Positions 1-54,136 of a stretch of DNA of 54,136 nt are shown here, in pieces. The stretch is taken from the NCBI RefSeq assembly GCF_903643035.1, contig NZ_CAHJWW010000001.1:1-54136 (forward strand), written 5' to 3'. The DNA is from Sphingomonas bacterium. Lineage in GTDB: Bacteria; Pseudomonadota; Alphaproteobacteria; Sphingomonadales; Sphingomonadaceae. A program made the translations under genes and the position numbers. The notes beneath the pieces are model-generated. The model made no database searches and was not told the DNA's origin. It saw only the letters and a program-made list of their open reading frames with translations. The first letter of the stretch is position 1. Every line of letters starts with the position of its first letter.

Positions 1-1
1 C

Positions 2-667
2 GCGGCGGCGCGCGCGGCCGACCGGCTGCTTGGCGTCGACCTGTCGTACCGCGGCCTCGCCGGCGCGGCGCGTATCGCCGAGCTGGTGCGGCGCGGTGAC
101 CTTGGCCGCATCTTCGCCGTCGACCTGACCTTCCACAACGCCTACGGCCCCGACAAGCCGTGGTTCTACGACCCCGCGCAGTCGGGCGGCGGCTGCGTCG
201 CCGATCTCGGCGTCCACCTCGTCGACCTCGCGCTGTGGATCGTCGGCGGCGCGGCGAGCGGTCCGTTCAGCGCCACGCTCCGCCATCGCGGCACGGCGCT
301 GACCCCGGGCGTCGTCGAGGACCATGCCATCGCCGAGTTCGTCCTCGACACCGGCGCGACCGTGCGCCTCGCCTGCTCGTGGCACCTCGACGCCGGGCGC
401 GACGCGGTGATCGAGGCGGCGTTCTACGGCACCGCGGGCGCGGCGGCGCTGAAGAACGTCGGCGGCTCGTTCTACGACTTCATCGCCGAGCGCTTCGCCG
501 GCACGGCGACCGAGGTCCTCGCCGCGCCGCCCGACGACTGGAGCGGGCGGATCGCCGCCGGCTGGGCGGTTCGCCTGGCCGCCGGGGCGCGCTTCGACCC
601 CGCCGCATCCGACCTGATCGCTGTGGCTCATGTTCTCGACCGCATCTATGCCGCGGCCGGGAGGTGA
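2..667 (+). CDS. Gfo/Idh/MocA family oxidoreductase, C-terminal part
   Basis: The reading frame is open from the first bases of the window, so the 5' end lies outside it. What is visible is the C-terminal substrate-binding half of a Gfo/Idh/MocA-type dehydrogenase: a stretch beginning with a helix and the phrase GRIFAVDLTF, then GGGCVADLGVHLVDLALW, where the D-x-G-x-H-x-x-D pattern is the usual signature of this family's C-terminal domain. The missing N-terminus would carry the NAD(P)-binding Rossmann fold. These enzymes oxidise or reduce sugars, inositols or related polyols, but the substrate cannot be told from this piece. A CocE-type hydrolase gene follows after 44 bases on the same strand, so the two may be co-transcribed. 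Family assignment is firm; the role is inferred. Confidence 0.85.
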   Translation, partial: AAARAADRLLGVDLSYRGLAGAARIAELVRRGDLGRIFAVDLTFHNAYGPDKPWFYDPAQSGGGCVADLGVHLVDLALWIVGGAASGPFSATLRHRGTALTPGVVEDHAIAEFVLDTGATVRLACSWHLDAGRDAVIEAAFYGTAGAAALKNVGGSFYDFIAERFAGTATEVLAAPPDDWSGRIAAGWAVRLAAGARFDPAASDLIAVAHVLDRIYAAAGR

Positions 668-711
668 TCCTGCTCGATTGACCCCATCCACCGCTGCCGA
701 GGACTGCCGCC

Positions 712-2625
712 ATGTCGCTCAACATCTTGCCAGCCGTCGCCGCCGCGATCCTCGCCGCCACCGCCGCCGCCGCGCAGGACGCCTCGCGCGTCACGCCGAT
801 GACCCCCGACGTCGTCGCCGACTACGACCAGGTCCTGCCGTCGGCCGACTTCGTCCGGCGCGAGGCGATGGTGCCGATGCGCGACGGGACCAAGCTGTAT
901 ACCGTCATGGTCATGAAGAAGGGCGCGACGAACGCACCCATCCTGCTGTCGCGCACGCCCTATGATGCTCATGGGTCGGTACACCGCACGGTCAGCCAGC
1001 GCGGCGTCGACGTCCTCGAGGCGATGGACGCCGAGTTCTTCACCGACGGCTATATCCGCGTCTACCAGGACATCCGCGGGCTGCACCGGTCGGAGGGACA
1101 GTATGTCGTCACCCGGCCGCTCGCCGGGCCGCTCAACCCGACCGGCATCGACGAATCGACCGACGCCTACGACACCATCGACTGGCTGGTGAAGAACGTG
1201 CCCGAGGCGAACGGCAAGGTCGGCGTCATCGGCTCGTCGTATCTCGGCTTCACCACGCTGATGGCCGAGATCAACCCCCACCCGGCACTGAAGGCCGCCG
1301 TACCCGAAAGCCCGATGGTCGACGGCTGGATGGGCGACGACTGGTTCCACAATGGCGCGTTCCGCGTCGACAGCTTCGGCTATGCCGTCGGACAGGGCTT
1401 CAACAAGGGGGCCGGCGGCGGCGAGCTCCCGGTCGGTGCCGGCGACGACTACACGCGCCTGCTCGCCGCCGGGTCGGCGGGCGAATTCGCGCGGTCGCTC
1501 GGCATCGCGGGCGTGCCCGGCGTCAGGAAGCTGCTCGAGAACCCGGCCTATACCGACTTCTGGTCGCTCCAGGCGGTCGACAAGTGGCTCGCCGCGCGGC
1601 CGCTGACCGTGCCGACGATGCTTGAGGTAGGGCAGTGGGACCAGGAGGACAGCTACGGCGCGCCCGCCGCCTATCGCGCGCTCGCGCCAAAGGCTTCGGC
1701 CCGCGTGCCGGTGACGCTCGTCATCGGTCCGTGGCGGCATTCGGGGGCGAACCATGGCGGCTACGATCTCGGTGCCTTGACCTTCGCCGGCGACACGGCG
1801 CACGAATGGCGGGTCCGCTGGATGAAGCCATTCCTCGATCATTGGCTGAAGGACGCGCCCGATCCGCACACGCCGGCGGCGGTGACCTATGCCACCGGCA
1901 TCGATAAGTGGGAGGAGTTGTCCCGTTGGCCGATGGGGACGCCCAAGCCGCTCTACCTGACCGCGGGCGGCGGCGCGAGCTTCGTGCATCCGGCCGAAGC
2001 CGGCCACGACGACTATCAGAGCGATCCCGCCCACCCGGTGCCGTTCATTCCCCGCCCGATCGATGCCGGCGACCCGCTGCAGTGGAAGCCTTGGCTGGTC
2101 CGCGACCAGCGCTTCGTGTCCGACCGGCCGGATGTGGCGGTGTGGCAGACCGCGCCGCTCGACCACGCGGTGCACATCATGGGAGCCCCCGCGGTCGACC
2201 TGTTCGCCGCGACGACGGGCAGCGACAGCGACTGGGTCGCCAAGCTGGTCGACGTCTATCCCGACGACGTCCCCGAAGGCGCGGCGCAGGGCGGCAAGCC
2301 GTCGATGGCCGGCTACGAGCTGGCGGTCGGCATCGAGATCTTCCGCGGCCGCTACCGCACCAGCTTCGCCCAGCCCGAGGCGATCGTGCCGGGCCGGGTC
2401 GAGCGCTACCGCTGGACGCTGCCCAACGTCGACCACGTCTTCCTGCCGGGCCACCGGATCATGGTCCAGGTCCAGTCGAGCCTGTTCCCGCTCTACGACC
2501 GCAATCCGCAGACCTTCGTCGCCAACATCATGGACGCGCACGCCGGCGACTACCGCGCCGCGACGCAGAGCATCTGGCGCGGCGGCGCGGGCGCCAGCGC
2601 GGTGATCCTGCCGATCGTGCCGTGA
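712..2625 (+). CDS. Exported CocE/NonD family hydrolase (X-Pro dipeptidyl-peptidase fold)
   Basis: This 637-residue protein starts with an alanine-rich signal peptide ending near AAAAQ-DAS, so it should be periplasmic or secreted. The alpha/beta-hydrolase core of the S15/CocE family follows. The nucleophile motif GSSYLG sits at residues 174-179 with Ser176 as probable nucleophile, an aspartate lies in GQWDQED (Asp310), and the histidine is in GPWRHSG (His343). The C-terminal third is the jelly-roll domain typical of this family (PF08530-like), with the phrase VDLFAATTGSDSDWVAKLVDV. Members hydrolyse acyl esters or N-acyl/peptide bonds, for example cocaine esterase and glutaryl-7-ACA acylase; the substrate is not predictable here. 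Length is normal and a GAGGA motif precedes the ATG. It follows the oxidoreductase gene closely. Confidence 0.93.
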   Translation: MSLNILPAVAAAILAATAAAAQDASRVTPMTPDVVADYDQVLPSADFVRREAMVPMRDGTKLYTVMVMKKGATNAPILLSRTPYDAHGSVHRTVSQRGVDVLEAMDAEFFTDGYIRVYQDIRGLHRSEGQYVVTRPLAGPLNPTGIDESTDAYDTIDWLVKNVPEANGKVGVIGSSYLGFTTLMAEINPHPALKAAVPESPMVDGWMGDDWFHNGAFRVDSFGYAVGQGFNKGAGGGELPVGAGDDYTRLLAAGSAGEFARSLGIAGVPGVRKLLENPAYTDFWSLQAVDKWLAARPLTVPTMLEVGQWDQEDSYGAPAAYRALAPKASARVPVTLVIGPWRHSGANHGGYDLGALTFAGDTAHEWRVRWMKPFLDHWLKDAPDPHTPAAVTYATGIDKWEELSRWPMGTPKPLYLTAGGGASFVHPAEAGHDDYQSDPAHPVPFIPRPIDAGDPLQWKPWLVRDQRFVSDRPDVAVWQTAPLDHAVHIMGAPAVDLFAATTGSDSDWVAKLVDVYPDDVPEGAAQGGKPSMAGYELAVGIEIFRGRYRTSFAQPEAIVPGRVERYRWTLPNVDHVFLPGHRIMVQVQSSLFPLYDRNPQTFVANIMDAHAGDYRAATQSIWRGGAGASAVILPIVP

Positions 2626-2687
2626 GGACACGGCGGGGTGCCAGGACAGGCGACCCGCCGATTGTGCATACCCATGCAATCGGCTAA

Positions 2688-3059
2688 GTCGCCGGGCAAC
2701 GTCGTGGCGAGGTCCGTCTGCTCACCGCCGTCCTGATCCCGGGCAACATGTGCGATCGGCGGCTGTGGTCGGGCGATGGTGAGCGACTGCAGCGGCAGCT
2801 GACGACGCTGGGGTTCGCGGTGCATCATGCGGATACGACCCGCGACGATACGATTGGCGGGATGGCCGCGACGCTGCTGCGCGAGAGCGAAGGTGCGCTC
2901 GTGCCGCTCGGCTTCCCGATGGGCGGCATCGTCGCCCTCGAAGCCGTCCGGCAGGCTCCCGCGCGCATCGCCGGCCTGGTGAAGGAGGCCGAGCAGCGGA
3001 GCACTCAACGGCGGCGCAGCGGACGCCAGGCTAATCCACGGCCGTTCTCGCAGCCTTGA
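2688..3059 (+). pseudogene. Alpha/beta hydrolase remnant lacking its nucleophile
   Basis: The open frame runs from just after a stop at 2685-2687 and has no convincing start; an internal ATG lies at 2748. The translated pieces LLTAVLIPGN, TTRDDTIGGMAA and PLGFPMGGIVALEAVRQAP match the start and nucleophile elbow of an alpha/beta hydrolase. The elbow should read G-F-S-M-G-G, but the serine codon is replaced by proline. The protein also stops about 30 residues after the elbow, in low-complexity arginine-rich sequence, so the rest of the fold and the catalytic Asp/His are missing. Loss of the nucleophile and of the C-terminal half both point to a decayed gene. Confidence 0.7.
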
Positions 3060-3100
3060 GCCGGCCGTAGTCGGCGTACGGTCAGCCGGCGGGAGTCGAG

Positions 3101-4213
3101 CTAGGCATCGCGGGTGAGCAGGGCGACCAGTTCGGCCTGCCGCCGCGCGCCGGTCTTGCCGAACAGGCTGGCGAGCTGACCGCGGATCGTGCTAACGCTA
3201 ACTCCGCGGGTCGTCGCCGCGGTGCGGAGCGACTGCCCCCTGATCAGCGCTTGGGCGAGCGACCGTTCGGCCGGCGTCAGGCCGAAGCCGTCCATCGCCG
3301 CCGCCAGACGCGCCGCCCCTCTTGCAACGGCGACGCGCACCAGGACGGCGGGTCCGTCGGCCGCCTCGACTGCCCACGGTAGGGCGAGCGGCAGGACGCA
3401 GGCCTGCGCCGTGTGGCTGCCGTCGGCGCCCTTCAGCTCGACCGCGCCGCTGCGCTTGTCGCCCGGTCGCGTCGCCACTTTAATCGCCGTCGCCAGCTCC
3501 GCGCCGGCGCGCGGCCCGACGGCGGCGAGCCGGGCGTCTGGCGCGTGCATCACCGTGCCGTTGGCGAGCAGCCGTTCGCCGGCGTCGTTGGCGTGGACGA
3601 TGCGCCCGTCGCGGTCGAGGAGGAAGGTCGGCTCGGACGCGGCGCCGAGGGCGGCGCTTGTCGCGGCGGCGAACGCGGTTATCCCGCGGAAGCGCCGCCG
3701 CAGCGCAACCGCACGGCGCAGGTGCGGATAGGCGGGGGCGAGCGCGGCCTCGCTGTCGCGCTCAAACCTGCCGCGCCGCCGGTCGCGACCCAGGCTGATG
3801 TTGGTGACGACCTGGCCGCGACGGTCGAGCCGCAGGTAGAGGCCGTGCTCGGCGCCGAGCGGCCGGAGGAAGTCGTTGTAGTACTCGGTGCTCTCGAGTT
3901 CGACGCGGGCGAGGATGTCCTCGTCGCGGATCGCGGTCGGCCGCCACCGTGCGAGGTAGTCGGCGGGGTCGGCCATGCGGACCAGCGGGTTGATCGCGGA
4001 GTAGTAGGCCTCGAAATCAGCTGCCGCGCCGAGCCCCCTCTCACCATGGAAGATAGCGTCGCTCGCTCCGGTGACTACGTCGGCGGTCAGCAGCATGGCC
4101 TCGTCCGCCCCGGCCAAGCCGGCGACGTCGGCCAGCACCTGTCGCCACTGCGCCGGGTCGACAACGGCATCGTAGATGCGGTCGGTGAGGCGCTCAAGGT
4201 GCTCCGCGGACAT
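3101..4213 (-). CDS. LuxR-type helix-turn-helix transcriptional regulator
   Basis: The C-terminal 60 residues form a LuxR/GerE DNA-binding domain (LTPAERSLAQALIRGQSL, then VSVSTIRGQLASLFGKTG), the helix-turn-helix that contacts DNA. The preceding 300 residues include a PAS-like segment in the middle (FLLDRDGRIVHANDAGERLL), a pattern common in orphan regulators of sphingomonads and relatives. No receiver domain or autoinducer-binding domain was recognised, so the signal is unknown. I chose the ATG at 4213 because MSAEHLERLTDRIYDAVVDP is the usual beginning of such proteins; an upstream in-frame ATG at 4315 would add 34 basic residues. It is divergent from the laminin-B/PEP-CTERM gene at 4410 and could control it, which is inference only. 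Confidence 0.85.
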   Translation of the reverse strand: MSAEHLERLTDRIYDAVVDPAQWRQVLADVAGLAGADEAMLLTADVVTGASDAIFHGERGLGAAADFEAYYSAINPLVRMADPADYLARWRPTAIRDEDILARVELESTEYYNDFLRPLGAEHGLYLRLDRRGQVVTNISLGRDRRRGRFERDSEAALAPAYPHLRRAVALRRRFRGITAFAAATSAALGAASEPTFLLDRDGRIVHANDAGERLLANGTVMHAPDARLAAVGPRAGAELATAIKVATRPGDKRSGAVELKGADGSHTAQACVLPLALPWAVEAADGPAVLVRVAVARGAARLAAAMDGFGLTPAERSLAQALIRGQSLRTAATTRGVSVSTIRGQLASLFGKTGARRQAELVALLTRDA

Positions 4214-4409
4214 CGCCCGAAGGTAGACGGACGGATGACGGGCGACAAGCTTAGCCCCGTGGCGTAGGCCGCGACGGTAGCGGTGCCCCGGCGCGAGAAG
4301 ACTAAGGGTTAGCAAATTATGTGAGGCTTAGTTCATTTGAAGGATGTCGGGGCCTTCGCGCCGTGGCACCAGACACCTGCAATGCAACTAGCGGAATAAG
4401 GAACAGGGC

Positions 4410-5102
4410 ATGTCGGTTTTCGGTAGGAGGTCAATGACGGCGGCGCTGGCGCTAGCAGTGAGCAGCGCGGCGCACGCGACGATTACCTACACCTTCGACA
4501 GCGACAACCAGGGTTGGACCTACGGCGATGTCGCGCAGGTCACCGCGGCGTCATTTGGTCCGGCACCATGGACAGGCGGCCGGCTGTCACTCGGCGACAT
4601 GGCGAGCCAGACCGGCGTTTTCGCGCCGGCGGCGGTGCTCGGCGACCAGAGCGGCGCCTACGGCGGCTCGATTTCGTGGAAGGTCGCCGACGCGTTCAAC
4701 GACGGCGTGCCGTATGCGGCGCTGATCCTCTACGGCGCGACGATGAACGCCTCGATCGACCTCGGGCCGCCGTCGACCGACGTCGACAACCTGACTAAGT
4801 ACACGGTGACGTTGAACGAAAGCAATTTCCGCGCCTTCACCGGCGGCTTCAATTCGTCGGCAGCGCCGCTCACGGAGGCGCAGTTTCGATCGATCCTCGG
4901 CAACCTTCAGGGCATCGGCTTCAACACCGAATACAAAACTGGCGGCGACGACAGCCGCTTCGACGACGCCGTGTTCAACGGCTTCGGTTCGTCGACCGGC
5001 GCTGTGCCCGAGCCGTCGGTATGGGCTTTCATGATCTTCGGCTTTAGCCTAGTCGGCGCGCGGGCCCGCCGCGCCGGTGCGGCCACCTTCCTGGTCGCCT
5101 GA
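4410..5102 (+). CDS. PEPxxWA-CTERM protein with laminin-B-like domain
   Basis: A 230-residue exported protein. An N-terminal signal peptide (about 24 residues, ending at the AHAT region) is followed by a beta-rich domain whose phrases FAPAAVLGDQSGAYGGSISW and VPYAALILYG resemble laminin B (domain IV). The C-terminus is a classic sorting tail: VPEPSVWAFMIFGFSLVG, a transmembrane helix, then arginines. Proteins with this tail are thought to be processed by an exosortase and placed at the cell surface or in exopolysaccharide. No exosortase gene is in the window. AAGGA lies eight bases before the ATG, supporting this start. The last residues (AGAATFLVA) extend a little beyond the usual arginine end of the tail. 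A second protein with the same tail is the esterase at 11080-12123. Confidence 0.88.
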   Translation: MSVFGRRSMTAALALAVSSAAHATITYTFDSDNQGWTYGDVAQVTAASFGPAPWTGGRLSLGDMASQTGVFAPAAVLGDQSGAYGGSISWKVADAFNDGVPYAALILYGATMNASIDLGPPSTDVDNLTKYTVTLNESNFRAFTGGFNSSAAPLTEAQFRSILGNLQGIGFNTEYKTGGDDSRFDDAVFNGFGSSTGAVPEPSVWAFMIFGFSLVGARARRAGAATFLVA

Positions 5103-5139
5103 ACCTTCGAACCACGGCGACCGAGCCGGGCAGGTCGGG

Positions 5140-5511
5140 TCAGTCCGGCGACGCGATGGTCGTCAACTGCGCGGCGAAGGCGCGCCGGTAGGCCGGACGC
5201 GCCTCGCCGCAGGCGACGTAGCCGGCGAGGTTCGGGAAGCCGTCGAGCAGCTGCGACGGTCGGAAGCGCAGGAGCAACGAGACCATCAGCAGGTCGCCGG
5301 CGGCGCACGCCCTGTCGAGCTAATCGGCATCGCTTAGCCGCCGCGACAGCCGATCGAGCCTTACGCGGGTGCGGTACGTGACCAGTGGCCGCCGGTCTGC
5401 CGCCCACGACCTGTCGGCTTCGAAGATGCGCGCCGCCCGCAGCTCGAGGACTGGCGGCTCGACGGCTTTCCCCAATTGCGGCCATTCACGGCCGCTTTCC
5501 TCCTTCCCCAC
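5140..5511 (-). pseudogene. Glutathione S-transferase C-terminal remnant with in-frame stop
   Basis: Read on the minus strand, one continuous frame gives VLELRAARIFEADRSWAA and VRTRYRVRLDRLSRRL-like sequence, then a TAG stop at 5320-5322. It then continues, without frame change, as LDRACAAGDLLMVSLLL, DGFPNLAGYVACGEARPAY and RRAFAAQLTTIASPD before its natural stop at 5140. The second half is the helical C-terminal domain of a glutathione S-transferase, whose AGDLLMV and Y-x-x-C-x-x-RPA patterns are typical. The N-terminal thioredoxin-fold, glutathione-binding half is absent. A missing front half plus an internal stop make this a pseudogene. Confidence 0.72.
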
Positions 5512-5597
5512 TTCGGCCGCTCGTTCATCAATACCGTTGAGCTCGCAACATGAAGCACATGCGAAGCATACGATGCTCTCCCCTTATCGGGGATCGC

Positions 5598-7640
5598 TCA
5601 ATCCGCGAACTTCGGTCGGCCTCCAAAACCGGCTGCCGTGCGCAGCGCGTCAGGATCGAGAAGCTTGCCATCGAGCATGACGACGCGGGTGTGGCGGAGG
5701 TCCCCAAGGTGCGCCTCGGGATCACCCGCGATGAGCGCCAGGTCGGCAGTTTTCCCCACGGCGATCGAGCCAGTGTGCGCCTCCTGCCCGACGAGGCGGG
5801 CCGGCACAATCGTCGCGGCGGCCAGCGCCTCCGCCGGCGAGAAGTCCGCAGTTTGGTAGATTTCAAGTTCGCGGACGATTTCGATGCCGCTGCCGTCGGT
5901 GCCGGCGACGATGGGCACCCCGGCCTTGTGCATAGCACCGAGCAGTTCGACCATCTTCGCCCACGAGCGACGGTAGTCCGCACGTGTCAGATCCGGTGGC
6001 ACCTGAAAGCCGCCGGTCCTGAACCCGCGCTCGACCGCCGGCGGTAGGGTGCCGACGAACGGCGCGTAGGCCGGCGACAGCTCACCATTGTCGGGATAGT
6101 AGAGCCCCTCGAACGCGACCATGGTCGGATCGGAGTAGATGTGCTTCGCCGCCATCGTCGCCACCAATTTGCCGATCGGCGAGGCCGGGCCGATGTCGGT
6201 GTCCTTCATGTAGCGGCCGGGTGCCTCGAACCGGCCGATGCCGTTGTCCGTCGGCAGTACGCTCGCAGGCATACCCTCCATGGCAATCCAATTTATGTGG
6301 GTGACCTCGTCGTAGCCGTCGGCCACCGCCTCGCTCGTCCGGATGCCGTGCGGGATGTGGCCGTGGACGTGGAGGCCCTGTTTGTGCGCCTCGGCAATCG
6401 CTGCGGGCAGCCAGGCAGCGTCGAATGTCCCGTAGAACTTGACCCCGGTGAAGGCATTCGTCTTTGCCCGGTCGACCAGAGCGATCGCTTCGGCCTGGCT
6501 CGACGCTACGTTGGCCACCTGTGCCGTCAGCTTGCCCTTGCCGTCGATCAGCAACGAAGGATAGACGTGGGGAAAGAGCAGATCGCCCGCCGCTGCGCGC
6601 GTCCGCCGATCGATCGTCTTCAGGTCATCGTTACCAGGGTCGCGGACGCTGGTTACGCCGAGCGAGAGTTCCTGCGGACCGGTATAGTCGTCGCCGACGT
6701 GCATGTGGCAGTCCCACAGCCCAGGGACGAGGGTCATACCGGCACCGGCGATCACTTGCGCGCCGGCCGGCACCTTGATCGCAGCGGCCGGACCGACGGC
6801 GACGATCGTGCCATGGTCGACGACGACGGTCTGGTCGGTGCGGAAGGTGAGCGCGTCGGCGTCGAAGGTCTTGACGTGGGTAAACGCGACTGCGCCGGCG
6901 GGCACCTTCGTCAGGCTATGCGCGATCTTCGGTGCCTCCTTGGCCAGTGCGTCGGTCTGCGCCTTCTCCAGCTTCACCTGCTCGTCGGCGTAAGCGGCGG
7001 GTAGGAAACCAAGGCCGAAGGTCGCGGCAAAGGCTTTTCCGTCTGGCGTCGCCCAGATTGGGAAGGGCGTGTTGCCAATACCGGTCAGAACCCAGAGGTC
7101 GACCGTCCTTGCCGTCGCGCCCGTGCCGACGGTCAGGCTGTCGAGCTTGCGCGCCTGCGCCGTGCCGCCTGGCAGCAGCGCCAAGCGGTGCTCCGGGGCG
7201 GCGATCAGCGCCTCAACGAACCATAGGTTGGGCGAGAACAGTGCTCCCTGCGCCGTGTAGAAAGCCTTGCCAGCAAAGGTCGCGCTGCCGCCGTCGATCG
7301 GGCTCTTCCACGTCGCAGTGCCATCCGCGGTCCGGAAGGTTTCGGCGGCGTCGCCCGTCGGTGCGATGCCGCGGATGGTCATGGCCGTCGGAATGCCGTT
7401 CGCGCCGGAGGTGAGGCTGACATCGTCCTCCCACACCTGGCCGCGCAGGTTCATGCTCTCGCGCGCCATCTTCGTGCCGTCGGCGGCAGTCCAAACATAC
7501 GCGTCGCCGTGCTTACCGCCGGTCGACTCGATGACGAAGTGCTGCGCGTCAGACGGCGGCCGGGCGAGATCGGCGACCGGTGTCTGAGCGACGGCTGTGG
7601 TAGCAAGCAAGCCGGCGAAGAGCGTAGGCAACTTGGTCAT
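5598..7640 (-). CDS. Exported amidohydrolase family protein (imidazolonepropionase-like)
   Basis: A 680-residue protein with a short signal peptide (MTKLPTLFAGLLATTAVAQ). The first 300 residues are a beta-rich domain of unknown fold. The C-terminal half is a metal-dependent amidohydrolase barrel: the H-x-H pair is at His312 and His314 in GLWDCHMHVGDD, further metal histidines lie in GLHVHGHIPHG, and the aspartate is in VAGTDGSG. The small beta domain that flanks the barrel is completed at the end by IAVGKTADLALIAGDP. Family members split cyclic amides, peptides or related bonds; this export plus long N-terminal domain is common in sphingomonads and xanthomonads, and the substrate is unknown. 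The ATG at 7640 has AGAGGGG about eight bases upstream. A longer in-frame extension to 7778 would spoil the signal peptide. Confidence 0.9.
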   Translation of the reverse strand: MTKLPTLFAGLLATTAVAQTPVADLARPPSDAQHFVIESTGGKHGDAYVWTAADGTKMARESMNLRGQVWEDDVSLTSGANGIPTAMTIRGIAPTGDAAETFRTADGTATWKSPIDGGSATFAGKAFYTAQGALFSPNLWFVEALIAAPEHRLALLPGGTAQARKLDSLTVGTGATARTVDLWVLTGIGNTPFPIWATPDGKAFAATFGLGFLPAAYADEQVKLEKAQTDALAKEAPKIAHSLTKVPAGAVAFTHVKTFDADALTFRTDQTVVVDHGTIVAVGPAAAIKVPAGAQVIAGAGMTLVPGLWDCHMHVGDDYTGPQELSLGVTSVRDPGNDDLKTIDRRTRAAAGDLLFPHVYPSLLIDGKGKLTAQVANVASSQAEAIALVDRAKTNAFTGVKFYGTFDAAWLPAAIAEAHKQGLHVHGHIPHGIRTSEAVADGYDEVTHINWIAMEGMPASVLPTDNGIGRFEAPGRYMKDTDIGPASPIGKLVATMAAKHIYSDPTMVAFEGLYYPDNGELSPAYAPFVGTLPPAVERGFRTGGFQVPPDLTRADYRRSWAKMVELLGAMHKAGVPIVAGTDGSGIEIVRELEIYQTADFSPAEALAAATIVPARLVGQEAHTGSIAVGKTADLALIAGDPEAHLGDLRHTRVVMLDGKLLDPDALRTAAGFGGRPKFAD

Positions 7641-7923
7641 GCGGTGGCACCCCTCTAGTGTGCCAGTCAGATAGCACACCTGTTCGACACAACAAGCACC
7701 AGCCGACAGTGTCCGCCAGATCGGTCGGTCCGCTTGGCTACGCGCCCAACCCGAGACGCTGTCGGCACGACCCCACAAGGCGACGTTCGCAGCCCATTAT
7801 GAACTCCCTAACTCCGGCCGTCCGTTCAGATTGGAACACCGGGGAGATTAGGTAAGCATCAGTGCTTCCGCCGGGCCCCTGTGTTGGCGAGAAAAAATGT
7901 CTTCGGCCCTGTGATGAATTGAC
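7641..7923. other. Intergenic region between amidohydrolase and IS3 element
   Basis: About 280 bases with no convincing gene on either strand. It should hold the minus-strand promoter of the amidohydrolase gene. The only sequence clearly recognised is the ribosome binding site AGAGGGG next to 7640. Confidence 0.5.
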
Positions 7924-7997
7924 GTCCCCCCTGTTTTCTCCGCCAGTTTGAAGGTGGGTTTTCCGGCATTGTGAGCCAGCGAGAGGAGGAGCATGCC

Positions 7998-8264
7998 GTG
8001 AAGAAGTCGAGGTACACGGAGGAGCAGATCGCGTTCGCGCTGAAGCAGGCGGAGACGGGCACGCCGGTGGCGGAGGTGATCCGCCGGATGGGGATCTCGG
8101 AGCAGACCTTCTACCGCTGGAAGAAGGTGTATGGCGGGCTGGGCGTCGGCGAGTTGCGGCGGGTGAAGCAGCTCGAGGACGAGAACCGGAAGCTGAAGCA
8201 GCTGGTCGCGGACCTGAGCCTGGACAAGCATATCCTGCAAGACGTACTCGCAAAAAAGCTCTGA
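7998..8264 (+). CDS. IS3-family transposase OrfA
   Basis: This small protein begins [20 protein letters not shown], the standard start of IS3-group OrfA, followed by a helix-turn-helix ([20 protein letters not shown]) that binds the element ends and a short leucine-rich coiled coil ([19 protein letters not shown]) for dimerisation. I chose the GTG at 7998 because AGGAGG lies eight bases upstream; another GTG at 7971 would add nine residues without such a site. Near the end lies the slippery run A-AAA-AAG at 8252-8258, where ribosomes of this family shift -1 to make the OrfAB fusion transposase. OrfA itself is intact. Confidence 0.88.
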
Positions 8265-9096
8265 CGCCTGGGCGGCGGCGCGAGCTCGTCGCGCACGTCC
8301 AGGCGTCCCATGGCGTCAGCGAGCGGCGCGGCTGTCTCGCGCTCGGCGTCGACCGCTCGTCGGTGCGGTACGTGTCGCACAAGCCAGATCAGGCGCCGCT
8401 CAGGCTGCGCATCCACGATCTGGCGGCGGCACGGATGCGCTACGGCTACTTCAGGATCTACATCTTGCTGCGCAGGGAAGGATGGCTCGTGAACCACAAG
8501 CGCTCTACCGGCTGTACCGGGAAGATGGACTGAGCCTGCGGCTCAGGCGTCCTCGTCGGAACGTCAGCGCTGCCAACCGCGAGCGGCAGCCTGCGGCCTC
8601 GGCCGCCAACGAGATGTGGTCGATGGATTTCGTCTCGGACGCCTTGTTCGACGGCCGGCGGCTGCGGGCGTTGACGGTGGTCGATGCCTTCACCCGTGAG
8701 GCGCTAGCGATCGACGTCGACCAGGGCATCAAGGGCGAGCAGGTGGCGGCGGCGATGACGCGGATCGCATCGCTGCGCGGTGCACCCAAGACCATCCGCG
8801 TTGACAACGGTCCCGAGTTCATCTCGAAGGTGCTCGACCGCTGGGCTTACGAGAACGGCGTCACACTCGACTTCAGCCGTCCCGGCAAGCCGACCGACAA
8901 TGCGTTCGTGGAGTCGTTCAACGGCCGCCTGCGCGACGAATGCCTCAACGCTCACTGGTTCCTGTCGCTGGCGGATGCCCGGGCGAAGATCGAAGCCTGG
9001 CGGCGGGACTACAACGAAAGGCGTCCTCACACATCCCTTGGCTGGCTGACGCCGGTCGAATATGCTGCTGCCGCGGCCAAGATCGCCGCCGAATGA
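8258..9096 (+). pseudogene. IS3-family transposase OrfB, broken by a one-base deletion
   Basis: In the -1 frame after the slippery run the product reads [16 protein letters not shown], then [24 protein letters not shown], the usual OrfB N-terminus. Here it should continue [13 protein letters not shown], but a base is missing near 8495-8500: the frame goes out and stops at 8533. The rest lies in the next frame (8482-9096) with the integrase-core catalytic signatures [27 protein letters not shown] and the Asn/Glu region [17 protein letters not shown], so all three DDE residues are present. A single one-base deletion therefore inactivates an otherwise complete gene. The ATG at 8482 could only make the C-terminal catalytic part. 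Confidence 0.82.
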
Positions 9097-9102
9097 ACGC
9101 CG

Positions 9103-9193
9103 GATGCTCACCCTCAGGCTGGATGAGAAACCGGGGGACCCTCATGAAGTCCGGATGCTCACCTTCAAACTGGAGGAAATTCCGGGGGACCCT
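9103..9193. repeat. Two tandem imperfect copies at the IS3 right end
   Basis: Two copies of about 45 bases follow orfB. Each begins CCGGATGCTCACC, passes through a variable CTCAGGCTGGA or TTCAAACTGGA segment and ends CCGGGGGACCCTC. The second copy matches the left terminus better. A terminal repeat is normal for an IS, but two tandem ones are not. Confidence 0.7.
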
Positions 9194-9347
9194 CTGCCAA
9201 CCCCGGACTCCAGTTATGACTGGTAAAGAAGGGGGGACCACGTCAGTGGCAGCGGTGGATTGTCTCTGCAGAAAAGTAGGGGCCGCAGCGACGCGCCGCG
9301 CCGCGAGTCCTTGGGCGGTCCTCTTGGTTCAGTAGAGCATCAGCCCG

Positions 9348-10109
9348 TCAGGTCGTCAGGCGTCCAACCTCTCCAACCAATTTGTAAAAATCTCCCTCCG
9401 GCAAGGCAAGAGCCCCTTCGAACGGGAAGTCGAGCATCCGAACCATCACCAAAGCCGCGGCGGTACTCCCCGCTGCGGCAGCTGCCAGAAACATATGGCT
9501 GCGAATTTCCGTCCCAGCGAGCAGCAAGAAGCCGTCAAGTACCAAGGCCATGCCAATGAGGACGATCCATATCATCAGCGGGAGGCCGGCAGTAATCTGG
9601 AACGTCCGCGTCTCGCGGAAGCCGTGAGCCTCGATCAATTGACCGAGGAGTTGGCTGCGGATCGCCAGGTCGGCAGGCTGCGCGGGCGCGAGCCGTGCGG
9701 CGCGATCAAGCGCCACCCGGAAGGCTTCTGCTGCTTCAGCGCTACGCTGCCGCTTCGCCATCAACGGCCATTCGACGGCTATTACGGTCTTTCCGTAACT
9801 GAGGATAGCCTCGTTGACCCCCCGGCCGGTGTCGCGCGGAAGCGCGCTTGCCAGCATGGCGGCGCCGTGCAGGGCACCGCATTCGTGGCTGATGGCTTGA
9901 GCAGCGATGTTATATTCGCTCCACACCTCGCTGAACACAAACGATAGCAACACCGAGAACATGATGCCGACCTGTTGGAAGACCGGAGCGCCAAACGCCT
10001 GTCGTTGTCGCTGGCGTTCGGCTCCGATAGATTTACTGATAAGATAGCTGCTCGCGCCGGCCATCGCTGCCGCGAGCAACACCACCAGCCCGGCAGCCCA
10101 GTAGCTCAT
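9348..10109 (-). CDS. DUF4239 family membrane protein
   Basis: A 253-residue integral membrane protein. An N-terminal helix (AGLVVLLAAAMAGASSYLI) and a second helix around MFSVLLSFVFSEVWSEY are followed by a soluble helical region of about 100 residues. Two or three more helices end the protein (LMIWIVLIGMALVLDGFLLL and MFLAAAAAGSTAAALVMV). The arrangement and the phrase SFVFSEVWSEYNIAAQAISHECGAL fit DUF4239, which is sometimes called bestrophin-like; its biochemical role is not established. Its start codon overlaps by four bases the stop of the small upstream gene (10106-10456), so the two are probably translated together. It ends about 110 bases beyond the IS3 right end. Confidence 0.8.
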   Translation of the reverse strand: MSYWAAGLVVLLAAAMAGASSYLISKSIGAERQRQRQAFGAPVFQQVGIMFSVLLSFVFSEVWSEYNIAAQAISHECGALHGAAMLASALPRDTGRGVNEAILSYGKTVIAVEWPLMAKRQRSAEAAEAFRVALDRAARLAPAQPADLAIRSQLLGQLIEAHGFRETRTFQITAGLPLMIWIVLIGMALVLDGFLLLAGTEIRSHMFLAAAAAGSTAAALVMVRMLDFPFEGALALPEGDFYKLVGEVGRLTT

Positions 10110-10456
10110 CGATCAACCTTACACCCCAGAAGCGACACCTCGTCCGCTGGAGCCGGGTCTACCCGAATTAGTCGAAGATCGCCATCAGGTTGATTGAAGT
10201 AGACAAGTACCAACAGGATGGTCGTGTAAAACCGAAACGCCGACTCCTGGCCGTTCCAGACCGTCGACTGCCACATCAGGAACCACTCCCCGCCGATCGT
10301 CATGATCGCGAGTTGCCCCGCTCGCAGAGAGTCGGTCGCGCAGAGCGACGTCAGAAGCGGTGCGGCTATCGCTATGCCGCGCCTCAGCTTCCTCAGCACG
10401 CCGAACTGCGCCCGCGACAGTGTACGCGAAGGCAGCGCCCAGCTCACGGTGCGCAC
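10106..10456 (-). CDS. Small hypothetical protein coupled to the DUF4239 gene
   Basis: A 116-residue reading frame that overlaps the DUF4239 start by four bases (ATGA), a strong sign that it is translated. It has no recognised domain. The middle, GQLAIMTIGGEWFLMWQSTVW, and FRFYTTILLVLVYFNQPDG look like a beta-rich segment and a hydrophobic stretch, so it may sit at the membrane with its neighbour. The N-terminal 30 residues are basic and low in complexity, so the true start may be further in, for example at the internal methionine codon near MTIGGEW. Function unknown. Confidence 0.55.
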   Translation of the reverse strand: MRTVSWALPSRTLSRAQFGVLRKLRRGIAIAAPLLTSLCATDSLRAGQLAIMTIGGEWFLMWQSTVWNGQESAFRFYTTILLVLVYFNQPDGDLRLIRVDPAPADEVSLLGCKVDR

Positions 10457-10495
10457 CGGTCGATCTGATGGGTGCGGGAGAGCATCATAAGAACG

Positions 10496-11083
10496 CTAGC
10501 CTGCAGCCCAGCGTAATGTGCCCGCGAGGCCCGGCCAACGGATCTGAACGTCTCCCTAGTGCTCGGAATACACCCCTCCCCCACCCTCGTAGCGGATGCC
10601 GCTTCCGGTCGGCTGCTGGACCATGGCGATCCGCTCGTCACGCCGCTGTACGACGACGGTCGAGGGCTCGGTTGCGAAGTAGTTGATGCTGAAGCCACGC
10701 GGCGGATCGCCTGCGCAACGTAGGCCGATCGGCGGTCGCGCCGGCGGCCAGCCCGACGCCGCGGCAACGACGGCGATGCGCAGCGCATAACGCTCGGCGA
10801 GGCATTGCCTCGTGTCGCCGGTGTCGAGACAGTCGCGACGGTGCTCGCGCCAGGCAGTCTGTGCGGCCACGACGCGCGCGGATTTGGCGGCCGTCATCTG
10901 CGCAGCGTGGCCAACGACATCACCGAGCTGGCGGTCAAGCTGACCGAGATGCGCGTCGCTACCTACTGGCTGATCTACGGCGTCCCCTTTCGCCAAGGCC
11001 ATTCCACTAGCAAGCGACACGACCAGCAGGCTGGCGAGCCGGGCGAGGTGATGTGGCGCTGCAGCCTGCTGAGCGACGTTCAT
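10496..11083 (-). pseudogene. LprI/MliC-like exported protein with premature TAG
   Basis: The frame starts with an ATG overlapping the stop of the upstream esterase gene by four bases. A signal peptide (LASLLVVSLASGMALA) is followed by a helical segment, AAQTAWREHRRDCLDTGDTRQCLAERY, typical of LprI/DUF1311 proteins. Then comes the beginning of an MliC-like lysozyme-inhibitor domain: FSINYFATEPSTVVV and TGSGIRYEGGGGVYSEH. A TAG stop then falls at 10556-10558. Reading through it gives GDVQIRWPGLAGTLRWAAG and a natural stop at 10496-10498, which is how an MliC domain ends. A CAG-to-TAG change is the simplest explanation. The truncated 175-residue product (10556-11083) may still be made, but without the last beta strands. 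Confidence 0.6.
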
Positions 11084-12123
11084 GCTTCGCTGGCCGCTAT
11101 TCTCTCGCGACCGCGGCGCAACGTGCCGCCGATCATGCCAAACCCGCCAACCAGAAGCGCCCAGATGGCGGGCTCGGGCACTGGCGAAGGCGACCGAACG
11201 CCGGCGAGCGCCTGTTCGATGCCTTTTGCGATAAGAGCATGCACCTGCTTGGTCGGGTGGACGTCGTTCCAATAGGCGAAATGGCCGATGTTCGCCGCGC
11301 CCGCACCGCACGCCGCAGTTGTCGCCGCGCTGAATGGCGCATTGGTATAGCAGAAATCGGCTGTGTCAGTGATGCCGAAGCGGGCGGCGTTCGCCAGGAT
11401 CGCCTTCTCATAGGTGAACAGGTTGAAAGAGACGAGGTTGACGCCGCTCACGGTCGCCAACCCGCTCGCCAGATCCTGATTGTACAGCGTCGTCAAAGTG
11501 CTCGCCTCGCCAGCGAGATCGGGATGTTCCTGGGCGAACAGCGGAATGCTTCCGACGTCGGGAACGTTGACGACGAGAAAGTTGCGGGCGCCCGCTGCCT
11601 TCAGCTGCGTGATGGCGTTGAGCTCAGACGAAACTGCCGCCGTAATCGCCGGCTCGTCGGTCATGGTCATCGTCGCGTGGGTGACGTCGTTGCCGCCGAT
11701 GAACAGCGTGTAGAGCGCGCCGGTGTCGGCGGTTCCGCCGCTTTGCGCGAGGTACGCCGAAATCTGCTGCGGCAGGTTGATGTCGGCGATCCCGCCGACG
11801 GCGCTCGCTTGCGCGGTGGCACCGCCAACGGCGTAGCTCGTTCCCGTCAACGGGTTCGTTGGCGTCGGGCTGCTCAGCCAGAGCGACGGATCGTCAGCGA
11901 GACCATAAGCTGCAGCGACCCGCGCGATGGCCACGTCTCCATTGGTGAAGCTGTTGTGATAACTCGGCGGGTTAGGAAAGGATGTGCCGAATGCGTCGGC
12001 AAGATTGCCGCGATCGGACAGGCTGTCGCCGAACACGTATAAGGCGTCATAAGGCGCGGCAGCGGCCAAGGCCGGCAGCGCGAGCAGCGCCGCGGTGACC
12101 AGAGTGAGTGTTAGCCGAGGCAT
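11080..12123 (-). CDS. SGNH/GDSL esterase with PEPxxWA-CTERM tail
   Basis: A 347-residue exported hydrolase. After the signal peptide (LVTAALLALPALAAAAP) it has the SGNH blocks: block I is YVFGDSLSDRGNL with the nucleophile serine in GDS, block III is FIGGNDVTHAT, and block V is WNDVHPTKQVH with the catalytic Asp and His. The C-terminus is the sorting tail VPEPAIWALLVGGFGMIGG followed by RRGRER, which should direct it to exosortase processing and the cell surface. Relatives are lipases, esterases or polysaccharide deacetylases. The ATG at 12123 has GAAGGA nine bases upstream; an in-frame ATG at 12156 adds eleven residues before the signal peptide and is less likely. It sits in a minus-strand run behind the autotransporter and the small exported protein. 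Confidence 0.9.
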   Translation of the reverse strand: MPRLTLTLVTAALLALPALAAAAPYDALYVFGDSLSDRGNLADAFGTSFPNPPSYHNSFTNGDVAIARVAAAYGLADDPSLWLSSPTPTNPLTGTSYAVGGATAQASAVGGIADINLPQQISAYLAQSGGTADTGALYTLFIGGNDVTHATMTMTDEPAITAAVSSELNAITQLKAAGARNFLVVNVPDVGSIPLFAQEHPDLAGEASTLTTLYNQDLASGLATVSGVNLVSFNLFTYEKAILANAARFGITDTADFCYTNAPFSAATTAACGAGAANIGHFAYWNDVHPTKQVHALIAKGIEQALAGVRSPSPVPEPAIWALLVGGFGMIGGTLRRGRERIAASEA

Positions 12124-12186
12124 TGTCGGTTCCTTCAGGGAGGTCGCAGCCGGCACGGAAACGCCGGCTGCGTGGATGTTGATGGA

Positions 12187-12465
12187 TTACCGCTCGTGGC
12201 GGTTGGCGGCACTGGCGGCTTGACGCATCTCGTCGCTGGCCTGGCGGAGCAGTTCCTTGGCCCGCCCGGCGTGGCCGCCGAGATCAAACTCGTTGTCCTG
12301 CTGGGCGACGGTCAGCCGGTCGAACGCCTGCCGAACGAGATCCTGCGCGGCGGCGAGGTTGCCATGGCGCGAGCGGCTGATGTTCTCCGCCGGTTCCTGA
12401 GCCCGGACGGCACCGGTGCCGAGCAGGCTCAGCGCGACGGCCGAGAAAAGGATGGTCTTGTTCAT
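12187..12465 (-). CDS. Small exported helical protein, function unknown
   Basis: A 92-residue protein with a clear signal peptide (MNKTILFSAVALSLLGTGAVRAQ, cleavage after A-x-A). The mature part is about 70 residues, strongly helical and charged (NLAAAQDLVRQAFDRLTVAQ and GRAKELLRQASDEMRQAAS), with the heptad-like spacing of a coiled coil and no cysteine. It is the type of small periplasmic protein found beside surface-protein genes in sphingomonads; I do not recognise a named family. AAGGAG lies eight bases before the ATG. The autotransporter gene ends 29 bases upstream and the esterase gene begins 63 bases downstream, all on the same strand, so co-transcription is likely. A chaperone-like role for the autotransporter is possible but only inferred. 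Confidence 0.75.
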   Translation of the reverse strand: MNKTILFSAVALSLLGTGAVRAQEPAENISRSRHGNLAAAQDLVRQAFDRLTVAQQDNEFDLGGHAGRAKELLRQASDEMRQAASAANRHER

Positions 12466-12494
12466 AGCGTCTCTCCTTGGTTGAACGGTCGTGA

Positions 12495-15400
12495 TCAGAA
12501 GCGGAAGGCGAGGCGGGCGACGCCGGCCTGAACGACGTAGCCCTGCCCGACCTCGGGCTGGTAGCGGAGGCTGAGGTCCACCCGCGAGCTGGTGGCGATG
12601 TCGACGCCGACGGCGAATCTGCCCAGCCGTGACGGCGCCGGGGTCAGGACGTTGAACGTCGGCCCACCTGAGACATCGGCGAAGCTGACCGTGCTCCGCC
12701 AGTCGTTGTGGTTGAGGACGTCATACCGGCCGCCGACGAACAGTCGTGCCGTGGCTTGGCCCGCAAGTTTGACCTGCGTGCCGAGCTCGAGCCCGACGCC
12801 GCCGGCAAGCGCGGTCTCACTTTCGGCGCGGACGACAAGGTCGAACGGCGTCGCGCCGGTCTCGACGAAGGCACTGCTACGGACGTGGACCGCATCGAAG
12901 CTGGCGAACGGCTTGACGTAGGCGGCCCTGCCGAGCGGCAGCTCATAGGCGAGCTTGAGATGCCCGCCGACCTGCCACGCATCGGGCGTCGCGAGTGCCG
13001 TCCCGCCGACCCCTCCGGCCTCGGCAAGGCGCCGAGTGGTGTACCAGCTATAGGCACCGTCGACCGTTACCGCCGCCCGCAGCGCACCGCGGTGGTAGCG
13101 CAGCTGCGCCCCGGCCATGACGCTGTCGCCGGTGATCTTGCCGTCGTCATCGCGACCATTGAACTGGCTCGTCTCGTACGCCGCAGCCGCGCCAAGGTAC
13201 CAGTCGTCGCCGACCTGGCGCTGGAGCCCGAGCTGGAACGCCGCCTCAGTGCCGTCGTAGCCAAGCGCATCGACCGTCGTGTTCTGGCTGATCGAGCCGC
13301 CGGCGATCCTCGCCCAGCCGCAACTCTCGACGTCGTCGGCATCGCCACGGCGATCGAACGAGGCGCAGCCATTGTCGATGCTATCGATGAAATTATGGCT
13401 GCTGGCGAAACGCGCCGCGCCGATCAAGCCGAGCGCCTGACCGGACAGCGCATTGAGCGCCCGCGAGTAGGCGGCGGCATCGTTGACCTTCAACAGTGCG
13501 TTGAACGCGTTGTCAAAGCTCGTGCCGCCATCGAACAGCGCCTGGAGGTTCCCGGCGACCGCAGTGCGGTTGCCGCCCAACCCGGCCGCCACGGCAGCAA
13601 AGCGAGCCTGCGGCTGAATGACGACGGTGTTAGCCACCACTTTCGGCGTGAAGTCGAAGAGCTGGCTCGCATCGACCGACATCAGCGCCGGATCGAGCGT
13701 CACCCCGCCGGTAGCCGTCAGCACCGTCACGGCCCGGTTGGCGACACGGCTCGGATGAACCTCGATGACGCCGGTGATCGTGGCCTTGCCGCTGACCTGA
13801 AGCAGATCGCCAGTGCCCGCGACATGATCAGTGTCTACGACCAGCCGGCCGGTGCCGGTGCTGACCAGGTTACCGGTCAGAGCCACGGTCCTGATGCCAG
13901 AGCCGCCGACGTCCAGCGTCCCGGCATTTGTCAACGTGCCTCCATTGAGGGCGACATTGGACAACGGAACATAGGTTGCCCCAGGCTCATTGATGAAGTT
14001 GCCGCCGATGTTAGTGTTGCCGGTGGCGATGCCGTAGTTGAGAACCTGGAGCGAGCTGTTGTCGGCGTAGAAGGCATAGCCATCGGTCGGCTCATGCGTA
14101 TTGACCACGCCGTAATTGGTCGCGGTATTTCCGGCACCGCCGTTGCGGACATAGACGGCCGAGGCGATCGCACCGAAAGCGCTGCCGCCGAACACCGCAG
14201 CAGCACAGACTTTCGAGCTGTCGGTGCAGATGTTGTTTACGTCGCCGATGGAGATGGTGATGTTGCTGCCTGAGCCGACGCCGCCGTTCGTCGCACCGCC
14301 GGCCGATTGCGCGAAGATACCCGCCGACGCGCTGCCCTTCGCATCGACGCCGCCCCGGACATTCACGGTGACGAGCCCGCCAATGCCGGTGCCTCCGGCC
14401 GAACCAATGTAGGCATTATCGTTATTGGTAATCCAGCCGCCACCACCGCCAACCGACTGCGCGATGATCCCGGGCGCGTTGCCACCGCTCGTTCTGATGG
14501 TGGCACCAGCGTTGACCGTCACGCTGATGTCAGTGCCGTTGCCAGCATACTGACTCGCGTTCGATGCCCTGCCTATCTGCGCGAGCTGCATGGTGTGGCC
14601 GATGTCGCCGGCAATGCCGCCCGAGCCACCAACTGACTGGGCGAAGACGCCGACACCACCGGCGCCGGACGTGGTGATGTTGTCGCCGACCGTGACGTTG
14701 GCGCTGACGCCGATTCCGACGTTGCCCTGTTTGTTCTGAGCACCGAGGAAGTCCGACGCGGCGCTGCCCATGGGCTTGCCGCCGAGCGCGAGACCGCCGC
14801 CGCCCGACACGGCCTGCGCCAGAATAGCGATGCCGTCGTCGCCCTTGGTGACGATGGTGCCGCCCGACGTGGTCGTCACCGTCGCCGATCCGGCGTCGCC
14901 GCTGACCAGCTGATTGTTCGAGCCAAGCTGGACCTTGACGTCGAAGTTCTTCTGACTTGAGGAGCTGCTGCCCGACACGGTGGTGCCGTTGGCTGTGTCG
15001 AGGTCACTTGCCAGCGTCTTGACGATGCCGCCGCCGCCCGAGATCGACTGGGCAATGATGCCATAGGAGTCGTGACCACGCGTCTCGATCGGGCCGCTGC
15101 TCGTCACGGCCGCGGCCTCTGAGATGCTGTTAGCCTTGGTGCTCGAGCCGCCGAGCGTTGCGGTCACCGCCACCTTCTTATCCGAGCCGCTGCCGGCGAC
15201 CGTCACCGATGAGGTGCCGCCGATACCGCCACCGCCGCCGATCGACTGCGCGACGATGCCCGACGACATCGCGCCCACGGTATAGACCGTACCATAGTTG
15301 TTAACCGTCGGCTGCCCACCGTTGTTGGCGTTCACGTTGCTGTTGTTACCGCCGTTGCCGCCGACGCCGATCGCGCCCGAAATGTCGCCGCTGCTCGCCG

Positions 15401-18400
15401 TTGTGGCGTTGCCGCCCTTGCCGCCGCCGCCGCCAATCGACTGTGCGACGATCGCGTCGGAGTCCTTCCCCATCGTCGCGACCGCCCCGCTCGCCTGGTT
15501 GGTGACGGTGATAGTGCCCGCCGCACCGCCGTTGCCGCCGTTGCCGCCGACGCCGACGCCGATCGAGACCGACTTGGCATTGTTGTCGTCGCTGTCCTTG
15601 CCGCCGCTGCCGGCGGTGTTGTCGACGGCGTCGGCGGGGTCGCCGTCGTCGCCGACGCGAGCCTGGAAGGTGCTGTTGGCGAGCAGTCCGTTGATCGTGC
15701 CAATGGCACCGTGCGTGGCGTCGCCCAGATAGTTGTAGTCGCCGATCGCAGCGCCGCCCTTGGCGGTGTAGTTTGCCTCGATCGCACCGATCGTGGTCGT
15801 GACGCCGCTGGCGTCGCCGTTGCCGCCAGCCTTGTCCGATTTGCCACCGCTGAGGCTGGTGCCCGCCTTGCCACCGCTGCCGCCGCCGCCGCCGATCGAC
15901 TGCGCGAGGATGCCGCTGGCGTCGGCACCGTAGGTGACGATGGTCCCGCTGTTGGTCACGTTGACCTGGCCGGTATAATAGGTCGAACCGCCGTTGCCGC
16001 CAGTGCCACCGACCCGGAGGTCGAACTGGATATCGCCTTTGGTCGATGCCGCGCCGCCGCCGGCGTTGCCGCCGCCGCCGCCGATCGTCTGGGCGAGGAT
16101 GCCGTGCGCGCTGTCGCCGAGCGTGATGATCGCGCCGGTATTCATTGCCGTCACACCGTAGCCATCGCCAGCGCCCCCGCCCGTGCCGCCGCTGCCGACG
16201 GCGAACGCCAGATTCTTGCCTGACGGCTTGTTGTCGGAAGCGTTATCGCCCTCGTTGACACTCGAACTGCTCTCGCTCTTAGCGTCGCCTGCACCGCCGT
16301 TGCCGCCGCCACCGCCGATCGATTGTACGAGCATACCGGTGGCCGAACCGCCCGTGGTCAAGACCAACCCGTGGTTGACCACCTCGACGTTGCCGCCGTT
16401 CCCGGCCGCGCCGCCCGAGCCGCCGAAAGCCAGCGAGACGGCGAGGCCGCCATTACCGCCGGTGGCGCTTGCCGCCGCCGAGGCGTCCCCGGCATTGCCG
16501 CCGCCGCCGCCGATCCCCTGTGCGACGAGGCCAGCCGAGCCGGCGCCGATGGTCGCGACCAGCCCCGAGCTTTGCAGGTAGACGTTGCTGGCCGAGCCGG
16601 CGATCCCACCCGAGCCCCCGGTGGCCATCGCCAGCGACTGGCTGGGAAAGTCGCCGTTGCCCTTGACGACACTCTTGGCAGTCGAGGCGCCGCCGTTGCC
16701 GCCGCCGCCGCCGATCGACTGCGCGACGATGCCGTAGCTGTCGCTGTCGAAGGTCTCGATCTGGCTGTCGGGCGCATTATTCTCGGTGTGCGCGGCATTG
16801 ACCGTGCCACCATTACCACCAGCACCGCCGCTGCCGCCGACGCTGATCGCGGCACCGTAGAATACCGACGAAACTGAACCATAAGCGGCGCCGCCGTCGC
16901 CGCCGCCGCCGCCGATCGACTGGATCTCAATGCCGGGAGAGTGCTTGTTGATCGTCTGGATCTGGCTTTTGCCGAGCATGGCCGCGTTGGCATCGGCCGC
17001 CGTCCCGCCGCCGCCGCCGGTGCCGCCGACGGTCAGATTGACGATATAACCACTGCCGCTGGCGTCGCCGCCCTTGCCGCCACCGCCGCCGATCGACTGT
17101 GCAATGACCGCCCCCGAATTAAAGCCGAACGTCGCCACGAAGGAATCGGTCAGCGCGACGCTGACCTGCTTGCCGTCGGACGCGGCGCCGCCGCTGCCGC
17201 CGACCGCGAGCCAGCCGTTCGAGTCAGGCCCGACGCCACCGCCACCGCCGATCGACTGTGCTATCAGGCCCGAAGAATTGTCGCTTATGGTGTTATTGCT
17301 CCTCGTGACGATGTGAGCGCCGGTTCCAGTGACGGTGACGGTGTTTGCTGAACCGCCAGAGTTGCCCGATCCACTGGTCGGATTAAACCAGGCGGCAGAC
17401 GTCCCACCGTTGCCACCCGTTCCGCCCAACGACTGGATGAGTACGCCGTAAGTATTCGCGGCGCCACTCGTGCTGACGTTACCATCGATCTCGGCGGTGA
17501 CCGTGCCTGCGGCGCCGCCTGTACCGCCGCTGCCCGAGCTATTGCTGATACCTCCGACGCCGCCACGTCCGCCCACGGACGCCACATAAAATGCCGCGCC
17601 AGCCTCTGACGCAATCGCGATGCCGCTAGAAGCGAGCGTAGCTCTGACGTTGCCACCAGCTCCCGCCTTGCCGCCGTTACCGCCGCTTCGATCGCAGCAG
17701 TCGTCCGAGTCGCCTCCGGTGCCGCCGTCACCGCCGATCGAGGCGATAAATGCGCCAAAGGTCTGGCCTGCCACTGTTCCCTTCACAGTAACGTCGACGG
17801 TATTACCGGCACCGGCTGTGCAGGTCTGATCGTTGGGGCTGCCGCCGCAGCCGTCCACTCCTTGCGGTGATTTATCCGACTTTTTCGCGTCATCGCTGGA
17901 GCTGCCGCCGCCGCCAAGGCCGCCGTTGGAGGTCACGAAGAGTCCTGCGCCGGCGTCGGATACCCACTTGCCGTCGATCGTGGCAGTCACCGTACCGCCG
18001 TTGCCACCCATGCCGGGATGGCCATTGCCGCCTTGCCCCACATTGTAGCTGGCAATGCCGGCGTCGCCGCCCGCTCCGCCCAGCGAAATCAGCGTCAGGC
18101 CACTCGTCCGCGGACCGCCGTTCATATAGGTTGCTTCGCCCGAAAGCGCCGAGCCGACTGTCATATTGATGTTGCCGCCGGTCTGGCCAGGCTGACCCCA
18201 GCCTCCGTCCAGATTGATAATGATGCTTCCTGCCGGGTCCGAGTTGCTGCCGTTGCCGCCCTTGCCGCCGACCGTCACCGCGTTGATCGGCGATGTCGTG
18301 CCGCTGCTTCCCAATGTCCGTGGACTCTCGAGGTCGGCGGTAACGTTGCCCCCCGGGTTGCCGGTTGTGCCAGGGTGACCGTTTTCGTGGAAGGTTGCGC

Positions 18401-18584
18401 CGGGGCCATCGGCACCATTCACGATGGGGGTCGAGAAGTCGCAGGCCGGCCCGACCATGTTGCACGCTGCGCCGGTGTCCTGAGCGTGTCCGGACGTTCC
18501 GGTCAGCAAGGCCAGAGTTATGACGACGCCGGACAGCGCGGACGTTGTGCGCAGCCGAACTACGAGAACATTTCTGCAATTCAT
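12495..18584 (-). CDS. Giant glycine-rich autotransporter (type V secretion)
   Basis: A 2029-residue outer-membrane autotransporter. A long signal peptide (about 35 residues, ending GTSGHAQ) leads into a passenger of roughly 1650 residues built from repeats of about 45-70 residues. Each repeat contains a near-constant AQSIGGGGGxGG phrase; about fifteen copies are visible, the last ones decaying to AQAVSGGGGLA and AQSVGGSGG. This predicts a very long beta-helix. The final 290 residues, from about CGWARIAGGSISQNTT, form the translocating beta-barrel, ending in LAFRF with the C-terminal aromatic required for membrane insertion. Only two cysteines occur near the mature N-terminus. A run of G in AAGGGGGAAAG precedes the ATG. 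Passenger function is unknown; adhesion or surface coating is typical. It heads a four-gene minus-strand group. Confidence 0.92.
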   Translation of the reverse strand: MNCRNVLVVRLRTTSALSGVVITLALLTGTSGHAQDTGAACNMVGPACDFSTPIVNGADGPGATFHENGHPGTTGNPGGNVTADLESPRTLGSSGTTSPINAVTVGGKGGNGSNSDPAGSIIINLDGGWGQPGQTGGNINMTVGSALSGEATYMNGGPRTSGLTLISLGGAGGDAGIASYNVGQGGNGHPGMGGNGGTVTATIDGKWVSDAGAGLFVTSNGGLGGGGSSSDDAKKSDKSPQGVDGCGGSPNDQTCTAGAGNTVDVTVKGTVAGQTFGAFIASIGGDGGTGGDSDDCCDRSGGNGGKAGAGGNVRATLASSGIAIASEAGAAFYVASVGGRGGVGGISNSSGSGGTGGAAGTVTAEIDGNVSTSGAANTYGVLIQSLGGTGGNGGTSAAWFNPTSGSGNSGGSANTVTVTGTGAHIVTRSNNTISDNSSGLIAQSIGGGGGVGPDSNGWLAVGGSGGAASDGKQVSVALTDSFVATFGFNSGAVIAQSIGGGGGKGGDASGSGYIVNLTVGGTGGGGGTAADANAAMLGKSQIQTINKHSPGIEIQSIGGGGGDGGAAYGSVSSVFYGAAISVGGSGGAGGNGGTVNAAHTENNAPDSQIETFDSDSYGIVAQSIGGGGGNGGASTAKSVVKGNGDFPSQSLAMATGGSGGIAGSASNVYLQSSGLVATIGAGSAGLVAQGIGGGGGNAGDASAAASATGGNGGLAVSLAFGGSGGAAGNGGNVEVVNHGLVLTTGGSATGMLVQSIGGGGGNGGAGDAKSESSSSVNEGDNASDNKPSGKNLAFAVGSGGTGGGAGDGYGVTAMNTGAIITLGDSAHGILAQTIGGGGGNAGGGAASTKGDIQFDLRVGGTGGNGGSTYYTGQVNVTNSGTIVTYGADASGILAQSIGGGGGSGGKAGTSLSGGKSDKAGGNGDASGVTTTIGAIEANYTAKGGAAIGDYNYLGDATHGAIGTINGLLANSTFQARVGDDGDPADAVDNTAGSGGKDSDDNNAKSVSIGVGVGGNGGNGGAAGTITVTNQASGAVATMGKDSDAIVAQSIGGGGGKGGNATTASSGDISGAIGVGGNGGNNSNVNANNGGQPTVNNYGTVYTVGAMSSGIVAQSIGGGGGIGGTSSVTVAGSGSDKKVAVTATLGGSSTKANSISEAAAVTSSGPIETRGHDSYGIIAQSISGGGGIVKTLASDLDTANGTTVSGSSSSSQKNFDVKVQLGSNNQLVSGDAGSATVTTTSGGTIVTKGDDGIAILAQAVSGGGGLALGGKPMGSAASDFLGAQNKQGNVGIGVSANVTVGDNITTSGAGGVGVFAQSVGGSGGIAGDIGHTMQLAQIGRASNASQYAGNGTDISVTVNAGATIRTSGGNAPGIIAQSVGGGGGWITNNDNAYIGSAGGTGIGGLVTVNVRGGVDAKGSASAGIFAQSAGGATNGGVGSGSNITISIGDVNNICTDSSKVCAAAVFGGSAFGAIASAVYVRNGGAGNTATNYGVVNTHEPTDGYAFYADNSSLQVLNYGIATGNTNIGGNFINEPGATYVPLSNVALNGGTLTNAGTLDVGGSGIRTVALTGNLVSTGTGRLVVDTDHVAGTGDLLQVSGKATITGVIEVHPSRVANRAVTVLTATGGVTLDPALMSVDASQLFDFTPKVVANTVVIQPQARFAAVAAGLGGNRTAVAGNLQALFDGGTSFDNAFNALLKVNDAAAYSRALNALSGQALGLIGAARFASSHNFIDSIDNGCASFDRRGDADDVESCGWARIAGGSISQNTTVDALGYDGTEAAFQLGLQRQVGDDWYLGAAAAYETSQFNGRDDDGKITGDSVMAGAQLRYHRGALRAAVTVDGAYSWYTTRRLAEAGGVGGTALATPDAWQVGGHLKLAYELPLGRAAYVKPFASFDAVHVRSSAFVETGATPFDLVVRAESETALAGGVGLELGTQVKLAGQATARLFVGGRYDVLNHNDWRSTVSFADVSGGPTFNVLTPAPSRLGRFAVGVDIATSSRVDLSLRYQPEVGQGYVVQAGVARLAFRF
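13800..18100. repeat. Internal DNA repeats of the autotransporter passenger
   Basis: The plus strand shows the phrase CCGCCGCCGATCGACTGCGC and near variants at intervals of about 130 to 300 bases, for example near 15233, 15425, 15889, 16078, 16698, 16909 and 17088. These encode the AQSIGGGGG phrase on the minus strand. They are coding repeats, irregularly spaced and imperfect, and could recombine to change passenger length. Confidence 0.8.
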
Positions 18585-18605
18585 GGCACTTTCCCCCTTG
18601 ATCGT

Positions 18606-18643
18606 GACACCGTGACTCGTCCCGAGGCACGGGTTACGGTGTC
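18606..18643. promoter_or_regulatory. Inverted repeat upstream of the autotransporter gene
   Basis: The left arm is GACACCGTGACTCGT, and the complement of the right arm reads GACACCGTAACCCGT, with two mismatches and an eight-base loop. It lies 22 bases upstream of the autotransporter ATG and 57 bases after the stop of the 116-residue regulator gene. It may be an operator in the autotransporter leader or a terminator for the regulator gene. The lack of a T run favours an operator or RNA hairpin. Confidence 0.4.
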
Positions 18644-18700
18644 CTGCTCGACTTCTTGCGGTGGTAACTCGGCATTTACCGCGGACCTGCAGTCGGCTAA

Positions 18701-19051
18701 TTACTCACTGGCACCCGGAGCGGTCTTTCCGCGAACGCGGCGATTCTTTGTCGCCTTCGTGGATTTCAGAACTGCCCGCCGCGCGGCCCAAGTGTCGAGC
18801 AGTCGCGCAATCAGCCTGGAAATCGCTTCCGCTTCGCTGCTGGTGTCGGGGTCAAACAGCGCTTCGAGGCCGCTCCGCGGGAGTCCTGCTTCCGCTGCTA
18901 AAACGCCGAGGCCCCGCGCACTCGCGACTGCCCCCAACGCACGGAGCATAGCCGGGTGACTCCGGGACCGCAGCGCGTCTTCGAGGCACAGTTCCTGAGA
19001 CAATTCGTCCGACAGGAACCCGGCACCCGCTGGCTTATCACGATCCGACAT
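18701..19051 (-). CDS. Antitoxin-like small DNA-binding protein
   Basis: A 116-residue basic protein. The central part, ELCLEDALRSRSHPAMLRALGAVASARGLGVLAAEAGLPRSGLEALF, follows the pattern of addiction-module antidote proteins of the HigA2-like type, where a helix-turn-helix (GLGVLAAEAGLPRSGLEAL) binds DNA. The last 35 residues are lysine- and arginine-rich (RRAVLKSTKATKNRRVRGK). No RelE/HigB-type toxin gene is visible on either side, so it may be an orphan regulator. It sits between the AraC gene and the autotransporter gene on the same strand and could regulate the latter. Recognition is moderate; the function as an antitoxin is not shown. Confidence 0.6.
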   Translation of the reverse strand: MSDRDKPAGAGFLSDELSQELCLEDALRSRSHPAMLRALGAVASARGLGVLAAEAGLPRSGLEALFDPDTSSEAEAISRLIARLLDTWAARRAVLKSTKATKNRRVRGKTAPGASE

Positions 19052-19146
19052 CGTGCCCTTTTCACTCAGGGCAACAGTGGTGTCTTATCAGATTCGCTGG
19101 TCATCTTTGCCATTTTCGAGGACGCGGCTCGAACCGCACACCGTTT

Positions 19147-20649
19147 TTAAACCCGGCTGGGGGCCAGTCCGCAGCCGGCACAAAATTGGTGGCCGAGCTT
19201 TACACCATATGTCTCAAGGACTGATTTGCGCGCTGTCGCGCTGACGGCCTCGCTCAATTCGGGCTTACCGCTATTTTGGGCAGCGACGACCGCTGAGCGT
19301 AGAATGAAAGACTGGGTGCAGATTGCAGCAGTCGCGCGCTGGCGGTCTTCAATGCTCGCCTGGGCAAAGGAGCCGCTGTCATTCAGAGCCATGGCAACGC
19401 GCGAGACAAGCCCGACGACGGCAGACAGGTTTGGAGGTGCGGTCCCGAACATCGCCACGCAAGCGATCACGAGATGACAGCCTATCAACGGAGCCAAGTC
19501 CGTGAGGTCAATCCCCCACAGGCTGAGCGACTCCGAATAAGATTTGAATACATCGAAACGATCAAAGGTCAAGGCGAGGCGAGACGCAATTGCCGAATTC
19601 CTCCGCTCGATCTCAGAAATCAAATCGGCAGTAAAGCGATGCTGGTCATAACTTGCGACTACGTGGCTAGGTACCGGGCAATACTTTCCGAGTGGAGCGC
19701 CGGCGTCGGCAAGCCGTTCCGAAAACGACGGCGTTATCCACCTGCGAGCGTCCTCGAGCACCAGATCCGCCAGTACGTACCAGGTCAACCGGCTGGCACG
19801 TACCGGTGCAGACAGAAAGTCGGCGACCGGAGGCGTGCCCGCTGTCTCGCGGCCGCCGGTGATCCACTCTCCCGGCGTTGTGCCAACTATGCTCAGAAAC
19901 ACGCGGTGAAACTGGGTGTAGCTGCCGAACCCAGCCTCCAGCGCCGCCGTCAATAGATCGCCACACCGCGGATAGATTAACTGGAAGCGCTCGAGCCGGA
20001 AGCGACTGCGCCATTCGACAAAGCCTCGCCTGGTTTGCTCCGCCAGCAACTCGCGCAGATACACCGCAGACACCCCGCAACGTTGCGCGAGCGCTGCCGC
20101 ATTGGGAATGTCGGGCGCATTGCGAAGGACGCGAAGCGCAGTGAGCACAGCGGGGTGCAGCGGTGCCTGAGCTGCCTCCGGACCCGACATGCTAATATGG
20201 AGCGCGCTTCGCAGCGCATATTCGAGTCCAACGCGATAGAGTTGCGGCTCATCGGACTCCTGGGAAACGTGGGCAAACACCCGGTCGAGCGCGATTGCAT
20301 CGTCGCGCGCGAGTATGCGGCTCGCGTGCCGCGCAGCGTCGTCCAGCAACGAGCGTTCCAATCGCTCGGTTGAGCAGGTGAGCACCCACATCTGGAGATC
20401 CGGCCCGGGCAGCAGCCGGTGCGATTGGTTGGGTAACATCCACACCAATCTACCAGGTGACAGATCGTAGTGCGCGCTGTCGAGGAAATAGACACCCTTT
20501 CCAGCTGTGACGAGGTTGAGTTCGATCTCCTGATGGTAGTGCCATAGCGGCGAGATCCCGGGCCCAGTTCGCCGAATTTCGCTACCTGCCGACACGCGCT
20601 GGCACTCGGTCGGCATTCCATGAATCGTAAGAGACTGAGCGAGGGACAA
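19147..20649 (-). CDS. AraC-family regulator with unusual C-terminal extension
   Basis: The first 260 residues are a normal cupin-type AraC regulator: an N-terminal cupin-like sensor (WHYHQEIELNLVTAGKGVYFLD, then LVWMLPNQSHRLLPGPD) and two helix-turn-helix units at about residues 165-262 (AAALAQRCGVSAVYLRELLAE and ALEAGFGSYTQFHRVF, ending GTTPGEW). AraC proteins normally stop here. This one continues for about 235 residues, mostly helical, ending with VLETYGVKLGHQFCAGCGLAPSRV. The end of the extension resembles a helical domain of unknown function (DUF6683-like) seen in proteobacteria, but I hold that loosely. Its ligand and targets are unknown. It is on the same strand as, and upstream of, the antitoxin-like and autotransporter genes. 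Confidence 0.8.
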   Translation of the reverse strand: MSLAQSLTIHGMPTECQRVSAGSEIRRTGPGISPLWHYHQEIELNLVTAGKGVYFLDSAHYDLSPGRLVWMLPNQSHRLLPGPDLQMWVLTCSTERLERSLLDDAARHASRILARDDAIALDRVFAHVSQESDEPQLYRVGLEYALRSALHISMSGPEAAQAPLHPAVLTALRVLRNAPDIPNAAALAQRCGVSAVYLRELLAEQTRRGFVEWRSRFRLERFQLIYPRCGDLLTAALEAGFGSYTQFHRVFLSIVGTTPGEWITGGRETAGTPPVADFLSAPVRASRLTWYVLADLVLEDARRWITPSFSERLADAGAPLGKYCPVPSHVVASYDQHRFTADLISEIERRNSAIASRLALTFDRFDVFKSYSESLSLWGIDLTDLAPLIGCHLVIACVAMFGTAPPNLSAVVGLVSRVAMALNDSGSFAQASIEDRQRATAAICTQSFILRSAVVAAQNSGKPELSEAVSATARKSVLETYGVKLGHQFCAGCGLAPSRV

Positions 20650-20867
20650 GGCTTCGAAACTCCGCGATGCTTTAGTGACGTAAACGCTCTGTTACGAAGA
20701 GAGTCGGCCTAAAAAGGCAAGAAAATCTGCTTCAGCTTTGCTCTTGACTGCTCAGTTCGCCGGATGTGGTCGTGCTCCGGGTGGTGGGGTAGCTCGCGGC
20801 TGGCCATCGGCGATCTTCGGACAGGTTAGGTTGCAACAATCAACCGACGAGGCGACCGAGGCTACGA

Positions 20868-21010
20868 TGGACGTTCAAGCGCTGGTGGGGAAGAGCGCCG
20901 ACGCCGATTTCTGCGTGAGACGATCGGCTTTGCCGCGCAGCGGCTGATGAAATTGAAGGTCGGCGGGCTGACTGGTGCCGGCTATGGCGAGAAGAGCGCC
21001 GAGCGGCTTG
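20868..21010 (+). pseudogene. IS256-family transposase N-terminal remnant
   Basis: The ATG at 20868 begins MDVQALVGKSADADF, followed one frame later by LRETIGFAAQRLMKLKVGGLTGAGYGEKSAERL. Together these are the start of an IS256-type (Mutator-like) transposase. A frameshift separates the two parts near 20910 and the rest of the roughly 400-residue protein, including the DDE core, is missing. The sequence after 21010 is not recognisably from the same gene. Confidence 0.65.
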
Positions 21011-21252
21011 CCCCGCAGCGGTGACCCGCGATCGTGGCAGCGCGGAAGCTCTCGACGCGATCTTGCGCACCCATCTGATCAACCCGGCGGTGCTGCGCGC
21101 CGACGTTTCGATGGATTTCCATCTGTGGACACCCCTTCGAGTGCAAGCAGTATCTGGAAGTTCTGACACGTAGTCGGATGCTGCCATCTGTCCGGCCTTT
21201 GATGCAGCGGTGAGCTGCTGGCCCGTATGGGAGTTCGCGGACCGGAACCATA

Positions 21253-22409
21253 TCACCAACAGCGTGCTTCAGGCACGGTGGAAAGCCCTGGTTCTTCCGG
21301 CCCCGTCTCGCCGACTGTTGTGCCATACCCTCCTTCGACCGACTGCGCCCTCCGACGCCTCTGGCCCGTCTCGGCTAACGCCGCGACGGGAACCGGAGCT
21401 CTGTAATCGTCGTGGCGCGTCAGCAGCGCCCAGACGGTGCGCGCCATTTTGTTAGCGAGCGCGACTGTCACCAGCATGTGTGGCTTGCGGGCGAGCATGC
21501 CTTCGAGCCACGATCCCGCCGGCGCACCGCGCTTGCTCACCTGGAGCACGACCGCGCTGGCAACGATGATAAGTAGGCGCCGCAACGTTCGCTCGCCCAT
21601 CCGCGAGATCGCGCCGAGCTTTTGCTTGCCGCCAGTCGACATCTGCTTGGGGACCAGCCGTAGCCACGCGGCGAAGTCGCGGCCCTTGGCGAACGTCTCG
21701 GCCGGCGGCGCGATCGCAGCGATCGCCGTGACCGTAATCGGGCCGATGCCGGGGATGGTCATCAGCCGGCGCGCTACCTGGTCCTCGCGAGCCCGACGCG
21801 TGATCTCCTTGTCCAGCACGGCGATCCGTTCGTCGAGCTGGGCCAGCATATCGATCATCATCGCGAACATCGGCTGCGCCGCTTCGGGCAGCGCCTGCCC
21901 GATCTCGCCGTCGTCGAGCAGACCGGCCAGCAACGCGAAAGACGCCGCTCCCTTCGGAGCTACCCAGCCATACTCGGTCAGTGCCCGCGGATCGCATGGG
22001 CGATCTGGGTCCGCTGCTTCACCGCGAGATCGCGTGTACGAAAGACCAGAGCGGCTGCCTGTTGCTCCTCGCTCTTCACCGCGACGAACCGCATGCTCGG
22101 CCGCTGGGCTGCCTCGCAGATCGCCTCGGCATCGACCGCGTCGTTCTTGTGCCGCTTGACGAACGGCTTGACGTACGCTGGCGGGATCAGCCGGACCTCA
22201 TGGCCCATCGCCTGCAGCTGGCGCGCCTAATAATGGCCGCCCCCGCATGCCTCCAGCGCCACCAGGCCCCGAGGCTGGGCGGCGAAGAAGGCGAGCAGCT
22301 TGCCGCGCGTGAGCCGTCGGCTGAACATCGCCCGCCCCGCGCCATCCGCGCCGTACGCGTGGAAAACATGCTTGGCGATGTCCAACCCGATCGTGGTAAC
22401 TTCTGTCAT
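21253..22409 (-). pseudogene. IS110-family transposase, one nonsense codon and one frameshift
   Basis: Three reading-frame pieces together make a full-length IS110 transposase. The first (22409-22227) begins MTEVTTIGLDIAKHVFHAYG, with the DEDD catalytic Asp, and ends GGGHY followed by TAG where tryptophan is expected. The second (22226-21978) continues in frame with RQLQAMGHEVRLIPPAYVKP and NDAVDAEAICEAAQRP, then loses frame after AIRGH, where one C is missing. The third holds the C-terminal transposase_20 part: MTIPGIGPITVTAIAAI and FAAWLRLVPKQMSTGGKQKLGAISRMG. Two independent lesions mean this copy is dead. It carries no recognisable terminal inverted repeats, as is usual for IS110. Confidence 0.82.
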
Positions 22410-22800
22410 GGACGCCTCCCTCAGTGGTCTTCAACACCTCCGCTTTGGCACATCGATGCCGTCGGGGGGCGTCCACCCCATCACCAATCGCGAGGCGCGA
22501 CTGGCATTGGCGTCCCCAGGCGATGGCAAGGCGGTGGTTGACAGCGAGGTGACGCAGGAAGGAATTGCGGACGACGTGCTCGGGCTGGACGAGGAAGAAA
22601 CTCTGGACGAGGCGGCGTGACGGAAGACTGTGGTAAGAATTGATCCCGATTTCGATCCAAATCCGACCATTAATGACCGCTTTGATGAGGCCCGGTAACC
22701 GGTCGCTTGTCGTCTGATCGCGCCAGGTGCAAGGTGTTCTTTGAGATGCCGTTGCCGGGAGCATGGTTGTCTTCGCGGTCGGCATGTGCCGCCGCATGAT
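22410..22800. other. Non-coding stretch after the IS110 remnant
   Basis: About 390 bases without a convincing gene. The first 200 bases probably still belong to the IS110 element (its non-coding end upstream of the transposase start); the remainder is AT-richer and unassigned. Confidence 0.4.
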
Positions 22801-22935
22801 GGGGGCCTGTACCCCGATATGATCACGTGCGGGAAGCAGATGTCGTCCGGCTATCAGCCGATCTCGGCGCTGATGATCTCGGAAGGGATTCATCACGCGA
22901 TGGTGCGGTCGAGCCGGGAGCATGGCGCATTTGGG
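22801..22935 (+). pseudogene. Class III aminotransferase fragment
   Basis: Forty-five codons read GLYPDMITCGKQMSSGYQPI, then SALMISEGIHHAMV and EHGAFG. This is the segment of a class III (omega) aminotransferase around the PLP-binding lysine (the K of CGKQ). The glycine-tyrosine-P-I-S context is typical. Nothing before or after it in this frame fits the family, so only an internal piece of the gene survives. It is abutted directly by the remnant of a GIY-YIG protein on the other strand. Confidence 0.6.
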
Positions 22936-22939
22936 TCTT

Positions 22940-23210
22940 CTAGTGTCCGCCCTCGATCCAAGGAATGGCCACAGCGCGGAACGCATCAGCAAGCGCAGCC
23001 TCAATCTCCAGCGACTCCCACTGCTGCATTAGATTCAGATGTTTGACCAACTCCGGCAGCAAGCACATGCCGAACCTTGTAACCCAGCTTGTGCTGGTCA
23101 AACCGCCAATCAGGATCGCGCGAGGTCTGCCCGACGTAAAGACCCCATCGTTCTGGAACGGCAGGGTGATGCAGGAGGACGACGTAGACTGAATGTTTCG
23201 CTCCGCTCGT
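22940..23210 (-). pseudogene. GIY-YIG-like protein remnant with frameshift
   Basis: The minus strand reads HSVYVVLLHHPAVPERWGLYVGQTSRDPDWRFDQHKLGYKVR. That is the V-Y-V-V-L/L-Y-V-G-Q-T pattern of a GIY-YIG nuclease-like domain with its following helix. It then shifts frame near 23070 and continues LLPELVKHLNLMQQWESLEI, EAALADAFRAVAIPWIEGGH and a stop at 22940. The pieces are co-linear, so one insertion or deletion explains the break. No start codon with a plausible leader was found upstream. Confidence 0.55.
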
Positions 23211-23596
23211 GCGGAGGGTAGTCGCGCGCAGTGAGCCGGCGGCTCGCCGAGCCGCCGGCATCCAATTCAATGTCGTCATTGCCGCCGGCTGCCAGCACCG
23301 GTTGACAGGATCACGCGAGGTCCAGAACCAGAGCGCAGGCCGCCTGCCTGACGCCAAGCCAGGCCTTGTGCTCGCCGATCGCGTCGGGCAGGGCGCGATG
23401 GGTGGGCCGGGGGTCCTTTGCGGCAGTGACCCTCGCCACGATGTTGTGCGCCTCGACATCGAGCCGGTCGCGGGGAGAACGGGTCGAAGAACCTCAACGG
23501 CGGCCTCCCTCAGCGCCTCATCGGAGTCGCGGAGCCTTAAGGTGTGGCGAGGCAGCCCGGCTCCGCGCAGCATGACACTCAGCCACTTGCCGTCCC
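23211..23596. other. Unassigned degenerate sequence
   Basis: Nearly 390 bases with no intact gene. A minus-strand frame contains LDVEAHNIVARVTAAKDPRP and ALPDAIGEHKAWLGVRQAAC with stops on both sides. It looks like a decayed protein gene, but I do not recognise the family. Confidence 0.4.
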
Positions 23597-23911
23597 ATGA
23601 AGGGGCGCTGGCAACAGGTCGTGACCGGTCAGTGCTTCGATCATCCGATTCGCGACGAAAACCATCGGCTTATGGCAAGGATGATCCGCGCCGCGTGCGC
23701 CGGCGTCGCCCATGCGCTGACCACGGCAATGGACGACGGGCACTGCGGCCTTCCTCGTGATGATCTGATCGCCTAGGGTGCTGAATTGCTCGAGGTAGCG
23801 ACGCCCCTGATTAATGACGCCGTCACCGCCGCGCTCGCCAGCGGCGAGGTTATCGCCGGCATGACCGATGGTCGCGAGATCGTCTAGCCGCCCAAGACGG
23901 GCGTTCAGCTT
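23597..23911 (+). pseudogene. RecD2-type helicase N-terminal remnant with stops
   Basis: The frame reads RMIRAACAGVAHALTTAMDDGHCGLPRDDLIA, a TAG stop (23774-23776), then GAELLEVATPLINDAVTAALASGEVIAGMTDGREIV, a second TAG (23885-23887), and a few further residues. This matches the helical domain that precedes the motor core in ATP-dependent RecD2-like helicases (the ALTTAMDxGHCGLPRDxL signature). Both stops lie in an otherwise conserved frame. The motor part is absent here; a separate piece carrying only the motor part lies at 47275-48480 on the other strand. Confidence 0.6.
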
Positions 23912-24083
23912 CCCCAAATATGCGATTTTTCGCGCGGCCGACGCTCAATGAATGGATGTCCGCAATCGGCGCCAGGTACCGTAACCGGCCAGTCCGCTAA
24001 CCACCAAAATTGCCGTGAAAGCAGTCGGCCCTCAATGCCGGCGGCGGTCGATGGCTCGGTCCAGCGATTCTCGGAAGTCGGCG

Positions 24084-24722
24084 TCATGCTACTTGCGCCT
24101 TCGCCGACTTGAGCGCCGTCCGCGGGTTGGCCTCGGCCCCGCCCTGCCCCGCCCCCTTCCAACCGATCCGGTCGAGATTGTTGAGGAGCGTCGATCGCGG
24201 GACTTTAAACGCGCGGCACACTGATGCCTTGCTGGCACCGCCGTCGAGTGCAGCGACGATCTGCTCGATCTGCTCCTCGCCAAGCGATCGCGGTCGGCCG
24301 CCTATGCGGCCTCGACGCCTCGCTGCGGCCAGGCCGGCGTTGACGCGCTCTCTGATCAGCGCCCGCTCAAATTGCGCCAGTGAGCCGAAGACGTTGAACA
24401 GGAATTCGCCGTGTGGCGTGGTGGTGTCCATTTGCTCTGTGATCGAGCGGAACGCCACGTCGCGGTTCTTCAGGTCGTTGATGATCGTCAGGAGGTGCGA
24501 CAGCGAGCGGCCGAGGCGGTCGAGTTTCCAGACAATCAAAATGTCGCCATGCCGGAGATCGGCGAGGCAAGCCTTCAGGCCCGGTCGATCATCCTTGGCG
24601 CCGGACGCACGGTCTTGATGGAGATGACGTTCATCCACACCCGCTGCGACAAGTGCATCGCGTTGCAGATCGACCGATTGACGTTCGTCGGCGGTGGAGA
24701 CGCGCATGTAGCCGACCAGCAT
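24084..24722 (-). CDS. Serine recombinase (resolvase/invertase family)
   Basis: A 212-residue site-specific recombinase of the Tn3 resolvase/DNA invertase group. It opens MLVGYMRVSTADERQSVDLQ, with the catalytic serine at residue 9, and keeps the conserved arginines in WKLDRLGRSLSHLL and the E-helix region GSLAQFERALIRERVNAGL. The C-terminus has a helix-turn-helix (SKASVCRAFKVPRSTLLNNL). The length is normal and nothing appears broken. No Tn3-type transposase lies next to it, so it is an orphan, perhaps left from a lost transposon. A candidate crossover region with dyad GCAAACC/GGGTTTG lies just upstream at 24763-24782. Confidence 0.88.
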   Translation of the reverse strand: MLVGYMRVSTADERQSVDLQRDALVAAGVDERHLHQDRASGAKDDRPGLKACLADLRHGDILIVWKLDRLGRSLSHLLTIINDLKNRDVAFRSITEQMDTTTPHGEFLFNVFGSLAQFERALIRERVNAGLAAARRRGRIGGRPRSLGEEQIEQIVAALDGGASKASVCRAFKVPRSTLLNNLDRIGWKGAGQGGAEANPRTALKSAKAQVA

Positions 24723-25163
24723 GTACCGGAAAACCCCGCAACCCGTGTTTTCACATACTACAGCAAACCGACAGGGTTTGTCGCCTATGTTCGCCGTCGA
24801 GGCCGGGGTTGATTTTGCGAAGCTCAGCTGGGGGCGCGGGAATCAAGTGATTGCCGACTTCGTTCATTTCGATCGGGCTTTTCTGATCACAGACTCTTTC
24901 GCAGGTAGTGTCGGAGACTTGCAGGTCATTTACCTTCCAATTGTCGTTAAGCCTCAGATTGAACGGCCTCAATATTAGCTCAAGCGACCTCTCTGGCTGC
25001 CACCGCAGCCTCGAGCAAACTCTGCGGGGCCGGTTGCAGCCGCCGCTAGAAATAATCTCGCAAGAGGTCGAAGAGAGGGTGTTCGCCAATTGCGGTATTC
25101 GCTCGGACGGGACGACCGTGAAACCGGAAGGCTGTCGCAGCGCGACCGATACTACCCTTGACT
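24723..25163. other. Intergenic region between recombinase and tetR operon
   Basis: About 440 bases with lower GC than its surroundings. Possible recombinase-site dyads lie at its left end, and a sequence at 24837-24854 is repeated exactly at 32109-32126. Open frames on both strands (for example 24751-25089 minus) have no recognisable family. Confidence 0.45.
24837..24854 (+). repeat. 18-bp direct repeat, copy 1
   Basis: The sequence CGGGAATCAAGTGATTGC occurs here and again at 32109-32126 in the same orientation. After the exact match both copies continue with a related C/TTTCGATCGG-like stretch and a TTTTC-GAT run, so similarity extends for roughly 45 bases. Copy 2 lies just beyond the 25.2-31.7 kb operon. 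Confidence 0.6.
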
Positions 25164-25194
25164 GAAACGATCGTTACAGTGTAACGGTCGTTTC
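25158..25194 (+). promoter_or_regulatory. TetR operator overlapping a putative promoter
   Basis: A 31-base palindrome at 25164-25194 has left arm GAAACGATCGTTACA, and the complement of the right arm is GAAACGACCGTTACA (one mismatch), with a single central base. It ends directly before the tetR ATG at 25195. A -35-like TTGACT at 25158-25163 and a weak -10-like TGTAAC at 25180-25185 (16-base spacer) lie at and inside it. Binding here would block transcription of the whole operon, which is classic TetR autoregulation. With no room for a ribosome binding site, the transcript may be leaderless. Confidence 0.75.
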
Positions 25195-25791
25195 ATGGAC
25201 ACTCGCTCGCCCCGCCGCGCCGACCTGATGCGCAAGATCGTCGCCGAGCTGCTCGAGCACGGCGTCGGCGATCTATCGTTGCGTCCGCTTGCCGACCGCG
25301 TCGGGACCAGCGCGCGGCTACTGATCTACCACTTTGCCTCGAAGGAAGCGCTGCTTGCCGCGGCGCTCGCCGAGGTGCGCTGCGAGGTTGACATCGCGCT
25401 AACGATTCGCGCCCGGCAGGTCCGGCCGGCGTCGCTGCGGGCGATGATCATGATGTTCTGGGACTGGAGCACCGAAGCTGCGAACCAGCGTTATTTTCGC
25501 CTGCTGTTCGAGGTCGATGGGCTGACGCTGTTCAACCGGGTGAGCTTGTCGCGTGAGACGCAACAGGCGAACAGCGAGACCTGGACACGCCTGATCGAGC
25601 GCGGCGTCGCGACGCTCCCGGGTGACGGTGTGCCGCCGACAATCGCGACATTGCTGATGTGCGCGACGAAGGGTCTGCTGCAGGAATTCCTCATGACAGG
25701 CGACCTCGAGCATACGACGGCCGCGATCGAGGCGCTGCTCGAAGAGTTGGTGGCTGAGGCGTCCGCCCGTCTCGAACGGGCCGGCGCATGA
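25195..25791 (+). CDS. TetR/AcrR family transcriptional regulator
   Basis: A 198-residue regulator. The N-terminal helix-turn-helix, LMRKIVAELLEHGVGDLSLRPLADRVGTSARLLIYHFASKEALL, is a standard TetR_N domain. The rest is the all-helical ligand-binding and dimerisation domain, whose ligand cannot be predicted. The start codon directly follows a near-perfect 31-base palindrome, so the protein very likely represses its own operon. Its stop overlaps the start of the VC0807-like membrane gene by four bases, placing it as the first gene of a five-gene operon that ends with a tricorn-like protease. An internal ATG at 25228 is possible but would cut into the first helix of the DNA-binding domain. Confidence 0.92.
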   Translation: MDTRSPRRADLMRKIVAELLEHGVGDLSLRPLADRVGTSARLLIYHFASKEALLAAALAEVRCEVDIALTIRARQVRPASLRAMIMMFWDWSTEAANQRYFRLLFEVDGLTLFNRVSLSRETQQANSETWTRLIERGVATLPGDGVPPTIATLLMCATKGLLQEFLMTGDLEHTTAAIEALLEELVAEASARLERAGA

Positions 25792-26471
25792 CCACAGCCG
25801 CGCCCACCGCCGCCCTCCGCCGGATCACCGGCCATGTCGCCGTTCGGGCACTTGGCCGGAGCGTGCTGATCAACATGATGGCACCGGGCTTGCTCTATGC
25901 CGCCGCCGCGCCGCATTTCGAGCACGGGAGCCTGATCCCGCTGGCGCTCTCCGGCGTGCCACCAATGCTCTGGCTCGCCTACAGCCTGCTCAAACTTGGC
26001 GCGATCGACTTTCTCGGACTCTTCGCGATCGAGAACGTCATCGTCCGGATGACCGCCCTCGTCCCGGCGCATAGCGAGCGCGACGCGCTGATCGGCCGTG
26101 CGATGGAAAACATCCTGCTGGCGGCGATGTTCGCCGCCTCGCTGTGCCTAGCTAAACCCATGATGTTCTACATGTCGCGGCAGCTGTCGACGGGAAACGA
26201 TCCGGCGAAGCGCGATGCGTTCGAGATGGCCGCGGCAGCGCCCGGCGCGCTCGCGGTCTACCGGACGCTGACGGTGGCGTGGGCGGGCGCGCTACTGATC
26301 AAGGCGGCCGGCGGCTACCTGCTGGCGACGCATTGCACGACCAGCCAGTACCTCATCTTCTCGCCGATGTGGGACCTTTTTAGCGACGCTGTCCTGCTTA
26401 CCGGAACGGTCGCCTATGCCAAGCGGCACTTCAGCGCGCCGGCGGGCGCAACGCTTTTGGAGCCATCATGA
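25788..26471 (+). CDS. VC0807-like integral membrane protein
   Basis: A 227-residue polytopic membrane protein with about five or six hydrophobic helices. The beginning, VLINMMAPGLLYAAAAPHF, the segment LSGVPPMLWLAYSLLKLGAIDFLG, and the late pair KPMMFYMSRQLSTGNDPAKRDAFE fit the VC0807 family. In that family an LPP-type helix break and a (K/R)P-x-x-F-Y-x-x-R motif are characteristic. The family has no established function; members often lie next to TetR regulators, as here. Four-base ATGA overlaps join it to tetR upstream and to the PLP-enzyme gene downstream, so all are translated as one unit. It may be the direct target of the regulator, for example a transporter or membrane-stress protein, but that is inferred only from position. 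Confidence 0.8.
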   Translation: MTTAAPTAALRRITGHVAVRALGRSVLINMMAPGLLYAAAAPHFEHGSLIPLALSGVPPMLWLAYSLLKLGAIDFLGLFAIENVIVRMTALVPAHSERDALIGRAMENILLAAMFAASLCLAKPMMFYMSRQLSTGNDPAKRDAFEMAAAAPGALAVYRTLTVAWAGALLIKAAGGYLLATHCTTSQYLIFSPMWDLFSDAVLLTGTVAYAKRHFSAPAGATLLEPS

Positions 26472-27613
26472 CCGACGCCGACCTTCACGCGCATCTGATC
26501 GATCAGCAGGGGTCGCGCCGCAGCCTGAATACGCCGGCGCTGCTGATCGACGCCGACGCGCTCGATCGCAACATCGCGGCGATGGCCGGATTTGCCGCCG
26601 GGCATGCATTGCAGCTGCGACCGCACGCAAAGACACACAAGAGCCCCGAGATCGCCCGGCGGCAGCTCGCCGCCGGCGCGATCGGCATCTGCTGCGCCAA
26701 GATCGGCGAGGCCGAGGTGCTGGCGGACAACAGCGTGACGCAGGGTCTCCACCTGACGTCGCCGGTCGTCGGCGCGCATGCCATCGCGCGGCTGGTGGCG
26801 CTCAATCGGCGCACCAGCGGACTGATGTGCGTCGTCGACAATCCCGAAAATGTCAGCGCGCTCGGCGCCGCGGCGAGCGGGTCGGGAAAACCGCTGAACG
26901 TCGTCATCGACATCGATCCCGGCATCTGCCGCACCGGCGTCGGCTCGCCGGAAGCCGCCGTCGCGCTGCTCCGCGCGATCGAGCTGCAGCGCGACCTGCA
27001 CTACGTCGGCGTGCAATGCTATTGCGGAGCGCAGCAGCATATCCACGGCTTTGATGATCGTCGCCAGGCGATGGAAGAGCGGGCACGCCATGTGCGGGCG
27101 ATCATCGATGCGCTGACCGAGGCGGGCGGTCGGCCCGAGATCGTCACCGGCGGCGGGACGGGCACGCACCGCATCGACCCCGCGCTGGGCCTGTTCACCG
27201 AGCTGCAGGTCGGCTCCTACGTCTTCATGGACGCCGAATATTCGGCTTGTGACCTTACCGGCGACGGCGCGCCGGTGCCGTTCGAAACCGCCCTGCTGGT
27301 CGATGCGCGCGTGATCAGCAACAACACCCGGGGGTTGGTCACGCTCGACGCCGGGTTCAAGGCGTTCGCCACCGATGCGGGCGTTCCGGCGGTCGTCGCG
27401 GGAGCGCCGGCGGGTGCCAGCTACCGTTTCATGGGCGACGAGCACGGCGCGCTGCTGCTGCCCGGCGGCGGGACGCTGCCTCTTGGCCAGGTCGTCACAC
27501 TCGCCACGCCGCACTGCGACCCGACGGTCAATCTTTACGACACCTACCACGTGGTTGAGGGCGACACGCTACGCGCGTTGTGGCCAGTGGCCGCACGAGG
27601 ACGATCGCGTTGA
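26468..27613 (+). CDS. DSD1-type PLP enzyme (D-serine dehydratase/D-threonine aldolase-like)
   Basis: A 381-residue fold-type III PLP enzyme. The N-terminal alanine-racemase-like barrel begins NTPALLIDADALDRNIAAMA, and the PLP-binding lysine is Lys55 in RPHAKTHKSP. Further phosphate-binding elements are in VTGGGTGTHRID. The C-terminal beta domain contains the His-Cys-Asp motif (TPHCDPTVNLYD) that binds zinc or another divalent metal in D-serine dehydratase and D-threonine aldolase. It therefore probably acts on a D-3-hydroxy amino acid, releasing pyruvate and ammonia or splitting to glycine and an aldehyde; which one cannot be told. No signal peptide is present, so it is cytoplasmic. Start and end both overlap neighbouring genes by four bases. 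Confidence 0.9.
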   Translation: MTDADLHAHLIDQQGSRRSLNTPALLIDADALDRNIAAMAGFAAGHALQLRPHAKTHKSPEIARRQLAAGAIGICCAKIGEAEVLADNSVTQGLHLTSPVVGAHAIARLVALNRRTSGLMCVVDNPENVSALGAAASGSGKPLNVVIDIDPGICRTGVGSPEAAVALLRAIELQRDLHYVGVQCYCGAQQHIHGFDDRRQAMEERARHVRAIIDALTEAGGRPEIVTGGGTGTHRIDPALGLFTELQVGSYVFMDAEYSACDLTGDGAPVPFETALLVDARVISNNTRGLVTLDAGFKAFATDAGVPAVVAGAPAGASYRFMGDEHGALLLPGGGTLPLGQVVTLATPHCDPTVNLYDTYHVVEGDTLRALWPVAARGRSR

Positions 27614-28503
27614 GATCTGCCCCTGCGCCATTCAGCGCTCGCTCGCCGGCGTACTGGCTCACCATCGTTGCAGGGGCGGTGGTCACCAACATCGTGTCCC
27701 TAAGCGTCCACGTCGGCATGCTGCAGGGCTTGGGCGTGCCGTTCCCCGACCGCAGCGGCGTCTCACCGGCCGCCGCGCTGCTCAACGCCGCGCTAGCGGT
27801 GTTGGCGCTGCTGACCTCCTACGACCTGGCACGGGTGCGCCTTGCCGGCCGGCCGTTCTGGCAGCGCGCGCTGATCGTCGCCGCGCTGTTCGCCGGGCTG
27901 AAGGAGTTGCTGCGCGGCAGCCTGATGGACGCGGTCGTGACGACGGGGTGGACCTTCAGCGCCGCGCAGATGCTGAGCTCGACGGTCTACAGCGTGGTGC
28001 TCGGCGCGGTCGTCGTCGGCGTGACGCCGAGACTGCAGCGGCTATGGCTGCGGGCGATCGCCGCCATCGTCATCACCGCCTTGATGATGTTCGCCGTCCG
28101 GCCGCTTGCGGATGCGCTGTTCGCACCACTGCTCGCCTCGCTGGCGCATCTGAAGCACGCCGACGTCTACCCGTTCCCGTACGGCTGGCATGTGCTGTCC
28201 TGGGCCTATCTGACCTATTTCGAGCCGGTGATCGCCAGCATCATCATCGCCGCGCTGGTCTGGCCGGCGCTTGCAGGTTCGGCGTTGCGCAGATCATTGA
28301 AGACCGCGGCGCTGATCGTGCTGATCAAGGGCGCGCTGCTGCCGACCTTCGTCTTCAGCCTGTGGAACCGCGCCGGCGTAGGGGCCGGCATGCTGAGCGA
28401 GAGCCAGTTCCTGTTCGAGGCGATCCTGCTCGGGCTGCTTGCAGCGGGGACATGGGCGCTCGCGCAGCACCGCCGTGGCAGCCCCTCCGGGCCCCTGCCG
28501 TGA
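27610..28503 (+). CDS. Polytopic membrane protein of unknown family
   Basis: About 297 residues with seven or eight hydrophobic helices, for example YWLTIVAGAVVTNIVSLSV, LLNAALAVLALLTSYDLA, VVLGAVVVGV, AIAAIVITALMMFAV, YFEPVIASIIIAALVW and FEAILLGLLAAGTWALA. I do not recognise the family. I place the start at the TTG at 27610, where TTGA overlaps the stop of the PLP enzyme gene and AGGA lies about eight bases upstream. The only in-frame ATG upstream (27580) would overlap the previous gene by 34 bases. Its stop overlaps a GTG start of the protease gene. The conserved-looking polar residues (GLKELLRGSLMDA and HADVYPFPYGWHVLSW) suggest a transport or enzymatic role at the membrane. Confidence 0.75.
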   Translation: MRSAPAPFSARSPAYWLTIVAGAVVTNIVSLSVHVGMLQGLGVPFPDRSGVSPAAALLNAALAVLALLTSYDLARVRLAGRPFWQRALIVAALFAGLKELLRGSLMDAVVTTGWTFSAAQMLSSTVYSVVLGAVVVGVTPRLQRLWLRAIAAIVITALMMFAVRPLADALFAPLLASLAHLKHADVYPFPYGWHVLSWAYLTYFEPVIASIIIAALVWPALAGSALRRSLKTAALIVLIKGALLPTFVFSLWNRAGVGAGMLSESQFLFEAILLGLLAAGTWALAQHRRGSPSGPLP

Positions 28504-31500
28504 CGTGCGTAACCGCTCCACGCTTGAGCCGGACGTGGTGGTCTACTGCGGCCCTGATGTGTGCGGTCCGCGCCGGGCTCGCCGCCCTCGCCGGCGCGCT
28601 CGCGGTCGCGGCCGCTGCAGCCGCCGTGCTGCCGCTGATGCGGTTCCCGACGGTCAGCACCGATCGGATCGCCTTCGTGGCTTACGGCAATTTGTGGAGC
28701 GTCGCGGTCGGCGGTGGCACCGCCAAGCGCCTGACCGATGACCCCGGCCAAGTCCTGATGCCGCATTTCTCGCCGGACGGGCGATCGATTGCATTCACCT
28801 GGGTGCGCGAAGGCGGCAACGATGTCTATGTGATGCCGGCGGGTGGCGGCACGCCAGTGCGGCTGACGCACGGCCCGACGCACGACAGCTACGACAACGC
28901 CGTCACCGGCTGGACGCCCGACGGCGCGAACATCCTGTTCGTGTCGCTGCGGCAGACGGCGTCGCATCGCTTTGAAACCTTCGAGGTCCCGGTCAAGGGC
29001 GGCCTGGCGAAAGCGATCGCGCTCGGTCATTCGGGCCTGTCGAGCCTGTCCCCCGATGGCCGGCGCATCGCGTACGACCCGACGTTCCGCAATCTCGGCG
29101 GCGACCGCTGGAAACACTATGTCGGCGGCCAGGCATCCGACATCTACATCCAGGACCTGAACGGCACGGCGTCGGAACGGTTGACGGACTGGCAGGGGAT
29201 CGACACCGCGCCGATGTGGATCGGCCGGCGGGTGTACTTCCTGTCCGATCGCGGCACCGAGCGCCGTGCCAACCTGTGGGTGATCGATCTCGATACCAAG
29301 CAGGCGCGCCAGCTTACGCATTATGCCGATTACGACATCGACATGCCGTCCGCCGGGGCCGGCAGCATCGCGTTCCAGCTCGGTGGGCGGCTGCTGATGC
29401 TCGATCTCGCCTCGGAGGCGGTCCGCGCGATCCGGGTCGACCTCCCCGTCGATGGCCGTATCAAGCCACATGACGTGGCGGCTTCGGCCTTTATCCAGCG
29501 CAACGATATCGCGGGTTACCCCGACTATGCCTTGGGGTCGGACGGGCGTACTGCCTATCTGGTCGGACGCGGCGATCTGCTGGCGGTGACGCAGGACGGG
29601 ACGGCGCGCAATCTCACGCACACCGCTGCCGCGCGGGAGGATCATCCGGTCGTCTCACCCGACGGCCGGCGACTGGCTTTCGTCACCGATGCCCGCGGCG
29701 AGCAGCAGCTGGCGGTGATGCCCGTCGCGGGCGGCAATCCGGTCAGGGTGCTGACCCGTTTCCGGAACGGCGTCCTTTACGCTCCGCGCTGGGCACCCGA
29801 CGGGTCGCGCCTGCTTATTGCCGATGCCGGCAAGCGCCTCTGGTTGATCAATGCAGCCGACGGCCGCACCATGCAGATCGCGGTCGATCCATTCGCCGAG
29901 ATTCACGACGCGGTGTTCTCCGCCGATGGCGCATGGATTGCCTACAGCACGACCCGGCCAAACCAGATGCGCGCGATCCATCTGCGAAACCTCGCCACGA
30001 ACATCGACACGGTCGTCAGCCCGATCAACGAAAGCGACCACGATCCGGTATTTTCCGGCGACGGCAGCCGCCTGTACTTCGTCTCGCCGCGGCGGGAGCA
30101 GCCGTTCGTGTCGGACCGTGACCGGGAAGGCACGGTGGCCACGATCAAGTCGGACATGCTGTTCGAGGTGGCATTGCCCAAATCGATGGCACCGGCCGAT
30201 CTTGCCCATACGACGGCGCACGCCGTGGCGGTGGTGATCGACCTCAAAGGCGGCATCGCCGCGATCGAGCGGCGCGGCGCCTCACTGTTCTACCGCGCCA
30301 CCGCCGCCAGCGGCATCGGCGGCGACCTTCCCGGCGAAACATCGGGGTTCCGCATCTTCGACACCGTCACACACGCCGATCGCCTCATCGCTGCCGACGT
30401 TGGCGGCTATGTGCTGTCGCCCGACGCGGCGACCGCCCTGATCCGCCGCGGCAACGGCTGGCATCTGGTCGCCACCGCGGCGGGAACCACGCTCGACACG
30501 CCGCTGCCGACCAAGAGCGTGCGGGTCACGGTCGACCCGCCCGCCGAATATCGCGCGATGTTCGAACAGGCCTGGCGGCTCGACCGCGACTTGTTCTGGA
30601 ACCCGACGATGAACGGCGTGGACTGGCGGGCGGTCCACGACCGCTATGCGCGGCTGGTGCCGGCTATCGGCTCGCACGAGGATCTCATCTACGTGCTCGG
30701 CGAGATGCAGGGCGAATTGTCGACCAGCCACATGTTTCTCGGCGGGGGAGATTCGGGCGATGCCCGGCCACAGATCAGTCCCGGGCTGCTCGGCGCGGAC
30801 TTCGCGGTCGATGCGGCGAGCGGCCGTTACCGCCTGGCGCACATCTATCGCGGCGATGCCAGCCGGGTGAGATTCCGTGCGCCGCTGGGCGATCCGGCGC
30901 TCGACGTGCGCGACGGCGATTATCTGCTCGCGATCGACGGCCAGCCGCTCGTCGCCCTCGACGATCCCTACCGCCTACTGCTCGGCAAACAGGGTCGGCT
31001 TCGCCTCACCGTCGCGCGCGCACCGGACGAACCGGGGCGGATCATCGAGGTCGACACCACGGACGACGAGACAGAAATTCGCAAGCTCGACTGGATCGCC
31101 GGGAATGCCGCGCGCGTCGACCGCCTGAGCGGCGGTAAGACCGGCTATGTCTATCTGTCGGACTTCGATGCGCTGGGGAGCGAGGATTTCCTGCGACAGT
31201 TCTATCCGCAGGCCGACAAGCCCGGCCTCGTGATCGACGTACGCGACAATCGCGGCGGCTTCACTAGCCAATGGGTGCTCGATGTGCTGCGCCGACCGCT
31301 GGCGGGCCGATTTCGCAACCGCGAGGGCGCCGTCAGCACCCTGCCCGGCACGGCCGCGACACGCGCGCTGGCGGTCGTCATCAACCTTTTCTCGATGTCG
31401 GACGGCGATCAGTTTCCGTTCTTCTTCCGCCAGTGGAAGATGGGCACCGTCGTCGGACAGCGCACCTGGGGCGGGGTGAGCGGCATCAAGGGGCCGTGGC

Positions 31501-31682
31501 GGCTGACCGACGGCACCTTCATCACGATCCCCAAGGACTCACTGTTCGCCGCCGACGGCGAGGCGATCATCGAGAACCGCGGCGCCGAGCCGGACATCTT
31601 CGTCGACAACACTCCGGCCGACCAGGCTGCCGGCCGCGACCGCCAACTCGAAGCCGCGGTCGCCGCGACGCTCAAGCGATGA
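28500..31682 (+). CDS. Tricorn-like S41 family protease with beta-propeller domains
   Basis: A 1060-residue exported peptidase. After an N-terminal hydrophobic segment (AALAGALAVAAAAAAVL) come many PD40/TolB-type propeller blades (for example MPHFSPDGRSIAFTWV and HPVVSPDGRRLAFVT). These are followed by the C1 domain, a PDZ domain (LDVRDGDYLLAIDGQPL) and the S41 catalytic domain. The tricorn catalytic tetrad is visible: Ser743-His744 in STSHMF, nucleophile Ser968 in FSMSDGDQF and Glu1025 in IIENRGAEPD, positions very close to Thermoplasma tricorn. It should cut peptides into short fragments. The start at 28500 is a GTG overlapping the previous stop by four bases; an ATG at 28557 is an alternative and would leave a cleaner signal peptide. 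It is the last gene of the TetR operon. Confidence 0.9.
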   Translation: MTCVTAPRLSRTWWSTAALMCAVRAGLAALAGALAVAAAAAAVLPLMRFPTVSTDRIAFVAYGNLWSVAVGGGTAKRLTDDPGQVLMPHFSPDGRSIAFTWVREGGNDVYVMPAGGGTPVRLTHGPTHDSYDNAVTGWTPDGANILFVSLRQTASHRFETFEVPVKGGLAKAIALGHSGLSSLSPDGRRIAYDPTFRNLGGDRWKHYVGGQASDIYIQDLNGTASERLTDWQGIDTAPMWIGRRVYFLSDRGTERRANLWVIDLDTKQARQLTHYADYDIDMPSAGAGSIAFQLGGRLLMLDLASEAVRAIRVDLPVDGRIKPHDVAASAFIQRNDIAGYPDYALGSDGRTAYLVGRGDLLAVTQDGTARNLTHTAAAREDHPVVSPDGRRLAFVTDARGEQQLAVMPVAGGNPVRVLTRFRNGVLYAPRWAPDGSRLLIADAGKRLWLINAADGRTMQIAVDPFAEIHDAVFSADGAWIAYSTTRPNQMRAIHLRNLATNIDTVVSPINESDHDPVFSGDGSRLYFVSPRREQPFVSDRDREGTVATIKSDMLFEVALPKSMAPADLAHTTAHAVAVVIDLKGGIAAIERRGASLFYRATAASGIGGDLPGETSGFRIFDTVTHADRLIAADVGGYVLSPDAATALIRRGNGWHLVATAAGTTLDTPLPTKSVRVTVDPPAEYRAMFEQAWRLDRDLFWNPTMNGVDWRAVHDRYARLVPAIGSHEDLIYVLGEMQGELSTSHMFLGGGDSGDARPQISPGLLGADFAVDAASGRYRLAHIYRGDASRVRFRAPLGDPALDVRDGDYLLAIDGQPLVALDDPYRLLLGKQGRLRLTVARAPDEPGRIIEVDTTDDETEIRKLDWIAGNAARVDRLSGGKTGYVYLSDFDALGSEDFLRQFYPQADKPGLVIDVRDNRGGFTSQWVLDVLRRPLAGRFRNREGAVSTLPGTAATRALAVVINLFSMSDGDQFPFFFRQWKMGTVVGQRTWGGVSGIKGPWRLTDGTFITIPKDSLFAADGEAIIENRGAEPDIFVDNTPADQAAGRDRQLEAAVAATLKR

Positions 31683-32237
31683 GCGCTGGCGTGCATGATT
31701 AGCTAGGTCGTGGGGCGATCCCGTGCATGTCCTGCCATCGCGCCTGCAGTCCCCAGCCGAAATGCTGCCCGCCGGCGAAATTGTCGTCGAGTGCGATCAG
31801 GCCGGTGGCAACCCCACGATGCAGCGGCACGTCGATGGTGGCGTTCTGCAGCGACAACGCAACGCCGGGCGGGCCGCTATCCGTCGTCCCGTACAGATTT
31901 CGCGGCGTCTCGGCAAGCGGCTGCGATCTTACATTACTCACTTAAAAAGGATTACGCCTAGCGGCCTCACACACAGTCTTGAACGAGGAGCTGTCTGATC
32001 GCGGAAAGACAAGGCCGACGCAGGCAGGCTGAGGGTTATCCGACACCCTACCCGATGTGCATGTTCTCGTTCTGCCCCTAGCATCGATGCGATCTGCCGG
32101 GCGTATGTCGGGAATCAAGTGATTGCTGCACGTTTACGATCGGCATTTTCCGATGCAGCCGGCACGTCCGGGAAGCGGACACGACGGTCTGAGCGGAGGA
32201 TTAAGTCTATTCAGAAGTATTGGGTGGCGTTCCTCAT
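31683..32237. other. Intergenic region after the protease gene
   Basis: About 550 bases between two convergent transcription units. A minus-strand open frame (31699-31941) contains PGVALSLQNATIDVPLHRGV and LIALDDNFAGGQHFGWGLQA, which looks protein-like, but it has no recognised family and no clear leader; it may be a gene remnant. The second copy of an 18-base repeat lies at 32109-32126. Nothing else was recognised. Confidence 0.45.
32109..32126 (+). repeat. 18-bp direct repeat, copy 2
   Basis: Exact copy of CGGGAATCAAGTGATTGC, also found at 24837-24854. The two copies bracket the tetR to tricorn operon in direct orientation. They could mark the ends of an inserted block, or be members of a dispersed small repeat family. 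Confidence 0.6.
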
Positions 32238-33080
32238 TCAATTGGGCTTGCCGTTAAAGCCGAAGCTCAGGCTGGCGAATATCGTATCGTAGTCGGCCGC
32301 GCGGACGTCTGTCATCGGCCGGGTCCAGACAACACTGATCAACCAGTTGCCCCGTCGCGCGATGTCGAAAGCGGCGTGACCGCCCGCGTCAGTGATCCGG
32401 GTCTCAAGCGGCTTTGCGCCCGTGCCGAGTGCCGTCAGCGCAACGAGCGCGCCGGGAAGTGGCCGTCCTTCGAACACCACCCGAATCGGCATGCGCGGGT
32501 CAGTGCCCCTAGCGAACGGATTTCGCTCTGGGACGATCTCAAGCGTCTCGCCGATCGGTTGCAAGACCTCGTCGCTAACCGTGTCGCCGACCTGAATCAG
32601 CGCTTTGACCCGCCTCGAATAAAGCTCCCGGCCGGGCCTGTCGGTTGTCGCCGTGCGCTGCCGCTGCGTGATCGCAGCGGCAAGACCGTCTTCGATGATA
32701 TAAGCGTTGAACTTATCAGCAGGGAGCTCGATCGCTGCATGATAGGTTTCGAGGACGAGTATGTATGTCCCTGGAGTTTCCCAGCGGAGCGACGCGTTGC
32801 TGGGCGTTCGATCCGTGACGGGCAGGATTGCAGCGTGCTGGTCAATGATCCCCTCGGGGCCGTAGCTCTTGAACGAATGAAGCTTATCCCAAGCGAACTT
32901 CCACGGCGTAACATCGGCGGCGTCGCCGACTAGCATCGCGACATCGACGGTCTCCCCCGGACGGACAACGCTGGCCGAAGGTTGCAGCCACATTTCGTGC
33001 GCCTGCACCGAACTTGGCGCCGCGCAGGCGGCGGCAACGACAGCGATCACTCCGCGCAAGATCGTCTCTTTGAATGCCAT
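32238..33080 (-). CDS. DUF4198 exported protein (nickel/cobalt-locus type)
   Basis: A 280-residue periplasmic protein. The signal peptide ends near SSVQAHEMW, and the mature protein begins with the His-Glu-Met-Trp-Leu phrase typical of DUF4198 (PF10670). The body is made of beta-sandwich-like repeats (RWETPGTYILVLETYHAAIELPA; GNWLISVVWTRPM). DUF4198 proteins (NikK-like) occur beside nickel or cobalt uptake systems, where the N-terminal histidine may bind metal. This fits the nearby NikR-like regulator and TonB receptor. I chose the ATG at 33080 because it gives a clean signal peptide; a longer start at 33119 overlaps the upstream peptidase gene. It lies 14 bases behind that gene and is likely co-transcribed. 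Confidence 0.8.
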   Translation of the reverse strand: MAFKETILRGVIAVVAAACAAPSSVQAHEMWLQPSASVVRPGETVDVAMLVGDAADVTPWKFAWDKLHSFKSYGPEGIIDQHAAILPVTDRTPSNASLRWETPGTYILVLETYHAAIELPADKFNAYIIEDGLAAAITQRQRTATTDRPGRELYSRRVKALIQVGDTVSDEVLQPIGETLEIVPERNPFARGTDPRMPIRVVFEGRPLPGALVALTALGTGAKPLETRITDAGGHAAFDIARRGNWLISVVWTRPMTDVRAADYDTIFASLSFGFNGKPN

Positions 33081-33094
33081 CCTACTTAGCTGCC

Positions 33095-33796
33095 TCACGG
33101 TGCGACACCACCACCACAAACACTGACGTCAGCCGATGCCAACCCACGGCGCATCGCGATTGTCCGCGCCGCGCTCAGGCCGTGGCCGGCTGAGTAGTCA
33201 GCTTCGTCTTCAGCGACGCGGCCGGTCTTGAGCGTATCTAGTGCCTGAAGCACCCGCGCCAATTGCCGGTCGAGATCCGGCACCGCGAACAGGGGGCCGC
33301 CGCCGCCCAAGCTCCGGCGGGTGTTCGCTCGCCCCAGCCACCAGCCGGCAGCGCAGTCGGCCTCCTGCTCGCGGACTAATCCGGACTGCTGGGCGATGCC
33401 GCTTCGCCGCTCGTTCAGATACTGGACATAGTGGGCGACCTCGTGGGCGATGATGAGCGCGATGATGGCGTCGGCGTCGGCACCGAGGAAGCGTTCGATG
33501 TCGGCCAACTCGCCGAGGTCGATCGCGACGCCGACACCGCGGAAATAGCTAAAGCCACGGGCCGGATGGTGGCGAGGTGGGTGGAGATAGATGGTACGTG
33601 GCGCGGCGTAGGCACGGCCGGTCGTGGCGAAGACGGCGGACCATTCCTCGGTCGTCGAATTGATGATTGTCGATGCGATGATCGACCCTCGGTCGTCGTT
33701 CGGCTGCGGCGGACCGGCTGTGGCGTGCATCGCCACGACGAGCATGATCGCCGCCAGTCCAGATGGGCGCGCGGCAGGGGCCTCAAGCTGTAGCAT
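33095..33796 (-). CDS. Exported neutral zinc metallopeptidase (YpfJ-like)
   Basis: A 233-residue protein. The N-terminus is hydrophobic (LAAIMLVVAMHATAG), consistent with a signal peptide. It carries the gluzincin motif HEVAH at residues 118-122 (IIAHEVAHYVQYL) and the third ligand region REQEADCAAGWW, with Glu145 as probable third zinc ligand. This is the arrangement of the neutral zinc metallopeptidase family PF04228 (YpfJ). About 90 residues precede the HExxH motif, where YpfJ proteins often have more. Substrate unknown. It is directly upstream of the DUF4198 gene on the minus strand, within the putative nickel locus, but a link to metal uptake is inference. Confidence 0.75.
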   Translation of the reverse strand: MLQLEAPAARPSGLAAIMLVVAMHATAGPPQPNDDRGSIIASTIINSTTEEWSAVFATTGRAYAAPRTIYLHPPRHHPARGFSYFRGVGVAIDLGELADIERFLGADADAIIALIIAHEVAHYVQYLNERRSGIAQQSGLVREQEADCAAGWWLGRANTRRSLGGGGPLFAVPDLDRQLARVLQALDTLKTGRVAEDEADYSAGHGLSAARTIAMRRGLASADVSVCGGGVAP

Positions 33797-34075
33797 AGTT
33801 ATAGCGTCTTACCTTGCCTGGCGTCGTGAAGTGCAGGTGTTTCACCGGCCAAATTGCGAGACGAACTAATATCTGCCTCCGCTTGAAACAGTCGGGGCGG
33901 CGGATCCGATCGGTCCGAGCTTGTAGTCGACGTGGCACAGACCACAGCATGCGAAGCGCAGCTGGTAGCCTTCGTGCTCAGACGACCGACTAGGTTACCG
34001 CAATCGGCGGGGTGCTCAAGGGCTACGACCGACACCTAGAGCTGCGGCGACGGTCAGACAACCTTTTGACGCTTG
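33797..34075. other. Intergenic region between zinc peptidase and nikR
   Basis: About 280 bases with no recognised gene. It must carry the promoter of the minus-strand peptidase/DUF4198 pair. No clear operator palindrome was found by eye. Confidence 0.45.
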
Positions 34076-34549
34076 TCACCCGGGATAAGGCGACACGTGC
34101 GCATGACCGTGATGATGATGTGGGGCCGGCTCGGCGTGCTTATCATTTGCCTCGACGCCGATTAAATTGACCGCACCGAAGCGGACGCCTCGTTCGGCGA
34201 TTACCTGATCGGCGAAAGCTTCGACGGCCGCCGCGGGACCCCGCAGCATGACCGTTTCGAGCGATGATTCATGATCGAGGATGACATGCGTCGTAGCGGC
34301 CACCAGCTCATGATGGTCGTGCTGCAGATCGAGGAGCCGCTGGGCAAGCGCGCGGGTTCGGTGATCGTAGACGTAGCTGAGGCTGGCGACGCACATTCCC
34401 CCTCGACCTGCGCCCAGCCGCTCACTGTCGACGAGCTGGCGAACGAGGTCGCGGACCGCTTCCGAACGACTGGCATAACTTCGCGCGGCAACGATCGCGT
34501 CGAAACTCGTCGCCAAATCATCGTCGAGCGAAATCGTGACGCGCTGCAT
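34076..34549 (-). CDS. nikR: NikR-like metal-responsive regulator with altered ligands
   Basis: A 157-residue protein with the NikR plan: a ribbon-helix-helix DNA-binding domain (MQRVTISLDDDLATSFDAIV, then SRSEAVRDLVRQ) and an ACT-like C-terminal sensor (GGMCVASLSYVYDHRTRAL, ending FADQVIAERGVRFGAVNLI). E. coli NikR binds nickel with His76, His87, His89 and Cys95. The aligned residues here are His77, His88, Ile90 and Ser96, so two of the four ligands are gone. A histidine-rich tail (PHHHHGHAH) could partly compensate or bind other metals. The ATG at 34549 has GGAG eight bases upstream; the TTG at 34555 is less likely. It is divergent from a TonB-dependent receptor gene, the classic arrangement for NikR-controlled outer-membrane nickel uptake. 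Confidence 0.88.
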   Translation of the reverse strand: MQRVTISLDDDLATSFDAIVAARSYASRSEAVRDLVRQLVDSERLGAGRGGMCVASLSYVYDHRTRALAQRLLDLQHDHHELVAATTHVILDHESSLETVMLRGPAAAVEAFADQVIAERGVRFGAVNLIGVEANDKHAEPAPHHHHGHAHVSPYPG

Positions 34550-34694
34550 CGGCAAATCTCCAATGGCCTCATACCGGTCTAACGCGTCTGTCGCGGTTCA
34601 ACATAGATTCATCGGTGCATTGCCGGAATCGCGCAACCGGCCGACCGGTCATTCCGTATTCACTTTCGACAAAGACTTCATATCGGGGTGGCTC

Positions 34695-36770
34695 ATGCGC
34701 TGGCAACAAGGTGGGATGAGCATTGTGCTGCTGGCGCTGACTCTGCCCAGCAAGGTGCACGCCACAGGTACGCCTTCGGTTTCCGACGCGACCGTCGACG
34801 CCTCCAAGCAGCCCGCCGACATCATCGTCACCGGGCGCGCGGCAAATTTGATCGGCATCGCCGATTCAGCGTCGGAGGGGCAGATCGGCAAGGTCGACCT
34901 CGAGAACCGCCCGATCCAGCGCATCGGCGAGCTGCTCGAGGTCATCCCTGGCCTCATCGCGACCCAGCATTCAGGCGGTGGCAAGGCCAACCAGTATTTC
35001 CTGCGCGGCTTCAACCTCGACCATGGCACCGACTTCGCGACGTTCATCGACGGCGTGCCGATCAACCTGCGGACCCACGCCCACGGCCAAGGGTACAGCG
35101 ACCTCAACTTCATCGTGCCCGAATTCGTCGACTCGATCGATTACGCCAAAGGGCCGTATCGCGCCGACGTCGGCGACTTCGGCACCGCCGGGTCGGCCAA
35201 ATTCCACACGATCGATACCGCGACGCCGTTCATTACCGGCACGATTGGTACGAGCGACTATTACCGCCTCGTCGCTGGCGGGCCGCGCAAGCTCGGCGCG
35301 GGCGACCTCTTTCTCGGCGGCGAGATCCGCTACGACAATGGCCCGTTCAAGATCCCCGGCGACCTTCGCTTATTCAATGCCCTCGTCAAGTGGACCGGAC
35401 CGGTCGGCGACGGCACGCTGCGGACGAGCCTGCAGGGCTATCACGTCGACTTTCGCTCGGCCGAGCAGGTGCCGCAGCGGGCGATCGATTCGGGGTTGAT
35501 CGACCGCCTCGGCTATCTCGATCCCTATCTTGGCGGAGCGACAACGCGGATCCTCGCGTCGGCAAGCTGGACGCAGGATGGCGACTCGCCAATCACCGCG
35601 CTCGCCTACGCCAATTACTACAAGTTCAAGCTCGTCTCGAACTTCACCTACTTTCTCGACGATCCGGTCCACGGCGACGAGTTCGAGCAGCGTGACTCGC
35701 GCTTCGTCCTCGGCGGGCGGGTCGACAAGAAGTTTGCCTTCACCCTCGGCGTGCCCGTCGACCTGCTAGTCGGCGCCGACACTCGCGCCGACCTGATCGC
35801 GCCGGTCGGGCTGTATCACACCGAGTTTGGTCAGATCCGGTCGGTCATCCGACAGGACCGCGTCGACGAGGAGTCGGCGGGCGTGTTCGCCGAGGCGACG
35901 ATCCACCTGTTCCCGACTGTCCGTGTCGTGCTCGGGCTGCGCGGCGATGGCTATGCCTTCGACGTCCGGTCGACCATCGCCGCCAACTCGGGCACCAGCA
36001 CCGCGGGCATCGTCAGCCCAAAGGCGGCGATCGCATGGACCCCATTCCGCCAGATCGAGCTCTACGTTAATTACGGCGAGGGCTTCCATTCGAACGACGG
36101 CCGCGGGACCGCGATCACGATCGATCCGAACGACGGCGTCACCCCGGTCGACAAGGTGTCGGCACTGGTCAAAGCGCGCGGGTATGAGACGGGAGTTCGC
36201 GCGCGCCCGATCGACGGGCTGACGCTGACCGCAACGGCTTGGTGGCTCAACCTTAACTCCGAGCTCCAGTTCGAGGGCGATGCAGGCGAAACCGCCCCGG
36301 TCGGGCCGTCGAAGCGCCACGGCTACGAGCTTAGCGCCTTCTACCAGCCCGCCGCGTGGCTCACGGTCGACGGGCAATATTCACGGTCGTATGCACGCGA
36401 GACTGACTTGCCGCCGGGGGCTGACCATATCCCGAACGCGCTCGAGAGCGTCATTTCGGCAGGCGCGGTCGTTAAATACGCACGCGCCTCGGCGGCATTG
36501 CGCGTCCGCCACTTTGGACCGTATCCGATCATCGAGGACAACAGCGTTCGCGCCAAGCCGCTGACGGTGGTCAATGCCCGGCTCGGCTATGACTTCGGGC
36601 GGATCGAAATCGCCGCCGACCTGCTCAACGCCTTCGACGCCAAGGACAACGAGATCGAGTATTACTACACCTCGCGGCTGCCCGGTGAGCCGCTCGCCGG
36701 TGTCGACGACCGACACATCAAGCCGATCGAGCCGCGCCAGCTCAGGGTCTCGGCGACCGCGCGGTTCTAA
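34695..36770 (+). CDS. TonB-dependent receptor, probably nickel-regulated
   Basis: A 691-residue outer-membrane receptor. The signal peptide is MRWQQGGMSIVLLALTLPSKVHA. A short TonB-box-like region (ADIIVTGRA) leads into the plug domain (QRIGELLEVIPGLIATQHSG, NQYFLRGFNLDHGTDFATFI), and then the 22-strand barrel ends in RVSATARF with a terminal aromatic. The plug region contains a His-rich loop, NLRTHAHGQGYSDLNF. The ATG at 34695 is preceded by GGGGTGG; a longer in-frame start at 34536 overlaps the divergent nikR gene and has no signal peptide. Because it is transcribed away from a NikR-like gene and sits near DUF4198, nickel or a nickel chelate is the best guess for the substrate. Such receptors also import siderophores and cobalamin. 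Confidence 0.88.
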   Translation: MRWQQGGMSIVLLALTLPSKVHATGTPSVSDATVDASKQPADIIVTGRAANLIGIADSASEGQIGKVDLENRPIQRIGELLEVIPGLIATQHSGGGKANQYFLRGFNLDHGTDFATFIDGVPINLRTHAHGQGYSDLNFIVPEFVDSIDYAKGPYRADVGDFGTAGSAKFHTIDTATPFITGTIGTSDYYRLVAGGPRKLGAGDLFLGGEIRYDNGPFKIPGDLRLFNALVKWTGPVGDGTLRTSLQGYHVDFRSAEQVPQRAIDSGLIDRLGYLDPYLGGATTRILASASWTQDGDSPITALAYANYYKFKLVSNFTYFLDDPVHGDEFEQRDSRFVLGGRVDKKFAFTLGVPVDLLVGADTRADLIAPVGLYHTEFGQIRSVIRQDRVDEESAGVFAEATIHLFPTVRVVLGLRGDGYAFDVRSTIAANSGTSTAGIVSPKAAIAWTPFRQIELYVNYGEGFHSNDGRGTAITIDPNDGVTPVDKVSALVKARGYETGVRARPIDGLTLTATAWWLNLNSELQFEGDAGETAPVGPSKRHGYELSAFYQPAAWLTVDGQYSRSYARETDLPPGADHIPNALESVISAGAVVKYARASAALRVRHFGPYPIIEDNSVRAKPLTVVNARLGYDFGRIEIAADLLNAFDAKDNEIEYYYTSRLPGEPLAGVDDRHIKPIEPRQLRVSATARF

Positions 36771-36803
36771 CTGTATGGCGCCACCGACCGCGGGGGTTTC
36801 GAC

Positions 36804-37346
36804 CTACATCTTCATGCCATGCATTATCGATGGGGTGCCGGTTGTCACGTTGAGCACCGGCGCAGGCGACTTGACCGAGTGCCACGGCTGGCCGGCAGCG
36901 GGGATCATGTTCCACTCGTTGCTCCCGGATTCGCAGCGCTGGACGGTCGGGAAGTAGAGCGTCGCCGAGGCGTCGGGCAGCTTGAGCATGATTCCGAACT
37001 GGTCGAACTGGTCGGCGTCGAGGCGGCCGGTCCACGTGATCGCAGTGACGCGGTCGTGCACCGTGCCGCCGCTCTCGCTCGGGATCGGCGTGGCCAACGG
37101 TGCCTTCTCGACAGTCAGTGTCCACCCGGGCTTTGGCTGTGGTCGGGCGCTGGCGACTGCGGCGGGGATCTCGACGCGGATCGACACGGTCGGCGATCCC
37201 GCGCAGCCGTGGGATACGCGGAGGAAGCCGGCGTAGTAGCTGCCCGACGCTGCGCTCGGCTCGGCGAAGACGATATGGGCGTGGGCCGCGGTGGCGGCGG
37301 CAAGGCTCAGCGCGGCGACACCGCGCAGGGCAAGGCGAACAGTCAT
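36804..37346 (-). CDS. YcnI-like DUF1775 copper-associated protein
   Basis: A 180-residue periplasmic protein. The signal peptide ends AAATAAHA and the mature protein begins with histidine (HIVFAEPSAASGSYY). That histidine, with a later tryptophan (ITWTGRL), is what binds copper in Bacillus YcnI. Typical DUF1775 phrases follow: FLRVSHGCAGSPTVSIRVEIP, KPGWTLTVEKAP, LPDASATLYFPTVQRCESG. The C-terminal transmembrane helix of YcnI is missing, so the protein should be free in the periplasm. It ends 33 bases from the convergent TonB receptor and lies 53 bases behind another TonB receptor gene on its own strand. With the upstream DUF2946 gene this forms a copper-type operon. Confidence 0.85.
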   Translation of the reverse strand: MTVRLALRGVAALSLAAATAAHAHIVFAEPSAASGSYYAGFLRVSHGCAGSPTVSIRVEIPAAVASARPQPKPGWTLTVEKAPLATPIPSESGGTVHDRVTAITWTGRLDADQFDQFGIMLKLPDASATLYFPTVQRCESGSNEWNMIPAAGQPWHSVKSPAPVLNVTTGTPSIMHGMKM

Positions 37347-37399
37347 GATCGGTGCTTTCGAAAGGCAGTGGCGACCGCAGACAGTCGCCGCCGCGGGGT

Positions 37400-39751
37400 T
37401 CAGAACGTCACCTTCGCATCGGCGGCGAAGCTGCGCTGCGGGAAGGGGTGGAAAAGGAAGTATTTGTCATTGTTGACGTTGTCGATGCCGACCCCGATCT
37501 GGAGCCGGTCGGTCGCCTTGACCACCGCACGGAGGTCGACAACGAAGTATTTGTAGAAGCCCTGATAGGTGTTGCCGACGATGTCGCTGTTATCGAGCGA
37601 CCCGTAATTGCGGCTGGCGTAGCGCGCCGCCGCCGTCAGCGCGACTCGCTCGGCCGGCCGCCACGTCCCGACCATCGTCGCCTTCCAGTGCGGCACGCTC
37701 GGCAGCAGCTTGCCGACCGCCGCCGGGAAGACTCTGTCCTTGCTCGTGATCGCGTCGGCGTAGGTGACGCTGCCCTGGATGTCGACGCGCGGCACAACGT
37801 CGGTCCGCGCCACCGCCAACTCGACGCCGCGCGCGCGGGTGCGGTCGACGTTCTGGACATAGGTGCCGACCTGAACCGGAGTGACGGCGAGCGGACCGGT
37901 CTGCGAGATCAGTGCGTCGTCGATCACCTCGTCGAACAGCGACAGGCGGATCGTTCCGTGGCGATCGTGCTGCTCGAGCGCGAGCTCGCCCGACCGCGCG
38001 CGTTCGGGGCGGAGGTTGGGGTTGGGCACCGACCCGATTGGGGTGGTGACGATCTGGTAGAGCTCGCCGACGGTCGGGAAGCGCCACGCCTGGCCGAACG
38101 ACAGGCGCGCAGTCAAATGCGGGTTGATGTCGTAAGCGAGGGCCGCCTTGGGCGAGAACTTGTCGCTCGACAACCCTGGCTGGTTGACCTGGGCGATCAG
38201 CGGCGACTGCGAAAAGTTGATGCCGTCGTACGCTCGCCACCACTCGTAGCGGCCGCCTACCGTTAGCGTCAGCGCCGGGACGATGCGCCACGCCTCCTGC
38301 GCCCACAGCGCGAGCGTCCGCGTCTTGCCGCTGCCGACGAGGTTGAGCGATCCCTCGCCGCCGCTGACCCAATTGTCGGTATTGTAGCGGTTGCTGTCGA
38401 GTTCGTACCAGTCGGCGTGGGCGCCGAAGCTGATCGTGTGCGTCGCCGCCGCGTCGGAGCGCCACGCGCCCTTGGCGTCGAGCGTCTTCCAGCCCGTGCC
38501 GCGCAGATCGGTGATGAATCCGGCACCGCCGTTCGCGCCGGCGGGGAGCGCGGTGTTGGCGATCCGCTGCTCGTCCTTGGAAACGTCGTAGAGCGTGCCG
38601 ATCACCTGCCAGTCGAAGCGTCCGCCGCTGCCGTTCAGCGACAGGTTGTGCGACCACTGGCGCTGATCAGTGTGGTAGACGTTGCCGGCAAAGGTGCTCG
38701 CGGCAAGGGTGTAGGCCCGGCCGTCGTTATTGATCGTACCGGCATAGACCGGCGCGCCGGTCGCCGGGTTCGTCAGGTAGCTTTCGACCGTCGCATTGGT
38801 GTCGTTGAGAAACAGGCTGCCGACATAGGTTAGCCGCAGGCCGGGGTTCAGGTCGAGCGCCGCCTTGAGCTTGAGCCGGTCCTGGACCTGATGCTCGAAC
38901 GCGGTCGCGCCGAAGATGCGGATCGGCGCGCCAGCACGGTTGAGATCGTCGTAGCCGCCGGTCGTCGGCGTGCCGGTGGTGCCGGTCGCCGTCGGCTTTG
39001 ATGCCGACGCGAAGCCGAGTGGTTGCGCCTTGCTGTCGACATGGTCGACGCTGGCGAACACCGCGAGCGGGCCGAAGCGGTCGCCGGCGGTGCCGCCGAT
39101 CTGGTACGCCGGCAGGCTGCGGTGGGTGCCGTAGAGGTCGAACTGCTGGACGGTAATGCCAGAGTCGATCGTCGCCTCGAACGCGTCGGGCAGCCGCGTC
39201 GTGATGTTGACGACCGCACCGATCGAGTTGCCGGGATAGGCGGCGGAGAACGGCCCGTAAAGGACGTCGATCCGCGCGATTTCCTCGGTCGAGACGAGGT
39301 TCCAACGCGGACTGGCGCTTGTATTGTTGTTACCGACCAGCGCGGACAGGATCGCGCCGTCGGCATAGATCAGACTGCGAGCGCTGGCACCAAGGCCCGA
39401 GGTCCGCGTCGCCAGCGGTGCCTGGCTGTCGCCGATGTGGCGCTTACGGACGACGAGGCTGGGCAGATACTTGAGCGTGTCCTCGACGTTGCGCGCATTG
39501 ATCGTCGTCGCGATCGTTGTTGCGTCGACCGACGCGCGCGAAGCCGGGGCGTTCTCGATCGTCTGCACCTTGCGCTGGGCGGTGATGAGGATGTCGTCGG
39601 CCGTGTCGACGACGGCGAGATCGGCGCTCGGCGCGGCGACGTCCGCGGCGACGGCGGGGGCCAACGGTATCAGCGTGGCGGTAAGCAGCAGAGCGGCGCG
39701 ACAGCGCGCCGCCGCCAGCCCGGGGGGCTGGCGTAGGGAGATTGAAAGCAT
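37400..39751 (-). CDS. TonB-dependent receptor of the copper-type locus
   Basis: A 783-residue receptor with signal peptide (LLLTATLIPLAPAVAAD) and TonB box area (DDILITAQRK). Its plug domain reads VEDTLKYLPSLVVRKRHIGD, then SGLGASARSLIYADGAILSAL, and a large barrel ends SFAADAKVTF. The plug keeps the pattern R-x-R-x-x-G expected of the family only loosely (SQAPLATRTSG). The ATG at 39751 has CAGGA eight bases upstream. It lies between a DUF2946 gene and a DUF1775/YcnI gene on the same strand. That three-gene order is a recurring copper-associated cassette in alphaproteobacteria, so copper or a copper complex is the likely cargo. This assignment rests on context only. Confidence 0.87.
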   Translation of the reverse strand: MLSISLRQPPGLAAARCRAALLLTATLIPLAPAVAADVAAPSADLAVVDTADDILITAQRKVQTIENAPASRASVDATTIATTINARNVEDTLKYLPSLVVRKRHIGDSQAPLATRTSGLGASARSLIYADGAILSALVGNNNTSASPRWNLVSTEEIARIDVLYGPFSAAYPGNSIGAVVNITTRLPDAFEATIDSGITVQQFDLYGTHRSLPAYQIGGTAGDRFGPLAVFASVDHVDSKAQPLGFASASKPTATGTTGTPTTGGYDDLNRAGAPIRIFGATAFEHQVQDRLKLKAALDLNPGLRLTYVGSLFLNDTNATVESYLTNPATGAPVYAGTINNDGRAYTLAASTFAGNVYHTDQRQWSHNLSLNGSGGRFDWQVIGTLYDVSKDEQRIANTALPAGANGGAGFITDLRGTGWKTLDAKGAWRSDAAATHTISFGAHADWYELDSNRYNTDNWVSGGEGSLNLVGSGKTRTLALWAQEAWRIVPALTLTVGGRYEWWRAYDGINFSQSPLIAQVNQPGLSSDKFSPKAALAYDINPHLTARLSFGQAWRFPTVGELYQIVTTPIGSVPNPNLRPERARSGELALEQHDRHGTIRLSLFDEVIDDALISQTGPLAVTPVQVGTYVQNVDRTRARGVELAVARTDVVPRVDIQGSVTYADAITSKDRVFPAAVGKLLPSVPHWKATMVGTWRPAERVALTAAARYASRNYGSLDNSDIVGNTYQGFYKYFVVDLRAVVKATDRLQIGVGIDNVNNDKYFLFHPFPQRSFAADAKVTF

Positions 39752-39812
39752 GACACAATCCTGATCGGGGACGCGCGGCGGCAACCGCTGGCGTCGAGTG
39801 TGGGAAGGGCGA

Positions 39813-40229
39813 TCAGGCGGTGGCGGGCGGTCCCCTCAGCGGTGGACGGAGGTAGGCTGGTAGGGCACGCGGGCGCGGTGCGAGGACACGGAACACGGTC
39901 GCGACGATGAAGGCGACCGCCAACGCGAGGACGATCGGATCGGCCCCGGCGACAAACGGAGCGGCGAGGCCGGCGAAGCCGCACGGCATCTCTCCCTTGC
40001 CGTGCTCCCCAGTATCATGGTCGCCGCTGTCGTGGTCGGCCGCCCCCGCTATTCCGGGCATCGCCATCTTCATCGGCCCAGATCCCGAACACAGCGCGAT
40101 GGTCACCGTGTTGCCGGCAAATATGGGCATATAGCCGGCGGGAACCGCGAACCGTACTAGCAGCGCGAGCGCGACCAGCAGGAGGGCCGGCCAGCGGTGG
40201 CGCAGGAGGTGATGGCGAAATGCGTTCAC
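39813..40229 (-). CDS. DUF2946 family protein (metal-locus membrane protein)
   Basis: A 138-residue protein with an N-terminal transmembrane helix (PALLLVALALLVRFAVPAGYMP) and the phrase GNTVTIALCSGSGPMKMAMPG. A histidine- and aspartate-rich stretch follows (DHDSGDHDTGEHGKGEMPCGFAGL), then a second helix (PIVLALAVAFIVATVFRVL). The cysteine, methionines and histidines between the helices suggest metal binding in the periplasm. These features, the AGYMP and C-G-F-A phrases and its place upstream of a TonB receptor fit DUF2946, a family found in copper-related operons. It is the first gene of the minus-strand group DUF2946, receptor, DUF1775. Confidence 0.8.
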   Translation of the reverse strand: MNAFRHHLLRHRWPALLLVALALLVRFAVPAGYMPIFAGNTVTIALCSGSGPMKMAMPGIAGAADHDSGDHDTGEHGKGEMPCGFAGLAAPFVAGADPIVLALAVAFIVATVFRVLAPRPRALPAYLRPPLRGPPATA

Positions 40230-40421
40230 GACCGCCCCGCCTAGTCGGAGACGACGCGGATGTCACGGACGCCGAGGTCGCAGCGACCCACTCCGCCGGC
40301 GCCAAGGTACGATTGCCGTCTCGGCTGCCGAAGCCTGCGTCGCGACAGATGTATCGCAGGATTGCGACCAAGCTCTAACGGTCGCCTTCGGATGTTTGGG
40401 CCGGCCGAGACCTTTGCCTGC
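40230..40421. other. Intergenic region upstream of the DUF2946 operon
   Basis: About 190 bases that must hold the promoter of the minus-strand copper-type operon and the end of the peroxidase transcription unit. No operator or terminator was recognised with confidence. Confidence 0.4.
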
Positions 40422-40532
40422 TCATCCCGCTAAGATGAACAAGTAGAAGGTTTCGAGACTCGCGGCCAAAGCCTCGAAGCTTGGATCTTGCTCATGGTCA
40501 TCGATGACGTCTGAGGCGTTGCACCTCGTCAT
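40422..40532 (-). CDS. Possible short protein coupled to the peroxidase gene
   Basis: A 36-residue frame whose ATG overlaps the stop of the di-haem peroxidase gene by four bases (ATGA). It reads MTRCNASDVIDDHEQDPS and EALAASLETFYLFILAG: an acidic start and a hydrophobic end. It is too short to recognise and codon bias gives little help, so it may be a chance frame or the decayed remains of a longer gene. The overlap is the only positive evidence. Confidence 0.3.
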   Translation of the reverse strand: MTRCNASDVIDDHEQDPSFEALAASLETFYLFILAG

Positions 40533-41506
40533 TTGCCGCATGCGAGCTCAGGCAGGGAGTAGCGAGTGTTTGTCACAAACCGACGATCTGTCAGCGATTT
40601 AAGGAATGCAGTGATCTGCGCCACCTGAGCATCGTAAAGATTGGCTGTGTGCGGATGCAGGCGAATGGCGTCGGCGATCGTCTTCGCCGAGCCATCGTGA
40701 AAATAGGGGCCTGTCAGTTCCACGTTGCGTAGGCTGGGACTCCGGAAACGACCTATGTCTTTCGTCCGCCGCGTGATTTCGCCCAAACCCGCATCGGAAC
40801 CCGGCGTCGACCCCATCCGATGAAATTTCTGGTCAGTGAGCAGCGGCCCGGAATGACATGATCGGCAGTCGCTATCGAACAGCTTGCTGCCGGCCACCGC
40901 CTCGGCCGACATCGCCGACAGATCGCCGCGAGCATAGGCATCATAAGGAGTGTCGAACGAGACCAGCGTCCGCTCGAACGCCGCCAGCGCTTTGGCGACG
41001 TGCGCGAAGTCGATCGTGTCACTGCCCGGAAAGGCCCTGGTGAACATCGCTGGATAACAGCTGTCCCTGCTCTGGCGACGGGCGATCTCGGCTTCCTCGC
41101 CAGCCATGCCCATCTCGATCGGAGTCTTGCCGATTACCGGCACGGCAGCCTGGGTTTCGAGTGAGGTGATTCGGGAGTCGCCCCAGGTCAGCGACCGCAG
41201 CCACGCGACGTTCGCGAGCCCCGGGACGTTGCGGCGCCCGGGGTCGCCATGGACCCCCGCATGCGTCGCGTTGCCGTCGGCGAACGCGCGGTGCTGTTCA
41301 TGGCAGGTCGCGCACGCCATGGTGCCGTCGATCAACAGGTCGGCGTCGTAGAACAGCCGCCGGCCGAGCTCGACCTTCGCCACCGACATCGGATTGTCCG
41401 CGGGCACGCGCGGCGGGCGGAGCCCAACTGGCGATCCCCACTCCCATGGCGGCGCCGCGGCCGTCAGGATCAGCGCGGCAATCGCCAGTCCGAGCCCGCG
41501 CAGCAT
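40529..41506 (-). CDS. Di-haem cytochrome c peroxidase-like protein (MauG/MbnH type)
   Basis: A 325-residue periplasmic protein. The signal peptide is MLRGLGLAIAALILTAAAP. Two c-type haem motifs are present: CATCH at residues 65-69 and CRSCH at 214-218. Between and after them are the usual elements of the di-haem peroxidase/MauG family (LFYDADLLIDGTMACATCHE, GLANVAWLRSLTWGD, FHRMGSTPGSDAGLGEITRR, YFHDGSAKTIADAI). MauG/MbnH relatives oxidise protein side chains with H2O2-level intermediates; true peroxidases reduce H2O2. The upstream gene encodes a small unknown exported protein six bases away, so that protein could be its substrate or partner. Together they diverge from a TonB receptor gene, suggesting a role in metal acquisition. 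Confidence 0.88.
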   Translation of the reverse strand: MLRGLGLAIAALILTAAAPPWEWGSPVGLRPPRVPADNPMSVAKVELGRRLFYDADLLIDGTMACATCHEQHRAFADGNATHAGVHGDPGRRNVPGLANVAWLRSLTWGDSRITSLETQAAVPVIGKTPIEMGMAGEEAEIARRQSRDSCYPAMFTRAFPGSDTIDFAHVAKALAAFERTLVSFDTPYDAYARGDLSAMSAEAVAGSKLFDSDCRSCHSGPLLTDQKFHRMGSTPGSDAGLGEITRRTKDIGRFRSPSLRNVELTGPYFHDGSAKTIADAIRLHPHTANLYDAQVAQITAFLKSLTDRRFVTNTRYSLPELACGK

Positions 41507-41511
41507 CGCCG

Positions 41512-42036
41512 TCAGGGCAGCTTCGCGACCAGAACCGGAATGCGCGCCTCGCCGTTGCCGGCGATCTGCACGATGTACGACCCCGGCTGCAGCGCGAAAT
41601 CGACCATCTTGCGGATGCCCGAGCAGTTCGGTCCATGGCCGTGCCCGTTCGACTCGAGCGAGGCCTTGTCCTTGATCAGATCGACCCAGGCGCCCGACCC
41701 GATCGCGACGCGATAGGTGCCGGCGGTGGCGATAACGAGCCCCGCCATGCCGCCATGGCTGACCGATCCGCCAGGATGCGACGGACGGACGACGTAGTGC
41801 ACCGCCGGCGTGTCAGCGAGCGCAAGGTCGACCGCAGTGCCGGGTATGAGAGATGCCTGCCCGACCGACGCTTCATCTTTCGCGGCGGCCAGCGGTGTCT
41901 TGTTACCCCAGGCCGCGAGACCCGCCGGGATCGGCTCGGCATCCCTCGGGCAGACCGGCGTCGCCATCGCCATGTCCTGCGCCAGGGCAGGCACCGCGAG
42001 GCTGGCCAGCAACGGAAAAACGAGCATCTTCATCAT
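41512..42036 (-). CDS. Exported protein of unknown function beside di-haem peroxidase
   Basis: A 174-residue protein with signal peptide (MMKMLVFPLLASLAVPALAQ). The mature part has a Met-rich start (DMAMATPVCP), a middle segment HPGGSVSHGGMAGLVIATAG, and a conserved-looking motif SLESNGHGHGPNCSGIRKMVDFALQPG, followed by a short beta strand pattern. Two cysteines and several histidines and methionines suggest metal binding. I know homologues of this kind from sphingomonad genomes, where they are sometimes annotated with unrelated enzyme names, but I cannot name a family. It precedes the di-haem peroxidase gene by five bases and diverges from a TonB receptor gene across a promoter region with two direct repeats. 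A partnership like MbnP-MbnH is possible but not shown. Confidence 0.75.
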   Translation of the reverse strand: MMKMLVFPLLASLAVPALAQDMAMATPVCPRDAEPIPAGLAAWGNKTPLAAAKDEASVGQASLIPGTAVDLALADTPAVHYVVRPSHPGGSVSHGGMAGLVIATAGTYRVAIGSGAWVDLIKDKASLESNGHGHGPNCSGIRKMVDFALQPGSYIVQIAGNGEARIPVLVAKLP

Positions 42037-42058
42037 CGGCCAATCCAATCCTGTTGCT

Positions 42059-42100
42059 ATATTCGTCTATATACAGCTCGTAATATTCCGCCATATACAG
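42059..42100. promoter_or_regulatory. Tandem direct repeats in the divergent promoter
   Basis: Two 18-base sites, ATATTCGTCTATATACAG (42059-42076) and ATATTCCGCCATATACAG (42083-42100), match at 14 positions and are spaced 24 bases start to start. They lie between the divergent start codons at 42036 and 42141, in an AT-rich patch within otherwise GC-rich DNA. This is the expected place for a regulator that controls both the exported protein/peroxidase pair and the TonB receptor. The regulator is not identified. Confidence 0.65.
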
Positions 42101-42140
42101 CCCTCGGGTCGCAGGCGACAGCGAACCGGATGGGGGACAC

Positions 42141-44282
42141 ATGCGTCACTTTCTGCTTGCGACCGTGGCCGCGCTATTGCCCGCGGCGGCTCTCGCGCAG
42201 ATCGCGGCACCCACAGTCGCGGCGACGCCGGTCACCGATGACAGCGCGTTCGGGCTAGGCCAGATCGTTGTGACCGGCCATCGCGCCGAGGGCGTGTTGA
42301 TCGGCGGCGACACGATCGGACAGGAGGCGATCTACAGCTTCAATCGGCTCAGCCTCGACGATGCGGCGAGCCTCATCCCCGGCGTAACGTCGGGAAACAG
42401 CGGCGGGTCGCGCAACGAGCGGCTGATCTTCGTGCGCGGCTTCAACCGCTTCCAGGTGCCGCTGACGATCGACGGCATCCGCGTCTATCTTCCCGCCGAC
42501 AACCGGCTCGACTATGGCCGCTTTCTGACGCCCGACATCGCCGAAATTCAGGTCGCCAAGGGTTATGTCTCGGTCCTCAACGGCCCCGACGGCATGGGCG
42601 GCGCCATCAACCTTGTCACGCGCAAGCCGACGAAAGAGCTGGAGGTGGAGGCACGCGGCACATTGAGCCTCGGCCACGGTGCTGAATATGCCGGCTACAA
42701 CGTCTTCGGGCTGGTCGGCACCAAGCACGACCGCTGGTACGCACAGGCGAGCTATGCACGCAATTTCCAGGACCACTGGGACCTTGCCAGTGGCTTCCAG
42801 CCGACGGCGATCGAGAATGGCGGCCACCGCGACCTGTCGCGAACCGAGGACTGGCGGGTCAACGGCAAGATTGGCTTCACACCCAATGCTACCGACGAAT
42901 ATTCGTTGAGCTACACCCGGCAGGAGGGTGCCAAGCTCGCGCCGCTGCACATTACCGATCCGATCGCGGCGCAGCGATACTGGACCTGGCCCGCATGGAA
43001 CCTCGACAGCCTGTATTTCCTGTCGACTACCGCGCTCGGCGACGTCGCGACGCTCAAGACGCGGCTGTACCGCAACACCTTCTACAATCTGCTGCGTTCG
43101 TTCAGCACCGCGGCCGAGACGACCCAGGTCACCCCGAAGGCGTTTAACAGCCCGTATGACGACAAGGCCTATGGCGGCTCGATCGAGCTTGGGCTCGACG
43201 TCGCGACGACCGACCACTTCACCTTTGCCGCGCAATATCGTCGCGACGAGCACAACGAGGCGCAGCAGAGCTTCTCGGCGACGACGCTGCCCAATGGCAC
43301 CACCGAGCCGAACCAGCGCGACTCCGAGGATACCTACAGCCTTGCCGCCGAAAACACGCTGACGCTGGCCCACGGCGTCGTCTTCACCGCAGGCGTCGGC
43401 TACGACTGGCGCAACCTGATCGTGGCGCAAGAGTTTGGTGCGCCGCTCGGTACAAATCCCAGCACCACACCAAACCAGCTGTATTCCTATCCGCTGCGCA
43501 ACAGCAGTGCCTGGAGCGCACAGGGCCAGCTCGCCTGGGCGATCGACGACGCCACCAGCTTGCACGCCAGCATTTCTTCGCGCGCGCGCTTCCCGACGAT
43601 CTTCGAGCGCTTCAGCCAGCGCTTCGGTACCTCGATCCCCAATCCCGACCTGCGCCCCGAACGCGCCACCAATTATGAGATCGGCGGCAGCCACGTCTTT
43701 GGCCCGCTGCACGCCGAGGGAGCGGTGTTCTACAGCCACATCGACAACGCGATCGTTTCATACCCGACGCTGGCTTACAGCTGCACTGCCAGCGTCGCCC
43801 CGCCAGCCACCGGTGCATGCCCGCAAGTCAGCCTGGTCCAAAGCCGTAACCTCGGTAGCGGCAATTATTATGGCGGCGAGATATTGCTTGCAGTGCAGCT
43901 CAGCCCCAACGTGTCATTGGGCGGCAACTACACCTACACCCACCGCAGCCTCCGCGACCCGTCGAGTACCGCGTTCCGCCCGACCGATGTGCCGACGCAC
44001 AAGGCGTTTCTCTATGCCGACGTAACACCCGTCCACCGCGTCCACGTTATCCCCAGTCTCGAGATCGCCTCCGACCGCTGGACGGTCACCGACATCGCGC
44101 CGATCACTTATTATCGCACCGGCTCCTACGTGAACGGCGCGCTCCGGGTCGACTTCGACGTGCTCGCCAACGTCACTGTCGGCATCGGCGCCCGAAACCT
44201 GTTCGACGCCAATTACGTTCTCGTCGACGGCTTCCCCGAGCCCGGCCGCAGCTTCTTCGCGAGCATTCGCGCCAAAATTTGA
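42141..44282 (+). CDS. TonB-dependent receptor divergent from di-haem peroxidase
   Basis: A 713-residue receptor. The signal peptide is MRHFLLATVAALLPAAALAQ. After it come a TonB-box-like region (LGQIVVTGHRA) and the plug (LSLDDAASLIPGVTSGNSGG, ERLIFVRGFNRFQVPLTIDGIRVYLPADN, FLTPDIAEIQVAKGYVSVLNGPDGMGGAINLVTRKP), which is well conserved with siderophore-type receptors. The barrel ends RSFFASIRAKI. The final residue is isoleucine rather than the usual phenylalanine, which may slow barrel assembly. The ATG has GGGGGA about eight bases upstream. Divergent, direct-repeat-containing promoter DNA links it to the peroxidase pair. Iron or copper complexes are the most likely cargo. Confidence 0.88.
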   Translation: MRHFLLATVAALLPAAALAQIAAPTVAATPVTDDSAFGLGQIVVTGHRAEGVLIGGDTIGQEAIYSFNRLSLDDAASLIPGVTSGNSGGSRNERLIFVRGFNRFQVPLTIDGIRVYLPADNRLDYGRFLTPDIAEIQVAKGYVSVLNGPDGMGGAINLVTRKPTKELEVEARGTLSLGHGAEYAGYNVFGLVGTKHDRWYAQASYARNFQDHWDLASGFQPTAIENGGHRDLSRTEDWRVNGKIGFTPNATDEYSLSYTRQEGAKLAPLHITDPIAAQRYWTWPAWNLDSLYFLSTTALGDVATLKTRLYRNTFYNLLRSFSTAAETTQVTPKAFNSPYDDKAYGGSIELGLDVATTDHFTFAAQYRRDEHNEAQQSFSATTLPNGTTEPNQRDSEDTYSLAAENTLTLAHGVVFTAGVGYDWRNLIVAQEFGAPLGTNPSTTPNQLYSYPLRNSSAWSAQGQLAWAIDDATSLHASISSRARFPTIFERFSQRFGTSIPNPDLRPERATNYEIGGSHVFGPLHAEGAVFYSHIDNAIVSYPTLAYSCTASVAPPATGACPQVSLVQSRNLGSGNYYGGEILLAVQLSPNVSLGGNYTYTHRSLRDPSSTAFRPTDVPTHKAFLYADVTPVHRVHVIPSLEIASDRWTVTDIAPITYYRTGSYVNGALRVDFDVLANVTVGIGARNLFDANYVLVDGFPEPGRSFFASIRAKI

Positions 44283-44313
44283 GAGTCGGCGGTACTAACA
44301 GCTAGGGCGTTCG

Positions 44314-44883
44314 ATGGGCCGCAAGATCCGGATCGAGATGGGAGGCCTGCGCTACGGGCGCCTGGTCGGCATCGAGTTCTCGCACAGCGTCGGTGGCCAC
44401 GCCCATTGGCGGTTCGCCTGCGACTGCGGCAACGAGACCGTCGCTGGCGGGACTGCCGTGCGCTCCGGTACCACCGCCAGTTGCGGCTGCCTCCACCGCG
44501 AAATCTCGGCGGCGCGGCTGCTCAAGCACGGCCATCGTGCCGCCAAGCGGCATGAGCCAACTTATCGTGCGTGGCAGGAGATCAACACGATCTGCAGCAA
44601 CCCCGGCTCAGCGCGATATCGCGATTTCGGGGCGCGCGGCATCCGGGTCTGCCCGGCGTGGAAGACGGACTTCGAAACCTTCCTCGCCGACATGGGCGAA
44701 CGCCCGCCGCTGCACGTGCTCGTTCGCCTCGACCTTGCCCGTGACTTCGAAGCCGCCAACTGCCGATGGACCACGGTCAGGGACCGGTCGCAGCGTGCGA
44801 TTGAATGCGCCAACCGTCGCCGGAAGCGCCGCGCCGTGGATGCGGCACCATTGGCTCCTCCAAGTCCGGAAGTGATGATATAG
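44314..44883 (+). CDS. Phage-type zinc-binding protein of unknown function
   Basis: A 189-residue basic protein. Its plan is common in phage and prophage genomes: a beta-rich zinc-ribbon-like start (LRYGRLVGIEFSH, FACDCGNETVAGG, SGTTASCGCLHRE) with two Cys-x-Cys pairs, then PTYRAWQEINTICSNPGSARYRDFGARGIRVCPAW. It continues FLADMGERPPLHVLVRLDLARDFEAANCRW, which resembles the region around HNH or AP2-like homing proteins. In those the core often reads LDRID-x-x-x-Y-x-P-x-NCRW; here the same position is LVRLDLARDFEAANCRW. No other phage gene is nearby. It lies just behind the TonB receptor gene and before the molybdate pair, and may be a recent arrival. Confidence 0.65.
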   Translation: MGRKIRIEMGGLRYGRLVGIEFSHSVGGHAHWRFACDCGNETVAGGTAVRSGTTASCGCLHREISAARLLKHGHRAAKRHEPTYRAWQEINTICSNPGSARYRDFGARGIRVCPAWKTDFETFLADMGERPPLHVLVRLDLARDFEAANCRWTTVRDRSQRAIECANRRRKRRAVDAAPLAPPSPEVMI

Positions 44884-44903
44884 GCGCGCCAGAGGAGACC
44901 GAC

Positions 44904-45110
44904 ATGAGGATCAGTGCGCGCAATCAGATCAGGGGGAGGGTCATCTCGGTGACGCCCGGCGCGGTCAATGCCACGGTCAAGATCGACATTGGCGGCGGCA
45001 ATGTTGTCACCTCGAGCATCACCGAGGAAGCGGTCGCCGACCTCGGCCTCGCCGAAGGCGACGACGTTACCGTCATCGTCAAGGCCAGTGACGTCCTGAT
45101 CGGCAAGTAA
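44904..45110 (+). CDS. Mop/TOBE-domain molybdate-binding protein
   Basis: A 68-residue protein consisting of one Mop/TOBE domain: MRISARNQIRGRVISVTPGA, VNATVKIDIGGGNVVTSSIT, DLGLAEGDDVTVIVKASDVLIGK. Such molbindins bind molybdate or tungstate as multimers and serve as cytoplasmic stores or sensors. The length is exactly that of a single-domain Mop protein. The ATG at 44904 begins right at the conserved M-x-x-S-A-R-N start, with GAGGAGA about ten bases upstream. The stop codon is followed directly by the GTG of the ModE-like gene, so the pair is co-translated. Confidence 0.9.
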   Translation: MRISARNQIRGRVISVTPGAVNATVKIDIGGGNVVTSSITEEAVADLGLAEGDDVTVIVKASDVLIGK

Positions 45111-45500
45111 GTGGTCCCGCGGATCGGCTCCTTGAAGCTGAAACCGCAGCTGTTTTGCGGTGTCGAACGCGCCATGGGACCAGGCAGAGCCGATCTGCTC
45201 GACGCCATCTCCGCGCACGGTTCGATCTCCGCCGCCGGCCGGGCGCTCGGCATGAGCTATCGCTACACGTGGCTTCAGGTCGACGGGATGAACCGTTGCT
45301 TCGACGAGAAGCTGGTCGAAGCAACGGCAGGCGGGCGCGGCGGCGGAGCGGTCGTCACCGATCACGGTAGACTGGTATTGGAGGCCTATCGCGAACTCGA
45401 AGCGGCATTGATAAAAGCCGCGCGCGATCATCCACGACTGGTGGAACTCGAGACGCTGATGCGTGACGTACCGCTAAACCACGGCGGAGGGAGTCGCTGA
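45111..45500 (+). CDS. ModE-like winged helix regulator (N-terminal domain only)
   Basis: A 129-residue regulator starting at a GTG immediately after the Mop gene stop. It contains the LysR-like winged helix-turn-helix of ModE: RADLLDAISAHGSISAAGRALGMSYRYTWLQVDGMN, then LVEATAGGRGGGAVVTDHGRLVLEAYRELE. It lacks the C-terminal TOBE domains with which E. coli ModE senses molybdate. The sensing half is effectively encoded next door as the separate Mop protein. No modABC transporter is in the window. The likely role is molybdate-dependent control, possibly with the Mop protein as sensor subunit. Confidence 0.88.
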   Translation: MVPRIGSLKLKPQLFCGVERAMGPGRADLLDAISAHGSISAAGRALGMSYRYTWLQVDGMNRCFDEKLVEATAGGRGGGAVVTDHGRLVLEAYRELEAALIKAARDHPRLVELETLMRDVPLNHGGGSR

Positions 45501-45739
45501 GGCAGCATCTCGTTTGTCTGTTGCGGGCGCGGCGATCGACGGCACCGCGCTAGCGGTAACGGCGGCCGACGACGACAAGACCGCCGACTACGTCCGCGTC
45601 TCCCGAACGCTGGTGTCCGGACGGCAAGCGTCGGTCTATGTTCGACCGACGCGGCAGCTGGCGGAGCCAACGTTGACGCGGCGGCGAGCGCGGTCGACAC
45701 TCGCGCGTAGGCTCTGACGGTCGGGCTCAAGGAGCGGCG

Positions 45740-47206
45740 ATGACGACGGCGATGACCGAGGCTTGGGACCAGCGCGACGCGGGCACGATGCGCGCCCTGC
45801 TCGACGTCCAGCGCGCAACGTTCGTTCGCGAGCTCCCGGTGCCGGCGGCGGTCCGCATCGACCGGCTGCGCCGCGCCGAGACGTTGCTGATCGACCACCA
45901 AGACGCGCTGGTCGCCGCGATCTCCGAGGACTTCGGCCATCGTTCGACCGAGATGTCGCTGATGACCGACATCATGTCGTCGGTGAAGCCGCTGCGCCAC
46001 GCGATCAAGCATCTTGCCGGCTGGATGAAGCCCGAGCGGCGGAGCCTCGACTTCCCGCTCGGTCTGCTCGGCGCGCGGGCGCGGGTCGAGTTTCAGCCGA
46101 AGGGCGTCGTCGGCATCATTTCGCCGTGGAATTTTCCGGTCAACCTGACCTTCGGGCCGCTGGCCGGGGTGTTGGCCGCCGGTAACCGTGCGATGATCAA
46201 GCCGTCGGAGTACACCCCGGTGACCTCCGCGCTGATGGCGTCGCTGATCGCCGCCGCCTTCGATCCCGCCGAAGTGACGGTCGTCACCGGCGGCCCGGCG
46301 GCGGGCAAGGCGTTCGCCGAACTGCCGTTCGACCACCTCGTCTTCACCGGCGGAACCGCGGTCGGGAAGCACGTCATGGCGGCGGCGGCCGCGAACCTCG
46401 TGCCATTGACGCTCGAGCTGGGAGGCAAGTCGCCGACGATCGTCTCGCGATCGGCTGACATCGCGCGCGCGACCGACCGGATCGCGATGGGCAAGATGAT
46501 GAACGCCGGCCAGATCTGCCTCGCGCCCGACTATCTCCTCGTGCCGCGCGAGCGCGAGGACGCGGTCGTCGCCGGTCTCCAGAACGCGGTGGCGGCGATG
46601 TACCCGACGCTGCTCGCCAACCCCGATTACACGTCGGTGCTCGGCGCGCGCCACCGGGAGCGGCTCGAGGCGCATGTCGCCGACGCCCGCGCCAAGGGGG
46701 CTGAGGTCATCGTCGTCAACCCCGGCAATGAGGACTTCGCGACCCAGAACGGCAACAAGATGCCGCTCCACATCCTACGCCGCGTCGACGACAGTATGAC
46801 CGTGATGCAGGAGGAAATCTTCGGCCCGCTGCTTCCGGTCGTGCCATACGATACGGTCGACGACGCGATCGACCGGATCAACCGCCGCGATCGGCCGCTC
46901 GGCCTCTACTGGTTTGGCGACGACGCGGAGGAACAGCGACGCGTGCTTGACCGGACGATCTCGGGCGGGGTGACGATCAACGATGTCGTGTTTCACGTCT
47001 CTGCCGAGAATCTGCCGTTCGGCGGTGTCGGCCCGGCCGGGATGGGCAGCTATCACGGGCTCGACGGCTTCCGCGCGTTCAGCCACGCCAAGGCGGTGTA
47101 TTCCCAGCCAAAGATCGACCTCGCCAGGCTCGCCGGGTTCAAGCCGCCCTACGGCGACAAGACGCGCAAGGCCTTTGCGCGCGAGCTCAAGCGCACAGCC
47201 GCATAA
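45740..47206 (+). CDS. Coniferyl aldehyde dehydrogenase-like ALDH
   Basis: A 488-residue NAD(P)-dependent aldehyde dehydrogenase. The fold begins MRALLDVQRATFVRELPVPAA, a typical start of the coniferyl aldehyde dehydrogenase (CalB) branch. The cofactor region IISPWNFPVNLTFGPLAGVLAAGNRAMIKPSEYTP is intact. Catalytic residues are Glu226 in LELGGKSP and nucleophile Cys260 in NAGQICLAPDY. Near the C-terminus, AENLPFGGVGPAGMGSYHG and the hydrophobic tail are also as expected. Known members oxidise coniferyl aldehyde to ferulate in lignin-monomer catabolism, and broader fatty or aromatic aldehydes in other strains. No other lignin-pathway gene is nearby. A GGAG-type site (AAGGAG) precedes the ATG. 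Confidence 0.9.
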   Translation: MTTAMTEAWDQRDAGTMRALLDVQRATFVRELPVPAAVRIDRLRRAETLLIDHQDALVAAISEDFGHRSTEMSLMTDIMSSVKPLRHAIKHLAGWMKPERRSLDFPLGLLGARARVEFQPKGVVGIISPWNFPVNLTFGPLAGVLAAGNRAMIKPSEYTPVTSALMASLIAAAFDPAEVTVVTGGPAAGKAFAELPFDHLVFTGGTAVGKHVMAAAAANLVPLTLELGGKSPTIVSRSADIARATDRIAMGKMMNAGQICLAPDYLLVPREREDAVVAGLQNAVAAMYPTLLANPDYTSVLGARHRERLEAHVADARAKGAEVIVVNPGNEDFATQNGNKMPLHILRRVDDSMTVMQEEIFGPLLPVVPYDTVDDAIDRINRRDRPLGLYWFGDDAEEQRRVLDRTISGGVTINDVVFHVSAENLPFGGVGPAGMGSYHGLDGFRAFSHAKAVYSQPKIDLARLAGFKPPYGDKTRKAFARELKRTAA

Positions 47207-47274
47207 GCCAGAAATCTAATCGGCGCGCGCCTTTGGGCATCACGATGCGCGTCCAGAATGAACGAGAGCCGCCG

Positions 47275-48480
47275 CTACCCGAGGCGCCGCGTGAGCCGCT
47301 CCTGGAGTAATGACCAGCGCCGTGGCTGTCGTCGCTTGACGGCAATCGCGAGCGCTTTCTTCGGACCGACGAGGACGAGGAGCTGCTTGGCCCGGGTGAC
47401 GGCGGTGTAGATCAGCTCGCGGCCAAGCATCGTGTAGGCCTGCATTGTAAGAGGGAGCACGACGACGGGGTATTCTGACCCCTGCGACTTGTGGATCGTG
47501 GTGGCGTAGGCCAGCTGGACGGCATCGAGCTCGCCGAAATCGAACACCGCTTCGGTCTGGCCGAACATCGCGGTCAGTTCGCCGTCGACGTGGTCGACAG
47601 CGGTGACCACTTCAAGGTCGCCATTGTAGAGGTCGCGCTCTCGGTCGTTGATGATGTGCATGATCTTGTCGCCGGGCCCGTAGCTCTGCCCGAATTTTTC
47701 GATCGCGGTATCGGTCGGCGGATTGAGCCGGGTCTGGAGGAGAATGTTGAGCGCGCGCGCGCCGGCACCGCCGCGCTGCATCGGGCTGAGGACCTGAATG
47801 TCGCGCGCTGGATCGAACCCGAACCGCCGTGGGATATGGCGTGCGACGAGATCGACAACGCGATCTGCAACATCGCCCGGATCGGTCGCATCGACGTAGA
47901 AGAAGTCGCCCTCGTCGCGCGCCGAGAGGTCGGGCATCGCGCCCTCGTTGATCCGGTGGGCGTTTATGATGATCTTGCTCGTCGCCGCCTGGCGGAACAC
48001 TTCGGTCAGGCGGACGACGGGAACAGCGCCGCTGGCGATGATGTCTTTGAGCACCTGGCCAAGCCCGACCGAGGGCAGCTGGTCGACATCGCCGACCATC
48101 AGCAACGCGGCAGCGGGCGGCAACGCTTTAAGCATCGCGTTCATCAGCGGCACGTCGACCATGCTGGTCTCGTCGACGACGAGCAGGTCGCACTCGAGCG
48201 GGTTGTCGGCGTTGCGCTTGAACCCGCCCTCATTCGGATCGGTCTCCAGCAGCCGGTGGAGCGTCATGGCACCGAGACCGGTAGACTCGGCCAGCCGCTT
48301 GGCCGCGCGCCCGGTCGGCGCGGCGAGCGCGATAGCCAGCTTCTTCGCCGCAAGGACCTTGAGGATCGAGTTGACCAACGCCGTCTTGCCGACACCAGGA
48401 CCACCGGTAATGACACAGACCTTCGACACCAGGGCGAGCCGCAGCGCTTCATCCTGGCTCGGCGACAGCTTGGCCTCGGT
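47275..48480 (-). pseudogene. RecD2-type helicase, C-terminal part, truncated by transposon
   Basis: The frame enters from the transposon boundary as [20 protein letters not shown] and continues with the whole SF1B motor: Walker A GGPGVGKT, motif Ia [14 protein letters not shown], Walker [20 protein letters not shown], the 2B/SH3 region, and the C-terminal motifs [12 protein letters not shown] and [15 protein letters not shown]. About 350 residues of a typical ATP-dependent RecD2-like helicase should precede this point. They are missing, and a TAA inside the transposon end (48484-48486) closes the frame upstream. An internal GTG at 48429 could start a shortened product, but the N-terminal domain is lost. 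The remaining motor is without lesions, so truncation appears recent. Confidence 0.8.
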
Positions 48481-48507
48481 GCATTATTGGGACACAGATT
48501 CACGGTA
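48479..48507 (+). repeat. Left terminal inverted repeat of the Tn3-like element
   Basis: Starts GTGCATTATTGGGACACAGA and ends TTCACGGTA. It matches the right end except at two positions. It lacks the GGGG beginning of many Tn3 elements. The junction with the RecD2 frame is at about 48480. Confidence 0.85.
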
Positions 48508-49249
48508 GGGGCGCAGCGTTCGGGCGACTCAGTTTGCCGATGATATCCCGCTCGAAGCAGACGATATCGCGCCGTCCCTCAATCAGCTCTGCGGCAGAGA
48601 GGTCCGCGGCGACAGCGCCATCGGTGAGCAGTATGCCGTGGTCGCACAGCATCGCCCAGCTGGCGAGATCGTGCAGAGCGGTGATCAACGTTAGGCCCTT
48701 TGCGACCAAGCCCGACAAGGCTGTCTTCAGGTCGTAGGCGCACACCGGATCGAGCCAGTTGAATGGTTCGTCCAAGATGACGGCCTGCCGAGGAGCTGAA
48801 GCAACGAACGCTGCATAGATCGCGATTCGCTGACGGTTTCCGCTCGACAGCGTGCTCATTCGCCGATCAAGCAGCGCCGCGATGCCGAGTGCTGCGCGAA
48901 GCGGAGCGAGATCACGGTCTTGATCCAGATGATGTTGCCTCCCCGCGAGCAGGCTCAACAGTTGGCCAGGAACCAAGCCGCCAGGCAGCAGCGCCGCCTC
49001 CGAAGCAAACCCGATTACTCGTGCTCGCGATGCGCGATCGCTCGTGACGTCAACGCCATTGATGGCAATGCCGCCGCTGGCGACCTCGATCCGACCCGCC
49101 ACCGCCCGGAGCAACGAAGTCTTGCCGCTCCCGTTCGCACCAACAATTCCGAGCCATTCCCCAGGGCGAGCTTCGAGTGTGACGCCGCGGATGGCAAGCG
49201 ACCTGCCTCGAACCACATCGACGCCTCGGACGTCGATCCGCACCGTCAA
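48500..49249 (-). CDS. ABC transporter ATP-binding protein (transposon cargo)
   Basis: About 249 residues with all the ATPase motifs: Walker A GANGSGKTS, Q-loop region VIGFASEAALLPGG, signature TLSSGNRQRIAI (S-S-G-N in place of the usual S-G-G-Q), Walker B AVILDEPFNWLDP and the switch histidine in ITALHDLASW. The architecture is that of ABC-2-type exporters. The start is taken as the TTG at 49249, where TTGA overlaps the stop of the permease gene; a GTG at 49243 is an alternative. The end of the gene lies inside the inner side of the transposon's left terminal repeat. Because it is co-translated with the adjoining permease, the two probably form one transporter; the substrate is unknown, and drug or peptide export is a guess. 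Confidence 0.85.
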   Translation of the reverse strand: MTVRIDVRGVDVVRGRSLAIRGVTLEARPGEWLGIVGANGSGKTSLLRAVAGRIEVASGGIAINGVDVTSDRASRARVIGFASEAALLPGGLVPGQLLSLLAGRQHHLDQDRDLAPLRAALGIAALLDRRMSTLSSGNRQRIAIYAAFVASAPRQAVILDEPFNWLDPVCAYDLKTALSGLVAKGLTLITALHDLASWAMLCDHGILLTDGAVAADLSAAELIEGRRDIVCFERDIIGKLSRPNAAPLP

Positions 49250-50346
49250 GGCACCGCCCACGTGGCAGCGCGGGCAGCCCGGTAGAGGTACGTGAGCCGG
49301 AGCACCAACCATCCAGCAGCCAGCGGCGGGAACGCCGAACCGAGCAGGGCGGTTGCGGACAGGTCCAGCTGGATCGCCAAGTTGGCCGCACGGCGCGATC
49401 GCGTTCGATAATACCATACCCTAGCGACGGCCACGCTGGCGAAAGCGAGCGCGACTATAAGGATGACAAGCAAATCCCCGCTCGGCATTCGGGTCAGTGC
49501 CAACTCGGCCAGAGTGACGACCACGCAGAAAATGCCGGCCACGATAAGATGATCGCCCGCACTGATCAGCGGGCCACGGCCGGTGAAAGCCGTAAACCGG
49601 ACAAGTTGATCATCGACCCGCGTCAGGAGGAGCAGGGCGCCGAGTGCGGGGACGCCCAGTGCAACGACCCCGGCGATGTTGCCAGCGGTCCGCGCTATTA
49701 CCGCTGCGAATACGGCCACGGCGAGCGCGAGAACGCTGGGAACGACGAAAATCGTCGATGTCTTCGCGGGCATCATCGTCTGGTGCCCGGCGATAATGAC
49801 GGCGAGATGGGGAGACCAAACCGAAGTGCCGGTCGTATTATGCCGCTGCGCCTCCGTCGCATGCACGCGCCTCGTCCGAAAAAGCCGACCGATTGCTGTT
49901 GTTGCACCGGGTATGACGGCACCGAAGAACAGCGCTGCTGCCACCGCCAACGGCCAGAGGGAAGGCGCTCGGCCATCCCACTCGACGACGCTGGCAACGA
50001 GGAGACTGGCGATCAAGACCGGAGTCAGGGCGACCGCCTTATAGGTCAGTCGGGTCGGGGGATCGAGCGCGTCGGCACACAAGGCCGATCCATCGACGAA
50101 ATCCCGAAGCCGGCTGCTCGCGGCCTGCATAGTGCCGGCCGCCGCGACTGCCATGATGACGAGTATGGAACCGGGCACCCAGTTCGGCCAGGTCGGCGCA
50201 TTCACAGGGTGCGAGTTGATTAGCCAGCCAAGTCCGATCGCGGCAAATGTACCCAGAAGCAGGCGATCCCGCCATGAACCGAGCACATCCGCAAGGCCGT
50301 TCTGGATCAGCAGCAGGTCATGGCATAGCAACCGAGTTGTCGTCAT
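49246..50346 (-). CDS. ABC transporter membrane protein (transposon cargo)
   Basis: A 366-residue membrane protein with about nine predicted hydrophobic helices, for example LLLGTFAAIGLGWLI, SILVIMAVAAAGTMQ, VLIASLLVASVVEW, LAVAAALFFGAVIPGATTAI, VPSVLALAVAVFAAVIA, VVALGVPALGALLLL and VILIVALAFASVAVARVW. I do not recognise the family, but pairing with an ATPase gene (four-base overlap downstream) makes it the permease of an ABC exporter. Its ATG overlaps the stop of the resolvase gene by four bases, so resolvase, permease and ATPase are translated in a chain. It has no signal for a distinct promoter. GC content is a little below that of the flanking host genes. Confidence 0.75.
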   Translation of the reverse strand: MTTTRLLCHDLLLIQNGLADVLGSWRDRLLLGTFAAIGLGWLINSHPVNAPTWPNWVPGSILVIMAVAAAGTMQAASSRLRDFVDGSALCADALDPPTRLTYKAVALTPVLIASLLVASVVEWDGRAPSLWPLAVAAALFFGAVIPGATTAIGRLFRTRRVHATEAQRHNTTGTSVWSPHLAVIIAGHQTMMPAKTSTIFVVPSVLALAVAVFAAVIARTAGNIAGVVALGVPALGALLLLTRVDDQLVRFTAFTGRGPLISAGDHLIVAGIFCVVVTLAELALTRMPSGDLLVILIVALAFASVAVARVWYYRTRSRRAANLAIQLDLSATALLGSAFPPLAAGWLVLRLTYLYRAARAATWAVP

Positions 50347-50936
50347 ATGGCGGCGACGGACCCCGACCGGTGCGACGCGACGATCCTCGATACCGTCGGC
50401 TGACTGACGTCATAGAGCCGCGCCATCTCGGCCGCCGATTTTCGGCCCGAAATCACGCTGTCGGCGATTTCAGCGCGCTTCGCTTCATCGAGTTTGCGCC
50501 GCCGCCCGCCGATCCGCCCTTCGGCCCTTGCTTGGGCAAGCCCTGCGCTGGTTCGCTCGCGGATCATTGCCCGCTCGAACTCAGCAAAGCTGCCGACCAT
50601 CTGCATCATCATGCGGCCAGCAGGCGTGGTCGTGTCGATGGCCTCGGTCAGCGACCGGAACCCCGCACCCGCCGCCTCGATGCGCTCGATCAGGTGCAGG
50701 AGATCCTGCAGCGAACGCGTCAGCCGGTCGAGCTTCCAGACGACAACGGTGTCGCCGGGCCGAAGCTGGCGGAGCATGTCGTGAAGGACCGGCCGATCCC
50801 ATCGCCCGCCGGACGCTGCTTCTTCAAACACACGCTGGCACCCGGCGACGGCAAGCGACCGCGCCTGCGCCGCGTTCGACTGTTCGTCACCCTTTGACAC
50901 CCGGGCGTAGCCGATCAGGTAGGATTCGACGGTCAC
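50343..50936 (-). CDS. tnpR: Tn3-type resolvase (serine recombinase)
   Basis: A 197-residue resolvase. The catalytic serine is Ser14 in YLIGYARVSKGDEQ. The conserved segments WKLDRLTRSLQDLLHLI and GSFAEFERAMIRERTSAGLA are present, and a C-terminal helix-turn-helix (KSAAEMARLYDVSQPTVSRIV) binds the res site. It resolves cointegrates made by the divergent transposase. The start codon faces tnpA across a gap of about 130 bases. Its stop overlaps the permease start (ATGA). Resolvases of this family also repress their own promoter by binding res, so the cargo genes may share that control. Confidence 0.9.
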   Translation of the reverse strand: MTVESYLIGYARVSKGDEQSNAAQARSLAVAGCQRVFEEAASGGRWDRPVLHDMLRQLRPGDTVVVWKLDRLTRSLQDLLHLIERIEAAGAGFRSLTEAIDTTTPAGRMMMQMVGSFAEFERAMIRERTSAGLAQARAEGRIGGRRRKLDEAKRAEIADSVISGRKSAAEMARLYDVSQPTVSRIVASHRSGSVAAI

Positions 50937-51065
50937 GGAAGCCTTTCACAAACGAGCGTCTGCGGAAGCCCCGCGGACCGAGGTCGCCGCAAGAGCGCGA
51001 GAACCTTTCACAATCCTCTTTCATGACGGTAGCGTAAGGCAAGAGGTTTTTGTTGGAGGTTGCCG
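50937..51065. other. Probable res/promoter region between tnpR and tnpA
   Basis: 129 bases between divergent start codons. The sequence CCTTTCACAA occurs twice in direct orientation (50942-50951 and 51004-51013), a candidate for resolvase subsites. The GGAGG before tnpA is at about 51056-51060. Both transposition genes must have their promoters here. Confidence 0.6.
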
Positions 51066-54014
51066 ATGCCGGCGCGTGTCCCGATGACCGAGCGCCAGCG
51101 TGGTGCGCTGCTGGCACTGCCGGCGAACGAAGATGAGGTCGTGCGCTACCATTCCCTCGGATCCGACGATCTCGCCGCGATTGCCGAAGCGCGGACCCCG
51201 GAGACTCGGCTCGGCTATGCGCTGCAGCTCTGCTGTCTGCGTTATCCCGGGCGGCACCTTCGCTACGGCGAGACACTGCCAGCGATCATGCTCGACCACA
51301 TCACCGAGCAGATCGGCGTTGATGCCGATATCCTCGCCGCGTTCGCCCGGCGTGGACCGACGCGGTACGAGCAGCTCGCGCTGATCAAGCGGCGGCACGG
51401 CTTTCGCGAGCTGACACATCCGCTTCGGAAAGAGATCGCCAGCGGTCTGGTCGACGCCGCCATCGGCTTGGTCGACGGTCGCATCCTGATCGAACGCCTG
51501 ATCGAAAGGCTGCGGGCTGAGCGCATCGTCATTCCCGGCGTCACGGTCGTCGAGCGCATGGCCGCCGAGGCGATGCACGCGGCCGACCGGCAAGTGATCG
51601 CCGACGTCGATCGACTGCTCTCTCCCCACCACCGGGAGCGCTTCGACGCGCTGCTGTCGGACAAGGAGCATTCGCGCAAAAGCCGCCTGTCGTGGCTCCG
51701 CGAGCCGGCGACGCGGGTCGGCAGCCGCTCGCTGGCCGACATCCTCGACAAGCTTGAACTGATGCGCGCGACCGGTGCCGTCGCGCTGACGGTGCCGGCG
51801 GCCTATCATCCCCGGCTTGCCCAGATGGCGCGGGAAGGTGTCCGCTACACCGCCCAGGCATTCCAGCAGATGGCCGCATCCCGGCGCTACGCGACCCTGA
51901 TCGCCACCGTGCGGGAACTCGAAGCGACATTGACCGATGCCGCCATTGCCATGTTCTGGTCACTCGTCGCGCGCGCCAATCTGCGGGCGCGCAAGCGGCT
52001 CGAGGCGACGATCGCCGCGTCGGCCGACGGCGGCCGCGAACGCCTGCTGCGGATCGCCGATGTGCTCGAGACGCTCGCCAAGGCCGCCCGCAGCGGCGGC
52101 GACGTCGTTGCCGCCGTGACATCGGTCGCTGCGCTGGCGACCATCGAAGCGGACGCCGCCCTCATCCGGCGGACGACCAAAGCCGGGCGGGTCGACGTCA
52201 TCGGCGAGCTCGCGCCGGAGTACCGCGTGTTCAAGCTGATCGGCAGTCGCTTTCTCGCCAGCTTCACCTTCGAGGGCCGGGCCTCGACCGCACCGCTCCG
52301 CGCCGCGCTTGACGTGCTGGTCGCGCTCGGCGGCGATCGGCGTAAGACATTGCCGACGACGCTCCCGCTCGGCCATATCCAGCGGCGCTGGCATCGGCAC
52401 GTCGTCAGCCGCGAAGGGGTCGACCGGACCTACTGGGAGCTGGCTACGTATTTTGCGCTCGCCGACGCGTTGGCTGCCGGTGACATCTGGGTGCCGACGT
52501 CGCGCCTGCACCGCTCGCTCGATGCGCTGATCACCGCGCCGGCATCTGCGCTGCCGGCGCGTGTCCCAGTTGCGCCGAGCCCTTCTGCGGACGAGTGGCT
52601 CGCCACCGCGTCGGCCAAGCTCGACGCCGGGCTGCTCGACCTCGCGCGAGGACTGTCGCGGAAGGGGAGCGAGCTGTTCGCCGGCGACAAGCTGCGCTTC
52701 CCCAAGGAGATCCGTGAAGTTGACGATGATCGCGCCAAGCAGCTCGCCCTTCGCTCCTATGGCCTCATGCCGACGATGCGGATCACCGATGTGCTATCGA
52801 GTGTCAGCCGTTGGACGGGGTTCATCGACAACTTCGGGCACGTCTCGACCGGGCTTCCGCCAACAGAGGAACGGACTTTCCTCGCCGCGCTGATCGCCGA
52901 GGCGACCAACCTGGGGCTGTCGCGCATGGCAGAGGTATGCGACGCGGGCTCGCGACGCGCGCTCCTCAGAATGCAGACGTGGCATATGCGCGAGGAGACG
53001 TTCCGCGCGGCGCTCGGCTGTCTGACCGACGCGATCCACGCCGAGCCGCTCGCCGAATGGTTCGGTGCGGCTGTCCGCGCTTCGGGTGACGGTCAGGCGT
53101 TCAACCTTGGCGGACCTGGTGAAGCCGGCGGCCAGGTCAACGCGCACTATGGCCGCGACCCAATCGTCAAAATCTACACGACGATCACCGATCGCTATGC
53201 GCCGCTGCATCAGACGGTGATTGCCGGCACTGCCGGCGAGGCGGTCCACACCCTCGATGGCCTGCTCGGCCACGACAGCAGCGTCGATATCCGCGCGCTC
53301 TCCGTCGACGGCGGCGGTGTCTCCGATATCATCTTCGCGGTCATGCACCTGCTCGGCATCGCGTTCGAGCCGCGCATCCCGCGCCTGTCGGATCGCCGCC
53401 TCTACGCATTCGAGCCCCGCGCCCGCTACGGGCGGCTCGCCCCGCTGTTCGGTCAGCGGCTCGATACCGGCGTGATCCGCACACATTGGGATGAGATCGG
53501 TCCGATCGTCACGGCAATGCGAAGCCGGACCGTCACGCCTTCGGTGATCCTCAAGAAGCTGTCTGCTTACCGGCAGCAGAACGGAGTCGCTGCCGCCCTC
53601 CGCGAGATCGGCCGTGTCGAGCGGACCTTGTTCACCCTGCGATGGTTCAACGACCCCGCGCTGCGCCGTCTCGTAACCGGCGAACTCAACAAGGGAGAGG
53701 CGCGTAACAGCCTCGCGCGGGCCGTCGCGTTCCACCGGCTCGGCCGCTTCCGCGATCGCGGGCACGAGAACCAGCAAACCCGCGCCGCCGCGCTCAACCT
53801 GGTCACCGCCGCCATCATCCTGTTCAACTGCCGCTACCTCGGCCGAGCGCTTGGCGAAATGCGGAGCCGCGGAGTCTTAATCGACGAGTCCTTGATCCCG
53901 CAGCTCTCACCGCTTGGCTGGGATCACATCAATCTGACCGGCGATTATGTCTGGTCAGACGCGATGGCCCTCGACAGCGATGGCTTCATGCCTCTCCGGC
54001 AAGCCGTGAATTAA
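51066..54014 (+). CDS. tnpA: Tn3-family transposase
   Basis: A 982-residue transposase. The N-terminal domain (PMTERQRGALLALPANEDEV, RLGYALQLCCLRYPGRHL) is the DUF4158 DNA-binding part, and the C-terminal two thirds is the DDE_Tnp_Tn3 domain. Signature segments include WTGFIDNFGHVSTGLPPTEERTFLAALIAEATNLGLSRMAE, RALSVDGGGVSDIIFAVMHLLG and the terminal INLTGDYVWSDAM, with the catalytic-region aspartates in place. The length is normal and no lesion was seen, so it may be active. GGAGG lies about six bases before the ATG at 51066; a TTG at 51060 is unlikely. The stop is 12 bases from the right terminal repeat. Confidence 0.95.
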   Translation: MPARVPMTERQRGALLALPANEDEVVRYHSLGSDDLAAIAEARTPETRLGYALQLCCLRYPGRHLRYGETLPAIMLDHITEQIGVDADILAAFARRGPTRYEQLALIKRRHGFRELTHPLRKEIASGLVDAAIGLVDGRILIERLIERLRAERIVIPGVTVVERMAAEAMHAADRQVIADVDRLLSPHHRERFDALLSDKEHSRKSRLSWLREPATRVGSRSLADILDKLELMRATGAVALTVPAAYHPRLAQMAREGVRYTAQAFQQMAASRRYATLIATVRELEATLTDAAIAMFWSLVARANLRARKRLEATIAASADGGRERLLRIADVLETLAKAARSGGDVVAAVTSVAALATIEADAALIRRTTKAGRVDVIGELAPEYRVFKLIGSRFLASFTFEGRASTAPLRAALDVLVALGGDRRKTLPTTLPLGHIQRRWHRHVVSREGVDRTYWELATYFALADALAAGDIWVPTSRLHRSLDALITAPASALPARVPVAPSPSADEWLATASAKLDAGLLDLARGLSRKGSELFAGDKLRFPKEIREVDDDRAKQLALRSYGLMPTMRITDVLSSVSRWTGFIDNFGHVSTGLPPTEERTFLAALIAEATNLGLSRMAEVCDAGSRRALLRMQTWHMREETFRAALGCLTDAIHAEPLAEWFGAAVRASGDGQAFNLGGPGEAGGQVNAHYGRDPIVKIYTTITDRYAPLHQTVIAGTAGEAVHTLDGLLGHDSSVDIRALSVDGGGVSDIIFAVMHLLGIAFEPRIPRLSDRRLYAFEPRARYGRLAPLFGQRLDTGVIRTHWDEIGPIVTAMRSRTVTPSVILKKLSAYRQQNGVAAALREIGRVERTLFTLRWFNDPALRRLVTGELNKGEARNSLARAVAFHRLGRFRDRGHENQQTRAAALNLVTAAIILFNCRYLGRALGEMRSRGVLIDESLIPQLSPLGWDHINLTGDYVWSDAMALDSDGFMPLRQAVN

Positions 54015-54025
54015 CCAAATCGGCT

Positions 54026-54054
54026 TACCGTATATCTGTGTCCCAATAATGCAC
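54026..54054 (-). repeat. Right terminal inverted repeat of the Tn3-like element
   Basis: The complement starts GTGCATTATTGGGACACAGA and ends TATACGGTA, differing from the left end at two adjacent positions. The last 82 bases of the window, beyond this repeat, carry no recognisable gene and do not continue the truncated RecD2 frame. Confidence 0.85.
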
Positions 54055-54136
54055 AGGGGCGTCGAAGGCTGCATCCAAGTGAATAGTCGAGCTGTTGCCG
54101 TAAATTGCTACCCGCTTAGTGAGCTGAATATGCGAT

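Follow-up and report, generated by a model that had tools for sequence, protein, structure and literature searches.

Anatomy of the element

The stretch of DNA analysed here (the window) is a complete contig of 54,136 bases from a 2.85 Mb assembly. Near its right end, at about 48472–54061, lies a Tn3-family transposon that carries a two-gene ABC transporter as a passenger, placed after the 3′ end of tnpR and before the left inverted repeat. The features of the element and its left neighbour are as follows.

47275–48477, minus strand: P-loop helicase gene, an open reading frame translated in frame up to the left inverted repeat and cut there
48472–48509, plus strand: left inverted repeat (IRL), about 36–38 bp, of the GGCC-start type common to the subgroup; ends placed by eye from comparison with relatives
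48500–49249, minus strand: ABC ATPase, 249 aa, TTG start overlapping the permease stop; from translation and Pfam ABC_tran (2.8e-22)
49246–50346, minus strand: permease, 366 aa, ATG start overlapping the tnpR stop (ATGA); from translation
50343–50936, minus strand: tnpR, serine resolvase, 197 aa, GTG start; from translation and Pfam Resolvase (4.4e-45)
50937–51065, no strand assigned: intergenic region, putative res and promoters, with two TTGTGAAAG-type motifs kept in an alignment of ten sequences including the window
51066–54014, plus strand: tnpA, Tn3 transposase, 982 aa, divergent from tnpR; from translation and NCBIfam transpos_Tn3 (892 bits)
54024–54061, minus strand: right inverted repeat (IRR); from repeat search and comparison with relatives

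The frames of tnpR, permease and ATPase are all open on one strand, and neighbours overlap by 4 nt: ATGA at 50343–50346 holds the tnpR stop and the permease start, and TTGA at 49246–49249 holds the permease stop and the ATPase start. The ATPase stop codon (48500–48502) lies inside the left inverted repeat. Translation and coordinates thus bear out both overlaps described in the initial annotation, which had also presented resolvase, permease and ATPase, correctly, as a single unit of overlapping frames behind an intergenic region that resembles res. The bounding inverted repeats that it reported are real as well; a repeat search gave arms at 48473–48507 and 54026–54060 (35 nt, 89% complementary), and comparison with relatives, by eye, moved the ends of the element about 7 bp outwards, to 48472 and 54061. 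The Pfam scores for Resolvase, ABC_tran and DDE_Tnp_Tn3 are all well over the cut-offs. The transposase is of the Tn3-type DDE class (PF01526, DDE_Tnp_Tn3, 1e-121; NF033527, 892 bits against a cut-off of 500), and the terminal inverted repeats of about 38 bp are those of the Tn3 family.

The insertion site is less regular than the element. No 5-bp target-site duplication surrounds it (AGCTT vs. TCGAA), so that the mark of a simple, undisturbed Tn3 insertion is absent at this site. The contig ends 75 bp past the right repeat (54062–54136), and this right flank has a G+C content of 48%, vs. 66%. The 5′ part of the interrupted helicase gene, which may be RecD2-like by motif, is not visible beyond IRR within the 75-bp flank. 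The cut helicase and the lower G+C of the right flank, with no visible continuation of the gene, suggest either a rearrangement at the site or an uncertain contig end. We regard it as a real possibility, although somewhat below an even one, that the site was rearranged or that the contig end is chimeric, in which case the genomic setting would be false although the element is real; the state of the source assembly (339 contigs, 78% complete) points the same way as the flanks. However, the element itself is intact and the same anatomy is repeated in other genomes. The duplication is also absent in five of the ten relatives in which both repeats were found (L005, L007, L008, L190 and L199), whereas the other five (L017, L193, L196, L197 and L202) have 5-bp duplications, all read by eye.

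The ABC pair in other genomes

Of 295 genomes in the same genus, 39, counting that of the window, contain the gene according to a permease profile; one of these (G747), whose match is short and contains a stop, was left out. The pair was then read at 41 loci of 7.5–19 kb, covering the other 38 genomes, a genome from another genus in the family and two genome-contig loci; L053 and L054 (the weak matches G028 and G060), for which a blastp check gave no match, were left out. Both genes were located in 38 of the 41 loci. Tn3 genes, judged by using two kinds of Tn3 transposase and resolvase as queries, lie near the pair in only three: the window, L045 and L165. For the permease alone, a pattern search of genome and viral contigs and a tblastn search of plasmids found no relative, and the ATPase had none in plasmids at E 1e-30. 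A profile scan of genome contigs with the ATPase alignment, of which the best 80 loci were kept, gave two close loci, L055 (an Acetobacter ATPase, 40% identical, whose frame has an unclassified upstream part) and L056 (both genes); when the window's TnpR and TnpA were used as blastp queries, no Tn3 genes turned up at any of these 80. The Acetobacter reading frame at L055 (5801–7675) encodes 624 aa, with an ATPase of this kind at its end and a hydrophobic N-terminal part, and is perhaps a fused permease–ATPase. Shared neighbours give no functional hint: among the 30 clusters listed, none outside the pair occurs in more than 7 of 37 loci.

With start codons picked by a script, permease and ATPase overlap by 4 nt at 33 of the 38 loci where both genes were located; L041, L056, L165, L178 and L182 deviate. 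This overlap is thus an old property of the pair.

What lies behind tnpR in the window's subgroup

At a threshold of E 1e-70, 64 plasmid records contain a TnpR similar to that of the window. Nineteen subgroup loci including the window, picked for variety or found in earlier homologue searches, were read, and in 11 of them, the window among these, a reading frame of at least 150 aa overlaps the tnpR stop by 4 nt. The ABC pair is absent behind tnpR in all 18 relatives, whereas 10 of the 18 have another reading frame with the same overlap, mostly one protein of about 450 aa. The initial annotation had held that the coupling would be accidental if homologous transposons lacked the ABC genes at this point. 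That expectation is half borne out, since the relatives do lack the pair but many of them carry other chained genes; on the chaining of the genes the annotation was right, but not in taking this to be unusual in these elements.

Homologues of the ~450-aa protein (340–455 aa) occur in 11 of the 18 relatives, nine with the 4-nt overlap and two with overlaps of 11 or 17 nt. Nine of the 11 overlaps in the subgroup therefore belong to one cargo family and are not independent. This protein, the commonest gene behind tnpR in the subgroup (L005 4620–5975, L196 5091–6452, L202 5103–6461 and eight more), has no credible Pfam or PADLOC match. L017 has a META-domain protein 48 bases behind tnpR, and a homologue of this protein stands at the 4-nt overlap in L191. 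L195 and L201 have no such reading frame, and L006, L007 and L190 have others of 112–206 aa. In L005, a MOSC-domain gene (6562–7104) lies between tnpA and tnpR and abuts tnpR.

Homology of TnpR to the window's protein ends at residue 190 of 197 in 14 of the 18 relatives. The cargo-free L201 is among them, and variation of the TnpR tail is thus not tied to cargo alone. DNA identity with L005, L196 and L202 is 53–60% in the 150-base segment that holds the tnpR end and 28–36% in the next one. The stretch from the tnpR end to the left repeat is read here as a putative exchangeable cargo slot.

The same pair in a second Tn3 lineage

The initial annotation proposed a search for the same pair directly behind tnpR elsewhere, and this succeeded in a second Tn3 lineage, in which two genomes of the same genus carry it (L045 and L165). 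In L045, ATPase, permease and tnpR lie on one strand with an ATGA overlap at both joints and a divergent tnpA, whose product is 36.6–36.9% identical to the window's TnpA. The L165 element is 79% identical to that of L045 over 5497 bp of DNA and keeps the tnpR–permease ATGA. L165 (6706–12127) is a decaying copy, with frameshifts in tnpA and tnpR, a stop at codon 17 of the ATPase and a permease that is still open, which shows that the unit is dispensable there. Its repeats of 38 bp have the same six bases on both sides, and the left one contains the ATPase stop codon; L045 has a similar but more diverged left end (both by eye).

The three Tn3-borne ATPases do not group together in a tree of 35 ATPase sequences. 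The starred branches (97/95 and 99/97) force at least two changes and separate the window from L045 and L165, while the window's own branch is long and its exact place unsure. Because the tree parts the window from the second lineage, the pair was probably captured twice, and two separate captures are the simplest reading of these sequences. One old capture followed by many losses is possible, but two captures are simpler.

Chromosomal relatives of the second-lineage pair indicate what was captured. L166 (87.3%), L168 (79.5%) and L046 (73.2%) match L045 only from about 6732–6736 to 8424–8425, i.e., from codon 3 of the permease to a few codons before the ATPase stop, and L038 (72.3%) matches over a shorter stretch that starts inside the permease. 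The permease frames of L166 and L168 could start about 14 codons further upstream. Since chromosomal homology stops at permease codon 3, the native leader, with any promoter in it, is missing from the L045/L165 element, which makes the tnpR transcript the likely source of ABC expression there. For the window's own pair, which has no close donor for comparison, the same trimming of the leader would follow by analogy.

Relatives of L045 hold other genes at this position. L203 and L210 have TnpA proteins 89.5% identical to that of L045 and cargo unrelated to that of L045 and to each other's; DNA identity with L045 collapses in the 150-base segment that holds the tnpR stop. A 373-aa protein is chained by a 4-nt overlap in L210 and L216 (85.5% identical to each other), and a 173-aa kinase-like protein in L208 and L213 (82% identical). 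At L203 and L206, only reading frames of 77 and 65 aa, respectively, stand at the tnpR overlap. In total, a chained frame of at least 150 aa is present in 5 of 17 second-lineage loci (3 of 10, plus L213 and L216 among seven more) and absent from 12; L165, whose tnpR is broken, was left out of this count. Chaining is thus less common in this lineage than in the window's subgroup (11/19).

Similar tnpR genes also occur on different backbones. L204 and L045 share 91.5% identity in TnpR and 46% in TnpA, with tnpA in the other relative orientation; these are protein identities, because the tnpA part of the L204 DNA comparison is meaningless with tnpA reversed. Between L045 and L165, identity in 150-base segments is 55–78% in tnpA and 84–92% from the middle of tnpR onwards, except for one segment at 72% and the last. 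Both patterns fit an exchange of tnpR together with its cargo near res. However, the L045–L165 identity rises gradually through tnpR, and no sharp crossover is therefore shown. In L213 (110–5169; CP000630.1), tniA, tniB and tniQ precede a resolvase gene whose product is 80% identical to the L045 resolvase, and the kinase-like gene with its 4-nt overlap comes next, i.e., the same resolvase–cargo unit stands behind another kind of transposition module.

Overlaps, promoters and the source of expression

A single 4-nt overlap is ordinary and proves little. Of 599 rough genes, 77 show an overlap of this length onto a frame of at least 150 aa; by set, the remainder of the window contributes 5 of 31, the ABC-pair loci 52 of 377 and the plasmid loci 20 of 191. 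Rough genes are the longest non-overlapping reading frames, so spurious frames are counted, and the sets include the pair itself and some transposons. Because a single overlap is this common, it is recurrence that counts as evidence. The recurrence of the permease/ATPase overlap, and of the tnpR/permease ATGA in the second Tn3 lineage, exceeds chance, as judged without a formal probability.

The 129-bp region between tnpA and tnpR, with its conserved motifs, is plausibly the res site. A scan for sigma-70-like promoters over 48400–51200, res region included, found none (0.3 expected), and a single terminator-like site was found in the same interval, fewer than shuffled sequences give (1.9). The scan evidently misses promoters that the element must have; since it is blank even over the res region, its silence about promoters of the ABC genes means little. 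The tnpR genes of Tn3 elements are autoregulated. The regulatory link to tnpR proposed below rests on the precedent of Tn5393, in which, according to a review (PMC9330008), a tnpR promoter located in res drives strA–strB and is repressed by TnpR. This precedent, together with the chained frames in 11 of 19 subgroup loci, contradicts for these elements the premise of the initial annotation that Tn3 cargo normally lies apart from tnpR. A study of the Tn3 family (mBio 2020, PMC7157771) does share this premise for passengers in general: those other than toxin–antitoxin modules are described there as generally away from the resolution and transposition genes.

Directly observed are the anatomy, the fact that it recurs in two Tn3 lineages and, for the second of these, the absence of the native leader. 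The explanation that we favour, and consider fairly probable, is that the ABC pair is a tnpR-linked passenger, captured almost as bare coding sequence and both read and repressed together with tnpR. The tnpR stop would supply the ATGA context for the permease start, and the inverted repeat would supply the ATPase stop codon. One transcript from the res region would cover tnpR, permease and ATPase, with the permease and then the ATPase translated by termination–reinitiation. Repression by TnpR would make pump synthesis follow tnpR expression, low at steady state, with a burst on entry into a new cell. Cargo would be exchanged at the 3′ end of tnpR, and tnpR with its cargo may move as a unit between backbones near res. 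Counting against this explanation, the pair usually lies outside Tn3 elements (38 of 41 loci).

The same count favours the main alternative, that the ABC pair, a passenger like any other, is transcribed from a promoter of its own within tnpR and that the overlap is packing without regulatory meaning: as 38 of the 41 loci show no Tn3 genes nearby, the pair can exist without tnpR, and 4-nt overlaps are as common among rough genes as stated above. However, the native leader is absent from the L045/L165 element, and four more kinds of cargo (the ~450-aa protein, the META-domain relative, the 373-aa protein and the kinase-like protein) stand at the same overlap in two lineages. We consider an independent promoter rather unlikely.

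Identity and function of the transporter

The ATPase carries Walker A, signature, Walker B and H-loop motifs (GANGSGKT, SSGNRQR, VILDEP and ALHD, read by eye) and matches ABC_tran at 80 bits, against a cut-off of 25. Its best NCBIfam matches are the ATPases of F420-0 and heme importers, far below cut-off. By sequence it also matches Rv1218c (E 2.8e-19), which is one of 545 chains matched. A defence role for the ATPase was considered and set aside, as its PADLOC matches (best mad3, 1.9e-20) look like generic ATPase matches.

The window's permease has no match in Pfam, NCBIfam or PADLOC. Seventeen members of its family gave stray weak Pfam and NCBIfam matches only, none of them to an ABC permease, the best being DUF6256 (0.006, two members) and a hypothetical-protein model (0.0087, one member), and no family member was found among PDB sequences. 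The structure model of the window's permease is of low quality (pLDDT 72), and its matches to MATE proteins and to Rv1217c are of similar strength. For the L045 permease, a model built from 35 sequences is better (pLDDT 89), with about ten membrane-length helices counted from the model. Its best whole-length fold match is Rv1217c, with four entries at Z 9.5–11.1 over 289–300 residues; the top match (Z 11.1, 300 residues, rmsd 5.2) is below the tool's safe level for helical bundles. The next matches are designed helical proteins (Z 9.6 and 8.9, about 106–107 residues) and a MATE protein (Z 7.9 over 232 residues), and Foldseek returned no significant match for this model. The match at Z 11 may reflect a common helical arrangement.

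Based on the gene content and this weak fold match, the pair is likely an exporter. That the two proteins form an importer or a non-transport ABC system is, in our judgement, unlikely: the importer ATPases among the best NCBIfam matches, distant as they are, and the merely stray Pfam and NCBIfam matches of the permease family would suit it, but the element contains no gene for a substrate-binding protein, the permease model is best matched over its whole length by the efflux permease Rv1217c, and the ATPase resembles Rv1218c, albeit among hundreds of others.

Selection was compared between L045 and L165. The dN/dS values are 0.28 for the permease, 0.16 for the ATPase (stop codon skipped), 0.07 for the TnpR part and 0.33 for the TnpA part, with dS values of 0.32, 0.32, 0.52 and 0.81, respectively. 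By these estimates, the ABC genes, TnpR and TnpA have all been constrained for much of the L045–L165 divergence, the ABC genes not specially so. That the pump serves the transposon itself, e.g., by exporting something needed or toxic in transposition, which would link transposition state and export functionally, is very improbable: the same pair does occur in two Tn3 lineages with its genes under constraint, but in relatives of the same transposon the slot is filled by unrelated proteins, the pair is mostly found outside Tn3 elements and the recurrence may only reflect hosts common to both elements.

Implications

Returning to the tnpR-linked passenger, a start in the tnpR stop combined with an end in the inverted repeat would be a recurrent architecture that can be searched for in any Tn3 collection. 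Because tnpR is autoregulated, cargo of this kind could be active chiefly when the element reaches a new host, which would alter the interpretation of passenger genes of unknown function. A more far-reaching proposal, which we put forward tentatively and hold to be doubtful, is that at least two Tn3 lineages keep a dedicated capture slot from the tnpR stop to the repeat. Promoterless coding sequences, given their start context by the tnpR stop and terminated by the repeat, would there come under resolvase autoregulation, making the exporter an arrival-time function. If so, the cargo would be silent once TnpR has accumulated and expressed in a burst when the element enters a new cell.

Comparison with known systems

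As far as was searched, the cargo, the fit of start in stop and stop in repeat, and the recurrence in two lineages are new, whereas a precedent for resolvase-linked passengers is known. The arrangement is absent from the listed titles and opening parts of abstracts on Tn3 with ABC transporters, tnpR and Sphingomonas, from those on translational coupling, and from those on passenger operons, Sphingomonadaceae Tn3 cargo and res shuffling, in a literature that mostly excludes subscription journals.

The nearest characterised transporter is Rv1217c–Rv1218c (PDB 8k1m–8k1p), which gives the best whole-length fold match to the permease model and matches the ATPase by sequence. However, Rv1217c shares only 7–9% sequence identity with the permease and has 509–530 residues, vs. 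327, and kinship between the two is only tentative, given that Foldseek gave no significant match.

Among the transposons, the closest are the subgroup elements L196, L199, L202, L008 and L005, whose hosts are Sphingobium, Sphingomonas, Polymorphobacter and rhizobia. These have TnpR proteins 81–88% identical to the window's, the same terminal repeats and the slot behind tnpR, but the slot holds the ~450-aa protein rather than the ABC pair.

The toxin–antitoxin modules of the Tn3 family are, according to the mBio 2020 study (PMC7157771), repeatedly acquired and exchanged by recombination at res. Like the window's pair, they are passengers placed where res promoters could express them; they adjoin res and, in divergent elements, lie between tnpR and tnpA and read towards tnpA (PMC7157771). 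In contrast, the window's cargo lies behind tnpR and is no toxin–antitoxin pair.

Tn5393 is similar to the window's element in that its passengers lie downstream of tnpR on the same strand. L045 TnpR shares 70.9% identity with the L211 resolvase, which precedes IS1133 and strA–strB; we take this L211 stretch to be a copy of Tn5393, found there without tnpA. The L211 resolvase is 51% identical to the window's TnpR over 133 residues. The elements differ in cargo and in junction: the window carries an ABC transporter whose start overlaps the tnpR stop, whereas L211 has IS1133 between tnpR and strA. The window's element would carry the principle of Tn5393, in which the resolvase promoter serves the passengers, over to a membrane pump with a permease family unnamed in Pfam and NCBIfam.
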